From Microvirga massiliensis (lineage in GTDB: Bacteria; Pseudomonadota; Alphaproteobacteria; Rhizobiales; Beijerinckiaceae): DNA of 64,000 bases. Positions 1-64,000 of the stretch are shown piece by piece. The stretch's first letter is position 1; every line of letters starts with the position of its first letter. A model generated the notes under the pieces. The model ran no database searches and was not told the origin of the DNA. It was given only the letters and a program-made list of their open reading frames with translations. The stretch is taken from assembly GCF_001006805.1 (NCBI RefSeq), contig NZ_LN811354.1, positions 1 through 64,000 of the forward strand, read 5' to 3'. The position numbers and the translations under genes are program-made.

Positions 1-560
1 GAGGAAGATTTTTGATCCGCCCCGGAGATTTTTCTTTGTCTCCATAAATAAAGACAAAGAAGTACCGTTCGCAGAAATTACAAGAATCTCTGCGCTCCGT
101 GTATTGAACCGAATCCGGCTCAATAACCCTCGTGCTGTTGCCAGAGGAGCCGGCAAGCTCTCCCGAATGGTTTCGGGGCTCGGGCTCATGTGCATCTCAA
201 GGACAGCCGGCCTTCCGGACCATTCTCCTCAGACTGAGCGTCCTCGGGCCATGGGTTCGGAGGCGCAGAAAGCCACCCCCGGGCAATGGCCTGGGAGCCG
301 GCAATCAGGCTGTCTGGAAACGGCGCTGGTTCGCTTTCGCGGCGCCGGGAGGGGACACATAATCAATTCCCCCCGCATTGCAAGAGGGAATGATCGCCCG
401 TCGAGTCTCGTTCAACCAGGTTCGGGACATGGCCGAGCCGGTCGACGAAATCTTCATCGGGGGGAGGGGGCTGCCAAGCCGGCAATGCCCACAGGGCTGA
501 TATGGGGAGCGCCTCGGGGAATTCAAGGAGCCGGGGCTTCCGGCCTCCCGTGCGAATGCG
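1..560. other. gene-free left edge
   Basis: I recognise no gene here. Several frames are open for 75-155 codons, but the products are low-complexity Arg/Gly/Pro strings typical of shadow frames in high-GC DNA, and none has a convincing ribosome binding site or family motif. The first 100 bases are clearly more AT-rich than the rest. The stretch lies downstream of the minus-strand helicase gene, so it may hold that gene's 3' untranslated region or a decayed gene. Confidence 0.5.
32..61. repeat. 10-bp perfect inverted repeat
   Basis: TTCTTTGTCT at 32-41 is repeated as its exact reverse complement at 52-61, with a 10-base AT-rich loop. It lies in the AT-rich left edge. There is no T-run 3' of the stem on either strand (the minus-strand transcript would be followed by As), so it is not a classical terminator. 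It could be a protein-binding palindrome or the end of an element cut by the window. Confidence 0.55.
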
Positions 561-3029
561 TCAGCTGACGAAGGCTCTGGCGTTCTGCCGGTCTCTGCCA
601 CCATTCGTCCGCCGGTCCGGTCCTCCGCCCTTCTCTCGCTTCTTGCCGCGCCGATCCCTCGCGCGCGACACCGACGAGGCAACGAGCTTCTCCTCGATCA
701 TGGCATTGAGGTCCGAGCGCAGCTCCAGGACGTGCTCGCTCCCTGTGTAGGCATTTGGGTATCGCTGCCCCAACCACAGCCACGTCGTCACGATCTTCAC
801 CCGAGATTCGAGCTTCAGAAGGTCGGCGTTCACGCCGAAGTTCGGCGGCTCGACCCAACCGTGTTTCGCATGCTGGCGAGCCCAGGCGAGGAGCATGTCG
901 ACGGCCAGACCATCCCGTGCATCCACGGGAGCCATGGAATAGGAGAGGCGATCGAGGATCGGGAGCGGGACGGTATCGAGGAGCTGAGCGAGGCCGATCA
1001 TCTCCTCCAAGTCCGCCATCCTCAGATCCGGATGGCCGGCCACGAGCGTATCGTCGAGGTACTGGAGAATCCGTCCGAGGCGGTCCGTGTGCAGGACCTC
1101 GCTTGCGGAAAGCACCGTCTCTCGGTTCGGCCGCACATAGGCGTTGCCTCTCAATTTTCCCGATTCCTGCGCGAGAGCGGTTTCGATGACGGGTCGCAGC
1201 AAGCGGTATGATCCTGCTTCGGAAAGGGCCGTCACCAGACCTGTGTCGTGATGACCGAACCGCCCTGCGCGGCCAGCGATCTGCTTGATCTCCATGGGGG
1301 AGAGCTGCCGTCGCCGGGAGCCGTCGAACTTGCTGAGTGTGGAAAAGACGATGCGCCGGAGGGGACCGATATTCAGGCCCATCCCAATGGCATCAGTGGC
1401 AACCAGGATTTCCGCCTCTCGATTTCGGAACCTCGCGGCTTCCGCCCGCCGGACCTCCGGGCCGAGAGCGCCGTAAATCGTAGCGACGCTTCGCCCCGAG
1501 CGGACGAGACGAGTTCTCAAGTCGTGGATCTCGGCACGGGAGAAAGCGATGACGGCATCGCCGTCGGCCAGCTTATTGAGTTCCACAGGCTCGTTCTCGA
1601 CGCGAAGCTGACCCTTGCGTTTCAGGATCCGCAACTTCAGCGGCTCCCCGGTCATCGCCAGCAGGTGTTCGACCAAGGGGATTGCCTCCGGGGCTCCGGT
1701 GAGCACGACAAGGCGTGCAGGCGCTCCAATGATGGCCTGAGTCCAGGCCCAGCCCCGGCTGTGATCGCCGAGCATCTGCACCTCGTCGATCACGCAGACA
1801 TCGACCACGCGCCCGAGATCCAGGGTTTCGATCGTGCGGGCGATGTGCGTCGCTCCTTCGGGAACCACACGCTCCTCGCCCGTGATCATGCCAGCCGAGA
1901 GCCCGCGCTCGCTCAGTCGCTCATAATGCTCCAAGGCGAGCAGTCGCAGAGGGGACAGGATCTCGGCCGTCTCGGCCTCGGTGGCCAGCCGGAGGGCCTC
2001 ATGGGTCTTACCGGAATTGGTCGGGCCGGCGAGAAACAGGACTTGGCGGTTGAGTGATCTCGCCAGGGGGAAGATGGCCGCGTAGCTCTCGTATCCGGAC
2101 GCCTCTCGGATCTGAGCCTCACGCAGGTGACGCAACCTTCGCGCCGTCGCCTTGGTGCGGATCTCATCGAGCGCTGTCCGCAATTCGCGGGCGACCTCGT
2201 CCGGTTCGTCCTCCGTAGTGATCCGAAGAGGGGCGAGCCTGCCAGCGGCGGATTTGATGGCGTGCAGGATCGCGCTGCGATCACTCTCCTCGTAAGGCGA
2301 CAGATACGTCTCATTCTCGTCGCGCCAGGTGCGAACGGCCTCCTCGCAGGCGTCGAGAGTGGCGTCCCGGAGATTCTTTACCCGGGGCGCGAGGAGTTCG
2401 GCGGCCGCGACGGCGTCGTCCGGTGAGAAGCGGTTCGGAGCGTGGACGATGCTCTCGACCTCGGGCGGCTCCGCGATCGTCATCGTGACCGCGACCGACA
2501 ACTCCACATTCGGGAGGATCAGGAAGTCATGCTCGAATTCGATCCGATATCCGGCGAGATCGGGTTCGGGCTTCGGCGGATGATGTGAATGCCGGCCGTC
2601 GCGAACGGGTTTGGTTTCGCTGTCCAGAGCGGCTCGGATCGCTTCGCTGACTGCGATCCCGGTTTTCCCACGGAGAGCTGTGGCGATGTACTTGCGGCGC
2701 CGGTGAGCCGCTCCTCCGGATGGAGTCGATTCGTTCTGATGTGCGCGAGGTGCTCTTCGAGTGTGCGCGCTTCTCGCAGCCTCGCTGCGATGCGCATGAC
2801 TCTCGGCAGTGTCGCGCCTGCGCCACTTGGGCACCTCGCGGGCGAGGGTAGTGACAATGTCCGGATCGAATAGCCGCTCCTGAACCGTGCGACCCCATTT
2901 CCGAACCGGTCTCCGCTCGGCAACCGGAATCAGGCCCTCCTCGATCCAGCGCTCGCATTCGGCCTCGCTCGCCAGCAGCAGGCCTGGAAGATGGTTCAGC
3001 GTGACGAGATCTTTTCGATTCTTGCTCAT
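561..3029 (-). CDS. SUV3-like ATP-dependent RNA helicase
   Basis: This is a superfamily 2 helicase of the SUV3 type, the family of the mitochondrial degradosome helicase, which unwinds RNA with ATP. The 822-aa product shows Walker A GPTNSGKT (335-342), the DEVQ box (415-418), a second RecA-like lobe with VATDAIGMGLNIG (about 543-555) and motif VI QIAGRAGRFG (583-592). Residues 70-155 are a charged Arg/His/Ser-rich linker with little family signal, and the C-terminus ends in a Lys/Arg/Gly tail. The ATG at 3029 is preceded closely by GAGG. No exonuclease gene is adjacent, so the partner (PNPase or RNase R type) must be encoded elsewhere. The family call is firm; its RNA targets are unknown. Confidence 0.88.
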   Translation of the reverse strand: MSKNRKDLVTLNHLPGLLLASEAECERWIEEGLIPVAERRPVRKWGRTVQERLFDPDIVTTLAREVPKWRRRDTAESHAHRSEAARSAHTRRAPRAHQNESTPSGGAAHRRRKYIATALRGKTGIAVSEAIRAALDSETKPVRDGRHSHHPPKPEPDLAGYRIEFEHDFLILPNVELSVAVTMTIAEPPEVESIVHAPNRFSPDDAVAAAELLAPRVKNLRDATLDACEEAVRTWRDENETYLSPYEESDRSAILHAIKSAAGRLAPLRITTEDEPDEVARELRTALDEIRTKATARRLRHLREAQIREASGYESYAAIFPLARSLNRQVLFLAGPTNSGKTHEALRLATEAETAEILSPLRLLALEHYERLSERGLSAGMITGEERVVPEGATHIARTIETLDLGRVVDVCVIDEVQMLGDHSRGWAWTQAIIGAPARLVVLTGAPEAIPLVEHLLAMTGEPLKLRILKRKGQLRVENEPVELNKLADGDAVIAFSRAEIHDLRTRLVRSGRSVATIYGALGPEVRRAEAARFRNREAEILVATDAIGMGLNIGPLRRIVFSTLSKFDGSRRRQLSPMEIKQIAGRAGRFGHHDTGLVTALSEAGSYRLLRPVIETALAQESGKLRGNAYVRPNRETVLSASEVLHTDRLGRILQYLDDTLVAGHPDLRMADLEEMIGLAQLLDTVPLPILDRLSYSMAPVDARDGLAVDMLLAWARQHAKHGWVEPPNFGVNADLLKLESRVKIVTTWLWLGQRYPNAYTGSEHVLELRSDLNAMIEEKLVASSVSRARDRRGKKREKGGGPDRRTNGGRDRQNARAFVS

Positions 3030-3315
3030 GTCCTCATCCGCCCCGGCCGGCGCTCGAGCAGGATTGCCGCCTCTATGCCCGTTATAGAAGGGGTCGGGCT
3101 GGCCTCGTGCAAGTGCTCCACCGCATTCTCACCTCTTGCGCCAGCCAATGTGAGCACTGGCTCGACATCCCGGCTGAACTCGCCCGATGAACCGAGGTTC
3201 CAGTACGCCCGGCATGGCTCGGGGTTCGAGCGGGGCCTTTCCCCATAGGCAGGGGCTTTGCTGAACCATACCGCCAGTCGCGAGTTCCACGGGTCGGTCA
3301 GCGAGGGAGGGATCG

Positions 3316-4914
3316 ATGCCTGAAGTTCGACCGGATCGCCACACGTGGTGGCAGACGGGCGTGATCTATCAGATCTATCCGCGCTCCTTTCAGGATTCGA
3401 ATGGCGACGGTATCGGCGATATTCCGGGCATCACCGCGCGCCTTGATTACATCGCATCCCTCGGTGCGGACGCCATCTGGATCGCGCCGATCTATCCGTC
3501 GCCCATGGCAGATTTCGGGTACGACGTATCCAACCACTGCGACATTCACCCGATCTTCGGCACGTTGGCCGACTTTGACCAACTCGTTGCCGAAGCACAC
3601 CGGAGAGAGATCAAGGTCATTCTCGACTTCGTCCCGAACCATACCTCGGATCAGCATCCCTGGTTCAGGGAGAGCCGGTCCTCTCGAGGCCACCCGAAGC
3701 GGGATTGGTACATCTGGTGTGATCCGAAGCCTGATGGCTCTCCTCCGAGCAACTAGCTGAGCGAGTTCGGCGGCTCGGCGTGGACCTTCGATGCGACCAC
3801 AGGGCAATTCTATTACCATGCCTATCTCGCGGAGCAGCCGGACCTGAACTGGCGCAATCAGCAGGTGCAGCAGGCCATGCTGCGGGTGCTCGGCTTCTGG
3901 TTCGATCGCGGTGTCGACGGCTTCCGTTTCGACGCCATCCACCACCTGTTCGAGGACGAGCGGCTTCGGGACAACCCGCCGGATCCGGTGTGGCGCGAGG
4001 GCATGTCGCCGGCGCGACGCGTGATCCGGGTCCACACGATGGATCAGCCGGAAGTGCATGATGCCATTGCTGCCATGCGCCGCGTCGCCGATTCCTACGA
4101 TGATCGCGTCATGATTGGTGAGGCCTACCTGCCGATCGACCGGCTCATGACCTATTACGGCGTGGATCTCACCGGCTTCCATCTACCCTTCAACTTTCAC
4201 CTGATCTCGACGCCGTGGAATCCCGTCGCTGTTGCGGCCCTGATCGACGCCTACGAGGCGGCATTACCCCGAGGAGCATGGCCGAACTGGGTGCTGGGCA
4301 ATCATGATCGTTCGCGCGTCGCGAGCCGTCTCGGGCCGGAGCAGGCTCGTGTTGCCGCCATGCTCCTTCTGACGCTCAGGGGCACGCCGACGATCTATCA
4401 GGGCGAAGAGCTTGGCATGACGAATGTTCCCATCCCGGCCGAGCGCGTCCAGGACCCATGGGAGAAAAATGTCCCCGGGTTGGGCCTGGGGCGCGATCCT
4501 GCCCGGACTCCAATTCCCTGGGACGAGAGCTCCAATAGCGGATTCACGACAGGTGAGCCTTGGCTGCCTGTCGGTGGCGAGAACAAAGCTTTGAATGTCA
4601 TTGCACAAGTCGGGGACACACGCTCCATGCTTTCGCTCTACCGCAGCCTGATTGCCTTACGCCGTTCGGAGCTTGCACTGGCCATCGGCGAATACGTACC
4701 GGTTGCGGCGACGGGCGAGGTGCTGGCGTTCGAGCGACGCCATCATGATCGACGGCTAGTGGTCGCTCTCAATTTCCGACAATCACCTCAACGCCTGGAT
4801 CACATCTCCGGCCGAAAAAAGCTCCTGCTGTCGACATTCCTTGATCGCGCGGGTGAATCGCTGGACGAGATCAGGTTGCAACCGAATGAGGGCGTCGTTG
4901 TCGAACTGCTGTGA
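3316..4914 (+). pseudogene. GH13 alpha-glucosidase split by an in-frame TAG
   Basis: This reads as an oligo-1,6-glucosidase/alpha-glucosidase of family GH13 (alpha-amylase barrel), about 532 codons in one frame. A strong GGAGG five bases upstream sets the ATG at 3316. N-terminal hallmarks are GVIYQIYPRSFQDSNGDGIGD-type loop (about 15-35) and DFVPNHTSD. Codon 147 (3754-3756) is TAG where relatives have Trp (N-W-L-S-E-F-G-G). The frame stays open after it, with the nucleophile region GFRFDA, the acid/base MIGEAY and GNHDRSR all preserved up to 4914. A single TGG-to-TAG transition explains the break. As written, only a 146-aa N-terminal piece would be translated. A sequencing error or amber suppression are alternatives. 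It stands alone, with no sugar transporter or regulator adjacent. Confidence 0.85.
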
Positions 4915-5385
4915 AGCAGATCACCGCTGGCGGGCAGGGGAAGAGATGGAATCCGCTGCAAGCTGCTGTCTTTCGCGGTTCAATCGCCCACTCCATGGAA
5001 TTGCTGTGTAGGCTTCTCCGATACCCTCACCGGCACTGATGCAACAATTGCTACCGGGCGGGCACTACCCCTTTCCTGCGGCCCTATCGGCAGGATCGCG
5101 CCAGCCTCCTGGAGCACAAACAACCCAGGAATCGGGTATCCACGTCTGGAATGCCTGTCTCCATTCGCGACAACGAGCGCGGAAGCAATAGTTTATACAC
5201 TACTGGTCCACCGCGCGTCCTTCACAGACTGCCATGGAGGAGTGCCATGGGCATGCTACATGATCTGCTCTTTCTGAGCACAATGCTCCAGGTCGCTATC
5301 GCCCCTGACGATTTGCCTACATGCTCGCCAGGGCTGCGGTGACGACTAGCCTCTGAAAAATTCTTTCGTGCTCAGCACTTTGACC
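4915..5385. other. intergenic, no established gene
   Basis: This 470-base gap separates the broken glucosidase from the convergent small secreted protein. Apart from the 31-codon reading frame with a strong Shine-Dalgarno at 5247-5342, listed separately, I see no recognisable gene, RNA or repeat. Confidence 0.5.
5247..5342 (+). CDS. possible 31-aa small protein
   Basis: ATG at 5247 is preceded at ideal spacing by GGAGGAG and opens a 31-codon frame ending in TGA at 5340-5342. The product begins with a short hydrophobic stretch (LLFLSTMLQVAIA) and ends Pro/Cys-rich. No family is recognised. The main support is the ribosome binding site; a chance frame is quite possible. Confidence 0.25.
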   Translation: MGMLHDLLFLSTMLQVAIAPDDLPTCSPGLR

Positions 5386-5844
5386 TCAGCAAGCATCCTG
5401 GCGTCCCAGGCAGCGGTCCATTGCTGCGATTGCATCACGCCACTCTTGCGCGGCTGAGGCGCGTGCTTCCGGGCGCTCGCTCCTCATATGCCCGTAAGCG
5501 TCACGAATAGCCTTGAAGCGGTCCCGGATCGCGCTCAGATCGGCTCGATCATCGCTGCGCAAGCTGCGTTCGGAAACCTCGGCAATTTGCAACAGGCATT
5601 CGCGCAACAGGCACACGATCTCGTCGGCATCCGAGATTCCGGACTGATCTTCCAACCGCTGGTAGACGAGATAGGTACCGTCACCATTGGTGGTAAAAAG
5701 GAACAAGTGATCGAATGTCCGCTCGATCTCGGAAATGATAGGAGGGCGGTCCGATACCTCTCCTTGAGCCGGAACGGCGCAGAATTGCATCAGTGCTGCG
5801 ATCAAGAGCCCGCAGCATGGCAAAGTGGCGGTGCGGCGCATCAT
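5386..5844 (-). CDS. small secreted protein, function unknown
   Basis: I do not recognise a family. With the start at 5844 the product has 152 residues. It opens with a signal peptide (MMRR, then a hydrophobic core of Leu/Ala/Cys, then AVPAQG as a likely cleavage region near residue 28). The mature part is acidic, mainly alpha-helical in composition, with four cysteines (CLLREC, CLG, terminal C) that could pair in the periplasm. The frame extends further upstream, but GGAG eight bases before the twin ATG and the signal peptide fix the start here. It is convergent with the preceding region and has no operon partner. Confidence 0.65.
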   Translation of the reverse strand: MMRRTATLPCCGLLIAALMQFCAVPAQGEVSDRPPIISEIERTFDHLFLFTTNGDGTYLVYQRLEDQSGISDADEIVCLLRECLLQIAEVSERSLRSDDRADLSAIRDRFKAIRDAYGHMRSERPEARASAAQEWRDAIAAMDRCLGRQDAC

Positions 5845-6490
5845 CGGTAGCGCTCCGATCGAAGAGCCGAGCTCAAGTGGCTCGAATCTGGCGAGCAGCA
5901 TACCCGGCCATGAGCGAGCGGGCGAGCAACGGCTGGACATTCCTGATCGGGCCGTGCCGGCAATTCGCACACATCGACATTCGCCAACCGCAGAGTGTGG
6001 CGACTGGCAAGACCGGTATGCCTCTATAATTCACCGATCCTGGTAGCGTTGGGCCTTGTGCCTCCAGGCCCTGGCCTGGGATTCGGGCAGGCTATGCGGT
6101 TATCACGCTTGGGCACCGCAGGGGGCGTGAGGTGCCCATCCGCGATAGCAATCTGAACGGGTTCAACTATCTTCCGACCCCGCAGGAAACGACGGATGAG
6201 CCGGACAGGTGGATCGATAAACGGTCCGAGGAGGGAACGCTCTTCGCGAAGGTGGCCTCTATCAGTTGTCACTCTGACATGGTGTTGTCTCGCTCTGTTG
6301 CCCTTCGGGATGTGCATGCTTGCATGAGCAAGAAAAGGCGACGTTTCGTCGTGGACTCCATGAGCGCTTGTGAAGTACTGGCGCACTTTCCCGATTGTGC
6401 GATTGACCTCAACCGTTTTGGGAGCCGGTGCGGGTGCTCTCCGATTCGCCTCTCTGAGGATGGCCAGTCTCTATAGCCCGAAGAGATTCC
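5845..6490. other. intergenic region upstream of the ClC gene
   Basis: This 645-base gap lies between the divergent small secreted protein and the ClC gene. A 114-codon plus-strand frame (6132-6476) has no ribosome binding site or recognisable motif and is not called. No repeat, RNA or consensus promoter stands out. Confidence 0.45.
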
Positions 6491-8137
6491 GTGGGAGCAC
6501 GCAGCGCTTTCATGAGGCGGTTCATTCAACGCCTCTTGGCACTCCTCACCGATCTCGTCCGGCCGAATCTCGCGGCCTTCACCCGCGAGCGCGAACCGAT
6601 GATCTGGGTCACATCCCTGGTCGTTGGTATTCTTGCCGGGGCGGCCTCGGTCGCCTTCCGGGCTGGCATCAACGCTGCGCAACTCCCGTGGCTTGGCACC
6701 ATGTCCGAGCGGGTGGCAAGTGTGGCGGGAACCATCCCCTGGCCGATCGTGCTGCTGGCTCCGGCCGTCGGCGGCCTGATCGTCGGCATTCTCCTCAACT
6801 TTGTGCCCGGACGTCGTGGGGGAGGGCCCGCAGATGTCATTGAGGCCGAGGCCTTCGACCCGCACAGGCTCGGGCTTCGCAATGGGCTTCTCGGAGCGCT
6901 GGCTTCCGCGATCACGCTCGGCTCCGGCGGAAGTGCCGGACGCGAAGGGCCAGTGATCCATCTCGGCGGGACAATCGCGGCAGTTCTCACGCGCCGCTTC
7001 GAGCTCCCCGCTGCCGGAGGCCGGGTGCTCCTGGGGGCCGGTGTGGCCGCTGCGATCGCCGCCTCGTTCAATGCTCCGATCGCGGGTGCATTGTTCGCTC
7101 TTGAAGTCATTCACCGGCGCATCTCGGTCGTGATGCTGCCGCCCATCGTCATTGCCTCGGCCGCTGGCGCCGTCATCGGCCGGATCGCGTTCGGCGAGTT
7201 CCCGGCCTTCACGATCCCCGAGCACCGCATCATCTCCTATTGGGAGTTCCCGGCCTTTGCGCTTCTGGGTGTGGTGGCCGCGGCTGTGGCGATCTTCTTT
7301 CAACTTGCTGTCATGAGCGCGGACTGGGCACTGCGAGGTCTGGTCCTTCCGCTCTGGCTGAAGCCGGTCCTGGGTGGGCTGTGTGTCGGAGCGCTCGGCG
7401 TGTTCTTTCCCGAAATCCTGGGGGTCGGCTACGAAACCATGGAAGCGGCGCTGACCCAGAGCTTGCCGCTCGGACTTTTGGTCGGTCTCGTGTTCCTGAA
7501 AACCGCCGCGACAGCGATCACGCTCGGCAGCCGCCTGGCCGGCGGAATCTTCTCGCCGACGCTGTATCTCGGCGCCATGGCGGGAGCAGCCTATGGCATC
7601 CTGGCCGCCCGTGCATTTCCGGACCTGGCCTCGAGCAATGCCGTCTACGCCATTCTCGGCATGGGAGCCGTGGCGGCAGCGGTTCTCGGCGCACCGATCT
7701 CGACCACGGTCATGGTGTTCGAGATGACCGGCGGCTATGCCATGAGCATCGCTCTCCTGCTCACGGTGTCGGTCGCGAGCTCTCTCACGCGTGCCTTTCT
7801 GGGTCGCAGCTTCTTCCAATGGCAACTCGCTTCCCGGGGGCTTTTCCTCGACCAAGAGCCCCATCCGCGTCCCGAAGGCGATCTGAGGGTCGGCAGGTTG
7901 ATGAGGCCCATGAGGCCAGGTGAGAGCGCGGAAGCCTATGCCGGCAGCGTTCTGACGACCGCGGACTCCCTGGAGGAGGCGCTCAGGGCGTTCGACGCCT
8001 GCGGCCTCGAGCGGCTTCCGGTCGTGAGGGCGCAAGACACCGATCGTATCCTCGGAATGGTCGACCAGGCCGATGTCCTCAGGATCCTCAATGCCGCGCC
8101 CGTGAAGTCAGCCGGCGAGGAGCGCCGCGAGAGGTGA
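6491..8137 (+). CDS. ClC-family chloride channel/transporter
   Basis: This is an integral membrane protein of the ClC family, which moves chloride or similar anions. The 548-aa product has many hydrophobic helices. The selectivity loop is GSGGSAGREGP (144-154), with the gating glutamate at E152, followed by FNAPIAGALFALEV and a late GSRLAGGIFSPTLYLGA loop. A CBS-like segment occupies about 490-538, smaller than the usual CBS pair. In FALEV the residue matching the internal proton glutamate (E203 of E. coli ClC-ec1) is valine, as in channel-type members, so strict Cl-/H+ exchange is doubtful. The start may be the GTG at 6491 or the ATG at 6512; neither has a clear ribosome binding site. The gene is monocistronic and convergent with the RNA methyltransferase. 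Confidence 0.9.
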   Translation: MGARSAFMRRFIQRLLALLTDLVRPNLAAFTREREPMIWVTSLVVGILAGAASVAFRAGINAAQLPWLGTMSERVASVAGTIPWPIVLLAPAVGGLIVGILLNFVPGRRGGGPADVIEAEAFDPHRLGLRNGLLGALASAITLGSGGSAGREGPVIHLGGTIAAVLTRRFELPAAGGRVLLGAGVAAAIAASFNAPIAGALFALEVIHRRISVVMLPPIVIASAAGAVIGRIAFGEFPAFTIPEHRIISYWEFPAFALLGVVAAAVAIFFQLAVMSADWALRGLVLPLWLKPVLGGLCVGALGVFFPEILGVGYETMEAALTQSLPLGLLVGLVFLKTAATAITLGSRLAGGIFSPTLYLGAMAGAAYGILAARAFPDLASSNAVYAILGMGAVAAAVLGAPISTTVMVFEMTGGYAMSIALLLTVSVASSLTRAFLGRSFFQWQLASRGLFLDQEPHPRPEGDLRVGRLMRPMRPGESAEAYAGSVLTTADSLEEALRAFDACGLERLPVVRAQDTDRILGMVDQADVLRILNAAPVKSAGEERRER

Positions 8138-8197
8138 CGGTTCACCCCAGCGATGTCATTCGTCACGGCAGAGCGCTACGCCGATCCACGGTAGCCC

Positions 8198-9457
8198 TCA
8201 TCCACGTCGGCGACGCGCACTGCGCCGAGGCTCGCGTCGGAGCACGCCGACAATCTCGACGTGAGGACTGTGCTTGAACTGGTCGACCAGTACTACCTCG
8301 TCGAGGGTAAAGCCGGCAGCGATCAGAATTGCCGCATCGCGCGCGAAGGTTCCTCCATCGCACGAGACGCTGACGACTCGCGACACGTTCGACCCGGCGA
8401 TCTGCCGAACCTGTGCTTCAGCGCCGGCGCGGGGCGGATCGAGCACCACCGCCTCGAATTTATCGAGTTCCGGGCCGAGAAGGGGGCGCCTGAAGAGATC
8501 CCGAGCTTCCGTTGTGATCCGTCGTAGTCCAGGAGTGAAACGGGCCGCCCGGTCAAGCGCCGCAACGGCTGCCCGGTCCAACTCGACGGCATGAATCTCC
8601 GCGCGTTCCGCAAGCCTGAGGGCAAATGGACCGCAGCCACTGAAGAGATCCGCGATCGAGCGTGCATCCCGGCAGCCTTCCATGACCAGTTGCGACAGGA
8701 CTTCCTCGCCGCGGCGTGTTGCCTGCAGGAACGAGCCTGGGGGCGGCACGACCTGTGCCCGCCCCATGACGATGACCGGCGAACGTCGCTCGAGAAGCAA
8801 TTCGCCGTGCAGAGAGAGACGCGCAAGATCGAGCGAGCCGGCGAGATCGCACAATCTGCGGCCTTTGCGATCGTCGACCGGGCCGTGACCGCGCAGATCG
8901 ATATCGAGACCGCCCTCCGTCGCGGTGATCTGGATGTCGAGCGGCTTGCGCGCCGATGCCAGCGCCCCAGCCAGAACACGGGCGACCTCGGGTGCACGTG
9001 TCTTGAGCGCCGGCTCGGCGATCGGGCAATGGTCGATCTCGACGACCGTATGGCTGCGCGCGGCCATGTAGCCGACCTGCACGCCATGCGCGAAACGCCC
9101 GTGCAAGGTAATGCGCCGGCGGCCATCTCCGTGCGCATCGACGAGATCTCGCAACGGCGCATCGATGCCGGCCTGCCGTAGCGCCACTGAAACGGTCTCG
9201 CGCTTCCAGCCCTGATACAGGCTGTGGCCCATATGCTGGGTCGCGCATCCGCCGCAGCGCCCGAAATAGGGACAGAACGGCGTCTCGCGATCCGCCGAAC
9301 GAGTCTCGACGGATTCGAGCTGCGCGCGCGATCCCTCGCGTCTGACGAGCACATCCTCGCCCGGCAGTGCGCCCGCCACGAAGACGGCTCCGCTCTCCGT
9401 ATCGGCGATCCCGTCGGCTTTCGCGCCGAGTCGGCTGATGTGCAGTTGCTCAGCCAC
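8198..9457 (-). CDS. class I SAM-dependent RNA (uracil-5-) methyltransferase, TrmA/RumA type
   Basis: This enzyme methylates C5 of uridine in rRNA or tRNA. The 419-aa product starts with a TRAM-like beta domain (1-55), followed by an iron-sulfur cysteine set C62, C68, C71 (CPYFGRCGGC) plus a later HCPIAEP cysteine. It then has a Rossmann methyltransferase domain with DLFSGCGPFALRLA and VLDPPRAG, and a catalytic-cysteine region VSVSCDGGTF followed by HSPHVE. Substrate choice (RlmD-, RlmC- or TrmA-like) cannot be read from the sequence. The GTG start at 9457 overlaps the tlyA stop by eight bases, so the two are translationally coupled at the 3' end of the xseB-dxs-tlyA unit. Confidence 0.88.
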   Translation of the reverse strand: MAEQLHISRLGAKADGIADTESGAVFVAGALPGEDVLVRREGSRAQLESVETRSADRETPFCPYFGRCGGCATQHMGHSLYQGWKRETVSVALRQAGIDAPLRDLVDAHGDGRRRITLHGRFAHGVQVGYMAARSHTVVEIDHCPIAEPALKTRAPEVARVLAGALASARKPLDIQITATEGGLDIDLRGHGPVDDRKGRRLCDLAGSLDLARLSLHGELLLERRSPVIVMGRAQVVPPPGSFLQATRRGEEVLSQLVMEGCRDARSIADLFSGCGPFALRLAERAEIHAVELDRAAVAALDRAARFTPGLRRITTEARDLFRRPLLGPELDKFEAVVLDPPRAGAEAQVRQIAGSNVSRVVSVSCDGGTFARDAAILIAAGFTLDEVVLVDQFKHSPHVEIVGVLRREPRRSARRRRG

Positions 9458-10175
9458 GTCGCGCGCCCAACAGGAACTCGCGGTTGCCGTCTCCGCCTTC
9501 GATCGGGGAGGGCGCCAGGCCGAGCGCGGTGAATCCGAGGCCCTCCACGAAATGCGTCATCGACTCACACACGGTCCGGTGCACCGCCTCGTCGCGGACG
9601 ATGCCCTTCCGGACATGGGCCGGCCCGGCCTCGAATTGCGGCTTCACCAGCACGGCCATGGTTGCCCGAGGTGCGAGAAAGCCGATTGCAGGCGGCAGCA
9701 CGAGCTTCAGGGAGATGAAGCTCACATCGGCGACGAGAAGATCGATCGGCTCGGGAACGTCTCTTCCGGTAAGGTTGCGCGCATCCATGCCCTCGAGGGA
9801 GATCACCCGTGGGTCCGCTGCGATGCGGGCGTGCAGCTGATCGTGTCCGACATCGACGGCATAGACCCGGTGCGCGCCTCGATTGAGCAGTACTTCGGTG
9901 AATCCGCCCGTCGAGGCGCCGAGATCGAGGCAGGTCCGTCCCGCCGGATCCAGGGAAAAATGGTCGAGTGCGGCGGCGAGCTTCAACCCGCCGCGCGACA
10001 CGTAAGGGTGGGGCGCGGCGGCCTCGATCTCGGCCGCGCGGGCAATCATCTCCGAGGGCTTTCGCACCGGCGATCCGTCGGCGCGCACCAAACCGGCCGC
10101 GATCGCTTCCTGCGCGCGCGCCCGGCTCTCGAAAATTCCCCGCTCGACCAGGAGCCGGTCAGCCCGTTCTCGCAT
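9450..10175 (-). CDS. tlyA: TlyA-family rRNA 2'-O-methyltransferase / hemolysin-A-like protein
   Basis: TlyA proteins 2'-O-methylate 16S and 23S rRNA; the old name hemolysin A is historical. The product has an N-terminal S4 RNA-binding domain (MRERADRLLVERG onward, with GLVRADG) and an FtsJ-like methyltransferase fold with YVSRGGLKL, LDLGASTGGFT and ADVSFISL. The frame runs 23 codons further upstream, but the family begins at MRERAD, so the start at 10175 is preferred even though its ribosome binding site is weak. It sits 89 bases after dxs and overlaps the following RNA methyltransferase. This order is standard in Hyphomicrobiales. Confidence 0.88.
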   Translation of the reverse strand: MRERADRLLVERGIFESRARAQEAIAAGLVRADGSPVRKPSEMIARAAEIEAAAPHPYVSRGGLKLAAALDHFSLDPAGRTCLDLGASTGGFTEVLLNRGAHRVYAVDVGHDQLHARIAADPRVISLEGMDARNLTGRDVPEPIDLLVADVSFISLKLVLPPAIGFLAPRATMAVLVKPQFEAGPAHVRKGIVRDEAVHRTVCESMTHFVEGLGFTALGLAPSPIEGGDGNREFLLGARRG

Positions 10176-10264
10176 TGCCGAATTCAACGTCCCAGGCTTG
10201 CAGTCCGTCGGAACTCGCGACCTCCGTTGATCCAACAGAGGCAATGAGGGGCTGCAGCCTTGCC

Positions 10265-12181
10265 CTATGCGCGCACCTTTAGAATGTCGGCGTCGTGCCC
10301 AAGCGCCTCGAATACTTTCGTGACAATCGCCTGTGCGTTGAGCGCCGCCTTGGCGTATTGCCGATCCGGAGTGTCATGATCGATATACTCGTCCGGCAGG
10401 ATCATCGTGCGGACCTTGAGATGCCCGTCATCAAGGAGGCCGGCATTCGATAGGAAATGCAGCACATAAGATCCGAAGCCGCCGATCGAGCCCTCTTCGA
10501 TCGTGATCAGGACCTCGTGCTCCCGGGCGAGCCGCGCCACGAGGTCGGTATCGAGCGGCTTGGCGAAGCGCGCATCCGCCACGGTGGTCGAGAGACCTCG
10601 TCCTTCAAGCTCTTCCGCGGCCTTGAGGCTCTCGGCGAGACGTGTTCCCAGCGAGAGAATCGCGATCCGCGTGCCCTCCCGCAGGATCCGTCCGCGCCCG
10701 ATGGGGAGTGGGACACCACGCTCGGGCAGGTCCGTCCCGACTCCCTCGCCACGGGGGTAGCGGAAGGCAATCGGGCCCTCGTCATAGGCCGCAGCGGTCG
10801 CCACCATGTGCACGAGTTCGGCCTCGTCGGCGGCTGCCATCACGACCATGCTGGGCAAACAGCCGAGATAGGCGATGTCGAAGGAGCCTGCATGGGTTGC
10901 GCCATCGGCGCCGACGAGACCGGCCCGGTCGATCGCGAAGCGCACCGGGAGGTTCTGGATCGAAACGTCGTGCACGACCTGGTCATAGGCCCGTTGCAGG
11001 AACGTCGAGTAGATGGCGCAGAATGGCTTGTAGCCTTCGCTCGCGAGCCCGGCCGCGAAGGTAACGGCATGCTGTTCGGCGATGCCGACGTCGAAGGTGC
11101 GCTTGGGAAAGGCTCGTCCGAACAGATCGAGGCCCGTGCCTGACGGCATCGCGGCCGTGACCGCCACGATCCGCTTGTCCTCGGTTGCCTCCCGGACCAG
11201 GCTCTCGGCGAAGACCCGGGTATAGGAGGGGGCATTGGCCTTGGGCTTCGCTTGGGCACCGGTCACTACGTCGAAGGTGGCAACCCCATGATACTTGTCC
11301 GCAGAAGCCTCTGCGGGCGCATAGCCCTTGCCCTTCTGGGTCACGACATGGACGAGGATCGGCCCGTTCTCGGAGTCGCGGACGTTCTTCAGGACCGGCA
11401 GGAGATGGTCGAGGTTGTGGCCGTCGACTGGCCCTACATAGTAGAAGCCCATCTCCTCGAAGAGCGTGCCCCCGGTCCAGAAGCCTCGGGCGAATTCCTC
11501 GGCGCGCGCAGCCTTCTCATAGATAAAGGACGGCAGGTGCTTGGCGACCTGCTTGGCGGTCTCGCGGAGTCCCCGGTAGGTGCCTCCGGAGACGAGCCGC
11601 GCGAGATAGGACGACATGGCTCCGACCGGCGGAGCGATCGACATGTCGTTGTCGTTGAGGATCACGATCAGGCGAGACTGCAGCGCCCCGGCATTGTTCA
11701 TGGCCTCGTAGGCCATGCCGGCCGACATGGCGCCGTCCCCGATCACCGCGACGACATTGTGAGGCTTTGCCGACAGATCGCGCGCGACCGCCATGCCGAG
11801 GCCGGCCGAGATCGAGGTCGACGAGTGGGCCGCCCCAAAAGGGTCGTATTGGCTCTCCGCCCTGCGTGTGAAACCCGAGAGGCCGCCACCCTGCCGAAGG
11901 GTCCGGATGCGGCCGCGGCGGCCGGTCAGGATCTTGTGCGGATAGGCCTGATGCCCGACGTCCCAGATCAGACGGTCGCGGGGCGTGTCGAACACGTAGT
12001 GGAGCGCGACCGTCAGCTCCACGACGCCGAGGCCAGCCCCGAGATGCCCGCCGGTGACCGAGACGGCATCGATCGTCTCCGCCCGAAGCTCGTCGGCAAC
12101 CTGCTGGAGTAGATGCTCATCGAGCCTGCGCAGATCCTCCGGGCTGTGCAGTCGGTCGAGGAGGGGTCTTGGAAGGGGCAA
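10265..12181 (-). CDS. dxs: 1-deoxy-D-xylulose-5-phosphate synthase
   Basis: DXS condenses pyruvate and glyceraldehyde-3-phosphate with thiamine diphosphate. It is the first step of the MEP isoprenoid pathway and also feeds thiamine and pyridoxal synthesis. The 638-aa length is normal. Visible features are [10 protein letters not shown] with catalytic His46, [10 protein letters not shown], the thiamine diphosphate motif GDGAMSAG (148-155), a central transketolase pyrimidine-binding domain ([13 protein letters not shown]) and a C-terminal transketolase domain. The start codon is TTG at 12181, with AAGG about ten bases upstream. It follows xseB by 181 bases on the same strand and precedes tlyA. 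Confidence 0.97.
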
Positions 12182-12362
12182 TGGACGATAACCTTAGCGG
12201 AGCCAAGCGGTTCCCGGCAGTCCGGGGCTGACTCCAATTAGGGCGTGCTCAGGGCGAGGTCAAAGCGGTGGTTGACGCACGCCGGCCGTCGGACGAAGCG
12301 CAAAGCGCGGGGCCGACGTCATGAACGCCTATCGAGCCCAGTATCTCTGAGGCGGCCTTCGA

Positions 12363-12611
12363 TCAGGATTCGAGATCGAGAGGCGTGACGCTAGCGGCAC
12401 GACCATCGGGCCCGATCGTGATTCGCTCGATCCGGGCCTCGGCCTTCTTGAGCAGGGCCTCGCAGTGCTTCTTGAGGGCCTCACCCCGCTCATAAATCGT
12501 GATCGATTCCTCGAGAGAAACTTCCCCGCGCTCGAGCTTGCGCACGATCTCCTCGAGTTCGGCAAGGGCCGTTTCGAAGGGCAGGGCGTCGATGGGGGTG
12601 ACCGTGTTCAT
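12363..12611 (-). CDS. xseB: exodeoxyribonuclease VII small subunit
   Basis: XseB binds the large subunit XseA to form exonuclease VII, which degrades single-stranded DNA. The 82-aa product is a helical hairpin with the family core [18 protein letters not shown], then [17 protein letters not shown] and a C-terminal LKKAEARIE helix. A GGGAG five bases upstream fixes the ATG at 12611; twelve upstream codons without family signal are excluded. xseB before dxs is the usual alphaproteobacterial arrangement; xseA is not in this window. Confidence 0.93.
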
Positions 12612-12740
12612 GACCGCTCCCAGCCGCGCCGGAGCGCGAACGTGCAAGACATCTCGGGCACGGGCCTCGCCCGGGTTCGAAACCGGTTATGAGCATCGCT
12701 CGCGAGGCTGGCAAGGACCCCGGTGGCCACCCTCCACACC

Positions 12741-13253
12741 TCAGTTGTGAGGAAGCATGAAGGGCTCGCCCTCATAGGCCTCGGCGCCTCGTCCGATGCC
12801 CTGCACCGCGTCGACCATCCTCCCGCTGCGTCCCAGGAGGTCGTCGGCGATCGAGACCAGCTTCGCGTTCGGCGTCGCAAAGGGCGATGCGCGGCGCAGA
12901 GCTGCGGCGAGATCGGCCTCACTGCGCTCCGGCGCGAGTTCGCAGGCCGTGATGAAGGCGGCGGCCGTCGAGCGGCTGATTCCGGCAAAGCAATGAAAGA
13001 GGAGCGGGGCCTCGCGATCCCAGGCGCGTACGAACTCGAGCAGCGTCTCGACATGCAACGCGGCCGGCACGATGTGCCCGTCCATCGGCTCGATGATATC
13101 GCTGATGCTGAGCACGAGGTGGCGTTCCGGCCGGATGCTCGGAGGCCGCACCACGGGAGTGCCGTCGTTCAGCAGGGTCACGACATGGCTTGCGCCCGTC
13201 TTTGCAGCGGTCTCGGCAAGGCGCGCCAGGGAACAGACGTAAAGAGTAGACAT
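12741..13253 (-). CDS. tyrosine/dual-specificity phosphatase-like protein
   Basis: This is a cytoplasmic cysteine-based phosphatase of the alphaproteobacterial tyrosine-protein-phosphatase family (170 aa). The catalytic P-loop is HCFAGISRST with nucleophile C88 and R94 (C-X5-R). An upstream ISDI segment could supply the general acid. GAGGAG six bases before the ATG supports the start. The gene sits between the HD hydrolase and xseB, all on the minus strand, but with gaps of about 90-130 bases, so co-transcription is uncertain. The substrate is unknown. Confidence 0.8.
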   Translation of the reverse strand: MSTLYVCSLARLAETAAKTGASHVVTLLNDGTPVVRPPSIRPERHLVLSISDIIEPMDGHIVPAALHVETLLEFVRAWDREAPLLFHCFAGISRSTAAAFITACELAPERSEADLAAALRRASPFATPNAKLVSIADDLLGRSGRMVDAVQGIGRGAEAYEGEPFMLPHN

Positions 13254-13340
13254 CCTGTGCTCCTCGGGGCTTGGCCCAGATTACACCCGGGCCAGGAGGA
13301 CGGTGCGGCGCCATGGTCGGCGGGGTCGTTACGGTCCGGG

Positions 13341-13946
13341 CTATACCGGGGCGGGCCCGTTCCGCAAGGTGGAGACCCGCTCCGCAAAACGGGTTTCGGA
13401 CACCGCGATCGGCCACGGCTCAAGGTATGACAGAAACGATTTCGGCAACGCTGCAGGACGGCCGAAGAAGCGCGTCGCCTCGTCGCGGGTAAACCCCGCG
13501 AGTTCCGTGGCTTCCAGAAAGGCAGCTTGGCGATCAGACTGCTTGATCAGTCGCTGGAGGGCGGCGGGCCGGATCACGGGCAGGCCGAAATGGAGATGAA
13601 TCGCCGCAAGCAGCCGTTGCTCGACGGCCTTGTAGGCGTCTCCGATCACGGCCTTGAAGGGCGAGATGATGTCCCCGATGACGTATTCCGGAGCGTCGTG
13701 CAGGAGCACCGCGAGCCGCCACGCGGCAGGTGTGTTCGGCGAGAAATGTTCCGCTATCGCTTCGACGAGGAGACTGTGCTGCGCCACGGAGAAGACGTGT
13801 TCACCGCTCGTCTGCCCGTTCCATCGCGCGACCCGCGCGAGTCCGTGCGCGATATCTTCCAGTTCCACGTCGAGCGGAGACGGATCGAGAAGGTCGAGCC
13901 GGCGGCCCGAGAGCATCCTTTGCCAGGCGCGAGGGGCTGTCGCCAT
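13341..13946 (-). CDS. HD-domain phosphohydrolase (YfbR-like)
   Basis: HD hydrolases of this type are metal-dependent phosphatases; YfbR is a 5'-deoxynucleotidase. The 201-aa product has the expected histidines: SGEHVFSVAQHS (H50, H57), then LLHDAPE with the HD pair at 83-84, and a distal D in SDRQAAFLEATE. The start is three bases after the tag stop, with no strong ribosome binding site of its own, so it is probably translated from the ygfZ-tag message. The substrate is inferred only from the family. Confidence 0.8.
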   Translation of the reverse strand: MATAPRAWQRMLSGRRLDLLDPSPLDVELEDIAHGLARVARWNGQTSGEHVFSVAQHSLLVEAIAEHFSPNTPAAWRLAVLLHDAPEYVIGDIISPFKAVIGDAYKAVEQRLLAAIHLHFGLPVIRPAALQRLIKQSDRQAAFLEATELAGFTRDEATRFFGRPAALPKSFLSYLEPWPIAVSETRFAERVSTLRNGPAPV

Positions 13947-13949
13947 GGA

Positions 13950-14558
13950 TCAGGAACGTACTCCGAGCGCGGCACATTCTGCGTGGCGATGGCATTCGAC
14001 GAGATGATCGTTCACCATCCCGACGGCCTGCATGAACGCGTAGACGATCGTCGGTCCGCAGAAGTTGAACCCCTCGGCACGAAGCGCTTTCGAGATCCGG
14101 CGCGAGACATCCGTTTCTGCGGGGATCTCGCTCCGGCTCCGAAATACATTCTGCACCGGGCGCCTATCCACGAATTCCCAGAGAAAGCGCGAGAAGCCGC
14201 CCCGCTCCTGGAGCGCGAGCCAGGCACGGGCGCCGGCGACCGTCGCTTCGATCTTGGCGCGATTGCGCACGATGCCGGCGTCCAGCATCAGCGCTTCGAC
14301 CTGTGCTCCATCGAAGCCCGCAACGACGGCGGGATCGAAACCCGCGAAGGCTCGGCGAAAATTCTCGCGCTTGCGCAGGATCGTGATCCAGGACAGGCCC
14401 GCCTGAAAGCCGTCGAGGATCAGCTTCTCGAAAAGGGCGCGATCGTCATATTCGGGAACACCCCATTCGGTGTCGTGGTAGGCGACGTAGAGCGGATCGC
14501 TGCCGGGCCACCAGCAGCGCGCACGGTGGTCCGGATGATGGACGAGGCCGTCGGTCAT
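13950..14558 (-). CDS. tag: DNA-3-methyladenine glycosylase I
   Basis: Tag removes 3-methyladenine from alkylated DNA and starts base excision repair. The 202-aa product matches the family throughout: RCWWPGSDPLYVAYHDTEWG (1-33) with zinc ligands C15 and H28, GLSWITILRKRENFR, GFNFCGPTIVYAFMQA, and the C-terminal VNDHLVECHRH that supplies the other zinc His/Cys. ATG overlaps the ygfZ stop by four bases (ATGA), indicating translational coupling. Confidence 0.95.
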   Translation of the reverse strand: MTDGLVHHPDHRARCWWPGSDPLYVAYHDTEWGVPEYDDRALFEKLILDGFQAGLSWITILRKRENFRRAFAGFDPAVVAGFDGAQVEALMLDAGIVRNRAKIEATVAGARAWLALQERGGFSRFLWEFVDRRPVQNVFRSRSEIPAETDVSRRISKALRAEGFNFCGPTIVYAFMQAVGMVNDHLVECHRHAECAALGVRS

Positions 14559-15436
14559 TCGGCTGCCTTCGCGCGCGACTCCGGAAATGGAAAGCTCGCC
14601 CAGTCCGGCTTCACGAGATCGACGGGCAGGCCGCCAGCCGTGATCGGCTGGCCGGCATCGAGCGCATCCTGGGCCCGATCGAGGCGCACCATTGCGAGCC
14701 CGCGTCCGCGCGCCGCCGTCCCGGTCTTGCCGAGGACCCGATCGCCCGCGGCGATATCGGCCCCGGGCTCCGCGACGAAGCCCTCCCGGTAAACGACGGG
14801 CACCATCCGCGTGCGCGCGGTGCCGCGGTGCTGCATGCGCGAAACGACCTCCTGGCCGACATAGCAGCCCTTGTCGAAATCGATGCCGTGCAACTGGTCC
14901 ATCTGTGCCTCGTGTGGGAACGCGTCCCCGAACAGGAAGTCGCGCCCACCCTCCGGGATGCCGAGGACAATGCGACGGACGTGATAATCCTCCGGGGATG
15001 CCGTCGTGAACGCGGATGCCTCTCCGGCCGGAACGATGGCACGCCAGCCGAGCGCCGGGAACCGGGGATCAATGCTGGACAGGGAATCGGGCGCATCTGG
15101 CTTGGCGGCACCGTCCCAGCCTGCAATCACGGCGAATTCCGCGGATACATCCTGGATTTCGACTTTTGCCCTCAGCCGATAGAACGTGAGGCGCCGTACG
15201 AGATCCGGAACGTAGGGTTTCAACACGTCGAGACGATAGCTGCCGGGTTCGAGCGAGCTCTCGAAAACGATGAAATCGAACAGGATCTTGCCCTGCGGCG
15301 TGAGCAGCGCCCCGAAGCGTGCTTGACCGGGAGAGATCCTGTCGAGGTCGCAGGTCAGCAATCCATCGAGGAAGGCTTTCGCCGCCTCACCGGCGACCCG
15401 CACTACACCCCGATCCGTCAGATGAGCCGTCGGCAT
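14555..15436 (-). CDS. ygfZ: folate-binding protein YgfZ
   Basis: YgfZ is a tetrahydrofolate-dependent protein of the GcvT fold that supports repair or assembly of some iron-sulfur enzymes. The 293-aa product carries the diagnostic KGCYVGQEVVSRMQHRG motif near residues 193-209 and the GcvT-like N-terminal FLDGLLTCDL region. It leads a tight minus-strand unit ygfZ-tag-HD hydrolase. The ATG at 15436 gives a full-length product without extra N-terminal sequence. Confidence 0.92.
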   Translation of the reverse strand: MPTAHLTDRGVVRVAGEAAKAFLDGLLTCDLDRISPGQARFGALLTPQGKILFDFIVFESSLEPGSYRLDVLKPYVPDLVRRLTFYRLRAKVEIQDVSAEFAVIAGWDGAAKPDAPDSLSSIDPRFPALGWRAIVPAGEASAFTTASPEDYHVRRIVLGIPEGGRDFLFGDAFPHEAQMDQLHGIDFDKGCYVGQEVVSRMQHRGTARTRMVPVVYREGFVAEPGADIAAGDRVLGKTGTAARGRGLAMVRLDRAQDALDAGQPITAGGLPVDLVKPDWASFPFPESRAKAAE

Positions 15437-15634
15437 TCGCCACTCCCGTTACGCTCGGCGGATTGTGACATAGGCTGGCGGCGCGTGCCCCTCAAGACGA
15501 GGAGCGGTTCGCACCCGCCAAGCGGCCGCAGGGTTATCTGGGACTGTCGTCAGCCGATTGCGATGGCGATTGCTGGCGATGCTGCCAGCGATCCGTTTCG
15601 AATCGCCGATACGCCGGGATGGCCGTGCTGCCGC

Positions 15635-15901
15635 TCAGTGCTTGTGCCCCTTCGTGAAGGCGCCACCGCGAATTCGCTCCGGGAGCCCTTCCGCATACTG
15701 GGCGACGGCCTCCTCGCCATAGGTGGCGACGAGCTCGTGGAACGCAGCGACGAGTGCGGCCTGAGCCATGTAATCCGCATCGAGACCATCGAGCTCCGCC
15801 TCGGCGAATGCCTCGGTGACATAGCTCAGCGCCGCCTCCTTGATGGCGCTCGAGTCCGGAAGATCGGAAAGAAGGACGTCGGTGTCGTTCATGATCATCA
15901 T
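15635..15901 (-). CDS. small conserved hypothetical protein
   Basis: The product has up to 88 residues, acidic and helical, with a C-terminal basic HKH tail. Codon use and a composition rich in Ala/Glu with LVATYGEEAVAQYAE suggest a real soluble protein. Three ATGs (15901, 15898, 15892) lie close together behind AAGGGG; the spacing favours 15898. I know no function for it. It stands alone between ygfZ and the TIGR02301 gene. Confidence 0.6.
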   Translation of the reverse strand: MMIMNDTDVLLSDLPDSSAIKEAALSYVTEAFAEAELDGLDADYMAQAALVAAFHELVATYGEEAVAQYAEGLPERIRGGAFTKGHKH

Positions 15902-16115
15902 GGCCCCTTGAATCGGGGCGGTGCAGCTCCCTTTGTGGAAGTTAGAATTCGCACCGCTCCGCCGCCAGCATCACCTTGCCAAACGGTTAACGCGAGTAAC
16001 CGGCCGGTCAAAAAATGTGGATAAAGCAATGACGTAAGGTCATGCACGACCTCTCGGCAGCATTATTTTCACGCCCGTCCGCCGTCCCTGAAAGTGCGGG
16101 ACTCGAGCCATCCGA

Positions 16116-16685
16116 TCAGCCGCCGTAGCGTCCGGCGATCGTCCGGGCGAGCTGATCTCCCTCCTTCAGGAAGCGGTTGGATGCTTCCGTCGCCGAAGGC
16201 GTGCAGGCGTTGTACGTGAGAGCATAGCTCCGATAACCCTTGTTGTAGGCGCCGGCGAGCCTTTCCCGTCGGCCGGGCGTCGTCCCTTCCGCCTCGATCA
16301 GGGCCTGCATGCGTTGCGGCCATTCCCCAGCCTCCGCCGCCGTACAAAGCGAGCGCAGGAAGGCCAGGGATCCCATGATCTCGGACAGTCTGAGCAGTTC
16401 CGGCTCATAGGGCGCCGGTGGCGGCTCGGGCGGTGGTGCTGCCGGCTCTGCGGGTTCCGCCGGTCTGGCGGCGCGGGGCACCTGGCGGCTCGGGGTTGGC
16501 GAGGGTTGCGTACGTCGTGGTGCCGGGCGCCGATATTCCGGCGCCGGGACGTATTGCGGCATTGGCTGTTGAAGCGGCTGTCGGGGTGGGCCGAAAAGCC
16601 GCTCGAACAAGGACTGCGCGTCCGCTGGGGGTACGAAAACGGAAAGGGCGGCAACTGCCAGGACAGGCGCGGTAATCCTTCTCAC
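16116..16685 (-). CDS. TIGR02301 family exported protein
   Basis: This is a periplasmic protein of unknown function found in Hyphomicrobiales. With a GTG start at 16685 it has 189 residues: a signal peptide ending near PPADAQ, a Pro/Gln/Arg-rich linker (about 35-95), then the conserved domain LLRLSEIMGSLAFLRSLC...W through YRSYALTYNAC...F, with two cysteines likely to form a disulfide. The GTG overlaps the NUDIX stop as GTGA, so both are coupled. Longer upstream starts would lie inside the NUDIX gene and lack a signal peptide. Confidence 0.82.
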   Translation of the reverse strand: MRRITAPVLAVAALSVFVPPADAQSLFERLFGPPRQPLQQPMPQYVPAPEYRRPAPRRTQPSPTPSRQVPRAARPAEPAEPAAPPPEPPPAPYEPELLRLSEIMGSLAFLRSLCTAAEAGEWPQRMQALIEAEGTTPGRRERLAGAYNKGYRSYALTYNACTPSATEASNRFLKEGDQLARTIAGRYGG

Positions 16686-17167
16686 GAATTCTGCCCCAGA
16701 GCGATCACTGCCGCTTTCGCGACGACATCGGCCAAGTGGGGAGTCGTGCGCAGCTCTCCCACACAGGCCGGATTGACCCAGCGGATCTCGAGGGCTTCTG
16801 GCCCGGTGCAAGGCTCGCCCGACAGCCATCGGCCGGCATGGGCGGCGATGACGAAATGCCGGATCGGTTCCCCCGACGCGTCGCGGTCGATGACTTCCAC
16901 ATGGGTCACGAAGCCGAGAAGTTCGGCTTCGACGCCCACCTCCTCGCGCAACTCCCGGAGAGCCGCCTCGGCCAGGGTCTCGCCCCGTTCCACGACACCT
17001 CCCGGCAAGGAGAAGACTCCCGCCATCGGCGGCTTTCCACGGGCTGCCAGAAGCACTAGCCCTTCTCGAAACACGGCGATCGAGGCCGCAAGAACGGGAC
17101 GGGCCGGATCGAGCACGCGCTCCCTGCTCTCCGAGTCCGGCCGGATTCGATCGGCTCCCTGGTGCAT
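16682..17167 (-). CDS. NUDIX hydrolase
   Basis: NUDIX enzymes hydrolyse nucleoside diphosphates linked to another group. The 161-aa product has a complete Nudix box from G57 to V79, with E63, R71-E72 and the metal ligands E75-E76. The surrounding beta strands (FSLPGG, EIRWV) fit an ADP-ribose or MutT-like member, but the substrate cannot be assigned. It follows the SDR gene by ten bases and overlaps the next gene by four, so it is in one operon with both. Confidence 0.88.
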   Translation of the reverse strand: MHQGADRIRPDSESRERVLDPARPVLAASIAVFREGLVLLAARGKPPMAGVFSLPGGVVERGETLAEAALRELREEVGVEAELLGFVTHVEVIDRDASGEPIRHFVIAAHAGRWLSGEPCTGPEALEIRWVNPACVGELRTTPHLADVVAKAAVIALGQNS

Positions 17168-17177
17168 CTAGACTCGC

Positions 17178-17930
17178 TTAGACGTGCTGACCGCCGTTGA
17201 TGTGCAATTCCGCCCCACTCACGTAAGAGCTCGCCTCGGTGCAGAGGAAGTAGATCGCCTTTGCGACTTCGTCCGGTGTCCCGAGCCTCCGCAGGGGAAT
17301 CTGCTCCACCAGCTTCTCGGTGCCGGGCGAGAGAATGGATGTGTCGATCTCCCCGGGAGAGATCGCATTCACGCGCACGCCGAGTGGGCCGAAATCGGCC
17401 GCCATCTCACGGGTGAGGGCAGCGAGCGCCGCCTTTGAGGTCGAATAGGCTGCCCCGGCGAACGGATGCACCCGCGATCCGGCAATCGAAGTCACGTTGA
17501 CGATCGAGCCGCGCGCTCTCGTAAGCTCGTCGACGAGGCCGCGGGCGAGGATGATTGAGGCGAAGAAGTTCACGTGGAAGACGTGGATCCAATCCTCGTA
17601 GGGCGTATTCAGCGCCGACAGCCGTGCGCCGCCCGCGGCCTTGGGCGAGATGCCCGCGTTGTTGACCAGCGCATGAAGGCAACCGCCCTCGTTGTCGAGG
17701 CGGCCCTTCACCTCGGCAATTGCGCGGAGTGTGTCTTGCGGATCCGCCAGATCGACCTGCAGGTGATCTTCGGGCCCCATCTCCCAGGGGCAGTTTTCCG
17801 GGAAGCCGTGGCGCGAGCAGGTGATCACCCGCCAGCCCGCAGCTGAAAACCGCTTCACCGTGGCATGGCCGATCCCGCGGCTCGCGCCGGTCAGCAGCAT
17901 CACGCGCCGCGGATTGTTCGATGATGTCAT
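17178..17930 (-). CDS. short-chain dehydrogenase/reductase
   Basis: This is a classical SDR of 250 residues using NAD(P)H. It has the cofactor motif TGASRGIG near the N-terminus, DLADP, NNAG, an active-site serine in VNVTSIAGS and AAYSTSKAAL supplying the catalytic Tyr and Lys. It ends in the usual GAELHINGGQHV. The frame continues 65 codons upstream without family similarity, so the ATG at 17930 is used. The substrate is unknown. It heads the SDR-NUDIX-TIGR02301 run. Confidence 0.88.
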   Translation of the reverse strand: MTSSNNPRRVMLLTGASRGIGHATVKRFSAAGWRVITCSRHGFPENCPWEMGPEDHLQVDLADPQDTLRAIAEVKGRLDNEGGCLHALVNNAGISPKAAGGARLSALNTPYEDWIHVFHVNFFASIILARGLVDELTRARGSIVNVTSIAGSRVHPFAGAAYSTSKAALAALTREMAADFGPLGVRVNAISPGEIDTSILSPGTEKLVEQIPLRRLGTPDEVAKAIYFLCTEASSYVSGAELHINGGQHV

Positions 17931-18063
17931 GGGTGATCCGTTCAATCTCAATGAAGGAGGGTCATCGCACTGGCCGCCGAAGACGCCTCCGGGACTCATA
18001 TATAGATAAGCCGGAAGGCAAGCGTCGGGCCATGAGCGGGGTAGGACTGGCAGATGCCGGGGC

Positions 18064-18729
18064 CTAGGGGTAGAGCCTCGTGCGCCGCCACGCCGCTCCT
18101 TCGCGGGAGAAAACGACCCGGTCATGCAGGCGAAATGGACGGTCCTGCCAGAATTCGATCGAAACGGGGGCGATCCGAAAGCCGGTCCAATACGGCGGGC
18201 GCGGCACGTCGCCGACTAGGAAGCGCGCCGCTTGCGCGGCGACGGCCTTCTCCAGAGCGAAGCGGCTTTCCAACGGGCGTGACTGCTGGCTCGCCCAGGC
18301 GCCGATCCGGCTGTCGCGCGGCCGCGACCTGAAATAGGCATCCGCCTCCTCGTCGCTCACGACCGACACCGTGCCGCGGGCGCGCACCTGCCGGCGCAGG
18401 CTCTTCCAGTGGAAGACGAGGGCAGCCTTCCGGTTTGCGAGCAGCTCACGCCCCTTGTTGGATTCCGTGTTCGTGTAAAAGACGAATCCATTCGGATCCG
18501 CGCCCTTCAGCAGCACCATCCGGACATTCGGCAGTCCCTCGGAATCGACCGTCGCGAGGGCCATCGCATTGGGATCATTCGGCTCGGATTCCTCTGCCTC
18601 CTTCATCCAACCGGCGAAGAGGGTCCAGGGCTCGTCGACTTCCGCGAAGTCACCGGTTGTTAACGCGTTCACGATTGTATCCAGGGGTGTGGTTTTCAGC
18701 GTACAAGGGTTTCGACGCGTGACGGGCAT
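18064..18729 (-). CDS. pdxH: pyridoxamine 5'-phosphate oxidase
   Basis: PdxH oxidises PNP or PMP to pyridoxal 5'-phosphate with FMN, the last step of vitamin B6 synthesis. The 221-aa product has the FMN-binding stretch [23 protein letters not shown], then [27 protein letters not shown] and the C-terminal [13 protein letters not shown] block ending in RRTRLYP. The frame is open far upstream; the family-like part starts around [12 protein letters not shown], so the ATG at 18729 (or a GTG at 18672) is the likely start. It is divergent from the surface lipoprotein. Confidence 0.93.
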
Positions 18730-19204
18730 CGCGACGCGCCGCTCATATAGACCAAGTCGAGCCTGGGGCGAAGGCACGCCTTGGATTCGCCTGATGCTCG
18801 TCGTGACGATTGCCGTCCCGCTTTGCGCCTGCAGTTTTGCCCTGCCGGTCGCGACGCTTGCCTCCGACGATCCTGTCGCGACCAGCTCGATCACGCCGCG
18901 TTTCGTTTCTCCCCTGTCACCCGACCTCGGTGAGGAGGACTGGCGCCGGGCGCGGGCAGCTCTGGCCGTGGCGCTGGACCCGCAAGGCTCGGGCTCGCAG
19001 GTGTCCTGGGACAATCCGGACACTTCGATCAAGGGCTCCTTCACGCCCGTCGGGCAGCCCTTCGTCGCTGACGACAGGATCTGTCGTGCATTCCTGGCTT
19101 CGCTGACGGGGACGTCCGGGGCCTCCAGCCTGCAAGGGACGGCCTGTCGCCCGTCCGGGGGAGAATGGGCTATCAAGGACGTGAAGCCTTTCAAGAAGGC
19201 CTGA
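18719..19204 (+). CDS. RT0821/Lpp0805-type surface lipoprotein
   Basis: This is an outer-membrane or surface lipoprotein family of alphaproteobacteria, function unknown. The conserved C-terminal domain is visible: [22 protein letters not shown] and [14 protein letters not shown] lipobox-like PLCAC follows a hydrophobic core. The GTG at 18719 gives a basic N-region (RRSYRPSR) as expected for export, with AGGG nine bases upstream. The ATG at 18794 is the alternative but leaves no positive charges. With the GTG, the first codons overlap the divergent pdxH start by eleven bases. Confidence 0.72.
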
Positions 19205-19502
19205 ACGACTTTGAGATAACCTGACGGGCAGCCCCGCCGAACGTCGCGCCTCGTCCTACCGCCGTAAGCGGCGCACGGAATGACCCGAGGCGCGGCATTG
19301 CTTCGCTCGGGCGTTGCAAGGAAGCAACACTTCTCCCATATGGAGCCGGTGACCGGATCCGTGCAGGTTCCGGCTCCCGGTCGGCTGCCCTTCATGGCAT
19401 CGCCGGGTAAAAGTCTGCAGATTCTGGAATGCCCAGCAGGATGTTGGCCTCGATCCTCGCCCGGGTCGCGGCGAGCCTCCGTCCCAATTTCGGCGAAACC
19501 CG

Positions 19503-20444
19503 ATGCGAAACCCGTATGACGTCCTTGGCGTCTCCCACTCGGCGGAGGAGGCGGAGATCAAGAAGGCCTATCGCAAGCTCGCGAAAGCCTTCCATCCGGA
19601 TCGGAACGCCGACGATCCCAAGGCGAAGGAGAAGTTCGCCGAGGCGAACGCCGCTTACGAGATTCTCGGGGATCCGGAAAAGCGAGCCCAGTTCGACCGC
19701 GGCGAGATCGACGCCGAGGGCAAGCCGCGCTTTCAGGGCTTCGGGTTCGGAGGTGGCTCCGGAGGAGGGGCGAGGTCGGGGGATTTCGAGGGCTTCCCGT
19801 TCGGTTTCGGGGCCGGCAGCGGCCCGTTCTCGGGACGCCGCGGCGCGAGAGCATCGGCCGGAGACGACGACATCTTTTCCCAGATCTTCGGCGAGGCCTT
19901 CCGAGCCGGCACTGCCGGTAGCCGCCGTCGCGCGTCGGCTAAAGGCGAGGATCTCCAGGCCACGCTGATGGTTACGCTCGAGGAGATTGCGGCGGAGTCC
20001 AAGAAGCGTATCACGCTGCCGAATGGCCGCGACGTCGACGTCGTGATTCCGAAGGGCGTCACGTCCGGTCAGGTCATCCGCTTGCGGGGTCTCGGCGCGG
20101 GCGGGACCGGTATGGAGCCGGGTGACCTGATGCTGACGATCGAGATTGCCCCGCACGAGCGCTTCACCGCCGAGGGAGCGAATCTGCGCCTGCGTCTCCC
20201 GATCGAGCTCGACGAGGCGGTGCTGGGGGGCACCGTGCGCGTCCCGACGCTCGAGGGGGTGGTCGAGATGAAGATTCCGCCGATGACGAGTTCAGGGCGG
20301 ACGTTCCGCCTCCGCGGGAAGGGGCTTCCCGGAAAGACCGGCCGGGGCGACATCCTCGCGACCACCGAAATTCGCCTGCCGAACGAGGCCGACGAGATCC
20401 TGACCGAGTTTGCGCGCAAGCGGCGCTCTGCAAAGGCCATCTGA
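19503..20444 (+). CDS. DnaJ-class co-chaperone without zinc domain (CbpA-like)
   Basis: This is a J-domain protein that stimulates Hsp70 ATPase. The 313-aa product has a J-domain with HPD at 31-33, a Gly/Phe-rich linker (about 78-105) and C-terminal substrate-binding barrels ([30 protein letters not shown]). There is no CxxCxGxG zinc region, so it is the class B or CbpA type rather than the main DnaJ. The ribosome binding site is weak, but [10 protein letters not shown] is the normal family start. It precedes fabI by 81 bases in the same direction. Confidence 0.92.
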
Positions 20445-20525
20445 CGGGCATCCGAACCTGCCACTTCCCCCCCGTGATTCCGTCAGCTAAAGAGGCCGCT
20501 CCTTTTGGCGCGCTGCGGGTGAATC

Positions 20526-21356
20526 ATGGCGGAAACGACGGGTGCCGGCATTCTGGCTGGCAAGCGCGGCCTTATCATGGGCGTCGCGAATAACCGATCG
20601 ATCGCTTGGGGGATCGCACAGGCAGCGCGCCGGCACGGCGCGGACCTCGCGTTGACCTATCAGGGTGACGCTCTGAGGAAGCGGGTCGAGCCGCTGGCCC
20701 GGGAGTTGGACGCGGCAGTTGTCGGTCATTGCGACGTGACGGATCCGGCGACGATCGACGCCGTCTTTGCCGAAATTGAACGGCTCTGGGGCGGTCTCGA
20801 TTTTGTGGCCCATTGTATTGCCTTCTCCGATAAGGACGAACTCACGGGCCGCTACGTCGATACCAGCGAGGGGAATTTCACACGCTCGCTGCTGATCTCC
20901 TGCTACTCGTTCACGGCGATCGCGCAGCGCGCCGAGAAGCTGATGTCGTCCGGCGGTTCGCTTCTGACGCTGACCTATTACGGCGCCGAGAAGTGGATGC
21001 CGCATTACAACGTCATGGGCGTCGCCAAGGCGGCTCTCGAAGCCTCGGTTCGCTACCTCGCTGCGGATCTCGGGCCGAAGAACATTCGCGTGAACGCGAT
21101 TTCGGCCGGCCCAATCAAGACGCTCGCCGCATCGGGAATCGGAGATTTCCGCTACATCCTCAAATGGAACGAGTACAACTCGCCCCTTCGCCGCACCGTC
21201 ACCACGGATGAAGTAGGAGAGACCGGCGCCTATCTCGTGTCGGACCTGTCGCGCGGCGTAACCGGAGAAATCCTCCACGTCGACGCTGGTTATCACGTCG
21301 TCGGCATGAAGAATCCCGAAGCGCCCGACCTGACGCTCGACAAAGAGGGATCGTGA
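20526..21356 (+). CDS. fabI: enoyl-[acyl-carrier-protein] reductase (NADH)
   Basis: FabI reduces trans-2-enoyl-ACP in the last step of each fatty acid elongation cycle. The 276-aa product has the atypical SDR cofactor loop GVANNRSIAWGIA (19-31) and the active-site set Y151, Y161 and K168 in TYYGAEKWMPHYNVMGVAK, matching Y146, Y156 and K163 of E. coli FabI. It ends at 21356, with its TGA overlapping the GTG of the phosphatase, so the two are coupled. Confidence 0.97.
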   Translation: MAETTGAGILAGKRGLIMGVANNRSIAWGIAQAARRHGADLALTYQGDALRKRVEPLARELDAAVVGHCDVTDPATIDAVFAEIERLWGGLDFVAHCIAFSDKDELTGRYVDTSEGNFTRSLLISCYSFTAIAQRAEKLMSSGGSLLTLTYYGAEKWMPHYNVMGVAKAALEASVRYLAADLGPKNIRVNAISAGPIKTLAASGIGDFRYILKWNEYNSPLRRTVTTDEVGETGAYLVSDLSRGVTGEILHVDAGYHVVGMKNPEAPDLTLDKEGS

Positions 21357-21943
21357 GCACGGCGGCTGCCCGGATTTTCTTCATCCGGCATGGCGAGACG
21401 GACTGGAATGCTGAAGGGCGTCTGCAAGGCCAGCAGGACATTCCGCTGAACCGCATCGGCCGCCTCCAGGCCCGGGAGGTCGGAGAGCGTCTGAAAGCGC
21501 TGGCGCCCGCCTATGCGGATTTCGACTATGTCTCGAGCCCGATGAAGCGGACTCGCGAGACCATGGAGATCTTGCGCAACGGCTTGGGGCTGGTTCCGGG
21601 CGATTACCGACTCGACCCGCAGCTCGTCGAGCTGACCTTCGGGGCTTGGGAGGGCTTGACCTGGAAGGACGTCCGCGAGCGCGATCCCGTAGAAGCGGCA
21701 AGCCGCGAGCGCGACAAATGGGGTTTCGTCCCTCCGGACGGCGAGAGCTACGCCATGCTGACGGAGCGCGTCAGGCCGGTCATCGAGGCCATCGCGCGGG
21801 ATACCGTGATCGTCTCGCACGGGGGAGTAGCGCGTGCATTCCTTGCACTGACTTGCGGAGTTTCCCACCGCAAAGCAGCCGGGCTCGACATCTGGCAGGG
21901 CAAGGTGCTCGTGATCGAGAAGAACGCGTATTGCTGGGCTTGA
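21353..21943 (+). CDS. histidine phosphatase family protein (phosphoglycerate-mutase-like)
   Basis: This member of the histidine phosphatase superfamily has 196 residues. RHGE at 12-15 carries the phospho-accepting His13, and SHGGVARAF near residue 154 carries the second active-site histidine. The GxWEG loop (FGAWEGLTW) is typical of broad-specificity GpmB/CobC-like phosphatases, so a true mutase role is not implied. The GTG start overlaps the fabI stop (GTGA). fabI-phosphatase-aroC order is usual in Methylobacterium-like genomes. Confidence 0.87.
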   Translation: MSTAAARIFFIRHGETDWNAEGRLQGQQDIPLNRIGRLQAREVGERLKALAPAYADFDYVSSPMKRTRETMEILRNGLGLVPGDYRLDPQLVELTFGAWEGLTWKDVRERDPVEAASRERDKWGFVPPDGESYAMLTERVRPVIEAIARDTVIVSHGGVARAFLALTCGVSHRKAAGLDIWQGKVLVIEKNAYCWA

Positions 21944-22094
21944 CCGGAGGCATCCCGGAAGAGGCGAGTCTTGTTTGCCGCGGAGGATGCGGCCGGGCGC
22001 AAGATGACGGGCGACCTCCGGCACAACGAGCCGCATCGGTCGGGTGACTTGCGCCATCTTTCGTCCTATGACGCGGCAGCATTTCCGAAATACG

Positions 22095-23234
22095 ATGTCG
22101 CACAACACCTTCGGCCACCTCTTCCGCGTCACGACCTTCGGCGAGAGCCACGGTCCGGCGCTCGGCTGCGTCGTCGATGGATGCCCACCGGGGATCCCGC
22201 TCGAAGCCGCGGAGATCCAGACGGAACTCGATCGCCGGCGCCCCGGCCAGTCGCGCTTCACGACACAGCGGCGCGAACCTGACGAGGTCCGCATCCTGTC
22301 CGGCGTCTTTGCGGACGAGCGCACGAAAGGTCAGGTCACGACCGGGACGCCGATCGCGCTCCTGATCGAGAATGTCGACCAGAGATCGAAGGATTACGCG
22401 GAGATCCGCGACCGCTATCGCCCGGGCCATGCGGATTACACCTATGATGTGAAATACGGCGTCCGGGACTATCGCGGTGGCGGACGATCCTCGGCCCGCG
22501 AGACGGCGGCGCGGGTTGCTGCCGGCGCGATCGCCCGCAAGGTGATTCCGGGCGTGAAAATCCGCGGCGCCCTCGTTCAGATGGGCCCTCACGCGATCGA
22601 CCGCGCGAACTGGGACTGGGACGAGGTTCACGCCAATCCGTTCTTCTGCCCGGACGCAAAGGCGGCGGAATTCTACGAGGGCTATCTCGACGGGCTGCGC
22701 AAGGAAGGCTCCTCGATCGGCGCCGTCATCGAGATCGTGGCGGACGGAGTTCCTCCGGGCCTCGGAGCCCCGATTTATGGAAAGCTCGATTCCGATCTCG
22801 CAGCGGCCCTCATGTCGATCAACGCTGTGAAGGGGGTCGAGATCGGCGACGGCTTTGCGGCCGCCTCGCTTCGGGGTGAAGAGAACGCCGACGAGATGCG
22901 CGCCAGCAATGACGGCCTTCCGGCGTTCCAGTCCAACCATGCGGGCGGCATTCTCGGCGGCATCTCGACCGGGCAGGCAGTGATCTGCCGTTTTGCGGTG
23001 AAGCCGACCTCTTCGATTTTGACCCCAAGGGCCTCGGTCACCCGCTACGGCACCGAAACCGATGTGATGACCAAGGGCAGACATGATCCCTGCGTCGGCA
23101 TCCGTGCGGTGCCGGTCGGAGAGGCGATGGTCGCCTGCGTTCTGGCGGACCATTTCCTCCGCGATCGGGGGCAGAACGGGGAGGGTGCACATTGGCCCTT
23201 CGTGCCTTTGGCCGATGACAGGTCCGGCGGTTAG
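22095..23234 (+). CDS. aroC: chorismate synthase
   Basis: AroC makes chorismate from EPSP using reduced FMN, the end of the shikimate pathway. The product has 379 residues from [20 protein letters not shown], with the signatures [39 protein letters not shown] and an RHDPCVG-type C-terminal block. Seventeen codons upstream in frame have no family similarity, so the ATG at 22095 is used although its ribosome binding site is weak. ribB follows 27 bases downstream. Confidence 0.97.
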
Positions 23235-23261
23235 TCCGGAAAGCCGGCTCCAGGAAGCACC

Positions 23262-24344
23262 ATGACACAGTCCGTTACCGAAGCCATTGAAGCGTTTGCG
23301 CGCGGCGAGATCGTGATCGTCACGGATGACGACGATCGCGAGAACGAGGGTGATCTCATCGTCGCGGCCTCGCTCTGCACGCCCGAGAAGATGGCGTTCA
23401 TCATCCGCCATACCTGCGGGATCGTGTGCGCCCCGATCCCGCTCGCCGAGGCCCGCCGGCTGCGGCTCGACCCGATGGTCGCGAGCAACGACGCTCCGCT
23501 CGGCACCGCCTTCACGGTGTCGGTCGACGTGCGGCACGGGCTGACCACGGGCATCTCGGCCGAGCAGCGCACCAACACCGTGCGGGCGCTCGCCAACAAC
23601 AACATGGGGGCGGGCGACTTCGTCCGGCCCGGGCACGTCTTCCCGCTCATCGCGAAGGAGGGCGGCGTGCTCATGCGCTCGGGCCATACGGAGGCGGCGG
23701 TCGATCTCTGCCGCCTGGCGGGCCTGCCGCCGGTCGGGGTGATCTGCGAGCTCGCCAACGACGACGGCACCGTGATGAAGGGCGCGCAGATCGATACCTT
23801 CGCCGCAACGCACGGCCTGAAGCGGATCTCGGTGGCGGATCTGATCGCCTACCGGCAGTCCCGCGAGAAGCTCGTCGAGCGGATCGCGCATTTCCCAGTG
23901 GAGACCGCCTGGGGCCCGTTCACGGGCTATGCCTACACGACGCCGTTCGATCCCGTGCAGCACATCGCCCTGGTGCATGGCCGCATCGGCCATGGCCGGG
24001 ATGTTCTTGTGCGGCTGCACCGAGCCGATGTCGTGGCGGACATCTTCGAGGGCGGGCAGACGATTGCTCTCGCGATGCAGCGGATCGCGCAGGAGGGGCG
24101 CGGCGTCATCGTCTATCTCCGCGACGGCACCGCAGGCGTGCCCATGACGAACTTTTCAGATCACGAGGCCACGGCCTCGGAGCGCCACCGGGTCTTGGAA
24201 TGGCGGGAGGTCGGCTTGGGAGCCCAGATCCTGCGTGACCTTGGCATCGTCTCGATTCGGAATCTGGCGATTTCGCCGCGCTCCTATGTCGGGTTAAGCG
24301 GCTTCGGCATCGAACTGGCAGGCGAGGAGAGCATCGAGGGGTAA
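23262..24344 (+). CDS. ribB: 3,4-dihydroxy-2-butanone 4-phosphate synthase with degenerate RibA-like C-terminus
   Basis: RibB converts ribulose 5-phosphate to the four-carbon unit of riboflavin. Residues 1-200 are a complete DHBP synthase: TDDDDRENEGD (21-31) with the acidic metal loop, and GHTEAAVDLCRLAG. Residues 205-360 resemble GTP cyclohydrolase II, but the zinc cysteines are absent: where RibA has a Ser-Glu-Cys loop followed by two more Cys, this protein reads VRLHRADVVADIFEGGQT. The C-terminal half is therefore unlikely to have GTP cyclohydrolase activity, and a separate RibA is needed. It lies 27 bases after aroC. Confidence 0.92.
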   Translation: MTQSVTEAIEAFARGEIVIVTDDDDRENEGDLIVAASLCTPEKMAFIIRHTCGIVCAPIPLAEARRLRLDPMVASNDAPLGTAFTVSVDVRHGLTTGISAEQRTNTVRALANNNMGAGDFVRPGHVFPLIAKEGGVLMRSGHTEAAVDLCRLAGLPPVGVICELANDDGTVMKGAQIDTFAATHGLKRISVADLIAYRQSREKLVERIAHFPVETAWGPFTGYAYTTPFDPVQHIALVHGRIGHGRDVLVRLHRADVVADIFEGGQTIALAMQRIAQEGRGVIVYLRDGTAGVPMTNFSDHEATASERHRVLEWREVGLGAQILRDLGIVSIRNLAISPRSYVGLSGFGIELAGEESIEG

Positions 24345-24537
24345 GGAGCCCGACTGCCTCCTACTCCGATATCGGGTCTCCTGCCGAGCTCCGACATGTG
24401 GTTATGCTGCAACAGCCTCGAGGACTGGTCTGTGTCATCTTCCGGGTGATTCGCGTCGCGTCCGGATTCCCGACCGAAGCGCGTCTCGTCCGATCAGATC
24501 GGCCGCGTCCGAGCGGCAGCCGTATGGGGCTTTCTGC

Positions 24538-25119
24538 ATGCGCCGGGATATTCTTGCGGTCGTTCTCGTCACTTCGCTCGGAGCCTGCACGTACAAGTCG
24601 GTCCCGGACCCGCAGGTCTCGACTCGCGATGCCGAATGGATGGCGCAGGTGCCGTCGGTCGAGGATGATCCCCTTAAGGCACGCTATCTGATCGACGATC
24701 CGACAGGGGAGGAGCCGGGCACGATCGTCGTCGATACCGGCGAGCGCCTCCTCTACTACGTGCTCCCGAATTGGAAGGCCGTTCGCTACTCGGTCGCCGT
24801 CGGCAATGAAGCCTATGGGTGGACGGGCCTTGCACGGGTCGCACGCAAGGCCGAGTGGCCGGCCTGGAACCCCCCGGCGGAGATGCGCGTGCGCTGGCCC
24901 CATGTCCGCTCCATGAATGGCGGGCCTGCGAACCCGATGGGCGCGCGCGCCCTCTATCTCTACCAGGGCGACCGCGACACGCTCTACCGAATCCACGGCA
25001 CGAACGAGCCCGAGAAGATCGGGCAGGCGGTTTCCTCGGGCTGCATCCGCATGCGGAACATCGACGTGATCGACTTGTACAACCGCGTCGATCCGAATGC
25101 GCGGGTGATCGTGCGCTGA
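24538..25119 (+). CDS. L,D-transpeptidase (YkuD domain) lipoprotein
   Basis: This is a peptidoglycan 3-3 cross-linking enzyme, or one linking a protein to peptidoglycan. The 193-aa product starts with a lipoprotein signal (TSLGAC, lipid-bearing C17). The YkuD catalytic motif is complete: H153 in RIHGTN and SSGCIRM with nucleophile C169 and R171. The mature part has little outside the catalytic domain. It is not tightly linked to ribB (193 bases apart). Confidence 0.93.
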   Translation: MRRDILAVVLVTSLGACTYKSVPDPQVSTRDAEWMAQVPSVEDDPLKARYLIDDPTGEEPGTIVVDTGERLLYYVLPNWKAVRYSVAVGNEAYGWTGLARVARKAEWPAWNPPAEMRVRWPHVRSMNGGPANPMGARALYLYQGDRDTLYRIHGTNEPEKIGQAVSSGCIRMRNIDVIDLYNRVDPNARVIVR

Positions 25120-25203
25120 ATCCCTCGGGAGTTCGCGTTACCTTCCTGAAGATGTGAGGCGCCTTCCAAGGCTGTGCTGAGCCCGGTCGATGCGGAAGGC
25201 GTT

Positions 25204-26319
25204 CTACGGACCGCTCTGCAGTCCTGGCTCCGACAGCGCGCGCCCCATTGCTTTGCGCTGCTTGTTGCCGAGCATACGCGCCTTCAGAGCAAGCGATGGC
25301 TTCTCGACGAGGTGCCAGGACAGGGCGGCCGCCGCGAGGGTGATCGCGAGGGCAGGCATCAGCAAGGTCAAAGCCGCTGCAGAGGGAAAGAGCGCCACGA
25401 GCGCTTGCTGGACAGGCCAGCCGTAAAGATACGTCCCGTAGGAAAGATCCGCCTTCGGAGCGATGGTCGGAACACCGCGGGCCAATCCGAGCCACAGGAT
25501 TCCGTATGTCTCGGCGAGAAAAAGCATCGGACGATACGCGAACGTCTCGTGCAGGAGCACGGCCGCGAAAAGAATGGCCGCAGCGAGGCCTGCGGAGAGC
25601 GGCACGCGATCTCGCCACAGATAGACAGCCCCTCCGGCCGCGAAGATGAGAGGCAGCCGGAGTGCGGTTTCGACTCCCTTGGATGCATCCGGATCCACGA
25701 TCCCGAGCCCCGCCAGGGCGAATGCGAGCCCCGCGACGCCGACCAGAACCATGCGCCGCCGACGTAACAGTCCGGCAAGACCGAGGATGAGGACCCCAAG
25801 GTAGCAGAAGACCTCGTATCGGAGCGTCCATACCGTGGCGAGCGGCGCCTTGAACGGATTCTGCGCGAAAACGTCAGGCAGGCTCGTGTTGCTCTTGAAC
25901 TCCGTCAGTGTCGCGGTCACGAAGCGCCAAAGGGAAGGGCTCGCCAAGTATTCTGCAGCCGGCAGCCGCGTCAGAGCGAGGCCGAGAACAAGGCCGACGA
26001 TGAGCGTCGCGGCAATCAGCGCTGGCGCGATCCGCAGGATCCGCGCGATCACGTAATCGCGCCAATCCCGCCGGTCGAAGCTCATCGTGACGAGAAAGCC
26101 CGAGATCGCGAAGAAGCCATTGACCGCGTGCTCGCCCAGAGTGAAGCCGGTCGAGATCTTCAACGGCTCGTGATCCGGCACGCCTGTCGTGATGCTGAAC
26201 GCATGCGACACCACCACGGCAAGCGCGAGGCCCAGGCGGACGAGATCGAAGTTGTTCCGATTGCGCGACATGGCGTCCGCAATCGTCGGGACCCGTGAGT
26301 CAGGCGAAGGCAGAGCCAT
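25204..26319 (-). CDS. acyltransferase 3 family membrane protein (OafA-like)
   Basis: Acyltransferase 3 proteins transfer acetyl or other acyl groups to surface polysaccharides or glycans. The protein is highly hydrophobic with about ten membrane segments. It has the N-terminal RxxNNFDLVRLGLALAVVVSHAF motif with the conserved His, then GEHAVNGFFAISGFLV and RRDWRDYVIARILRI. The start is uncertain: ATG 26319 (GGA five bases upstream) or 26271, just before NRNNFDLVR. Sixty-six upstream codons have no family character. No polysaccharide genes are nearby, so the acceptor is unknown. Confidence 0.85.
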   Translation of the reverse strand: MALPSPDSRVPTIADAMSRNRNNFDLVRLGLALAVVVSHAFSITTGVPDHEPLKISTGFTLGEHAVNGFFAISGFLVTMSFDRRDWRDYVIARILRIAPALIAATLIVGLVLGLALTRLPAAEYLASPSLWRFVTATLTEFKSNTSLPDVFAQNPFKAPLATVWTLRYEVFCYLGVLILGLAGLLRRRRMVLVGVAGLAFALAGLGIVDPDASKGVETALRLPLIFAAGGAVYLWRDRVPLSAGLAAAILFAAVLLHETFAYRPMLFLAETYGILWLGLARGVPTIAPKADLSYGTYLYGWPVQQALVALFPSAAALTLLMPALAITLAAAALSWHLVEKPSLALKARMLGNKQRKAMGRALSEPGLQSGP

Positions 26320-26398
26320 TTTCATCCGTGCAGGTTTCAGCGCGAGCGCACTCCAACTCGACTCCGTACCGAACACAGGGGGCCTGTCGGAAGTCTGA

Positions 26399-26515
26399 GC
26401 GTCGAGCCGCGAACGACTCGACGCGATGCTGGTGGAATGCAGGGACATCCTTTCGCTCGGAACGCCATCGGGACCGACTGCATCGGTCCCGGGCCGGTGA
26501 TTCCCGACGGGAAAC
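26399..26515. repeat. cluster of three perfect hairpins
   Basis: Between the aminotransferase stop and the acyltransferase start, both on the minus strand, lie three perfect inverted repeats: GCGTCGAG/CTCGACGC (26399-26406 with 26417-26424), GGGACCGA/TCGGTCCC (26470-26477 with 26483-26490, 5-base loop) and TTCCC/GGGAA around 26501-26513. None is followed by a T-run. They may end the aminotransferase transcript, stabilise its 3' end or be a degenerate repeat element. Confidence 0.5.
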
Positions 26516-26539
26516 ACCGAGGCGCTGCGCGAGCCGATA

Positions 26540-27922
26540 TTACGCCGCCTTCAACCCCTCGCGGCTCACCCAGTCCGCTGTCCGGTCGAGGGCGCGTGCG
26601 AGCCGGTCGAAGAGTTCCCCGATTTCCGACTCGCTGATGACGAGGGGCGGACAGACCGCGAGCCGGTCCCCAAACAGGGCCCGCACGATGAGGCCTTCCT
26701 CCTGCGCGAAGGAAACGGCCCGGGCGGCCACGCCGTTGGCCGGGTCGAACTGTTGCTTGGTCTTCTTGTCGGCCACGATCTCGAGCCCGCCGATGAGGCC
26801 GATGCCGCGCGCCTCGCCGACCAGCGGGTGTTCGGCGAGTGCCGAGAGCCGCTTCTGGAAGAAAGGTTCGCTGGCCGCAGCCTTCTCGATGATCCGGTCC
26901 CGCTTGTAGATCTCGAGGGTCTTGTTCGCGACCGCAGCAGCGACGGGATGGCCCGAATAGGTAAAGCCGTGTCCGAATGTCCCGAGCTTACGGCTCTCGT
27001 CGAGCATCGCCTGGTACATCGTTTCCGGAATCATGACGCCGCCGAGGGGCAGATATCCCGAGGTGACCGCCTTCGCGAAGGAGAGGGTATCGGGCCGCAG
27101 GCCGTAGCGCTCCGACCCGAACATCGTCCCGAGGCGCCCGAAGCCGGTGATCACCTCGTCCGAGATGAAGAGCACATCGTATTTGTCGAGAACGGCCTGG
27201 ATCTTCTCGAAGTACGTCTTCGGTGGCAGCACGGCTCCGCCGGCGCCCATGACGGGCTCGGCGATGAAGGCCGCGACGGTGTCCGGTCCTTCGCGAAGAA
27301 TCTGCTCCTCGAGCTCCGCCGCCATGCGCGAGGCGAACTCCTCCTCGGTCTCTCCGTCCAGCCCGAAGCGGTAGTAGTGCGGGCAGGAGGTGTGGATGAT
27401 GTTGGCGATCGGCAGATCGAAATCGTTGTGGTTCGCCGGCAGGCCGGTGAGCGATGCCGATGCGATGGTCACGCCGTGATAGCCGCGCAGCCGCGCGATG
27501 ATTTTCTTCTTCTGCGGCCGTCCGAGCGCATTGTTCATGTACCAGACGAGCTTCACCTGCGTGTCGTTCGCCTCAGAACCGGACGAGCAGAAGAACACCT
27601 TCGAGACCGGCATCGGCGCGATCTCCTTCAGGCGTTCGGCGAGCTCGATCGCCGGATCATGGCTGCGCCCGGAGAAGAGATGCGTGAAAGGCAGCTTGAG
27701 CATCTGCTCGCGCGCGACCTCGGCGAGCTCATGGTTCGAATAGCCGAGCGAGGTGCACCAGAGGCCGGCGAGACCCTCGATATAGGGACGCCCGTCCGTG
27801 TCGTAGACCCAGACTCCTTCGCCGCGCTCGAGCACGAGCGGGCCGGTCTCCCGAAAGGAGGCGAGCTGAGTATAGGGGTGGATCAGGGTTTCGACGTCGC
27901 GGGTCGCAAGATTCGAGAGCAA
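26540..27922 (-). CDS. class III pyridoxal-phosphate aminotransferase
   Basis: This is an aspartate-aminotransferase-fold class III enzyme that moves an omega-amino group, with pyruvate or 2-oxoglutarate as likely acceptor. The product has 460 residues: PLP phosphate-binding SSGSEANDTQ, RGYHGVTIAS, ISDEVITGFGR (D255) and the Schiff-base lysine K284 in LSFAKAVTSG. The start is the TTG at 27922, because GGAGG sits exactly five bases upstream; an earlier TTG at 27934 overlaps that site. The amine donor (putrescine, beta-alanine, taurine or a synthetic amine) cannot be told. An amidase lies upstream on the same strand. Confidence 0.9.
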   Translation of the reverse strand: MLSNLATRDVETLIHPYTQLASFRETGPLVLERGEGVWVYDTDGRPYIEGLAGLWCTSLGYSNHELAEVAREQMLKLPFTHLFSGRSHDPAIELAERLKEIAPMPVSKVFFCSSGSEANDTQVKLVWYMNNALGRPQKKKIIARLRGYHGVTIASASLTGLPANHNDFDLPIANIIHTSCPHYYRFGLDGETEEEFASRMAAELEEQILREGPDTVAAFIAEPVMGAGGAVLPPKTYFEKIQAVLDKYDVLFISDEVITGFGRLGTMFGSERYGLRPDTLSFAKAVTSGYLPLGGVMIPETMYQAMLDESRKLGTFGHGFTYSGHPVAAAVANKTLEIYKRDRIIEKAAASEPFFQKRLSALAEHPLVGEARGIGLIGGLEIVADKKTKQQFDPANGVAARAVSFAQEEGLIVRALFGDRLAVCPPLVISESEIGELFDRLARALDRTADWVSREGLKAA

Positions 27923-28110
27923 GACAACCTCCAAAGGATTGGCCGCAAGTTAGCCGAACGGCGACCTCGCTCCAAGGGAACCCTTGGAACAAGATCCGAT
28001 CCTCCTGCGACAGGTGAAGAGCTGGCGCCCGTGATGGGCACGAGCGTGGATTGCCTCCTGCGGTTTTCCATACCGCATGTGAGGCAGCGGATTCGATCCC
28101 GGATGGCTAC

Positions 28111-29583
28111 CTACGAGGCCGGCCTGGCCCGTTGGGTATCCTCCAGCATACGCGGCGGTAGGTAACGGCAGCCGAGATCCTCGAGCATCTGCGCAACTGC
28201 GATCGCCGTGAGATCCTCGCCGCGAGCAGCGATCACCTGGACCCCGGCGGGCAGGCCGCCCGTCATTGTCACCGGGGCGGAAACGGCAGGCAGATCGGCG
28301 CTCGAGGCCGGCGATGCCCAGCAGAGGAAATCGAGATAGGGCCGCGCCGTGCCGCCGATATCGAGCACGCGCGCATGCACATCCGGGCCGTGATCATGCG
28401 GGATCGCCTGAACCGGCGCGGGAGGACACAACACGACGTCCACTCTCGTGAAGAGGCGCGCCCAGAGCGCCTCCATCCTCTGCTTGCGCGCTTTGACCTG
28501 CTGGTAGAGCCCCGGGGTCATGCTGGCGCCACGGGCCTGGAGCGCCCGGTGCGACAAATCTCCCGGTAACGCGCCGGCCGCAGCCTGCTGGAGGCGGTCG
28601 CGCACCTTCGCGGGCAGCGAGGCGGCGACGATCGCATGGTTCAGCAGGCTGAAGATCTCGAAGGCCTCTTCGAATCGGACCGGCCGGACCGGTTCGACGA
28701 TTGCGCCGGCGGCTTCGAGCCGTCGCGCCGCCTCCGGGACGGCGTCTGAGACCGCGGGAGCGACCGGCGCGAAGGGCTCGTCGAGCCAGAGACCGACGCG
28801 AAGCCCCTTCGGTCTGGTACGCCTCGGAGGCGCGAGCGATGCACCGGCCGACGATGTTTCACCCGAGCCGGCGAGAACCGGGAGAATCAGCGCGAGGTCC
28901 GCCGCACTGCGCGTCAGTGGCCCTGCGACCATGAGATCGGGGTTGCGCGGCGTGCGCCGCTGCAGAACCGGCGGCACATGGCCCCAGAGGGGGACGAGGT
29001 TCCAGGTAGTCTTCAGACCATAGATCCCGCAGGCATGGGCAGGCCAACGGATCGAGCCGCCGAGGTCCGACCCGAGCTCGAATGTGCTCATGCCGGTCGC
29101 AATCGCCGCTGCCGCCCCGCCGGAGGATCCTCCGGGCGACCGCGCCGTGTCATGCGGATTGGTGCTCGCGCCGAAGATCGGGTTGTTGGTCTGGAAGTCG
29201 GCCGTGAAGGCCGGGACGTTCGATTTCCCGAGGATGACGGCCCCGGCGGACCGCAGGCGCGCCACCGCCGTCGCATCGGTCTCCGGGACGCGATCTCGAT
29301 AGATCGGAGCGCCTGCGGTCGAGCGGAGCCCTGCAACGTCGAAGGAATCCTTGATCGTCACCACGAGGCCCTCGAGAGGCCGCGCCTCTCCGCGGTCGAT
29401 TCGGTGTTCCGACTCGCGTGCGGCTGTCGTGGCCCGCTCGGCATCGAGGGCGACGACCGCATTCAGGATCGGATTTACCATGGAGATCCGGTCGAGAGTT
29501 GCTGACAGAAGCTCCAGCGGCGACAATTCCTTTCGAAGGAGACGATCACGCAGGGCGGCAGCGGGAAGAGTGAGAATATCCAT
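28111..29583 (-). CDS. amidase (amidase signature family)
   Basis: This enzyme hydrolyses an amide bond with the Ser-cisSer-Lys triad. From the ATG at 29583 the product has 490 residues: Lys78 in TIKDSFDV, the cis-Ser region SPGGSSGGAAAAIATG (about 150-164) and nucleophile S177 in GSDLGGSIRWPAH. It lacks the C-terminal features of GatA, and no gatC/gatB genes are adjacent, so it is a catabolic or processing amidase rather than the tRNA amidotransferase. The aminotransferase gene follows on the same strand after 188 bases, which may point to joint use in amine or amide breakdown. Confidence 0.88.
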   Translation of the reverse strand: MDILTLPAAALRDRLLRKELSPLELLSATLDRISMVNPILNAVVALDAERATTAARESEHRIDRGEARPLEGLVVTIKDSFDVAGLRSTAGAPIYRDRVPETDATAVARLRSAGAVILGKSNVPAFTADFQTNNPIFGASTNPHDTARSPGGSSGGAAAAIATGMSTFELGSDLGGSIRWPAHACGIYGLKTTWNLVPLWGHVPPVLQRRTPRNPDLMVAGPLTRSAADLALILPVLAGSGETSSAGASLAPPRRTRPKGLRVGLWLDEPFAPVAPAVSDAVPEAARRLEAAGAIVEPVRPVRFEEAFEIFSLLNHAIVAASLPAKVRDRLQQAAAGALPGDLSHRALQARGASMTPGLYQQVKARKQRMEALWARLFTRVDVVLCPPAPVQAIPHDHGPDVHARVLDIGGTARPYLDFLCWASPASSADLPAVSAPVTMTGGLPAGVQVIAARGEDLTAIAVAQMLEDLGCRYLPPRMLEDTQRARPAS

Positions 29584-29832
29584 TCCGCTGCTGTAGCCGA
29601 AATTCTCACCGCTGCGCAGCCCACGCGAGGTCTCGCGATCCGGGGCGGAATAAGGCTGCATTCCGGCTTGCTATGCATCGGAGCCCGCGCCTCCGGAAAT
29701 CCTCTCGCGGCGCCGATTAGAGCCGGTCTCGAGGGCCAGCCGCCGCTCTATGTGGCGGCTGGCCCTCGATTTCGGAACCTTCGGTAGCCGGGGATCATGC
29801 CGGGCCGATGGTCAAGGGCCTGCTCATGGCCA

Positions 29833-30778
29833 TCATAAGGTTGACATGCACGCCTCACAGATCGCTGCGACATGGCGGTGATCGGTGCCACAGCAGCCCC
29901 CGACGACGCACAGCCCTTTGAGAGACCGGCGCAGATCGCGGTAGCGGCGACCGAGATCGTTTGGATCACCGGCATCGAGCTCGGTGGCGGCATCGAGCTC
30001 CGCATGGCTCATTGTCGAGGCATTGGCGCGCAGGCCGCGAATGCGATCGAGCCAGAGCCCACCGGCCGCCAAGGCGCTTTCGAAGCGGGTCGGATGCGCG
30101 CAGTTGACCATATAATAGGCCAGTGCCACCCCGCTCGCGCGGTCGACGGCCTCGATCGCTTCCTGCAGGGTATCGCCCGAGGGAAGCCTGCCATCCGTTT
30201 CGACCGTGAAAGAGATCACGGCTGGCACGCCGTTCGCAGCCGCAGCGCGGGCGATGCCGATCGCTTCCTCGGGATAGGTCATTGTGATGGCACTCACCAT
30301 ATCGGCCCCACCTGCGCGCAGGGCCTCGACCTGCGGGTGGTGGTAGCGCTCGGCTTCGATCGCGCTCATGCGCGTTTCCACCTTGTAGCCGTCGCCGCGG
30401 GGTCCGAGCACGCCGTTGACGATGATCGGTGCAGCCATGCCGGAATAGGCGCTCCTCAACTCCAGGGCGAATTCGACGGAGGCCCGGTTGATGCGCACTA
30501 AGGCTTCCGGCGAATAGCCGAGCGTCTTCCCCCAATCGGCATTGGCCCGCCATGTCGGCGTATCGAGGACGAACCCGACGTGCCGTGTGGCGGCGATATC
30601 GAGATAGGGGCGGAAGTAGCGCCGAAGCGTCTCCCGACCTTGGTCGTGGGTGACGAACGGAAAGGCCGAAGGCGGGGAGATCGACCCTCTCGAGAAAGAC
30701 GAGCGTAGTCTCCAGGCCACCATCCGTCAGGAAAATCTCGCCCGAAAGCTGCGGAAGTGCATTCTGCTGCTGCAACAC
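29833..30778 (-). pseudogene. homocysteine S-methyltransferase, frameshifted
   Basis: The family transfers a methyl group from S-methylmethionine or a betaine to homocysteine. Translation would start at GTG 30778, seven bases after an excellent AGGAGG, giving LSGEIFLTDGGLETTLVFLERVDLPAF. The frame must then change at about 30667: the rest (AFPFVTHDQGRETLRRYF to the end) lies one base over. One extra G, or two missing bases, restores a normal protein of about 314 residues. Downstream parts are intact, including YMVNCAHPTRF and the zinc pair in VVGGCCGTDHR. As written the product stops early. It is either a recent pseudogene or a sequencing error. Confidence 0.85.
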
Positions 30779-31072
30779 GATCGATCCTCCTCGTGTCCGA
30801 CGAGCCGGATCGTGTCCCTCGGTTCGCTCTCGTTCCGTGATCCAGGTCACGCCGCGCCAGCCATTGCCCTGGAGCAGCCTTGCAACTTGAGCAATGTCTC
30901 TCGAGTGCGCCGAAGTTGCACGATTTCAACGGTTCGGAACTTCAGGCAGTCGGGCGGCCACAGCAGCGGGGATAGCTTGGTTCGAAACGGATCTCCTCTT
31001 TGATTGGCAGCCTCCATTTTGGGAAAGCAGCCATTTTGCGATAACATTACTGTGGAATGTGGAGGATAACCG

Positions 31073-32098
31073 ATGAGAGGGCCTTGGGTGAGGCTTCTCG
31101 CATTCGTTTGGATTGTCTTCGCAGGATCGATTGCGGTTGCAGAGGCGCAAGAGGTCCGGATCGCTCTGGTCATCGGCAATAGTGGCTATGCCGCAGTCGG
31201 CCACCTGCCGAACGCGGAACGTGATGCAGCAACGATCGCGCAAACGCTCCGAGACGTTGGCTTCAAGACCGTGCGAGTCGCCAGTGATTTGAACTCCTCC
31301 GAGATGCGCCGCATCTTCCGTGATTTCGGAGCCGAGGCCGAGAAGGCGGATTGGGCTGTCGTTTATTATGCAGGGCATGGTATCGAGGTTGGTGGGACCA
31401 ATTACCTGATCCCGGTGGATGCGCGCCTGAAAAGCGACCGGGATGTGGTGTTCGAAGCCTTGCCCCTGGATCAGGTCATCACGAGCATCGAGGGCGCACG
31501 TAAACTGCGGCTGATCATCCTTGATGCATGCCGCGACAACCCCTTCCTCAACCAGATGACGCGGTCGGTTGCTACCCGTTCCATTGGGCGCGGGCTCGCG
31601 CGGATCGAGCCTGAGGGCGGCACATTGGTCGCGTATGCAGCGAAAGCCGGACAGGTTGCGTTCGATGGTGGCGGCGAGAACAGCCCATTCGTGGCGGCAC
31701 TCGCGAGGCGCATCAAAGAGCCCGGCCTCGAGATCAGCATGGTGTTCCGGGCCGTGCGGGATGACGTGCTCGCAGCCACGAACAAGCGGCAGGAGCCGTT
31801 CGTCTATGGATCGTTGCCCAACGAGGCCTTCTATTTCAGGCCGATTTCTCCCTCGGACGCGCAAGCCAAGCTACCGTCTGATCCTGCGTCCTCTGCTTCT
31901 TTGCCATCTGTGAGTCCACCTGCTGCTAATCCCCAGGTATCGCCGCGCCCAAAGCCGCCCAGAGTCCCTAGCACCACCAAGATCGTTCCCGAGGAGAGGC
32001 AGCGCGCTTCCAATCAACGGCCCAGTCCCCCTCGAGCCGGTATCTCGACGCCTCCGAAGAATTGCTTCACCTTCAATGGCCGATCGTATTGCGAGTGA
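31073..32098 (+). CDS. secreted caspase-like (C14) peptidase
   Basis: This is a metacaspase/caspase p20-type domain protein with an export signal. Of 341 residues, 1-26 form a signal peptide ending AEAQ. The catalytic dyad is H102 in VVYYAGHGIEVGG and C153 in LIILDACRDNPF. Residues 260-330 are a Pro/Ser-rich linker, and the end is a short two-cysteine tag, NCFTFNGRSYCE. GGAGG seven bases before the ATG supports the start. Caspase-fold enzymes of bacteria often cleave after Arg/Lys; target and role here are unknown. It stands alone and is convergent with a small secreted protein 19 bases away. Confidence 0.88.
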   Translation: MRGPWVRLLAFVWIVFAGSIAVAEAQEVRIALVIGNSGYAAVGHLPNAERDAATIAQTLRDVGFKTVRVASDLNSSEMRRIFRDFGAEAEKADWAVVYYAGHGIEVGGTNYLIPVDARLKSDRDVVFEALPLDQVITSIEGARKLRLIILDACRDNPFLNQMTRSVATRSIGRGLARIEPEGGTLVAYAAKAGQVAFDGGGENSPFVAALARRIKEPGLEISMVFRAVRDDVLAATNKRQEPFVYGSLPNEAFYFRPISPSDAQAKLPSDPASSASLPSVSPPAANPQVSPRPKPPRVPSTTKIVPEERQRASNQRPSPPRAGISTPPKNCFTFNGRSYCE

Positions 32099-32117
32099 GC
32101 AAGATCGCGGCTCCGGA

Positions 32118-32624
32118 TCATCTCGAAGCGAGAATATTCCCTTTGATGACCTGACATGTCTGTCGGAGGGGTGTCGCGGCTCCCCGCCCTGCAAAGCGTT
32201 CAACCGACATCTGGCACACATACCCGTTGTTCGTCGGGGTAATCGTGATGGATTGGCGAATGCGATTCCCCCGTCGGTTCGTCCACTCACGAGCTATCCC
32301 CGAGCCGGTCCAGCGGTAGGACGCGCTATGGCCATCGCCTTGGCCTTCCTCGTCGCTGACACTTTCGCGGCTTCGCGCGTTTTCCGGGCGGGAGCTCTGC
32401 CGGTTGAAGCGATGAAAAATCCGGCCCTTCGTGGAGAAGTAGATGCGGTCGCTCCAGGTCTGTTGAAAGCTTCCGCTGCGCCGAGTGGTGACCATCTCCT
32501 GGTAATCGGCGGCGATGGAGTAACCTTCGAGATCTGCGAAACGCGGAGTTTGGGAAGCTGCGGACTGAAGGTGACCAAGTGTCCAGAGTGTCACAAGAAG
32601 CGAGCAGGATGAAAGCTTATGCAT
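32118..32624 (-). CDS. small exported protein, function unknown
   Basis: The 168-aa product begins with a signal peptide (MHKLSSCSLLVTLWTLGHL, cleavage near SAAS). The mature part is rich in Ser/Thr/Arg with a repeated-strand look (YSIAADYQEMVTTRR, IYFSTKGRIFHRF, IRQSITITPTNNGYVCQMSV) and two cysteines near the end, consistent with a small beta-rich periplasmic domain. AGGTGA sits before the ATG. I cannot name a family. It converges on the caspase-like gene. Confidence 0.62.
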   Translation of the reverse strand: MHKLSSCSLLVTLWTLGHLQSAASQTPRFADLEGYSIAADYQEMVTTRRSGSFQQTWSDRIYFSTKGRIFHRFNRQSSRPENARSRESVSDEEGQGDGHSASYRWTGSGIAREWTNRRGNRIRQSITITPTNNGYVCQMSVERFAGRGAATPLRQTCQVIKGNILASR

Positions 32625-32840
32625 GGGTTCACCTGTGGTGAATCAAGTTCCACCGGACGCCCAGCCATGGCAAGAGGCTTCGTTAAGAACTTCGCGGGCT
32701 CGCTCGTTGCCCTTTGACGGTCGGATTTTGACGATGCACGCGTCATGGAAGAATGCCGATCGAGAGACTCGTCGGTCGGGAGATACGGCAGCGCGATGAT
32801 CGCGCGTGGGCTTTTGCTTTCCGTCCTCTTCAGGCCCTCT

Positions 32841-32917
32841 CCGTTATCGCGAGCGGAGCGTGGCAACCCAGACGTCGGCGCCCGTTCACTAGTTCGCTTC
32901 TGCGTTCGCAATGGCGG
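32841..32917. repeat. REP-like palindrome, diverged copy
   Basis: CCGTTATCGCGAGCGGAGCGTGG at the left end is mirrored by a segment ending TGCGTTCGCAATGGCGG at the right end, imperfectly (about 70 percent by eye). The core resembles the cleaner copy at 32975-33054. Such ATTGCGAGCG-type extragenic palindromes are scattered in Hyphomicrobiales genomes. Confidence 0.5.
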
Positions 32918-32974
32918 GGTGGGGCCGGCGCTACTCCGTTTCCGGCCCTGCACCACCCGCTCTCACGCCCTCCT

Positions 32975-33054
32975 CGTCATTGCGAACGAAGTGAAGCAAT
33001 CCAGCGGCGCACTCGTCGATGGGTAGATTGCTTCGCCTGCGGCTCGCAAGGACG
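32975..33054. repeat. REP-like extragenic palindrome
   Basis: CGTCATTGCGAACGAAGTGA(AGCAATCCA) at 32975-33003 is followed after about 20 bases by its imperfect reverse complement, AGATTGCTTCGCCTGCGGC...AAGGACG, ending at 33054. The transcript would form a long hairpin. The motif is a known intergenic repeat type in this order; no transposase or tyrosine transposase (RAYT) gene lies beside it. Confidence 0.65.
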
Positions 33055-33314
33055 GTGAGGCAACGGGGTGGGATGTGTCTGGGAGCCTACGGCCGCGAGA
33101 ACGGAAGTGGATCCGCCTCAGGATGAAACACTGCTCCTGCGGCCCCAACCAAGGACGGAGAGCTACCACTCAGGCTGGGTTGCTGCAGCATCCGGCATCA
33201 TTCTCGGGATTGGTATGTATGACGTCACGACGATGAGCTCATCCCGGTCCAACCGCCATCAGCGATCCGTGATTCCTCGCGCGGAGGCTTTCTCCACAGG
33301 TTAAGCCAAGCGCT

Positions 33315-33340
33315 GGAACGTTTGAGCTGCGTCGCGAGTT
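33315..33340 (+). promoter_or_regulatory. weak EcfG-type promoter candidate
   Basis: GGAAC at 33315-33319 and AGTT at 33337-33340 are separated by 17 bases, close to the general-stress consensus GGAAC-N16/17-CGTT but with A instead of C at the first -10 position. It lies 34 bases before the DUF992 start. Confidence 0.35.
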
Positions 33341-33374
33341 CAACCCTGACGGTATCCGCAAGGGGAAAGCTGTC

Positions 33375-33860
33375 ATGTCGCCTTCCACATTCTTAAGGTG
33401 CGCTCTTGCCGGAGCGTGCATAATGGCTGGCGGGAGCGCCGTCGCCCAAAACGTCAAGGTCGGCACGTTGAACTGTGACGTCTCCGGGGGGCTCGGGATG
33501 ATCATCGCTTCCCAGCAGGAGATCGTCTGCACCTTTGCCGGCGCCAACAGCCCGCCCGAGGCCTACACGGGTGTCATCCGCCGATTCGGGCTGGACCTCG
33601 GAGTAACAACTCCTGGTCAACTGGTCTGGGCAGTCTTTGCACCCGCTGCTGCTCCCTTCGCACCGGGAGCCTTGGCGGGCAACTATGTCGGTCCCAGCGC
33701 GGAGGCGACCCTCGGGGCCGGGCTCGGCGCCAATGTTCTGGTCGGCGGCGGTCCGCGGTCCTTCGCCCTGCAGCCACTTTCGGTCGAGGGCCAAGCCGGC
33801 ATTAGCGTGGCGGCGGGAGTGGCCGACCTCGAACTTCGTCCGGTTCGGCTCGTGCGCTGA
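33375..33860 (+). CDS. DUF992 domain exported protein
   Basis: DUF992 proteins are small exported proteins of Hyphomicrobiales with unknown function. The 161-aa product has a signal peptide ending GSAVAQ, then the typical VKVGTLNCDVSGGLGMIIASQ, the second Cys in VCTFAG, YTGVIRRFGLDLG, GLGANVLVGGG and a final VADLELRPV. AAGGGG upstream supports the ATG at 33375. The two cysteines (residues 34 and 52) probably form a disulfide. A weak EcfG-like promoter precedes it. Confidence 0.88.
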   Translation: MSPSTFLRCALAGACIMAGGSAVAQNVKVGTLNCDVSGGLGMIIASQQEIVCTFAGANSPPEAYTGVIRRFGLDLGVTTPGQLVWAVFAPAAAPFAPGALAGNYVGPSAEATLGAGLGANVLVGGGPRSFALQPLSVEGQAGISVAAGVADLELRPVRLVR

Positions 33861-33946
33861 TGGTTCGGGAAATTGCGTCGGTGGGAAAGTTTACTGGCGG
33901 AGGCGACCGCCGTTCAATGTGATCGCTCGACACGCTGAAACCGGTC

Positions 33947-34252
33947 ATGCTCCGTTTCATCGGCCTCATTGTGCTTTCACTTTTCGCGAGTGCGGCATGC
34001 GCTACGGAGGTCCGCTACGCCTGTGCGGATGGCACGTGGCTGACCGTGATCTTCTCCCCTCCAGGAGCAGTGCCGGGATCAGCGCAATTGGCCGTTGCAG
34101 GATCATCCACCGGGATCACCTTGCCCCAGGTGCTCTCGGCGGACGGTGGCCGTTACGCGAACGATGACACCGAGTTCTGGATTAAGGGAAACCAGGCTCG
34201 ACTGACGCTCGCAGGGAGCAGCACCACCTGCGAAGCAAGACAGGCGCCATGA
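33947..34252 (+). CDS. MliC-type lysozyme-inhibitor-like protein
   Basis: MliC/PliC proteins inhibit C-type lysozyme in the periplasm. The 101-aa product has a signal peptide (to about residue 19, ACAT) and the single MliC domain: YACADGTWLTVIF, LPQVLSADGGRYANDDTEFW and a C-terminal TTCEAR, with the two cysteines positioned to pair. The cysteine in SAACAT could be lipidated, though the lipobox is poor. It follows the DUF992 gene by 86 bases and may be co-transcribed. Confidence 0.8.
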   Translation: MLRFIGLIVLSLFASAACATEVRYACADGTWLTVIFSPPGAVPGSAQLAVAGSSTGITLPQVLSADGGRYANDDTEFWIKGNQARLTLAGSSTTCEARQAP

Positions 34253-34314
34253 CGCCTGAAAGCGAGCTGTTTCGCGAAAGAGGCCGCTGGATATCGCAAC
34301 CAGAATCGTGAGCC

Positions 34315-35067
34315 CTATTGGCAGATGCGGTAGCGGTCGGTCGATCCGTGCTGCAGGATGTCGACGTGGAGGTGATCCCGATGGGCCTCGTCCGACCCGG
34401 GACCGAGGATGGTCGTGAACCACCCACAGGCGGCGGTGCGCAGGGCTGCGAGAGCAGGATCCGGCTTTGAGTCAGGTTCTTGCCCGAGCCGCAAAGTCAA
34501 TCCGTTCGTGAGCTCGAACCCTGCAATGTCGATCGCGATCCCCTCCGCATGAGCGGACAGCTTGCCTGTCTGGGACCGATTCCGGTTGCGGCACTCGAAG
34601 CCGGGTCCGGTGCGGATTGCCTTCAAATCGCTGCCCTTGATGCCGATGATGACGGGAGCTACCAGGTCTCCGATCCAGTGCCCGAGACGGTCGGCGAAGC
34701 GACAGGCGAGCACGGGTTGCTCGGTCAATCGGACGGCTGATCCAGGTTTGGAGGGGACGGGAACGGCCTTGAGGCGGACCGGCATCTCGATCCTGCACTC
34801 GTCTTTTGAAACCTGCGGCTGCTCGGCAGATTCAATGTCGAACCCGGCTGCCCGCAAGGAAGTCAGGCAGGTGTCGGTCTCCGGAGGGGCGGCCTGCGGC
34901 GTATCCACCTTCACCGCTGGAGGTGGCGTCTCGCGTCGTGGCCCGGGAGGCGTCATGGGCGAAGGAGCCTCCGTGGGACGCCGGGGCGGCACAGGAGGCT
35001 CACGCTGCGCCATGCCCGCGCTGGCGCTCAGGATGAAGGTGATTGCAGCAATGAGCCTGAGGAACAC
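34315..35067 (-). CDS. extensin-like C-terminal domain protein
   Basis: The 250-aa exported protein has a signal peptide ending GMAQ, a Pro-rich segment (about 22-65) and the extensin-like C domain: CLTSLRAAGFDIE, CRIEMPVRL, FECRNRNRSQTGKLSAHAEGIAIDIAGF and DEAHRDHLHVDI. The conserved His/Asp residues (SAHAEGIAID, HRDHLHVD) resemble LAS/DacB-type zinc peptidases acting on peptidoglycan, so a cell-wall hydrolase role is plausible. The start is GTG at 35067. It is convergent with the MliC-type gene. Confidence 0.85.
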   Translation of the reverse strand: MFLRLIAAITFILSASAGMAQREPPVPPRRPTEAPSPMTPPGPRRETPPPAVKVDTPQAAPPETDTCLTSLRAAGFDIESAEQPQVSKDECRIEMPVRLKAVPVPSKPGSAVRLTEQPVLACRFADRLGHWIGDLVAPVIIGIKGSDLKAIRTGPGFECRNRNRSQTGKLSAHAEGIAIDIAGFELTNGLTLRLGQEPDSKPDPALAALRTAACGWFTTILGPGSDEAHRDHLHVDILQHGSTDRYRICQ

Positions 35068-35204
35068 CGGAATTCCCGCATAACCTTCAGGACCAACTCA
35101 TCACCTTCGTAAGAGTTCGGCGGACCGATCCGATCCAAGAGCCGGGCGCTTCACGTGAAGCGCCCGGAGCGGCACGCTCGGCTCAATGCTCCGACGCCCG
35201 AAGA

Positions 35205-35465
35205 TCATCCCTCGGAGTCGATCCGACCGAACCGGCCGTGCTCCACGATCCAGGCAATCTCCGATCGCGTGATGCCGAGATCTTTCAGGAGATGATCCGG
35301 CATCTCCAGCAATCCGCAGCGGGCACGGCGCAAGGCAGCACGGCGGCTTGCGCTTGCAATCAGAGCGTAGACACGACTCGCAAGCCGCTTCACCGCGATA
35401 CTGCCTGTATGCGCTTCGTGATCCGTGAGGTTTCGGAATTCCACAGCATGGCTCAGCGTGGACAT
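35205..35465 (-). CDS. DUF1127 domain protein (YjiS-like)
   Basis: DUF1127 proteins are small Arg-rich proteins; in alphaproteobacteria some bind RNA or affect phosphate and stress responses. The 86-aa product has a basic helix with ASRRAALRRARCG and the diagnostic C-terminal motif LLEMPDHLLKDLGITRSEI. GGAG seven bases upstream supports the ATG at 35465. It is monocistronic. Confidence 0.85.
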   Translation of the reverse strand: MSTLSHAVEFRNLTDHEAHTGSIAVKRLASRVYALIASASRRAALRRARCGLLEMPDHLLKDLGITRSEIAWIVEHGRFGRIDSEG

Positions 35466-35625
35466 GATCGTACTCCGTGGTTCCGTGCAGCCATTCGCAA
35501 CGGCTGTCCCGAGCAGGGGGACACCTTGCCAGTGTGGCTCGACGCAGTCCGTGAGCTATCTCACGCAATGAACGTGCCGAGCGCACTCACGGGAGGGGAT
35601 TACACGATCTGGCTCGAACTCTCGC

Positions 35626-36765
35626 TCACAGAGCGAGCGGCAGTTGCCGGACTGCGGGCTCTTCGTCGGTGTTCAGCGACGACAGGGTGACCCCGAGGAG
35701 GCGCACGCCTTTGCGCATCGGAAGGAGCGCAGAGAGGAGCTCCAGGCTAATCATCTCGAGCACCGATCGGCTCTCGACAAGGTCGCTCAAAGAGCGGCTG
35801 CGCGTGATCTGCTCGAAATCCGCGAACTTCACCTTCAGGGTAATCGTCCGGCCACGAGTGCCCGCCTGTTCACAATGCCGCCAGACCTTGTCGAGGATCG
35901 GCTGAAGCTCGACCCGCATTTCCTCAAACTGGGTCAGATCCTTCTCGAATGTGTTCTCGGCCCCCACCGATTTGCGGATCCGGTCCGGGCGGACCGGGCG
36001 CTGGTCGATGCCACGGGCAATCGAATGATAGTAGGTTCCGGCCTTGCCGAACCGCTCCTGCAGGAAGGCAAGGGTCTGGGCCTTCAGATCGCTTCCGGTG
36101 AAGATTCCGAGCCGGTTCATCTTAGCGGCGGTGGCGGGGCCGATGCCGTGGAACTTGCCGACCGGAAGTGCCTCGACGAAGGCGGGTCCCATCTCGGGCG
36201 TGATCACGAACAGCCCATCCGGCTTGCGTTGGTCCGAGGCCATCTTGGCCAGGAACTTGTTGTAGGATACCCCGGCCGAGGCGGTGAGATGAGTCTCTTC
36301 CCGGATCCGGGCCCGGATTTCCTGCGCGATCCGGGTAGCAAAAGGAATGTCCTTCAGGTTCTCCGTCACGTCGAGATAAGCCTCGTCGAGCGAGAGCGGC
36401 TCGATCAGCGGTGTGTATTCGGCGAAGATCTCCCGGATCTGGCGTGAGATCGCCCGATAGACGTCGAAACGGGGCGCCACGAAGATGAGATCCGGGCATT
36501 TCCGCCGGGCGGTGACGGAGGCCATCGCGGAATGGATGCCGAAGCGGCGGGCCTCGTAACTTGCTGCCGCAACCACCCCACGCGCGCGTGAACCACCGAC
36601 CGCGACGGGCTTGCCGCGCAGTTCCGGACGGTCGCGCTGCTCGACCGACGCGTAGAAGGCATCCATGTCGATATGAATGATCTTGCGCGGTCGCTTCAGC
36701 GCGCTGCTTCCCGTCTCGGCAGCATCCGGGAGGGTGTCGGACGGAGCGTGGTCGAACTTCGACAT
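35626..36765 (-). CDS. dinB: DNA polymerase IV (Y family)
   Basis: Pol IV is a low-fidelity translesion polymerase. From the ATG at 36765 it has 379 residues: catalytic D33 in IHIDMDAFYASVEQ, D127/E128 in PLSLDEAYLDVT, the helix-hairpin-helix GKFHGIGPATAAKM and a little-finger domain. It ends RQLPLAL, which matches the beta-clamp-binding end of E. coli Pol IV (QLVLGL). The frame extends 40 codons upstream into the yedK gene without family similarity. It lies 64 bases after the SRAP gene on the same strand, behind a LexA box, so SOS induction is likely. Confidence 0.93.
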   Translation of the reverse strand: MSKFDHAPSDTLPDAAETGSSALKRPRKIIHIDMDAFYASVEQRDRPELRGKPVAVGGSRARGVVAAASYEARRFGIHSAMASVTARRKCPDLIFVAPRFDVYRAISRQIREIFAEYTPLIEPLSLDEAYLDVTENLKDIPFATRIAQEIRARIREETHLTASAGVSYNKFLAKMASDQRKPDGLFVITPEMGPAFVEALPVGKFHGIGPATAAKMNRLGIFTGSDLKAQTLAFLQERFGKAGTYYHSIARGIDQRPVRPDRIRKSVGAENTFEKDLTQFEEMRVELQPILDKVWRHCEQAGTRGRTITLKVKFADFEQITRSRSLSDLVESRSVLEMISLELLSALLPMRKGVRLLGVTLSSLNTDEEPAVRQLPLAL

Positions 36766-36829
36766 CTTCTCGTTCAGGCCGGCACGCCAACTTTCGGAGG
36801 CTGCTCCAACCATTGCAGCCTGGTCCGCG

Positions 36830-37492
36830 CTACGCTGCGATGCCATCCGACCGCTCGCCTCGGGCGACGATCCGGAGAGCATCATCCGGGAGCGGGCGCT
36901 GGAGTTTCAGCGCTTCTTCGGCCGGTGCAGTCATCCAGGTCTCGAACTCATCCTCGTCCCTGAGAATGACTGGCATGGCCTTGGGGTGAATGGGACCGAC
37001 GACACCGTTGGCATCGGTCGTCAGAAAGGCGAACAGGTTCGCGTTCACCTCGCCCTCCTTGATCTTTCGCACGGACGTCCAGTTGGTCCAGATCCCGGCG
37101 AAGAACAGGAGAGGGCGCTCCTCATTCGCGGCGAACCAGACCGGCACTTTCCTGCCGTTGGCCCCGGTCGCATATTCGCTGAAGCTCGTGAAAGGCACGA
37201 GACACCGGTTCTCCACGCCGAGCCACCTGCGCCAGTGTGGCGACTTCACGTTCCGCACGTTCGTGACGCCCGGATCCGTGCTGCGGCCCTTGAGGGCAAA
37301 GGCGGGCGAGGGCATCCCCCAGCGCAACATCGCGAGTTCCCGCACGCCATCCTGGGCCGTGCGCACGACCGGGGCGGCGGTATCGGGAAAAATTCCCGGC
37401 ATTATCGGCAGGTTACCCGTCGTATCCCGCATTGCCTTCGACAGCTGCCGAATGGCGTCCTGGCTCTTAGTCAGGGAATAGAGATTGCACAC
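36830..37492 (-). CDS. SRAP domain abasic-site protein (YedK/HMCES type)
   Basis: SRAP proteins cross-link through Cys2 to abasic sites in single-stranded DNA and shield them during replication. The start is set by function: GTG at 37492 encodes Met followed by Cys2 (CNLYSLTKSQ), with GGAGG nine bases upstream. The 220-aa product then has NVRNVKSPHW, VPFTSFSEYA (catalytic Glu region) and the active-site His in GPIHPKAMPVIL. It lies between a small protein whose 3' end overlaps its start by 26 bases and dinB, forming one SOS-type unit. Confidence 0.9.
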   Translation of the reverse strand: MCNLYSLTKSQDAIRQLSKAMRDTTGNLPIMPGIFPDTAAPVVRTAQDGVRELAMLRWGMPSPAFALKGRSTDPGVTNVRNVKSPHWRRWLGVENRCLVPFTSFSEYATGANGRKVPVWFAANEERPLLFFAGIWTNWTSVRKIKEGEVNANLFAFLTTDANGVVGPIHPKAMPVILRDEDEFETWMTAPAEEALKLQRPLPDDALRIVARGERSDGIAA

Positions 37493-37721
37493 CGGTGAAT
37501 ACCTCCGGGCTCCTGAGGCCGGATCCGGCCGGATTGGCCTTCCCGCGCGAAAACCTCCCCCGGATATAGCCGAAGGAGAGCAGGGACCGAGCCTTCGCGA
37601 GCTCGGACTCGAGAGAGGCATTGGCGATGACGAGCGCCTTCACGGCTGCTCGTACATCACCATCACAGGCTGAGATCGCCTGATCCGGCGCCTCCTCGAG
37701 GCATTCGATGTCGTTCGTCAT
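37467..37721 (-). CDS. small protein leading the SRAP-dinB unit
   Basis: The product has 84 residues from the ATG at 37721 (a start 16 codons upstream is possible). The core, AISACDGDVRAAVKALVIANASLE followed by LSFGYIRGRFSRG, looks like a helical conserved domain; I know no function. Its stop lies inside the SRAP coding region, so translation of the two is coupled. A GTTC-N7-GTTC box lies 75 bases upstream. Confidence 0.62.
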   Translation of the reverse strand: MTNDIECLEEAPDQAISACDGDVRAAVKALVIANASLESELAKARSLLSFGYIRGRFSRGKANPAGSGLRSPEVFTGVQSLFPD

Positions 37722-37795
37722 GGCAGGCTCGGGCACATGGGTCTCCGTCGGTTTCCAGAATGCTGCCAAGACTCGCTCCGGCAGGCGAGTACTTT

Positions 37796-37810
37796 GTTCT
37801 CTTTTCGTTC
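37796..37810 (-). promoter_or_regulatory. LexA box (alphaproteobacterial type)
   Basis: GTTC at 37796-37799, seven bases, GTTC at 37807-37810; on the transcribed strand this reads GAAC-N7-GAAC. This direct repeat is the established LexA operator of alphaproteobacteria (GTTC-N7-GTTC). It lies 75 bases upstream of the small protein-SRAP-dinB unit, whose members act in DNA lesion tolerance. Confidence 0.72.
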
Positions 37811-37891
37811 GCTTATCTGTGGAAGCGAAGCGAAGAAGTCCGCTCGCTCGGACGGCGCATCTGCGGCGTCGCTGGCAGCCGATAAATGCGC

Positions 37892-38383
37892 TTAGAGTTC
37901 GGCCCTGGCTTCCGGCTCGTCCTCCGCCATCCGCGCCCGATCTCTCCAGGCGAGCACGATGCGTTCGAGGTCGGCAAGATCGGAAGCATGCAACCGGCCG
38001 AGTGTCCGCGCGACATAGGCCCGTTGAGCGGCCATTCCGCGCTCGGCGAGATCACGTCCCTTGGCGGTCAGAAACAGGGCATTGGAACGTCGGTCGCTCG
38101 GGATCGGCCGTCGCTCGACGAGACTCGCCTCGACCATCCGGTCGAGCAGCCCCGACACGTTGCCCTTCGTGACATAGAGGCGCTCCGCGAGTTCCTGCTG
38201 GCTCACGCCCTCCTGCTCCGTCAATGTCGAGAGGAGGTCGAACTGGGGAATCGATAGCCCGATCGCCTTGAGTTCGTTGGCGACCGCGTTCGAGGCCCGC
38301 CGATGGAGGCGCACGAAGCGGAACCAGATCCGCAACGGGTCGGGCTCAGGGTTCTCGCGGGTATGGGGAGCAAGAACGGCCAT
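37892..38383 (-). CDS. MarR family transcriptional regulator
   Basis: This is a winged-helix dimeric regulator of 163 residues: helical N-terminus, IGLSIPQFDLLSTL, the recognition part VSQQELAERLYVTKGNVSGLLDRM and the wing VERRPIPSDRRSNALFLT. GGAGG nine bases upstream fixes the ATG at 38383; the frame stays open much further upstream but without family sequence. It is divergent from the acyl-CoA synthetase gene with 168 bases between starts, so it is a natural candidate to control that gene, perhaps in response to an acyl-CoA or aromatic ligand. Confidence 0.9.
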   Translation of the reverse strand: MAVLAPHTRENPEPDPLRIWFRFVRLHRRASNAVANELKAIGLSIPQFDLLSTLTEQEGVSQQELAERLYVTKGNVSGLLDRMVEASLVERRPIPSDRRSNALFLTAKGRDLAERGMAAQRAYVARTLGRLHASDLADLERIVLAWRDRARMAEDEPEARAEL

Positions 38384-38551
38384 GGCTTTGCGCCTCCGAT
38401 CGGACTGAACGCGAATACAACAGAACGCCGGCTTTGGCAGCCTGTGTCGCGGAGATCCAGTTACGATTCTATTGCAGCCCTTGGCGAGCCGCCCGACTTC
38501 CGTATTGTGGGATTCCAGAGCCACAGACGAATGGCTTTGACGGAGGAAGCT

Positions 38552-40177
38552 ATGCTCGGCCTGATGCAGGATTGGCCTCTGCTGATCCATCGCGTGATCG
38601 ACCACGCTGCAGTTCAGCACGGGAATCGTCTTGTGATCTCGCGCTCGGTCGAAGGCCCGATTCATACGATCACTTACGCGGAGGCGAGGGGACGGGCGCT
38701 CCGGCTCGCGAAGCGCCTGGATCGAGAGGGTATCCGCCTCGGGGACAGGGTCGCGACGCTCGCCTGGAACACTTGGCGCCACTTCGAGGCCTGGTACGGC
38801 ATCACGGGCATCGGCGCGGTTTACCATACCGTCAATCCACGCCTGTTCGACGATCAGATCGTCTACATCCTGAACCATGCCGAGGATCGCCTGCTTCTCC
38901 TCGACCTGACATTCGTGCCTCTCGTCGAGAAGCTGCAGTCACGACTGCCGGGAATCGAGCGTTTCATCGTCCTCACCGACGCCGCTCACATGCCGGATAC
39001 GACGCTGCGTAATGCCATGAGCTATGAGGAATGGCTCGGTGAAGCCGATGAGGACTTCGCATGGCGTCAGTTCGATGAGAACACGGCGGCAGGCTTGTGC
39101 TATACGTCCGGAACGACGGGCGAGCCCAAGGGAGTGCTCTACTCGCATCGCTCGAACCTGCTTCTGTCGCTCGCGGTCAACAACCCGGATTTCCTCGGTC
39201 TGTCGTGCCGCGATGTGGCAATGCCGGTGGTTCCGCTGTTTCACGCGAATGGCTGGTCCTTTGCCTTCTCGGCTCCGTTGGCGGGTGCAAGCCTCGTATT
39301 GCCCGGTGCGAAGCTCGATGGCGCTTCGGTCCATGAACTCCTGGAGACCTATCGCGTCACGATCACTGCCGGGGTGCCGACCGTCTGGTTCGGCCTCCTT
39401 CAGCACCTCGAAAAGTCGGGCGGGCGTCTCTCGACGCTTCAGCGCGTGGTCATCGGGGGCTCGGCCGCTCCACGGGCGATGACGGCCGCTTTCGAGGAGC
39501 GCTACGGCGTGACGGTCAATCATGCATGGGGCATGACCGAGATGAGCCCGCTCGGCTCCTTCTGCTCGATCAAGCCGGACTACGGGGCCCTCGATCGGGA
39601 GGCGCTCCTCGACCTCAAGATGAAACAGGGACATCCGCCGTTCGGAGTCGAGTTCCGCCTCACCAATGATGCCGGGCAGGATCTGCCGTGGGACGGATCC
39701 ACCGTTGGGCGCCTGAAGGTGCGCGGCCCAGCGATCGCCAAGTCGTATTTTCGTCGGGACGACGAGATCCTCGACGAGCATGGCTTCTTCGACACGGGAG
39801 ATGTCGTCACCATCGATCCCCATGGAATGATGCACATCACGGATCGCACGAAGGACATCATCAAGTCGGGAGGCGAATGGATTTCGTCGATCGAGCTCGA
39901 AAATCTCGCTGTGGGGCACCCCGATATCGCCGAGGCTGCGGTCATCGGTGTTCAGCATCCGAAATGGGACGAGCGCCCGCTCCTGATCATCGTTCCCAAG
40001 GAAGGGCGAACGCCGAAGCGGGAGGACGTGCTCGCCTTCATGGAGGATCGGATCGCACGCTGGTGGCTGCCCGAGGATGTCGTGTTCGTTAACGCCATCC
40101 CCCACACTGCGACGGGCAAGATTCAGAAGACCGCGCTGCGAGAGATGTTCCGCGAATACCGGCTCCCAGGGGCGTGA
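38552..40177 (+). CDS. long-chain fatty acid/acyl-CoA ligase (AMP-forming)
   Basis: This enzyme activates a carboxylic acid to its CoA ester through an acyl-adenylate. The product has 541 residues: P-loop [25 protein letters not shown], the adenylate motif [24 protein letters not shown] and [15 protein letters not shown], ending with the C-terminal lysine in [11 protein letters not shown] textbook GGAGGA just before the ATG at 38552 sets the start, shorter than the open frame allows. Chain-length preference is not readable; medium- or long-chain is most usual in this subfamily. Confidence 0.92.
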
Positions 40178-40268
40178 GGCGAACGAGCCGGCCCGACAAG
40201 GCCCCCTTGCCTGCACGTGACGGAAACCGTTCGAGCTGATATCGCCGTGAGGTCTGGAAGCTCGGGTG

Positions 40269-41045
40269 ATGCGCCGTCTCATTATTGAAGAACCTGTTTC
40301 ACGGCCGGCGCGCTGGTCGCCCATGGTGGCCGTGTTCGCATTGGCGGTCACCGGGCTCGCAGTGCTTCTCATTCGATTCCAATGGGTCGATTATCCGTCC
40401 GGCTTCGCCGCTTTGGGGGTCGGCCTCCTCCTCGCGCTGCTCGCCGTGCTGCTCGCGCTGATCGCGTTCGTCCGGATCTGGCAGGAGGGACGGCGCGGGC
40501 TCGGCAGCGCGATTCGGGGGCTTCTCCTCGCACTCGCGATTCTGGCCTATCCGGGCTTCTTCGCCCTGCAGGGGATACGTCTGCCGGCCATCAACGATGT
40601 CACGACGGATACCGAAAACCCGCCGGCTTTTTCCCGCTCCCGTGCGGTGCTCGAAGCACGCAAGGGGCACATTCCACCGGATGTGCCTGCCGAGTTCCGG
40701 GAGGCGCAACGCGAGGCTTATACCCGGATCGCACCACTCACGCTCGACGTGCCTCCGGAGGAGGCTTTCGAGCTCGTCAAGAAGGCTGCCGCAAAGCGCG
40801 GCTGGCGCGTCATCGAGGCGGTGCCGCCCGGTGGCAGGATGGGGATAGGCCATCTCGATGCCATCGCTCGGACGCTCGTGCTGCGCCTGCCGGACGACGT
40901 GACGGTTCGAGTCAGGCCGCGCGCCGACGGAACGCGGATCGATATCCGGTCCGCTTCGCGGATCGGGACGCACGATCTCGGCACGAATGCAGCCCGGGTG
41001 AGGGATTTCCTGGATGAGATTTCCAATCTGGCGCTCGCGTCATGA
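40269..41045 (+). CDS. DUF1499 domain membrane protein
   Basis: DUF1499 proteins have no settled function. The 258-aa product has three or four membrane helices in the first 105 residues (VFALAVTGLAVLLIRF, LGVGLLLALLAVLLALIAFV, LLLALAILAYPGFFAL) and then a soluble DUF1499 domain from INDVTTDTENPPAF to VRDFLDEI, including a DVPPEEAFELVKKAA segment. GTG at 40266 directly precedes the ATG at 40269. It follows the acyl-CoA ligase by 91 bases and ends just before a strong terminator. Confidence 0.85.
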   Translation: MRRLIIEEPVSRPARWSPMVAVFALAVTGLAVLLIRFQWVDYPSGFAALGVGLLLALLAVLLALIAFVRIWQEGRRGLGSAIRGLLLALAILAYPGFFALQGIRLPAINDVTTDTENPPAFSRSRAVLEARKGHIPPDVPAEFREAQREAYTRIAPLTLDVPPEEAFELVKKAAAKRGWRVIEAVPPGGRMGIGHLDAIARTLVLRLPDDVTVRVRPRADGTRIDIRSASRIGTHDLGTNAARVRDFLDEISNLALAS

Positions 41046-41061
41046 TTGCGCCTTCCATGCA

Positions 41062-41093
41062 AAAAGGCCCCGGTGGTGGCACCGGGGCCTTTT
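41062..41093. terminator. bidirectional rho-independent terminator
   Basis: A perfect 14-bp stem, AAAAGGCCCCGGTG at 41062-41075 and its complement at 41080-41093, with a 4-base loop. It carries T-runs on both strands. It sits between the convergent DUF1499 and TRAP genes and should stop transcription from both sides. Confidence 0.93.
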
Positions 41094-41111
41094 CAGGATG
41101 ATTGCCTCGTC

Positions 41112-42206
<1,095 letters not shown>

Positions 42207-42453
42207 TTACCTCCCAAGAAACGACAGCCGACCCTCTCGACCGTCATCCGGACGCATGAACGGTCCGGACCGGGAAAGCACGAGGTCGCTGAAGCCTCAG
42301 GGGACGGCACGCAAGCCGTCAGTCTCGCCTCTCCCGAAGGCTGTCACTCTACAGGGAAGTCGACCCGACCAGAAGCACTGGCGGGCAGCAACGCGCTACG
42401 ACTAAGGTTTACCCTCGAGCCTCTGCGTTGGTTAAGGGAGGCTTGTAACCAGG

Positions 42454-42603
42454 TCAGGTCCAGGCTTCGGAAGCACAGACCAGCGTGAAGAGTCCGATGA
42501 CGCCGCCGAGTTCTGCGACCGTTCGCAGAACGGGGACCGGATCGTCCGACAAGTAGGTCCATCCGCCGAGTGCGAGAACGATGAGCGAGGCCCACAAAGC
42601 CAT
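42454..42603 (-). CDS. 49-aa membrane protein under an EcfG-type promoter
   Basis: The small product has two hydrophobic stretches (ALWASLIVLALGGWTYL and LGGVIGLFTLVCA) joined by an acidic turn (SDDPVPVLRTVAE), so it is likely a two-helix inner-membrane protein. GGAG seven bases upstream sets the ATG at 42603. A consensus general-stress promoter (GGAAC-N16-CGTT) lies 36 bases before the start, which greatly strengthens the call for such a short gene. The function is unknown. Confidence 0.65.
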   Translation of the reverse strand: MALWASLIVLALGGWTYLSDDPVPVLRTVAELGGVIGLFTLVCASEAWT

Positions 42604-43010
42604 GGGTATTCTCCCCTGGTTACATTCTCCCGAGCCCCAAACGCAGACCGCAACGATTTGTTCCCACGCAAACACCAGCCGCAACGGGCTAAGCTAGGCT
42701 CAGCCTGCCCGAGTTTGGTCGCGTTCAGGCTCCTTATTCTGAGGCGATCTCCGCTCAGGCCATGCGTACGAAAGAAAGCGAAAGTTTGGCAAAGCATACG
42801 GGCGACGTGTCCGTGCTGTGTCAATCGATCTCGTGCGAAGTGTCTCTCCCATTTCTGTCGATCACCGTACTCGCTGCAGGCCCCTCTGTGGGATGGAACA
42901 ATACATCTGCCTAGATCACGCGATTCGATCGCAGATCCTGCATCTGCGGGATTCTTTACGATGCCACTCGAGGAATGACGTCTCGAGAAGGGATGCCGGC
43001 AGGCCGGCGA
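42604..43010. other. intergenic region upstream of the 49-aa gene
   Basis: Apart from the EcfG-type promoter at 42640-42664, nothing is recognised in these 400 bases. Short frames on both strands have no ribosome binding sites or family motifs. The right end borders the stop of the first serine protease gene, which is transcribed in the same direction. Confidence 0.5.
42640..42664 (-). promoter_or_regulatory. EcfG-type general stress promoter
   Basis: On the minus strand GGAAC (42664-42660), a 16-base spacer and CGTT (42643-42640) match the alphaproteobacterial general-stress sigma factor consensus exactly. The -10 element is 36 bases before the ATG of the 49-aa membrane protein, leaving a short leader that contains the Shine-Dalgarno. 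Confidence 0.72.
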
Positions 43011-43856
43011 TCAACGACTTATTCCGCGACCTTTGGCGCTGGATGAGCCTGAGGCCGACGTCCAGTTCTGTCCCGACAGATGCATGGTGCCGTCCACGAC
43101 CCATTGAAGATGGTCCTGAATCGGCGTGATTGCCGTTAGTCCTCCACAGGCGGTTTGCTGGCGGGATGTCATCGCGCCACTGGACCAGCTCACGATGCCG
43201 ACGAGTCGTGGGCCGAAAGCCGTTTCCACGAGCAGGGGGCCGCCCGAGTCACCACGGCAGGCGCCGGCTCCATCACTCTCGGCCAGCCGGTCGGGATCAG
43301 CCACGACGAAGACGTGATTCCTGACCCGAACGGGCCCTAATGCGACGAGTTGCGTCTCCCGGAGGACGCGCGCGGTGCCCTTGGCGCGCTCTCGCGTCAC
43401 CCCGAACCCGGCAAGCGTCACGAATTCGCCCGTTCCGATCCGCGTCACTCCTGCAAGATCGATCGGCTGGAAGGAAGATCCGAGCGGCTGTCTCAGGCCC
43501 AAAAGCGCAAGGTCGACACCAGGCTGGGTGCGAGGTGTGGTCCCCTGAACGAATGTCGGATGCAGGAGGGCGGCCGAGACCCCGACGGCCTGTGCCCGGA
43601 ACCTTCGATCGACGCCAACGACCTTGTAGGCGGCCGCGTCGACGACGCAATGCGCAGCCGTCAGCACGACGTCGGGGCGGACCAGGATTCCGGTGCAGAG
43701 TTCCCCAGCGGAATTCTCCACCCGAACGACGGCGCGCCGAAGACCATCCGGATCCCGCGAGACCCTCCCGCCCACAACGGCTCCTGCAGGAACTGCAAGG
43801 ACCGAGCAGAACATTGCAGTCAAGGAGAAATGAACGAGACGAGAGAGCTTTTTCAT
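43011..43856 (-). CDS. secreted trypsin-like serine protease (S1)
   Basis: This is a chymotrypsin-fold protease of 281 residues. The triad is H69 in LTAAHC, D115 in VDLALL and S204 in GDSGGP; cysteine pairs around C54/C70 and C200/TAC fit trypsin disulfides. The signal peptide (KK start, hydrophobic core) ends AGA just before VVGG at 27-30. Thus signal peptidase would create the N-terminus that in trypsin needs zymogen cleavage (Ile16-Val-Gly-Gly). The C-terminal 25 residues after the domain are Ser/Gly/Lys-rich. A paralogue lies 165 bases upstream on the same strand. Confidence 0.88.
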   Translation of the reverse strand: MKKLSRLVHFSLTAMFCSVLAVPAGAVVGGRVSRDPDGLRRAVVRVENSAGELCTGILVRPDVVLTAAHCVVDAAAYKVVGVDRRFRAQAVGVSAALLHPTFVQGTTPRTQPGVDLALLGLRQPLGSSFQPIDLAGVTRIGTGEFVTLAGFGVTRERAKGTARVLRETQLVALGPVRVRNHVFVVADPDRLAESDGAGACRGDSGGPLLVETAFGPRLVGIVSWSSGAMTSRQQTACGGLTAITPIQDHLQWVVDGTMHLSGQNWTSASGSSSAKGRGISR

Positions 43857-44021
43857 GACGCCACTGTGGCGGCTCGTGGCCGTTTCATCAACCTAAGCCG
43901 AAACGCATATTCGGGTTCCCGGCATTCCTCCTTCGAGGGGAGCACGGCGCTGCCTCCCGAGTAGCCTCCGGAAGGAGCCGTGGTTCAAGGCGTCGGACCG
44001 GTGTTCAACTTCGGAAGCTCG

Positions 44022-44783
44022 TCACGTATTATCCCATGTCGCGGCGCGATCCCATCGGGCGAGAACCTCGTCGATCCAGGTTCGTTGCTCACCCAAAAGG
44101 ATGCCTTGGGTCAGCGAGCCGCAATTCTTCTCGCTCTCACCCCGGCTCCAGGTCGTGACTGCGACGACGCTCTGCCGGTGCAGGAGAGGCCCCCCAGAAT
44201 CGCCCTCGCAGGCGCCCGCTCCCGTTTGCCCGCCGAGCCAGAGCACGATCCTGCTCGGGCCAAAGGGCTCGACGACTCGCAACTCGACCGCTCTGAGAAG
44301 GCCCGTCGAGCGGATATCCCGCTCTCGCGCGACTCCGTATCCAGCCACCGTCACGGCTTCGCCCCGCATCGGCTGGGCCGTACTCAGCACCGCCGGGGCG
44401 AAGCGCGAGGGAAGTTCCTGCTCAAGTTGTAGCAAGGCGAGATCGATCGACCGACGGCGCGCCCGAATGGCATCGGCCCGGAAACCGGGATGGATCACCG
44501 TGCGGGCTGTGCCGACGAGAGCGGGTGGACTGCCGTCAGGGCCGCGGTAGTGAACGCGATACTCCTTGGCTCCGGTCACGCAATGCGCGGCCGTCAGAAC
44601 GACGTCTCGTGCCAGAACGATGCCGCTGCAGACGCCACCTCGGGAGGAAAGCACCATGACCGTACGGTCGAGAAGCCCGTCCGGTCGTTCGGCACCGCCG
44701 ACGACCGCAGAACTCTTCGAGGCGGAAGAAAGCATGACCGCCGCGGCAAGAGCGACAGCCGGGAATTTTGCAAGCGACGGCAA
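44022..44783 (-). CDS. secreted trypsin-like serine protease (S1), paralogue
   Basis: The 253-aa product has the triad H67 (LTAAHC), D114 (SIDLALL) and S196 (GDSGGP). As in its neighbour, the predicted signal-peptide cleavage (SSA) falls directly before VVGG at 27-30. The start is TTG at 44783, supported by GGGAGG five bases upstream. The two proteases share layout and length but are clearly diverged, so the duplication is old. No inhibitor or secretion gene is adjacent; the substrate is unknown. Confidence 0.88.
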   Translation of the reverse strand: MPSLAKFPAVALAAAVMLSSASKSSAVVGGAERPDGLLDRTVMVLSSRGGVCSGIVLARDVVLTAAHCVTGAKEYRVHYRGPDGSPPALVGTARTVIHPGFRADAIRARRRSIDLALLQLEQELPSRFAPAVLSTAQPMRGEAVTVAGYGVARERDIRSTGLLRAVELRVVEPFGPSRIVLWLGGQTGAGACEGDSGGPLLHRQSVVAVTTWSRGESEKNCGSLTQGILLGEQRTWIDEVLARWDRAATWDNT

Positions 44784-44930
44784 TCGAACCTCCCAGATCG
44801 GAGCCGGCGTTTAGATCAGAACGTGGGATGATTGAAGCCGGCCCGGCGCGAGACCTTCAGAGTCTGGCAGCGTCGATTGCAGCCGCCTCCGAAGGCGGAA
44901 GGCCGTGAGGTCTATTTCCGGGCGAGGGTG

Positions 44931-45173
44931 TCAGTCGGCTTCTGCGAGCTTGCGTGCAATCTCGTCCTTGAGGTGAACCCGGCGACACTTGAGATCCTCC
45001 TCGACATCCTCGGTCGTCGGCTCGACCCTGCTCTCGACGCGGTGGATGGTTCGGTTGAGTTCGTTATAATCGTCGATGAGGCGCGCGAAATGCGCGTCGG
45101 TGGTCTTGAGCCGATGGATCCGGTCACCCTGATCCGGGAACTCTTCATGGAGGTCGTGAGGGGTGTTGCTCAT
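44931..45173 (-). CDS. YdcH/DUF465 family small protein
   Basis: This is a cytoplasmic helical-hairpin protein of unknown role. The 80-aa product from the ATG at 45173 carries the family core, HFARLIDDYNELNRTIHRVE, and a LKCRRVHLKDEIARKL helix. AAAGGGATG upstream supports the start; 32 extra upstream codons lack family sequence. Confidence 0.83.
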   Translation of the reverse strand: MSNTPHDLHEEFPDQGDRIHRLKTTDAHFARLIDDYNELNRTIHRVESRVEPTTEDVEEDLKCRRVHLKDEIARKLAEAD

Positions 45174-45296
45174 TCTCGCATCCCTTTCATTCACCTGGAC
45201 CGACAACGTTGGGCAGGCCCGGGTGTTTCCCGAGGGGGCGGCCCGGTGCGGGTCCCATTCACGCTCCATTCACTGCGCCTGAGCCAGCGTGCTGCC

Positions 45297-45608
45297 ATGC
45301 ACAAATTCCTGGTCATCGCCATGAGCCTCGGGCTTGCCGGGGGCGCACATGCACAACCAGCCGGCCCCTGGCAGGATTGCGTGCAGCCCCGCGAACTCCA
45401 CGACGTGGTGGCTGCTCGCACGCTCGTGGCCCCGGCCACGGCCGTCATGACTGCCCGCCGCCAGGTCCCTGGCGCGGATGTCGTGCGGGCGAACCTTTGC
45501 CGCAGCAACGATACGCTCGTATATGTGATCGTCGCCCTCCGCAAAGACGGGCGAGCCGTTCAGGTGACGATTGACGGGGCCTCGGGCCGCGTGAAATCGG
45601 TCGAGTGA
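45297..45608 (+). CDS. small periplasmic PepSY-like protein (FeuN candidate)
   Basis: The 103-aa product has a signal peptide (MHKFLVIAMSLGLAGGAHAQ) and a mature part with two cysteines (WQDC, NLC), ending in a PepSY-like strand pair, LVYVIVALRKDGRAVQVTIDGASGRV. It sits 24 bases before a FeuP-like regulator. In rhizobia the small periplasmic protein FeuN, encoded just upstream of feuP, restrains the FeuQ kinase. Position, size and export fit that role; sequence identity to FeuN was not tested. Confidence 0.68.
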   Translation: MHKFLVIAMSLGLAGGAHAQPAGPWQDCVQPRELHDVVAARTLVAPATAVMTARRQVPGADVVRANLCRSNDTLVYVIVALRKDGRAVQVTIDGASGRVKSVE

Positions 45609-45632
45609 GCCCGTCTTGCCCAACTAGCGAGT

Positions 45633-46310
45633 GTGATCTTGCGCCTTCTCGTCGTCGAGGATGATCCCAATCTCAACCAGCAGATCGTGACGGCCCTCGA
45701 ACACGCGGGCTACGCGGTCGATCGGGCGTATGACGGCGAAGAGGGCCAGTTCCTTGGGGAAACGGAGCCCTATGACGCCGTGATTCTGGATCTGGGCCTG
45801 CCGAAAGTCGACGGCGTCTCGGTCCTGACGAGCTGGCGCCGGGAGGGGCGCAAGATGCCCGTTATCATTCTGACGGCGCGCGACCGCTGGAGTGACAAGG
45901 TGCAAGGCTTCGATGCGGGAGCCGACGACTACGTCACCAAGCCTTTCCATATCGAGGAGCTTCTCGCTCGCGTGCGGGCCGTGCTCCGTCGCTCGACCGG
46001 CCATGCCACGAGCGAGCTGTCATGCGGGCCAGTGCGTCTCGATACTCGGTCCGGTCGCGTCATGGTCGAGGGAAATCCGGTTCGGCTGACGTCGCACGAG
46101 TATCGCCTCCTGTCCTACCTGATGCACCATGCGGGGCGGATCGTCTCGCGTGGCGAACTCACCGAACACCTCTACGATCAGGATTTCGACCGCGACTCGA
46201 ACACGATCGAGGTGTTCATCGGCCGCCTTCGCAAGAAGCTCGGAGTGGATATCATTCAGACGGTCCGCGGGCTCGGCTATCTCGTGGATCCGACGCGAGC
46301 GGAGGCGTGA
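45633..46310 (+). CDS. feuP: OmpR-family response regulator, FeuP-like
   Basis: The 225-aa product has a receiver domain with acidic pocket (VVEDD), phospho-acceptor D53 in VILDLGLPKVDG and the K in VTKPF, followed by a winged-helix DNA-binding domain (RLTSHEYRLLSYLMHHAG, DSNTIEVFIGRLRKKLG). The stretches RDRWSDKVQGFDAGADDYVTKPFHIEE and SCGPVRLDTRSGR are as I recall them from rhizobial FeuP, which controls cyclic glucan export and osmoadaptation. The start is GTG at 45633. The kinase gene overlaps by four bases. Confidence 0.85.
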   Translation: MILRLLVVEDDPNLNQQIVTALEHAGYAVDRAYDGEEGQFLGETEPYDAVILDLGLPKVDGVSVLTSWRREGRKMPVIILTARDRWSDKVQGFDAGADDYVTKPFHIEELLARVRAVLRRSTGHATSELSCGPVRLDTRSGRVMVEGNPVRLTSHEYRLLSYLMHHAGRIVSRGELTEHLYDQDFDRDSNTIEVFIGRLRKKLGVDIIQTVRGLGYLVDPTRAEA

Positions 46311-47701
46311 CCCTCGTTCCGTCGCTCCTGCGCGACCTCGCCGGCCGCTCCATCGCCGTCCGCCTCGCAATTTCGGCCGTGTTCTGGAGCGTCGTGGTCC
46401 TGCTCGGCGCGGCGCTGATTCTTCTCACCCTCTACCGCGAGAATACGGAGCGGGCATTCGACCAGCGTCTTCTCGTCTATGCCAACAGCCTCGCAGCAGA
46501 TCTGGTGGCGCTCGGTGATCCCGAGCGGGATCTCGGTCCGGTCGGGGATCCTCGCTTCGAGTTGCCGCTGTCCGGTTGGTATTGGCAGGTCGGGCGACCG
46601 GATGCCGCGCCGCGCGATCTGCGCTCCTCCAAGTCCCTCTTCGGTGGCCAACTCCCCAGGATCGAGCGTCCCGACGCGAGGAGCTTCGGCGAAATTCGCC
46701 GAGCCTATGGCAAGGCTCCGGACGACAGAAACCTGCGGATCATCGAGCGTGACATCGACCTCGGCGAGGATGGTCGCTTCGTCATCCGGGTTGCCGGGCC
46801 TGCCGACGAGATCGATTCCGACGTGGCTCGATTCCGGCTGGCGCTGATCGTCACGTTCTCTCTTCTGGGAGCCGCGCTGGTCGTCTCGACTCTCCTTCAG
46901 ATCCGCTTCGGGCTCGGACCGCTCGCAAACTTGCGCGCAGCTGTCGGCGCGGTGAGGCGAGGGGAGGCCGATCGGATCACCGGCGATTATCCGAAGGACA
47001 TCGCACCGCTCTCGGGCGAACTGAACCTGCTGCTCGACACCAATCGCGAAATCCTCGAGAGGGCGCGTACCCAGGTCGGAAATCTGGCACATGCCCTCAA
47101 GACGCCGTTGAGCGTCATCGTCAACGAGGCGGAGAATAGCCCTGACGATGTTGCTGCGCGTGTGCGGGAGCAGGCCGCCATCATGCGCGACCAGATCAGC
47201 TATTACCTCGATCGCGCGCGCGCCGCGGCTTTGGCCGGAACGCTCGGCACGATCACGGAGGTGGAGCCCGTCGTTGCGGCCCTCGCACGCACCTTTGCGA
47301 AGATCTATCGCGACAAGGCGCTGGCCTTCGACGTCGATGTCACGAGAGGCGCGAGATTCCGTGGCGAGCGGCAGGATCTCGAAGAGATGGTCGGCAACCT
47401 CGTCGACAACGCCGCCAAATGGGCAAACGGTCGCGTCGCGGTCCATGTCGAGGTCGTACGCTCCCGGGACTGGTCACGGCTGCGTTTCCTGATCGATGAT
47501 GACGGACCCGGACTGCCGGAAGCAGCACGGGCGGACGTGCTGAAGCGTGGCCGACGTCTCGACGAGACCAAGCCCGGCTCCGGCCTCGGCCTCTCGATCG
47601 TCAGCGATCTCGCGGCGCTGTACCGGGGCTCGCTCGCGCTCGAGGCTGCTCCGATCGGTGGACTCAGAGCCGTCCTCGAACTGCCGGGGGACGCGATTTG
47701 A
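46307..47701 (+). CDS. feuQ: sensor histidine kinase, FeuQ-like
   Basis: This is a membrane histidine kinase of 464 residues from the GTG at 46307, which overlaps the regulator stop (GTGA). It has two membrane helices flanking a periplasmic region of about 135 residues (30-165), a HAMP-like segment, phospho-accepting H262 in NLAHALKTPLS and an ATPase domain with DNAAKWANG (N box), DDDGPGLP and GSGLGLSIV. PhoQ-like kinases and FeuQ share this HALKTPL box. It should phosphorylate the adjacent FeuP-like protein and be restrained by the small PepSY-like protein. Confidence 0.85.
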   Translation: MTLVPSLLRDLAGRSIAVRLAISAVFWSVVVLLGAALILLTLYRENTERAFDQRLLVYANSLAADLVALGDPERDLGPVGDPRFELPLSGWYWQVGRPDAAPRDLRSSKSLFGGQLPRIERPDARSFGEIRRAYGKAPDDRNLRIIERDIDLGEDGRFVIRVAGPADEIDSDVARFRLALIVTFSLLGAALVVSTLLQIRFGLGPLANLRAAVGAVRRGEADRITGDYPKDIAPLSGELNLLLDTNREILERARTQVGNLAHALKTPLSVIVNEAENSPDDVAARVREQAAIMRDQISYYLDRARAAALAGTLGTITEVEPVVAALARTFAKIYRDKALAFDVDVTRGARFRGERQDLEEMVGNLVDNAAKWANGRVAVHVEVVRSRDWSRLRFLIDDDGPGLPEAARADVLKRGRRLDETKPGSGLGLSIVSDLAALYRGSLALEAAPIGGLRAVLELPGDAI

Positions 47702-47868
47702 CAAGATTTCAACAAGAGATGTCTGACTTTTCCGCCCTGGCCTGTTCAAGGGACACTTTGCCGCCATCATTTTCGGCGGCATCCACACTCGGGTTCGGTG
47801 GTCCGGGCCCATTTACGTGACACCGTGCCACCATCGTGCTCGGCTCCGCCTGACGATATGTAGAAATC

Positions 47869-48948
47869 ATGGCAATCTGGATGCTCTTCGGCGCAATGAC
47901 GGCGCTCGTGGTGATGGCGGTTTTGTGGCCGCTATCGCGTCGCCGCGAGCAGCTTCGTGCTGCCGATGACGCCGATCTGACCTTCTATCGCGACCAGCTC
48001 GCGGAGATCGACCGTGACAGCAAGCGCGGGCTGCTCTCGCTGGCGGAGGCCGAAGCGGCCCGTGCCGAGGCTGGCCGGCGGCTGCTGCGTGCGACCTCGG
48101 CTGCCGAGGCGGATCTGGTTGCCGTCGGTGAGCCGGCATTGCGCCGCCGGCGCGCGGTTTCGGCTCTCGCCCTCTCGGTCCTGCCCATCACCGCGCTTGC
48201 CATCTACGGAGCCTATGGTTCTCCACAGCTGGCTGTGACGACGGCTGCCGTGAAAAGAGACGATCCGGCCCAGTTCGATCTCGCGACGGCGCTGAACAAG
48301 ATCGAGACCCACCTTGCTGCTAATCCGCAGGACGGGCGCGGTTGGGATTTGGTCGGCCCCGTCTATCTGCGGCTCGGGCGCGCCGAGGATGCGGCGAAAG
48401 CCTTCTCCTCGGCTCTCCGGTTCCTCGGCGAGGACCCCGACCGCCTGGCGAATTACGGTGAGGCTCTGGTTGCGACCCAAGGGGGCATCGTGTCCGCGGA
48501 AGCGCGCCAAGCCTTCGAACGCGCCGTCGCCCTGGATCCGCTGGCGCCGCGCCCTCGCTTCTATCTCGCACAGGCCGCCGAGCAGGACGGCGATTCGGAC
48601 CGCGCCAAAACGCTTTATCGCGAGATGCTTTCCTCGGCTCCGGACGACGCGCCGTGGGCCCCGTTGGTTCAGCAGCAACTTGCGCGCCTCGAAGGACAGG
48701 ATCAGGCGGTTTCCCCGAACAGCGAGGCCATCGCCGGCATGGTCGACGGACTGGCTCGGCGCCTCGGCGAGCAAGGCGGATCACCCGAGGAGTGGCAGCG
48801 TCTCGTCCGTTCTTATGTGGTCCTCGGAGATCGCGGCAAGGCCACGTCGGCTCTCGAGAAGGCCCGCGCCGCTTCGCAGGAAAATCCCGAGGCGCGCCAG
48901 CAATTGGACCGGCTCGCGCAGGAACTGGAACTCTCCTCGAGCCCCTGA
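47869..48948 (+). CDS. ccmI: cytochrome c maturation protein CcmI (CycH)
   Basis: CcmI presents apocytochrome c to the heme ligation complex. The 359-aa product has a membrane helix at 3-22, a cytoplasmic loop with [15 protein letters not shown], a second helix about 100-118 and a periplasmic TPR-containing domain ([42 protein letters not shown]). It opens the ccmIEFH operon; ccmE follows after one base. Confidence 0.93.
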
Positions 48949-48949
48949 C

Positions 48950-49411
48950 ATGACCCGTAAGCAACGTCGCCTCACGCTGATCGCAGTCGCCGGCGTGGTT
49001 CTCTCGATCGCCCTGGGCCTCGTGCTCTACGCAATGCGTGACACGATCGTGTTTTTCCATGCGCCCGCCGACGTGCAGGCCAACAACGTGCAGCCGGGGA
49101 CGCGCTTTCGGCTCGGTGGGCTCGTCCGGGAAGGGTCCATCCACCGCGGAGCGGACCAAGTCGTGACGTTCGACGTCACCGATACACAGGCGACAATCAC
49201 GGTTCGCTATCACGGACAATTGCCCGACTTGTTCCGCGAGGGGCAGGGTGTCGTGACAGATGGAAAGCTGGATGCATCCGGCTTGTTCGTCGCCGACACG
49301 GTCCTTGCCAAGCATGACGAGACCTACATGCCGCGCGAGGTCGCCGATGCCCTGCGGCGTCAGGGACATTGGCAGGGCGAGGAGAAACCACCAGAACAGG
49401 CCCTACGGTAG
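48950..49411 (+). CDS. ccmE: cytochrome c maturation heme chaperone CcmE (CycJ)
   Basis: CcmE holds heme covalently in the periplasm and passes it to CcmF. The 153-aa product has an N-terminal membrane anchor ([21 protein letters not shown]), an OB-fold domain and the heme-binding site [10 protein letters not shown] with H122 and Y126. The ATG at 48950 starts one base after the ccmI stop. Confidence 0.96.
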
Positions 49412-49423
49412 GGAGGGTCGCCC

Positions 49424-51406
49424 GTGTTGGTCGAGGCAGGACATTTCGCGCTCGCGCTGGCCTTGGGGCTTTCCCTGATCCAGCTGATCGTGCCGCTCTG
49501 GGGAACGCGGACCTCCGACCCCGTGCTCATGAGCGTTGCAGGGCCGGCTGCTTTCGCGAGTCTCGCCTGCATCGGAACGGCCTTCGCAATCCTGACCTTC
49601 GCCTATGCGACGTCGGATTTCTCGGTCCTCAACGTCGTCGAGAATTCCCACACCGCAAAGCCCTTCATCTACAAGCTGACCGGTGTCTGGGGGAATCACG
49701 AGGGCTCGATGCTCCTCTGGATTCTCATATTGAGCCTCTTCGGGGCCTTCGTGGCCGCGGCACACCGGAGCCTGCCGCCGCGGCTCCGCGCCAACACGCT
49801 CGCCGTCCAGGGGGCAATCACGTTCGCCTTCCTGGCCTTCATCCTCATGACGTCGAACCCTTTCCTGCGCGTCGTTCCGGCTCCGCTTGAGGGGCAGGAT
49901 CTCAATCCCGTTCTCCAAGATCCCGGGCTCGCGATCCATCCGCCGCTGCTCTATCTCGGCTATGTCGGGTTCTCGATCTCCTTTGCGTTCGCCTGTGCGG
50001 CGCTGATCGAAGGGCGCATTGACGCCGTCTGGGCCCGGGCGGTGCGGCCCTGGACGCTTTCCGCCTGGCTCTTTCTCACCCTCGGGATCGCGATGGGGTC
50101 CTACTGGGCCTATTACGAGCTCGGCTGGGGCGGATGGTGGTTCTGGGATCCGGTCGAGAATGCGTCGCTGATGCCGTGGCTCGCCGGCACGGCCCTGGTC
50201 CACTCGACCGTCGTCATGGAGAAACGCGATGCGCTGAAGGTCTGGACCATCCTTCTGGCGATCGTGACGTTCTCGCTCTCGCTGCTCGGTACGTTCCTCG
50301 TGCGGTCCGGCGTGCTCACATCGGTTCATTCCTTCGCGGTTGATCCCTCCCGTGGCGTCGCCATTCTCCTCATCCTGGTCCTGTTCATCGGCGGATCACT
50401 GGCGCTCTTCGCGTGGCGCGCGCCGCTTCTTCAGCAGGGCGGGCTGTTCGCTCCGATCTCCCGGGAAGGGGCGCTCGTGGTGAATAATCTCTTTCTCGCC
50501 ACGGCTTGCGCCACGGTCTTCGTCGGCACGCTCTACCCGCTCGCGCTCGAGGCGCTGACCGGAGCGAAGATTTCCGTAGGAGCGCCTTTCTTCAATGCGA
50601 CCTTCATCCCGCTGATCGTGCCGTTGCTTCTGCTCCTGCCGATCGGGCAGCTTCTGGCCTGGAAGCGCGGCAACCTGCTGGGGACGCTGCAGCGCCTTTA
50701 TGTGGCATTCGGAATCGCGATTCTGACCACCGTCATTCTTCTGGGGCTTACGATCGGCGGACCCGTGGTGGCGCCGCTCGGCATCGGGCTCGGAGCTTAT
50801 CTGATCGCGGGCGCTGTCAGCGAGATCGTCGGGCGCTCCTGGTCGCGCGGCACGCCGGCTGCGGTCGCCGCACGTAAGGCGCTCGGTCTTCCACGCTCCA
50901 CATGGGGCACGGTGCTGGCGCATGTCGGAACGGGCGTAACGGTGATCGGGATTTCCGCTGCAGCGTGGAGCGTGGAAAGCATCGCCACGCTCAAAACCGG
51001 CGACAGCATCTCCGCAGGCCCTTACGAAGCGCGTCTGGAGCGCGTCATTCCGCGGACCGGCTCGAATTATCGGGAAGACGCTGCAGTCTTCACGGTCTCG
51101 CGTTCGGGTCGCGAAATCGGACAATTCGAGACAATGAAGAGGCTCTATCTGACGCGCAACATGCCGACGACCGAGGCCGGGATCATGACCGTCGGCCTCA
51201 GCCAAGTCTATGTCAGCATCGGGGATGCGCATGCCGATGGGTCGTTCGGGATCAGGCTCTACTACAAGCCGCTAATTCTCATGATCTGGATCGGGGCTCT
51301 GTTCATGGCGGCAGGTGCGGCACTGTCCCTCACGGATCGCCGCCTTCGTGTCGGAGCGCCTGTCAAGGCCCGTTCGCTTGGGGCAGTTCCGGCGCCCGCG
51401 GAGTAG
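49424..51406 (+). CDS. ccmF: heme lyase CcmF (CycK)
   Basis: CcmF is the large membrane core of the heme-ligating complex. The 660-aa product has about 14-15 membrane helices, the tryptophan-rich motif WGGWWFWDPVENASLMPW (near 238-255) and a large periplasmic loop before the last helix. The start is GTG at 49424 with GGGAGGG six bases upstream. It lies 12 bases after ccmE and is followed by ccmH after three bases. Confidence 0.96.
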   Translation: MLVEAGHFALALALGLSLIQLIVPLWGTRTSDPVLMSVAGPAAFASLACIGTAFAILTFAYATSDFSVLNVVENSHTAKPFIYKLTGVWGNHEGSMLLWILILSLFGAFVAAAHRSLPPRLRANTLAVQGAITFAFLAFILMTSNPFLRVVPAPLEGQDLNPVLQDPGLAIHPPLLYLGYVGFSISFAFACAALIEGRIDAVWARAVRPWTLSAWLFLTLGIAMGSYWAYYELGWGGWWFWDPVENASLMPWLAGTALVHSTVVMEKRDALKVWTILLAIVTFSLSLLGTFLVRSGVLTSVHSFAVDPSRGVAILLILVLFIGGSLALFAWRAPLLQQGGLFAPISREGALVVNNLFLATACATVFVGTLYPLALEALTGAKISVGAPFFNATFIPLIVPLLLLLPIGQLLAWKRGNLLGTLQRLYVAFGIAILTTVILLGLTIGGPVVAPLGIGLGAYLIAGAVSEIVGRSWSRGTPAAVAARKALGLPRSTWGTVLAHVGTGVTVIGISAAAWSVESIATLKTGDSISAGPYEARLERVIPRTGSNYREDAAVFTVSRSGREIGQFETMKRLYLTRNMPTTEAGIMTVGLSQVYVSIGDAHADGSFGIRLYYKPLILMIWIGALFMAAGAALSLTDRRLRVGAPVKARSLGAVPAPAE

Positions 51407-51409
51407 GGA

Positions 51410-51895
51410 ATGGCCCGGGACACAAAATCCTCCTCGCGACGGCACCTCGCGGCAGTCGCGATCTGCTGCCTGCTCCTGCCGGGCGGTGCATTCGCCGTAC
51501 AGCCGGACGAGGTTCTGAAAGATCCCGCTCTCGAGGCACGGGCGCGCTCCCTGTCGGCGGAATTGCGCTGCCTCGTGTGTCAGAATCAATCGATCGACGA
51601 ATCGGATGCACCCTTGGCCCGGGATCTTCGCATCCTCGTTCGCGAGCGCCTGAAAGCGGGTGATACGGACGCCGAGGTTCAGGAGTTTCTCGTCGATCGC
51701 TATGGCGAGTTCGTGCTTCTGAAGCCGGTTCTGGGCTTGCACACGCTGCTCCTCTGGCTGACGCCGCTGATGGTGTTTGCGCTCGGCGGCTTCGGCCTCT
51801 TCCGGATGGCGCGTCGCAAGACCCTTTTGCGGAGCACGGAACTCTCTCCGGAAGAGCAGGCGCGCATCGATTCGCTCATGAAGCCGGAAGGCTGA
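51410..51895 (+). CDS. ccmH: cytochrome c maturation protein CcmH (CycL)
   Basis: CcmH reduces the CxxCH cysteines of apocytochrome c. The 161-aa product has a signal peptide, the redox motif LRCLVCQNQSI (about 51-61), a C-terminal membrane helix (LHTLLLWLTPLMVFALGGFGLF) and a short cytoplasmic end. It completes ccmIEFH. In rhizobia degP usually follows; here the next gene is a response regulator 495 bases away. Confidence 0.95.
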   Translation: MARDTKSSSRRHLAAVAICCLLLPGGAFAVQPDEVLKDPALEARARSLSAELRCLVCQNQSIDESDAPLARDLRILVRERLKAGDTDAEVQEFLVDRYGEFVLLKPVLGLHTLLLWLTPLMVFALGGFGLFRMARRKTLLRSTELSPEEQARIDSLMKPEG

Positions 51896-52033
51896 CACGG
51901 TTCCGTTTCCGTGCATCGCCAGCGGTGAGCAGCCTCCACCTTACGAAGAATTCATGCTGCCGTGAGCAGGCCGTAAGGGCCGGACAGGTATCTTCTCCCG
52001 ACCAGTGGACCCGACGGTTCATAGGGAGACGTC

Positions 52034-52204
52034 ATGATTTCGAGAACACGGGCAAAGGTGCTGCCACGCGCCAGCTTGGTGTGGTTGTGGTCGTCGGCGG
52101 GCCAGCCGCCACGGATCGCAACTTTCCTGCCCGTATGCCCCGTAATGTTGACGGTCGACCGCAACGGACGTGAGCGAACCGCATCCCGACCGAAGGAGAT
52201 TTGA
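52034..52204 (+). pseudogene. possible remnant of an exported-protein gene (degP position)
   Basis: ATG 52034 has GGGAG five bases upstream and opens 56 codons. The first 16 residues are basic then hydrophobic, like the start of a signal peptide; the rest reads as random Arg/Pro/Trp sequence, as after a frame break. The location, right after ccmH, is where rhizobia carry degP. Only position and the first residues support this. Confidence 0.25.
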
Positions 52205-52298
52205 CGCCAGTTTGCGCCGGCCCCAGCGTGCCCCTTGTAGGGACCTGCGCAGGCCCTTGGCAGGCTATCACCCCCCAGCCAGCCTGCCATCGGCGATT

Positions 52299-52333
52299 GC
52301 CCACGCATCGGCCTTGCCGGTGCGTGGGCTTTT
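52299..52333 (+). terminator. strong rho-independent terminator before the response regulator
   Basis: GCCCACGCA at 52299-52307 pairs perfectly with TGCGTGGGC at 52321-52329, an inner CGGC/GCCG can extend the hairpin, and TTTT follows at 52330-52333. It stands 57 bases before the regulator start, so it ends an upstream transcript (ccm operon or a small RNA) or attenuates read-through into the two-component genes. Confidence 0.85.
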
Positions 52334-52390
52334 CTTTCCGAGCGTTGGAGTCTGCTCTCCCGCGGAGCAATTTTACGGTAAGGACTGATC

Positions 52391-53086
52391 ATGCGTATCC
52401 TGATCGTAGAGGACGACCGCGAGGCAGCGGCCTATCTCGTCAAGGCTTTTCGGGAGGCGGGCCACCTCGCCGACCATGCCGCCGACGGCCTGGATGGCTA
52501 CGCGATGGCGGAGGCCGGAGGTTTCGACGTCCTCATCGTCGATCGCATGATCCCGAAACTGGATGGCCTGTCGCTAATCCGCGCGCTGCGCGAGCAGAAT
52601 ATCGACACCCCGGTTCTCATCCTATCGGCGCTCGGCCAGGTAGACGACAGAGTGAAGGGCCTGCGGGCGGGCGGGGATGACTACCTGCCGAAACCGTATG
52701 CCTTCTCGGAACTCCTGGCGCGCGTCGAAGTCCTGGCGCGCCGCGGTGCCAGCACGCCGCAGACCGAGCCGACGGTGTATCGCGTCGCGGATCTCGAGCT
52801 CGACCGCCTGTCGCATCGCGTCACCCGATCGGGGCAGGAGATCGTCCTCCAGCCACGCGAGTTTCGACTGCTCGAATACCTGATGCGTTACGCCGGGCAG
52901 GTCGTCACGCGCACGATGCTCCTCGAGCATGTGTGGGATTACCACTTCGACCCGCAGACGAACGTGATCGACGTACATGTGTCGCGGCTGCGTTCGAAGA
53001 TCGACAAGGGCTTCGATCGCCCCTTGATCCATACCATTCGCGGGGCGGGCTACATGATCCGACTCGGTGAGGGATCGGAGAGATGA
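52391..53086 (+). CDS. OmpR-family response regulator
   Basis: The 231-aa product has a receiver domain with VEDD pocket, phospho-acceptor D51 in VLIVDRMIPKLDG and K in YLPKPYAF, then an OmpR/PhoB winged helix (LQPREFRLLEYLMRYAG, NVIDVHVSRLRSKID). ATGA overlap with the kinase gene shows a co-translated pair. The pair lies between ccmH and glnE, as in Sinorhizobium. The regulon is unknown. Transcription probably starts between the terminator at 52299 and the ATG. Confidence 0.9.
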   Translation: MRILIVEDDREAAAYLVKAFREAGHLADHAADGLDGYAMAEAGGFDVLIVDRMIPKLDGLSLIRALREQNIDTPVLILSALGQVDDRVKGLRAGGDDYLPKPYAFSELLARVEVLARRGASTPQTEPTVYRVADLELDRLSHRVTRSGQEIVLQPREFRLLEYLMRYAGQVVTRTMLLEHVWDYHFDPQTNVIDVHVSRLRSKIDKGFDRPLIHTIRGAGYMIRLGEGSER

Positions 53087-54576
53087 GCGCGAGAGCCGCG
53101 GCGCGCTCCGAGAACGTCTTTGCGCACGCGCTCTCGTCCATCGGGAAGCTGGTTCGGACGACCGCATTCAAGCTGTCGCTGGCCTATCTCGTCACGTTCC
53201 TGATCTTCGCATTCGTGACGCTCGGCTATGTCGCCTGGAATGCGCGCCGGGTCCTCGACGAGCAGATCCTGTCCACGATCGAGGCGGAGATCAACGGCCT
53301 CTCGGAGCAGTACCGGGTCGGCGGACTCCGGCGGCTCGTCGCCGTCGTCGAGCGAAGATCAAAGGATCCCGGAGCCTCTCTTTACTTGATCACGACGCCG
53401 ACGGGTGAGCGGATCGCCGGCAACGTCGGCGCAATTCCCCTCGGACTTCTCGCTCGGCCCGGCCGCAGCGAAGCGGAATACGGCCGATCCGAAGACGACG
53501 AGCTCACCCAGCATCGGGCAATCGTCCAGGTCTTCATTCTTCCTGGGGGTTTTCGCCTCCTCGTCGGCCGCGACGTCGATGAACGTCGCCGCCTGCACGA
53601 GGTCATTCAGACCGCCTTCGGCTACGCGATCCTGTTCATCGGCATTCTGGGTTGTGCGGGCGGCTGGTTCATCACGCGCCGCGTGCTGAAGCGCGTCGAC
53701 GACATGACGGAGACGACCCGCACCATCATGAATGGCGACTTGAGCGGTCGCCTACGCATATCCGGGGCGGATGACGAACTCGACCGGCTGGCCCAGAATC
53801 TCAACGCGATGCTCGACCGGATCGGTGAACTCCTCAACGGCCTGCGCGAGGTCTCCGACAACATCGCACACGACCTCAAGACCCCGCTGACGCGGCTCCG
53901 CAACCGGGCCGACGAGGCGCTCAGGTCGGCAGAGAGTCCTGACGCGCTGCGCGCCGCGCTCGAGGCGAATATCGAGGAGAGCGATAACCTCATCCGGATC
54001 TTCAACGCTCTCCTGATGATCGCCAGGCTAGAAGCCGGAAGTGCCGGGGAGATCCAGGCCCACTTCGATACAGCGGAGGCTGTCCGTGCGGTTGCCGAGC
54101 TCTATGATGCGGCAGCCGAGGAAGCAGGGATCCCGCTCGTGGTCTCTGCGCCGGACCACCTGCCGATCCGGGGCAACCGTGAGTTGCTCGGACAGGCCGT
54201 GGCCAATCTTCTCGACAATGCGCTCAAATACGGTCGCAACGAGGCCGGATTGCCCGTGCGGGTCTCGGCCATGAGGAATGGGGCCATGGTCGAGGTCACG
54301 ATCAGCGATAGCGGACCGGGAATCCCCCAGGCCGAGCGTGATCGCGTCCTGGAGCGGTTCGTGCGTCTCGAAAGCGCACGCACCCGGCCGGGTTTCGGCC
54401 TTGGGTTGAGCCTCGTGGCAGCGGTCGCCCGTCTCCATGGCGGTTCGTTCCGTCTCGAAGAGAACGGGCCGGGACTTCGTGCGATCCTCTCTCTCCCGAC
54501 TGATCACGAGCAAGCACCTTTCGATAAACCGGGAGGAGACAACCGGGCAGCAGGAACAAGCCCACCGGCACGATAG
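53083..54576 (+). CDS. sensor histidine kinase
   Basis: This is a 497-aa membrane kinase. A helix at about 28-48 and another at about 182-203 frame a periplasmic sensor region of some 130 residues. HAMP follows (about 204-257), then the phospho-accepting H263 in NIAHDLKTPLTRLR, the N box in NLLDNALKYG, SDSGPGIP and GFGLGLSLV. The last 20 residues are a Pro/Gly/Ala-rich tail. Its ATG overlaps the regulator stop. The signal is unknown. Confidence 0.9.
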   Translation: MSARAAARSENVFAHALSSIGKLVRTTAFKLSLAYLVTFLIFAFVTLGYVAWNARRVLDEQILSTIEAEINGLSEQYRVGGLRRLVAVVERRSKDPGASLYLITTPTGERIAGNVGAIPLGLLARPGRSEAEYGRSEDDELTQHRAIVQVFILPGGFRLLVGRDVDERRRLHEVIQTAFGYAILFIGILGCAGGWFITRRVLKRVDDMTETTRTIMNGDLSGRLRISGADDELDRLAQNLNAMLDRIGELLNGLREVSDNIAHDLKTPLTRLRNRADEALRSAESPDALRAALEANIEESDNLIRIFNALLMIARLEAGSAGEIQAHFDTAEAVRAVAELYDAAAEEAGIPLVVSAPDHLPIRGNRELLGQAVANLLDNALKYGRNEAGLPVRVSAMRNGAMVEVTISDSGPGIPQAERDRVLERFVRLESARTRPGFGLGLSLVAAVARLHGGSFRLEENGPGLRAILSLPTDHEQAPFDKPGGDNRAAGTSPPAR

Positions 54577-54734
54577 GCGGGGGGCGCAGCCGGTCAGGCC
54601 CATGCGACGCGGGAGCTTTCGGGGCCCAAGTCGGCGAGGGGCCCACAGCAGAGCCACAGCGGATCGAGCTTCCCTCGAAGCGGCCGGATGCGGTACCGAG
54701 AGAGCAGCAAAACATCAATCGAGGAGCTGCATTC

Positions 54735-57686
54735 GTGCCCTCTGGCGAATACGCATTGGCATCGCGTCTGGGAGAGGCTCCACGGCCGACGGATCCGAAA
54801 CGGGTGAAAGGCCATCTCGACGACCTGATCGGTCGAGCAAAGGAGGAAGGCGCTGAGGAACTCGTCCGGCTGCTCGCCGATGGCCCCGTTCGCGACCTCT
54901 GCATGGCGCTTGCCGCGCATTCCCCTTTCCTTTGGCAGCTCGCACTTTTCGATGCGGCGCGCTTCGAGAGGCTGCTCACGCAGGATCCTCAGGGCAGCCA
55001 TGCGGAGATCGTGTCCGCGCAAGCGCGACTGTTCGAGGGCCTCTGCGACGGCTCAATGGACCGCGCCGAGATCACGCGGCGGATGCGGGTCAATCGCGCC
55101 GCGCATGCCCTTCTGGTGGCGCTGTGCGATATCGGCGGGGTGTGGAGCCTCGAGGAGGTCACGCAGGCACTGTCGGGCTTCGCAGATGCCTCCGTTCGCG
55201 GAGCCGTCCGAGCGGTCCTGACGGAAGCCGCCAGCCTCGGCCGGTTGACCCTGCCGGACGCGTCGGATCCCGAGGTCGGATGCGGTTTCGTCGTGATTGC
55301 CCTCGGCAAGCACGGGGCCGGGGAACTCAACTACTCGAGCGACATCGATCTTGTCGTGTTCTTCGATCCGGAGACGCGCATCCTCCGCGACCCGACAGAG
55401 GCGACCACGGTATACAGCCGTCTCGCCCAGCAGATCGCGCGTCTCCTCCAGGAACGCACGTCCGACGGCTATGTGCACCGCGTCGACTATCGCCTCCGGC
55501 CCGATCCGGGCTCGACGCCGACGGCAGTGTCTCTGGCTTCGGCTTATATCTATTATGAGACGCTCGGGCAGAACTGGGAGCGGGCCGCCCTCATCAAGGC
55601 AAGGCCGGTCGCAGGAGAACTCGCTCTCGGTGAGCGCTTCCTCGCCGACCTGCGTCCCTTCATCTGGCGAAAATATTTCGACTTTGCCTCGATCGCAGAC
55701 GTGCACGCCATGAAGCGCCAGATCCACGCCGTGCGTGGACATGACGAAATCGCGGTCGCGGGGCATGACATCAAGCTCGGGCGAGGCGGCATCCGGGAAA
55801 TCGAGTTCTTCGTCCAGACCCAGCAGCTCGTCTTCGGGGGACGGCGTCCGGCACTCCGCGGGCGCCGCACGCTCGACATGCTTCCCGCTCTCCATGGCGA
55901 AGGCTGGATCACCCAGGAGGCCCGGGATGATCTCACGCGAGCCTACCGCTTCCTGAGAACGATCGAGCACAGGTTGCAGATGGTCGCAGACGAGCAGACG
56001 CAGCGACTGCCATCTGATCCTGCGGCGCTGAAGGACTTCGCACGGTTCTGCGGCTTCCCGAATCTGAAAGCCTTCGAGGAGGCGCTGACCACGGAGGCCC
56101 GGAATGTGCAGCGCCATTATGCAATGCTGTTCGAAGAGGGGCCAGAACTCGCCGCAGATGCCGGCAGCCTCGTCTTCACCGGCGTCGCAGACGACCCCGA
56201 AACGCTTTCGACTCTCGCCCGCCTCGGTTTCAAGCATCCGGAAGTGGTCGCCGAGACAGTGCGTGGCTGGCATTTCGGACGGCGCGCCGCCATTACGAGC
56301 GCGCGCGCCCGGGAAGTCCTGACCGAACTCGTACCGCCTCTGCTCGTCGCCCTGGGAGGAACCGCGGATCCGGACGGAGCGCTTGCAGCCCTCGACCAGG
56401 CTTTCGGACGCATGCCCGCAGCGGTCGAGCTGCTGACGATCCTGCAATCCCATGACCGCCTGCGGCTTCTCTTTGCAGACCTGTTGGGAACTGCGCCACG
56501 GCTCGCGGATACCGTCGCGCAGGCGCCGCATGTGCTCGACGGGCTCATCGATCCGGCCTTCGTTCAGCCCGCCACCGGGAGTGAGGTCATAGCGAGGCAG
56601 GTGCACGAGCTCATCGGCACGCCGAGCGGTTTTGAGGATTTTCTCGACCGGGTCCGCGATGCGAACCGCTATATCCGCTTCATCACCGGCGGCCGCCTCC
56701 TGTCCGACATTATTACGCCTGCTCAGGCTGGCGAGGCCTATGCAGCGATCGCGGAGGGGACGATCGACGAGACTCTCCGGCACGTTCGAACGGCCTTCGA
56801 GGTCGACCACGGAATTGTACCGGGCAGCCGCCTTGCCGTTCTCGGCCTCGGACGTCTCGGCAGCCGCGAACTCACGGCGGGATCTGATCTCGACCTCGTC
56901 GTGCTCTACGATTTCGACCCTGAGGTTCGGAACAGCACGGGACCGCGCTCACTCGATGTCGTCGTCTACTATACGCGGCTGACTCAGCGGCTCGTCGGTG
57001 CGCTGACCGTGCCGACCCGCCGCGGGCGTCTCTACGATGTCGATCTGCGTCTTCGTCCGCAAGGCGGAAAGGGTCCTGTCGCGGTGCAGTTCTCCGGTTT
57101 CGTGGCCTATCAGCGGGAGGAGGCCGAGCTTTGGGAGCACATGGCTCTCACGCGGGCGCGCGTGCTTTTCGCGGATGAAGGATTCGCGCGGCCGGTCGAG
57201 AACGCGGTACGTGAGGTGGTCGGGCGCGAGAGGAGGATCGAGGAGGTACGCAGGCAGGCCCGTGCCATGCGCGACCTGATCTCAGCCGAAAAGGGAGAGG
57301 GGAACGGCTGGGACCTGAAGCTCGCCCCCGGCGGGCTGACTGATCTCGACTTCGTTGCACAATTCATCGTGCTCTCGCATGCGAGCAGGATTCCGGCGCT
57401 GATCGGGCTGGATACGGAGACCGTCTTCGCCAGGGCAGGGCAGGAGGGGCTCATCGGGAGCGATGACGCTTCCCGCCTTCGCTCGGCTCATCGGCTGCTC
57501 GACGACGTGTTTCAGTGGCAGCGCCTGACGGTGGAAGGCCCATTCGATCCCGATACCGTGTCGCCGACGATCTTCAAGCGGCTGGCTTCGGTGGTCGGAC
57601 TGCCGGGAACGGAGCAGCTTCGGAGCCAGCTCGAGGAGACGAGACGCGACGTCCGTAAGATCTTCGAGCGGCTCCTGCCTGCATGA
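54735..57686 (+). CDS. glnE: glutamine synthetase adenylyltransferase/deadenylase
   Basis: GlnE attaches AMP to, and removes it from, glutamine synthetase in response to PII and glutamine, setting nitrogen assimilation. The 983-aa length is normal. Two nucleotidyltransferase domains are visible: GAGELNYSSDIDLVVFFD (about 194-211) and GSRELTAGSDLDLVVLYD (about 709-726), each followed by a helical GlnD-PII-uridylyltransferase-like region (RLRPDPGSTPTAVS; LRLRPQGGKGP). GAGGAG eight bases upstream sets the GTG start at 54735. It follows the kinase gene by 158 bases. Confidence 0.95.
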   Translation: MPSGEYALASRLGEAPRPTDPKRVKGHLDDLIGRAKEEGAEELVRLLADGPVRDLCMALAAHSPFLWQLALFDAARFERLLTQDPQGSHAEIVSAQARLFEGLCDGSMDRAEITRRMRVNRAAHALLVALCDIGGVWSLEEVTQALSGFADASVRGAVRAVLTEAASLGRLTLPDASDPEVGCGFVVIALGKHGAGELNYSSDIDLVVFFDPETRILRDPTEATTVYSRLAQQIARLLQERTSDGYVHRVDYRLRPDPGSTPTAVSLASAYIYYETLGQNWERAALIKARPVAGELALGERFLADLRPFIWRKYFDFASIADVHAMKRQIHAVRGHDEIAVAGHDIKLGRGGIREIEFFVQTQQLVFGGRRPALRGRRTLDMLPALHGEGWITQEARDDLTRAYRFLRTIEHRLQMVADEQTQRLPSDPAALKDFARFCGFPNLKAFEEALTTEARNVQRHYAMLFEEGPELAADAGSLVFTGVADDPETLSTLARLGFKHPEVVAETVRGWHFGRRAAITSARAREVLTELVPPLLVALGGTADPDGALAALDQAFGRMPAAVELLTILQSHDRLRLLFADLLGTAPRLADTVAQAPHVLDGLIDPAFVQPATGSEVIARQVHELIGTPSGFEDFLDRVRDANRYIRFITGGRLLSDIITPAQAGEAYAAIAEGTIDETLRHVRTAFEVDHGIVPGSRLAVLGLGRLGSRELTAGSDLDLVVLYDFDPEVRNSTGPRSLDVVVYYTRLTQRLVGALTVPTRRGRLYDVDLRLRPQGGKGPVAVQFSGFVAYQREEAELWEHMALTRARVLFADEGFARPVENAVREVVGRERRIEEVRRQARAMRDLISAEKGEGNGWDLKLAPGGLTDLDFVAQFIVLSHASRIPALIGLDTETVFARAGQEGLIGSDDASRLRSAHRLLDDVFQWQRLTVEGPFDPDTVSPTIFKRLASVVGLPGTEQLRSQLEETRRDVRKIFERLLPA

Positions 57687-57741
57687 TCCCGGTGAGGCTG
57701 TAGCGTTGGGTTTACACGCGCAGCCTCGGATGCCCTTGCGC

Positions 57742-60054
57742 TCACGCCGCTGTGTCGGCGAGAGCGATCTCCGCGTTCGTGCTCTGGGTCAACGGCAGGT
57801 GCACGAGCACGATCGTGCCGACGTCCTCCTGACTCTTGATCCGCAGCGTGCCGCCATGGAGTTCCGCGAGAGAACGCGCGATCGCGAGGCCTAGTCCTGA
57901 TCCCTTGTAGCTTTTCGAGAACTCCGTTTCGACCTGCTCGAAAGGCTGGCCGAGCTTCTGGAGGGCATAGGCCGGGATCCCGATTCCGTTGTCCTCGACA
58001 TAAATGTTCACCGCATCCATGGCCAGACGGCTGCGAACCGTGATGCAGCCCCCGTCATTGGTGAACTTGGTCGCGTTCTGGAGCAAATTGACGAGGATCT
58101 GCTGGAGCGAGCGGTCGTCCGCCGGGACGGTGATGTCCTCCGGGCAGACGTCGACCGTGAGCGTCAGGCCCTTCGTCCTGACCTGCTCGCCGACGAGGCG
58201 CAGCGCCCGCTGGATGCTGTCGTTGATGCTGACCTGCGTCTTCACGAGGCTGATCCGGCCGGCCTCGATGCGCGACATGTCGAGAATGTCGTTGATGACC
58301 GAAAGCAGGTAGTGGCCGCTGGTCCGGATGTCCTGGCAGTACTCGGCGTATTTCGCCGATCCGAGCTCTCCGAAGATTCCGCTCTCCATCACTTCGGCGA
58401 AGCCGATGATGGCATTGAGCGGTGTGCGCAGCTCGTGACTCATATTGGCCAGGAACTCGGATTTCGCCCGATTTGCGCTCTCGGCCTGCGCTTTCTGATC
58501 GAGATAGCGTTCCGCGAGATCCGCGAGTTGCTGCGCCTGGGCCTGCAGCTTCTGACGCGACTGCTTGAGATCCGCGACCGAAGCGATGAGCTGCTTCTCC
58601 GATTCAACGAGCCGCTGCTCGTGCCGCTTCAGCGCGGTGATATCCGTGCCGACGGAGACATAGCCGCCGTCCTTGGTGCGCCGCTCGTTGATCTGAAGCC
58701 AACGGCCGTCATCGAGACGCGCTTCGAAGGTCCGGGCACCGGCATCCTGGCGCTCCTCGCGAACGATTTGATGCTGTACTTCGGGTGGGCGACCCTGGCC
58801 CATGACCGTCGCGTAGCTCGTGCCTTGAACGACGGCTTCGGGCGGAAGGTCATGGAGCTTCTGAAACTTCGAATTGCAGAGCACCAGCCGATTGTTCGCA
58901 TCCCAGAGGACAAAGGCCTCGGAGATCGCCTCGATTGCGTCGCGAAGGCGCGCATCGGCGCGTGCAGTCTTCTCTTCAAGCCCGCGCTGCTCGGTGACAT
59001 CCACGCAGATTCCGACGAGATGGCGCGTGGAATCGTCGGGATCGTCCATCAGTTCGGCACGCTGCCGGAGCCACACCCAGTCACCTGATGCGCTGCGCAG
59101 CCGAAAAGCATGATCGACGAATGAGGTGCTCTGCGCGGCGAGGTGATTGGCGAGCGTATAGAGGTCCTGGTCATCGGGGTGGACCATCGCGTTCACTTCT
59201 CCAAAGGAGAGGAACTCGTCCTGTCGCGTATAGCCGAGAAGTTCGTACATCGAGTCGGACCAGTAGATGCGCCCGCGTGCGATATCCCAGTCCCAAAGAC
59301 CGCAGCGTCCCCGATGCAGGGCCGCATCGATCCGGTGGCGAACCTTCTCGCAGACCTCGTCGGCGAGCCGTGCGCGATCCGCCTGCATGACGTAGGCTGC
59401 GCCCATGCCGATCATGACGACCACGGTCGCGCCGAGGAGGGACAGGTGGCCGAACATGTTGGTCCGCCAAGCCGACAGCACCTCCGGCATTTTCTGCGCC
59501 AGGGCCACTTGGCCGCCGGGGATCGACCGGATGGTGGCGATCGCCTCTTCGCCGGATGCAAGCCGGATGATCATGACACCGGCGCGCTCGGCGAACAGCA
59601 GGACCGGCTGCGCCTCGCCGAATAGCTCGCCGAGAGTACGGGGATGAGGCGAGGACATCGGAGGATGGACGGCCTGCACGAGGCCGGCCTCGCTAGCGAG
59701 ATAGACGCGGCGGCCTCTTGCAAGAGTGCTGTTCGGCATCTGGCGCGTGACACTCGCGAGCCGCGCACCCGCGTCGGTACGGTCGGTTGAAACCGCCAGC
59801 GTTGCGGCGGCAAGCGAAGCGACGAGATCGACCTCGGAGACGGCATCCGCGATTGCAGCCGCGCGTCCATCGCGGATTTGAATCCAGGCGCTCGTGCCGA
59901 GCGTCAGAAGAAAGACGGCCAGAAGAATCGGAACCACACGCCGAAGCCACGGCTCGTATTGCTCGAGCTTCTGATAGGTCGGGCTTGCGAGACTACGCGT
60001 AATGCCCAGGATCGTATCTGCGCGCGCAGATACGAGTACGGACTCCGCGCCCAT
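57742..60054 (-). CDS. PAS-domain sensor histidine kinase
   Basis: The 770-aa kinase has two membrane helices (about 40-60 and 205-225) around a periplasmic region, then two PAS domains (GLWDWDIARGRIYWSDSMYELLGY with a PAC part; and AISEAFVLWDANNRLVLCNSKF), a coiled coil (about 480-525), H540 in SEFLANMSHELRTPLNAIIGFAE, and an ATPase domain with NLLQNATKF, DNGIGIP and GSGLGLAI. No receiver domain or regulator gene is attached, so its partner lies elsewhere. Such a kinase beside glnE recurs in Hyphomicrobiales. It is convergent with glnE, 55 bases apart. Confidence 0.9.
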   Translation of the reverse strand: MGAESVLVSARADTILGITRSLASPTYQKLEQYEPWLRRVVPILLAVFLLTLGTSAWIQIRDGRAAAIADAVSEVDLVASLAAATLAVSTDRTDAGARLASVTRQMPNSTLARGRRVYLASEAGLVQAVHPPMSSPHPRTLGELFGEAQPVLLFAERAGVMIIRLASGEEAIATIRSIPGGQVALAQKMPEVLSAWRTNMFGHLSLLGATVVVMIGMGAAYVMQADRARLADEVCEKVRHRIDAALHRGRCGLWDWDIARGRIYWSDSMYELLGYTRQDEFLSFGEVNAMVHPDDQDLYTLANHLAAQSTSFVDHAFRLRSASGDWVWLRQRAELMDDPDDSTRHLVGICVDVTEQRGLEEKTARADARLRDAIEAISEAFVLWDANNRLVLCNSKFQKLHDLPPEAVVQGTSYATVMGQGRPPEVQHQIVREERQDAGARTFEARLDDGRWLQINERRTKDGGYVSVGTDITALKRHEQRLVESEKQLIASVADLKQSRQKLQAQAQQLADLAERYLDQKAQAESANRAKSEFLANMSHELRTPLNAIIGFAEVMESGIFGELGSAKYAEYCQDIRTSGHYLLSVINDILDMSRIEAGRISLVKTQVSINDSIQRALRLVGEQVRTKGLTLTVDVCPEDITVPADDRSLQQILVNLLQNATKFTNDGGCITVRSRLAMDAVNIYVEDNGIGIPAYALQKLGQPFEQVETEFSKSYKGSGLGLAIARSLAELHGGTLRIKSQEDVGTIVLVHLPLTQSTNAEIALADTAA

Positions 60055-60516
60055 GCGAAGATCCTTTCGGAACCGATTTGCGTCCTGACCGGAGGACGTG
60101 CCGCATCTCTCCGAATCATCTCCAATAGAATCGTGCGCAGGTGATTTGTCTACCGCCTGCGCCCAGGGAGATCTGAAATTTTCATGAACATGTGGATTGT
60201 TTGGGCAGGTGACGCTAAGTCACGGGTGCCATTGAGATGTTTCCATCTTGTCGCAGGTGCCTAACTGGGCTTCGCGTATGGCCTGCGGGTGCATTGGGGA
60301 TAGCGATGAAGGCGCGGACGTTCCCTCCTCACCAGCCCCCTTGGCGCGACTTCTCCCACAAGGGGCGAGGTGAAGGCACATTTGGGTTCGTTCTGCCAAA
60401 TTGGGGCGACCTCTCCCTCCGCGGGCAAGGTCGACGCCCGCAGAACGGCGGGTGACAGTGCCGCTGCTACAAGCAAACCACAACACCACACCCGCCACAA
60501 GAACACCGAACGACGT
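60055..60516. other. intergenic region with hairpin-rich repeat-like sequence
   Basis: No gene is recognised. From about 60320 to 60455 the sequence is built of short complementary blocks (CTCCCACAAGGGGCGAGGTGA, CATTTGGGTTCG...CCAAAT, GGGGCGACCTCTCCC), a pattern I know from dispersed intergenic repeats in Methylobacterium-like genomes. ATTTGG and CCAAAT near 60388 and 60398 form a small hairpin. Confidence 0.45.
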
Positions 60517-61086
60517 TTACGGATTACTGCTTCCTGCGGAGCGACGGCTGGGCTCCGTGCGGTTGACCTCGACCCGCGTGCTGCTCTGATGGCTGCTCCA
60601 GTCGGATGCCGTCCCGCTCGTCATGCCCTGCGCCATTACGTTCTGGACGCGCAGGTTGTTCTGCACATGCGTCACGCCCGAAACGCTCTCGGCGCAATCT
60701 TCAGCCCGACGCTTCGCATCACGGCTGTCGACCATTCCGGAGAGGGTCACTTCGCGGTCGGATACGCTGACTTCGATCTCTGACGCATCCACCCAGGGAT
60801 CGCTCGTCAGGCGCTCGCACACGTCCTCACGAATCCGGTCGTCGGAGCGCGTATACCCTCTGGGCCCGCGGCCGCGATGGTTCGTGCTGCCCTGATAACC
60901 CCGGCTCATGTCGCGGCCCCGGTCAAAACCGGCGCTCGGGTTTCCGAATCCGCGCCGGGCAATGGTGCCATCGCCTTCATAATCCGTGCCGCGGCCGTAG
61001 GCTGGGTCTCGCTCCCGGCGAGTACGGTCTTCGCTCTGGTAGCGGCCGCGCTCCCGGTCGCCTTTCCACCAATCGCTCTGGTTCAT
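60517..61086 (-). CDS. BON-domain protein with Arg/Gly-rich N-terminus
   Basis: BON domains bind phospholipid or cell-envelope material and are often induced by osmotic or general stress. The 189-aa product has a hydrophilic low-complexity half (1-80, rich in Arg, Gly, Asp and Tyr), then one BON domain: IREDVCERLTSDPWVDASEIEVSVSDREVTLSG-type strand-helix core through AESVSGVTHVQNNLRV (about 85-148), and a Ser/Thr tail. There is no signal peptide, so it may act inside the cell. GGAG is well placed before the ATG at 61086, and a consensus EcfG promoter lies upstream. Confidence 0.85.
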   Translation of the reverse strand: MNQSDWWKGDRERGRYQSEDRTRRERDPAYGRGTDYEGDGTIARRGFGNPSAGFDRGRDMSRGYQGSTNHRGRGPRGYTRSDDRIREDVCERLTSDPWVDASEIEVSVSDREVTLSGMVDSRDAKRRAEDCAESVSGVTHVQNNLRVQNVMAQGMTSGTASDWSSHQSSTRVEVNRTEPSRRSAGSSNP

Positions 61087-61139
61087 GTCTGGCTCCTTCC
61101 TTCCCAGAAGAGGCCGTTCTGCGGACGGTCCCCGTGCGA

Positions 61140-61164
61140 AACGCCCGCTGAGCCGGGGCGTTCC
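61140..61164 (-). promoter_or_regulatory. EcfG-type general stress promoter of the BON gene
   Basis: On the minus strand GGAAC (61164-61160), 16 bases and CGTT (61143-61140) match the general-stress consensus exactly. It is 53 bases upstream of the BON-domain start codon, and BON proteins are usual members of this regulon. Confidence 0.72.
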
Positions 61165-61273
61165 GGCCCGGTGAAGCCAAGCTGACGAGTTCTGAGGCCG
61201 GTCCGCCCATTCCCCTGCACGGGCGCGGTTCGGCGTGCCATCTTGTTCAACCGAGGCTCGGAAACCAGGGAGC

Positions 61274-61756
61274 ATGATCGTGGATCAACTGCTTCGAGGC
61301 ATGAATCTCAGCACGGAAGAAATCCTGATCCGGCTCGGGGTCGCTGTGATCTGCGGTTTGCTTCTGGGCCTCGATCGGGAGATTCGGGGAATTGCCGCCG
61401 GACTGCGTACTCACGCACTCGTCAGCGTCAGCTCGGCCGTCATCACGATCTCAGCCCTCGACCTCTACCAGGGTGTGCGCGCCCAGGGAGGAGAGTCCGA
61501 TCCGCTGCGCGTGATTCAGGGCCTCGCGCAGGCGATCGGCTTTATCGCCGCCGGCGCCATCTTCGTCGCGGGTGGAACGGTCCGGAATTTGACGACGGCC
61601 GCCAATGTCTGGTTGGCGACGGCAGTCGGCATTGGAGCCGGCGCCGGGCAGTTCGTCTTGGTGGCCATCGCTACGGGATTCGGCATCGTCATCGTCACCT
61701 TCGTCCGGGTGCTCGAGCATTTTCTATCGCAAAGGCCCCAGAAGCCGGACGAGTAA
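61274..61756 (+). CDS. MgtC/SapB family membrane protein
   Basis: MgtC-like proteins are inner-membrane proteins linked to magnesium limitation and ATP homeostasis in pathogens; in soil bacteria the role is unclear. The 160-aa product has about four membrane helices and the family signature LRLGVAVICGLLLGLDREIRG...GLRTHALVS, then AIGFIAAGAIF and LTTAANVWLATAVGIGAGAG. It lacks the soluble C-terminal domain of Salmonella MgtC, like the short SapB form. The start is ATG 61274 or GTG 61280 behind AGGGAG. It is divergent from the BON gene. Confidence 0.87.
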   Translation: MIVDQLLRGMNLSTEEILIRLGVAVICGLLLGLDREIRGIAAGLRTHALVSVSSAVITISALDLYQGVRAQGGESDPLRVIQGLAQAIGFIAAGAIFVAGGTVRNLTTAANVWLATAVGIGAGAGQFVLVAIATGFGIVIVTFVRVLEHFLSQRPQKPDE

Positions 61757-61873
61757 CGCCTTTCCTCACCTTCAAGCTTTTGCGCCCGGTCGGATCGACG
61801 CAAGGCCGGCAAACTCTGGAAGATTGGTGTGTGGCGGCTGCGATTGGCCCGGCTGGTGAAAAGGCGGGTGCCC

Positions 61874-61898
61874 GGAACGATCCCCTAAACGGCCGGTT
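61874..61898 (+). promoter_or_regulatory. EcfG-type promoter candidate
   Basis: GGAAC at 61874-61878, 16 bases, GGTT at 61895-61898. Only the least conserved base of the consensus CGTT differs. It stands 63 bases before the start of the TPP-enzyme relic and 345 bases before the DUF892 gene. It may once have driven the lost enzyme gene and now supply transcription of the DUF892 gene. Confidence 0.5.
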
Positions 61899-61960
61899 GA
61901 TCCTGTATCCGGGCCCGTACCGCGAGAGCGCGTTCGCAATGCTCCTGAGGAGAGACCATC

Positions 61961-62039
61961 ATGGTGGCATCGGCGTCGGCGGTGTTGGTGGATGTTCTGC
62001 TCGAGTGGAGTCGACACGGTGTTCGGGCTGCCGGGGGAC
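61961..62039 (+). pseudogene. relic of a thiamine-diphosphate-dependent enzyme N-terminus
   Basis: GAGGAG before the ATG at 61961 and the residues MVASASAVLVDVLLEW, followed after a two-base deletion (at 62009) by VDTVFGLPGD in another frame, match the first 27 residues of acetolactate synthase/pyruvate oxidase-type TPP enzymes (EWGVDTVFGLPGDGIN in relatives). After GLPGD the similarity stops, so the remaining 500 or so codons have been deleted. The fragment keeps its ribosome binding site and has an EcfG-like promoter upstream. Confidence 0.68.
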
Positions 62040-62242
62040 GTCCCAAAGTGCAGCGCCGCGATCCTGGGCGAGGCGCTCGCCCGCAGCGCCAGCAGCATCG
62101 CCCACATCACCGCAAACCAATACCGTCCGCGGATTCATCTGAGGTAGCCGATCCTTCAAAGGGCGAGCAGGAGCTTTCCCGGCGAGGAGCGGAATAGGGC
62201 TTGGCGTGGGCGGACCGTGATCATCGAGATTGGAGGCTCACA

Positions 62243-62737
62243 ATGAACGTCGACGATTTTCGCCAGATGTACGTCGCCGAACTTCAGGAACTCCGCTCCG
62301 TCGAGGAACAGCTGATCCATGCTTTGCCGCGCATGTCGAATATGGCCCAGCACCCGGAGCTGAAGCAGGGGATCATGGATCACTGGGAGGAGACGCGTGG
62401 CCAGCGTGAGCGGCTCGACGAGCTACTGCGCCGGCATCACGTGAATCCTCGGGAGCATCAGGACAGCTCGATGGAAGCGATCATCTCCGAGACCAAGCGA
62501 TGGGCCCACATGGTCGAGGATCGAGATCTGCGCGATGCCGGGCTGATCGCATCGGCCCAGCGCGTGGAGCACTACGAGATTGCCGTCTACGGGACGCTCG
62601 CCGCCTGGGCCAAGCAACTCGGCTTGCAGGATGATCTCCGTGTCCTGCTCGAGAACCTCGAAGAGGAGAAGCGGGCTGACGAGAGCCTGACGGTGCTTGC
62701 GAAGAAGATCATCAACCCGGAGGCGGCCTCGGCATAA
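62243..62737 (+). CDS. DUF892 ferritin-like stress protein (YciE/YciF type)
   Basis: YciE/YciF-type proteins are four-helix ferritin-like proteins induced by osmotic and general stress. The 164-aa product has the family pattern FRQMYVAELQELRSVEEQLIHALPRM, HWEETRGQRERLDELL, and later AQRVEHYEIAVYGTLAAWA and LENLEEEKRADESLT, with Glu/His residues placed to bind a di-metal site. GGAGG six bases upstream sets the ATG at 62243. It is probably stress-controlled through an upstream EcfG-like promoter. Confidence 0.9.
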   Translation: MNVDDFRQMYVAELQELRSVEEQLIHALPRMSNMAQHPELKQGIMDHWEETRGQRERLDELLRRHHVNPREHQDSSMEAIISETKRWAHMVEDRDLRDAGLIASAQRVEHYEIAVYGTLAAWAKQLGLQDDLRVLLENLEEEKRADESLTVLAKKIINPEAASA

Positions 62738-62999
62738 AGCGGCATACCAGAACGGGCTCGCTCCTCGCAGGGAGCCTCGGGGCCTTCGTCAAGGAATCCG
62801 GGTTGTCGGTCATCCAGGGTGTCGCCACGCAACCCAACACGATGATGCAACGACCTCGAATCTCGAACCGAGATTTGCAGATCCTCGTACCCTTGCCGGA
62901 TGCCGGGTAAGCCCCACCGTAAGTACTGGAAGTCGCTCTTCGCCGCGAGATCTCCTCTTGTGAGGGCCCTGAGCAATTTGCGTTTTCAGAGGGAGAACC

Positions 63000-64000
63000 A
63001 TGCAGCACCGGGATTACGATACTCGGGGGAATTTGGTGCCGGTCGAACGTCGATCGGACAATCCCTCCGCACAACACGCGCCTTCGCCACGCATGGTGCA
63101 GCCCCTCTCTGGCTTCGCATTGCGCACTGCCTACAGGGCCCGCCAACTGCCGCGGATCGCATGGTATGTCGGCCATGGCTTGGCCATGCGGCGGATGGCC
63201 GAGAGTGTACGCCAAGAGGAGGGGAGTGTCCGGCCGTGTGCTCGCTCCGGCAAGCCCGTGCCTGGCCAGGAGCGTCTCGCGGCCGATATGGCTGATCTTC
63301 TGCGATGGGATTTCGCAAACGTCGAGGCGGGGATTTATCCGCTGCCGCGGGATCACGATGGGCCACTGCTCACGCTACTGCGGCGCTCTCTCCTGTTTTT
63401 CGGAGATCTGCCCGAAGTCCATCGCCGCCGTGAGGAGGGATTGCATCAGGAGGTGCTTACACCTGAGACCGAAGGCAAGCGGCCCCGCTATTATCTCCAG
63501 AATTTTCATTTCCAGTCAGGTGGCTGGATGACCGAGGACTCGGCCGAACGCTACGATACGCAGGTCGAGGTGCTCTTCAATGGAACGGCGAACGCCATCC
63601 GCCGCCAAGCTCTGCCCCAGCTTCACGAGGTGTTCGCAAAGCGTGATCAGCGGCAACTCCGCCTTCTCGACGTCGGTTGCGGGACCGGGCGTTTCCTCGA
63701 CCTCGTAAAGCAAGCCTGGCCGCGATTGCTGACGCTCGGCCTCGACATGTCAGAGGCCTATATCCGCGAGGCGCGGCGTCATCTCAGCCAATGGGGATGG
63801 ATCAGGCTCGTCGTGGCGAACGGGGAGATGATACCCCTTCCCGACGAGAGTCAGGACGCGGTGACGAGCATCTTCATGTTCCACGAGCTTCCGCCAAAGG
63901 TACGCAGAGTCGTGTTTGCCGAATTCGCCCGCGTCCTGAAGCCGGGCGGCCGCTTGATTATCGTGGATTCTCTGCAGTTGGGTGACGAGCCGGACTATGA
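63000..64000 (+). CDS. class I SAM-dependent methyltransferase, cut by the window edge
   Basis: An uninterrupted frame runs from the ATG at 63000 (GGGAG four bases upstream) to the last base, at least 333 codons. Residues about 225-330 are a class I methyltransferase domain: LLDVGCGTGRFLDLV, GLDMSEAYIREARRH, ANGEMIPLPDESQDAV, MFHELPPKVRRVVFAE and RVLKPGGRLIIVDS. The first 215 residues form a separate region with a conserved-looking block, RYYLQNFHFQSGGWM, then DTQVEVLFNGTANAIRRQAL, which I recall from a subfamily in alphaproteobacteria and cyanobacteria. The substrate is unknown. The 3' end and stop lie outside the window. Confidence 0.85.
   Translation, partial: MQHRDYDTRGNLVPVERRSDNPSAQHAPSPRMVQPLSGFALRTAYRARQLPRIAWYVGHGLAMRRMAESVRQEEGSVRPCARSGKPVPGQERLAADMADLLRWDFANVEAGIYPLPRDHDGPLLTLLRRSLLFFGDLPEVHRRREEGLHQEVLTPETEGKRPRYYLQNFHFQSGGWMTEDSAERYDTQVEVLFNGTANAIRRQALPQLHEVFAKRDQRQLRLLDVGCGTGRFLDLVKQAWPRLLTLGLDMSEAYIREARRHLSQWGWIRLVVANGEMIPLPDESQDAVTSIFMFHELPPKVRRVVFAEFARVLKPGGRLIIVDSLQLGDEPDY

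Follow-up and report, generated by a model that had tools for sequence, protein, structure and literature searches.

A LexA-type box precedes an uncharacterised small gene, SRAP and DNA polymerase IV in Microvirga massiliensis and recurs with the small gene in Hyphomicrobiales

The locus described here raises the question of whether a LexA-type operator and the three genes that follow it form one dedicated unit for tolerating DNA damage, or whether the operator goes with the first of these genes, which encodes a small protein with no accepted family name. The window (the whole stretch of DNA analysed, 64,000 nucleotides of Microvirga massiliensis contig NZ_LN811354.1) was originally predicted to hold an exact alphaproteobacterial operator, GTTC-N7-GTTC, ahead of co-directional genes for an uncharacterised 84-aa protein, an SRAP/YedK protein and DNA polymerase IV, which together were read as a dedicated SOS operon.

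All three genes are located on the reverse strand. The small gene occupies 37467..37721 and encodes 84 aa if translation begins at the ATG at 37721; this start is uncertain because translation could also begin at a TTG (37769) that has GGAG 6 nt ahead of it, a better ribosome site than that of the ATG, and would then give a product of 100 aa. The description of the protein as uncharacterised held (no Pfam or NCBIfam match was accepted), while its predicted length may have to be revised accordingly. The SRAP (YedK-like) gene lies at 36830..37492, with a GTG start, GGAGG upstream and Cys2, and its start (37492) overlaps the end of the small gene by 26 bp, which puts a figure on the overlap that had been noticed before. 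The SRAP domain (PF02586) was matched at E 6.4e-26 (91.6 bits against a curated Pfam cut-off of 27.1), and the VCN start (Cys2), TNVRN, SFSEY and IHP motifs are kept; by our own motif-level matching, these would supply the Asn, Glu and His of the YedK active site. DNA polymerase IV (DinB) at 35626..36885 was identified by its IMS domains (Pfam; PF00817, E 1.3e-54, 184.6 bits; IMS_C, E 1.2e-24) and by the NCBIfam equivalog PRK02406 (486.1 bits, cut-off 256), and its true start may lie downstream of 36885 because the match to the family does not start until about residue 65. The second and third genes were thus correctly named in the original prediction, both scoring above the Pfam cut-offs. Across the 9.17 Mb of the window genome, two SRAP genes and four Y-family matches were found. 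The overlap of the first two genes would suit a leader cistron, a small ORF that couples or tunes SRAP translation and whose product does little, but the protein is conserved as a family throughout the order and in most cases is not encoded ahead of SRAP, and we hold this explanation to be very improbable.

The operator was confirmed by exact pattern match at 37796..37810, where it reads GTTCTCTTTTCGTTC on the forward strand (GTTC-N7-GTTC) and GAACGAAAAGAGAAC on the reverse (gene) strand, and both the word and its position are conserved upstream of homologues. It lies upstream of the small gene as predicted, with 74 rather than 75 bases between it and the ATG at 37721, and is only 26 nt from the alternative TTG. 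The bare pattern is not significantly enriched in the window (3 occurrences against a shuffle mean of 1.75, with 30/100 shuffles reaching 3), which would agree with a chance match in front of genes that are outside LexA control. This box, however, also fits the strict motif described below and sits where homologous genes carry one, and an accident of that kind is scarcely credible. Two further occurrences of the bare pattern, at 41424-41438 and 42510-42524, do not fit the strict motif and are probably due to chance. Located 6 nt upstream of the box, at 37817..37824 on the reverse strand, is TTCCACAG, the remnant in the window of an 18-bp element, TTTCCCCRCATTCCACAG, which 28 promoters of the genus share some 6-23 bases before their LexA-type box and which could be a promoter element or the site of a second regulator.

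Genome-wide, the bare pattern was matched 335 times in 9.17 Mb, compared with 186 times for the reversed pattern. The strict form GAACRWANNNNGAAC, which was written after the boxes of relatives had been seen, gave 35 sites in the window genome against 6 control matches, and one of these sites precedes recA (L236, with recA confirmed by Pfam). ORFs were read beside 30 of the 35 strict sites, and by our own reading the neighbours included ssb and uvrA (divergent), two imuA-like genes, two DnaE-type polymerases, dnaB, three RecD2-like helicases and Ku. The one imuA-like protein tested had no Pfam match. The gene list is not clean, since no repair gene is evident at other sites and lexA could not be recognised beside any of the 30 boxes examined. 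Among 61 genomes compared, the strict count exceeded the reversed control in 37/37 genomes of the genus (window genome included) and was not above it in 6 of 24 genomes from outside the genus (G299, G300, G304, G305, G307 and G317). PMC3323433, PMC12700426 and PMC9578287 report GTTC-N7-GTTC as the LexA operator of alphaproteobacteria or of Caulobacter; the window shares this operator type with the alphaproteobacterial LexA regulon, and the small-protein family was not found in the parts of the published accounts examined. Taken together with the position of the box, we consider LexA control of the window operon highly probable. An 87-aa protein whose C-terminal part is CxxC-like is encoded twice (L217, G000 C2:314195, and L232, G000 C6:9761), each time with a strict LexA-type box 17 bases from the start; the copy tested had no Pfam match, and the protein is possibly another small SOS protein.

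The small protein was present in 22/298 genomes of the family sample at E 0.001 (window genome included), in at least 90/397 sampled genomes and at least 19/137 genera of the order when a 22-row profile was used, and in at least 7/387 genomes of the class, five of which belong to the order (window genome included). Order and class tallies are lower bounds because few candidates per genome were scored (up to 14 and up to 15, respectively). The two class matches outside the order were weak, lay inside large frames and were counted as noise. A paralog in the window genome was matched at E 0.08 by single sequence and at E 9.6e-14 by profile, and has its own box. None of the 22 family members had a Pfam or NCBIfam match over cut-off. 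UBA_HYPK matches stayed below the gathering score (4/22 members at E <=0.1, best 0.0019, the window protein having none) and may be taken only as a lead. The best hit among solved structures, at E 0.056, was not usable, and an AlphaFold model from two sequences consisted of one helix (3-57) with a pLDDT of 63.8 and a pTM of 0.37. No paper on the small-protein family was found by title in an open-access library, although this was a general-word search made without the sequence and is weak evidence of absence.

Plasmid records from Bradyrhizobium, Mesorhizobium, Microvirga and Ancylobacter, some of them typed conjugative, also contain copies of the small protein, and one copy lies beside insertion-sequence genes and another near a gene called psiB. 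For one genus member (L313), 400 bases of the locus were matched exactly in a plasmid record of Microvirga ossetica, from which the genus was taken to be Microvirga. The plasmid and element placements favour a family carried by mobile SOS cassettes, which would serve to maintain plasmids or elements and not to repair host DNA. Such a role is improbable in our judgement, given that a genus-wide version stands behind a conserved promoter in 22 other genomes of the genus and that the window protein had no match among phage records at E 0.1. A phage origin was rejected on the latter result, and two other family-type queries against viral contigs found no relative.

Conservation of the box was followed at 147 small-protein loci, consisting of 140 regions, L001, five plasmid loci and the window; the 140 regions were made up of 26 of the 28 other family-sample places, 113 places from the matches listed in the order search and the paralog of the window genome. 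An exact box was found near the start (between 250 bp before and 30 bp after the estimated domain start) in 103/147 loci. Controls on the same loci gave 0 downstream, 2 far upstream and 1 with reversed words, while spacings of 4, 5, 6, 8, 9 and 10 gave 0, 1, 4, 1, 2 and 4, and random stretches of these loci held a box in 163/13,499 cases. By set, the box was present in 75/113 (L102-L214), 22/27 (L075-L101) and 6/7 (others). The idea of the box arose from the family-sample loci and L102-L214 were fetched afterwards; 30 order-search loci, some from the same places as L102-L214, had already been looked at before that test. Loci of related genomes are not independent, and at 60% identity they fall into 26 clusters, 20 with at least one box and 17 with a box majority. 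Because most sampled relatives carry their own box, the small gene looks like an overlooked SOS gene in its own right.

Within the genus, the exact box was present at 28/28 other small-protein loci from 22 genomes, with 19 at exactly 74 bases from the estimated domain start, 27 within 67-75 bases and one at 174. Loss of the box position in close relatives would have spoken against the original prediction, and the box was kept in all 28 loci and its position in 27. When the 28 loci were aligned on the box, the commonest base averaged 74% over the spacer, 61% over the 45 positions upstream and 72% over the 75 positions downstream; the eight core bases are invariant in this alignment because all 28 loci have an exact box. 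TTGAC was present at most 35 bp upstream of the box in 54/103 boxed loci (reversed word, 0), an arrangement that would place the box over the core promoter in these loci; the genus promoters have TTTCCCCRCATTCCACAG instead. The remaining 44/147 loci had no exact box near the start. An S-x-G-Y-x-R tail was present in 26 and absent in 18 boxless loci, compared with 81 and 22 boxed loci. A Bradyrhizobium-type subfamily with neither box nor tail was observed at L120, L126, L130, L133, L137, L142, L145 and L160.

The neighbours of the small gene were more variable. Counting frames of at least 170 aa only, SRAP was present in 27/147 loci (window included), downstream on the same strand in 11, divergent in 10, otherwise near in 2 and farther away in 4. 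Eleven of these 27 loci also had a further small gene belonging to either of two kinds (7 and 4 loci), which in five loci (L072, L100, L101, L103 and L110) lay between the small gene and SRAP. DinB was present in 3/147 loci (the window, L090 and, at 30% identity, L072), and therefore SRAP, not DinB, is the recurrent partner; enrichment of SRAP was judged by eye, against two SRAP genes in 9.17 Mb. Neighbours were clustered by single linkage on raw ORFs, which included some false or antisense frames. In this raw clustering, a second unnamed small protein (TYYVAMPF...GDFxDAxLLRKFG), which had no Pfam match, adjoined the small gene in 23 loci (for example L119, L132 and L154). On a plasmid of Bradyrhizobium sp. 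195 (L070), a small SOS-type gene was observed beside an opposite-strand Ku gene, with ligD nearby.

At the 28 other small-protein loci of the genus (three cut short by contig ends), SRAP was found within about 1.5 kb in 0/28 and DinB in 1/28, and among the 30 closest DinB loci of the genus SRAP adjoined DinB only in the window and a box lay within 450 bp in 1/30. The closest 30 SRAP loci of the family sample, window included, had DinB downstream in 8 (the window and 7 others with SRAP and DinB adjacent on one strand), the small gene in 3 and an exact box (900 bp upstream to 100 bp in) in 4; the full combination of box, small gene, SRAP and DinB occurred only in the window. A fixed small protein-SRAP-DinB trio was consequently rejected, the exact trio being found only in the window among the loci examined, and the dedicated unit of the original prediction is not upheld. 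Of the gene order and box that were to be looked for in other Hyphomicrobiales, the box recurred and the order did not, and in these comparisons the box goes with the small gene rather than with the trio.

The usual separation of the small gene from repair genes, as in the genus, would also fit an SOS checkpoint factor, that is, a brake on division or replication like SulA, SidA or DidA whose place before SRAP-dinB is incidental, and small LexA-controlled inhibitors are known in Caulobacter. Linkage to SRAP nevertheless recurs across the order, and no Pfam or NCBIfam match connects the protein with a known inhibitor family. We regard a checkpoint role as conceivable but rather unlikely.

Operons of SRAP and DinB are already known, and the small protein is the new point. 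SRAP occurs in an operon with DinB in an SOS neighbourhood according to PMC3765255 (2013), and the window resembles these operons, with SRAP and DinB consecutive on one strand and SOS-type control over both. It differs from them in its first gene, which encodes a small protein from a family without a name and has the box ahead of it; the main text of that paper does not use the term 'small protein'. The same source describes YolD as an SOS factor that is little understood and occurs with UmuC. In Bacillus, YolD resembles the window protein in being encoded by a small SOS gene that precedes a Y-family polymerase, but none of the 22 family members had a YolD Pfam match at E 0.1 and the family is mostly not beside a polymerase. 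A further parallel was seen in wider stretches from four genomes (L284-L287), which have a box 2.2 kb ahead of SRAP-DinB. In L284 and L287, which belong to another genus of the family and in which the ORFs were read, the first gene is not the small protein but a 689-aa helicase (UvrD by Pfam in L287) that fills the gap between box and SRAP, and an imuA-like gene (own reading; no Pfam match) lies divergently on the other side of the box. No box was found upstream in the SRAP-DinB stretches L288, L289 and L290.

The box, the gene order, the small-protein family, the conservation of the box and the linkage to SRAP are read from the DNA itself. From these we infer LexA binding, induction, co-transcription and enzyme activities, and we consider it likely that the window holds a LexA-repressed operon for DNA-damage tolerance whose three products, the small protein, SRAP and Pol IV, are expressed jointly. 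LexA would bind the direct repeat at the operon promoter and repress it, and upon damage RecA-stimulated cleavage of LexA would free the promoter, so that all three proteins would then be produced. At stalled forks, abasic sites in single-stranded DNA would be shielded by SRAP, and the bypass of other lesions would fall to Pol IV. From family knowledge, action of SRAP and Pol IV in lesion tolerance is very likely, and co-transcription of the three genes has a good probability. The LexA control and lesion-tolerance function of the original prediction find support in the recA box of this genome and in the SRAP-DinB SOS neighbourhood of PMC3765255. The role of the small protein is a guess; tentatively, it may be a soluble protein that assists or regulates events at damaged forks, or a helper of SRAP.

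Beyond the window, the small-protein family would be a usual LexA target, standing in most sampled loci behind its own box, either alone or beside SRAP or other small genes. We somewhat favour the reading that LexA repeatedly controls this undescribed, order-restricted family in Hyphomicrobiales, in some genomes with several members and on both chromosomes and plasmids, and that with its SRAP link it would be a new SOS effector, perhaps a helper in abasic-site shielding or fork restart. Many SOS genes outside model bacteria have no known job, and a small gene whose SOS box holds its position within a genus and recurs in an order, and for which Pfam and NCBIfam have no accepted family name, offers geneticists working on rhizobia and Microvirga a compact target. 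The link to SRAP points to a possible partner for the bacterial abasic-site shield.
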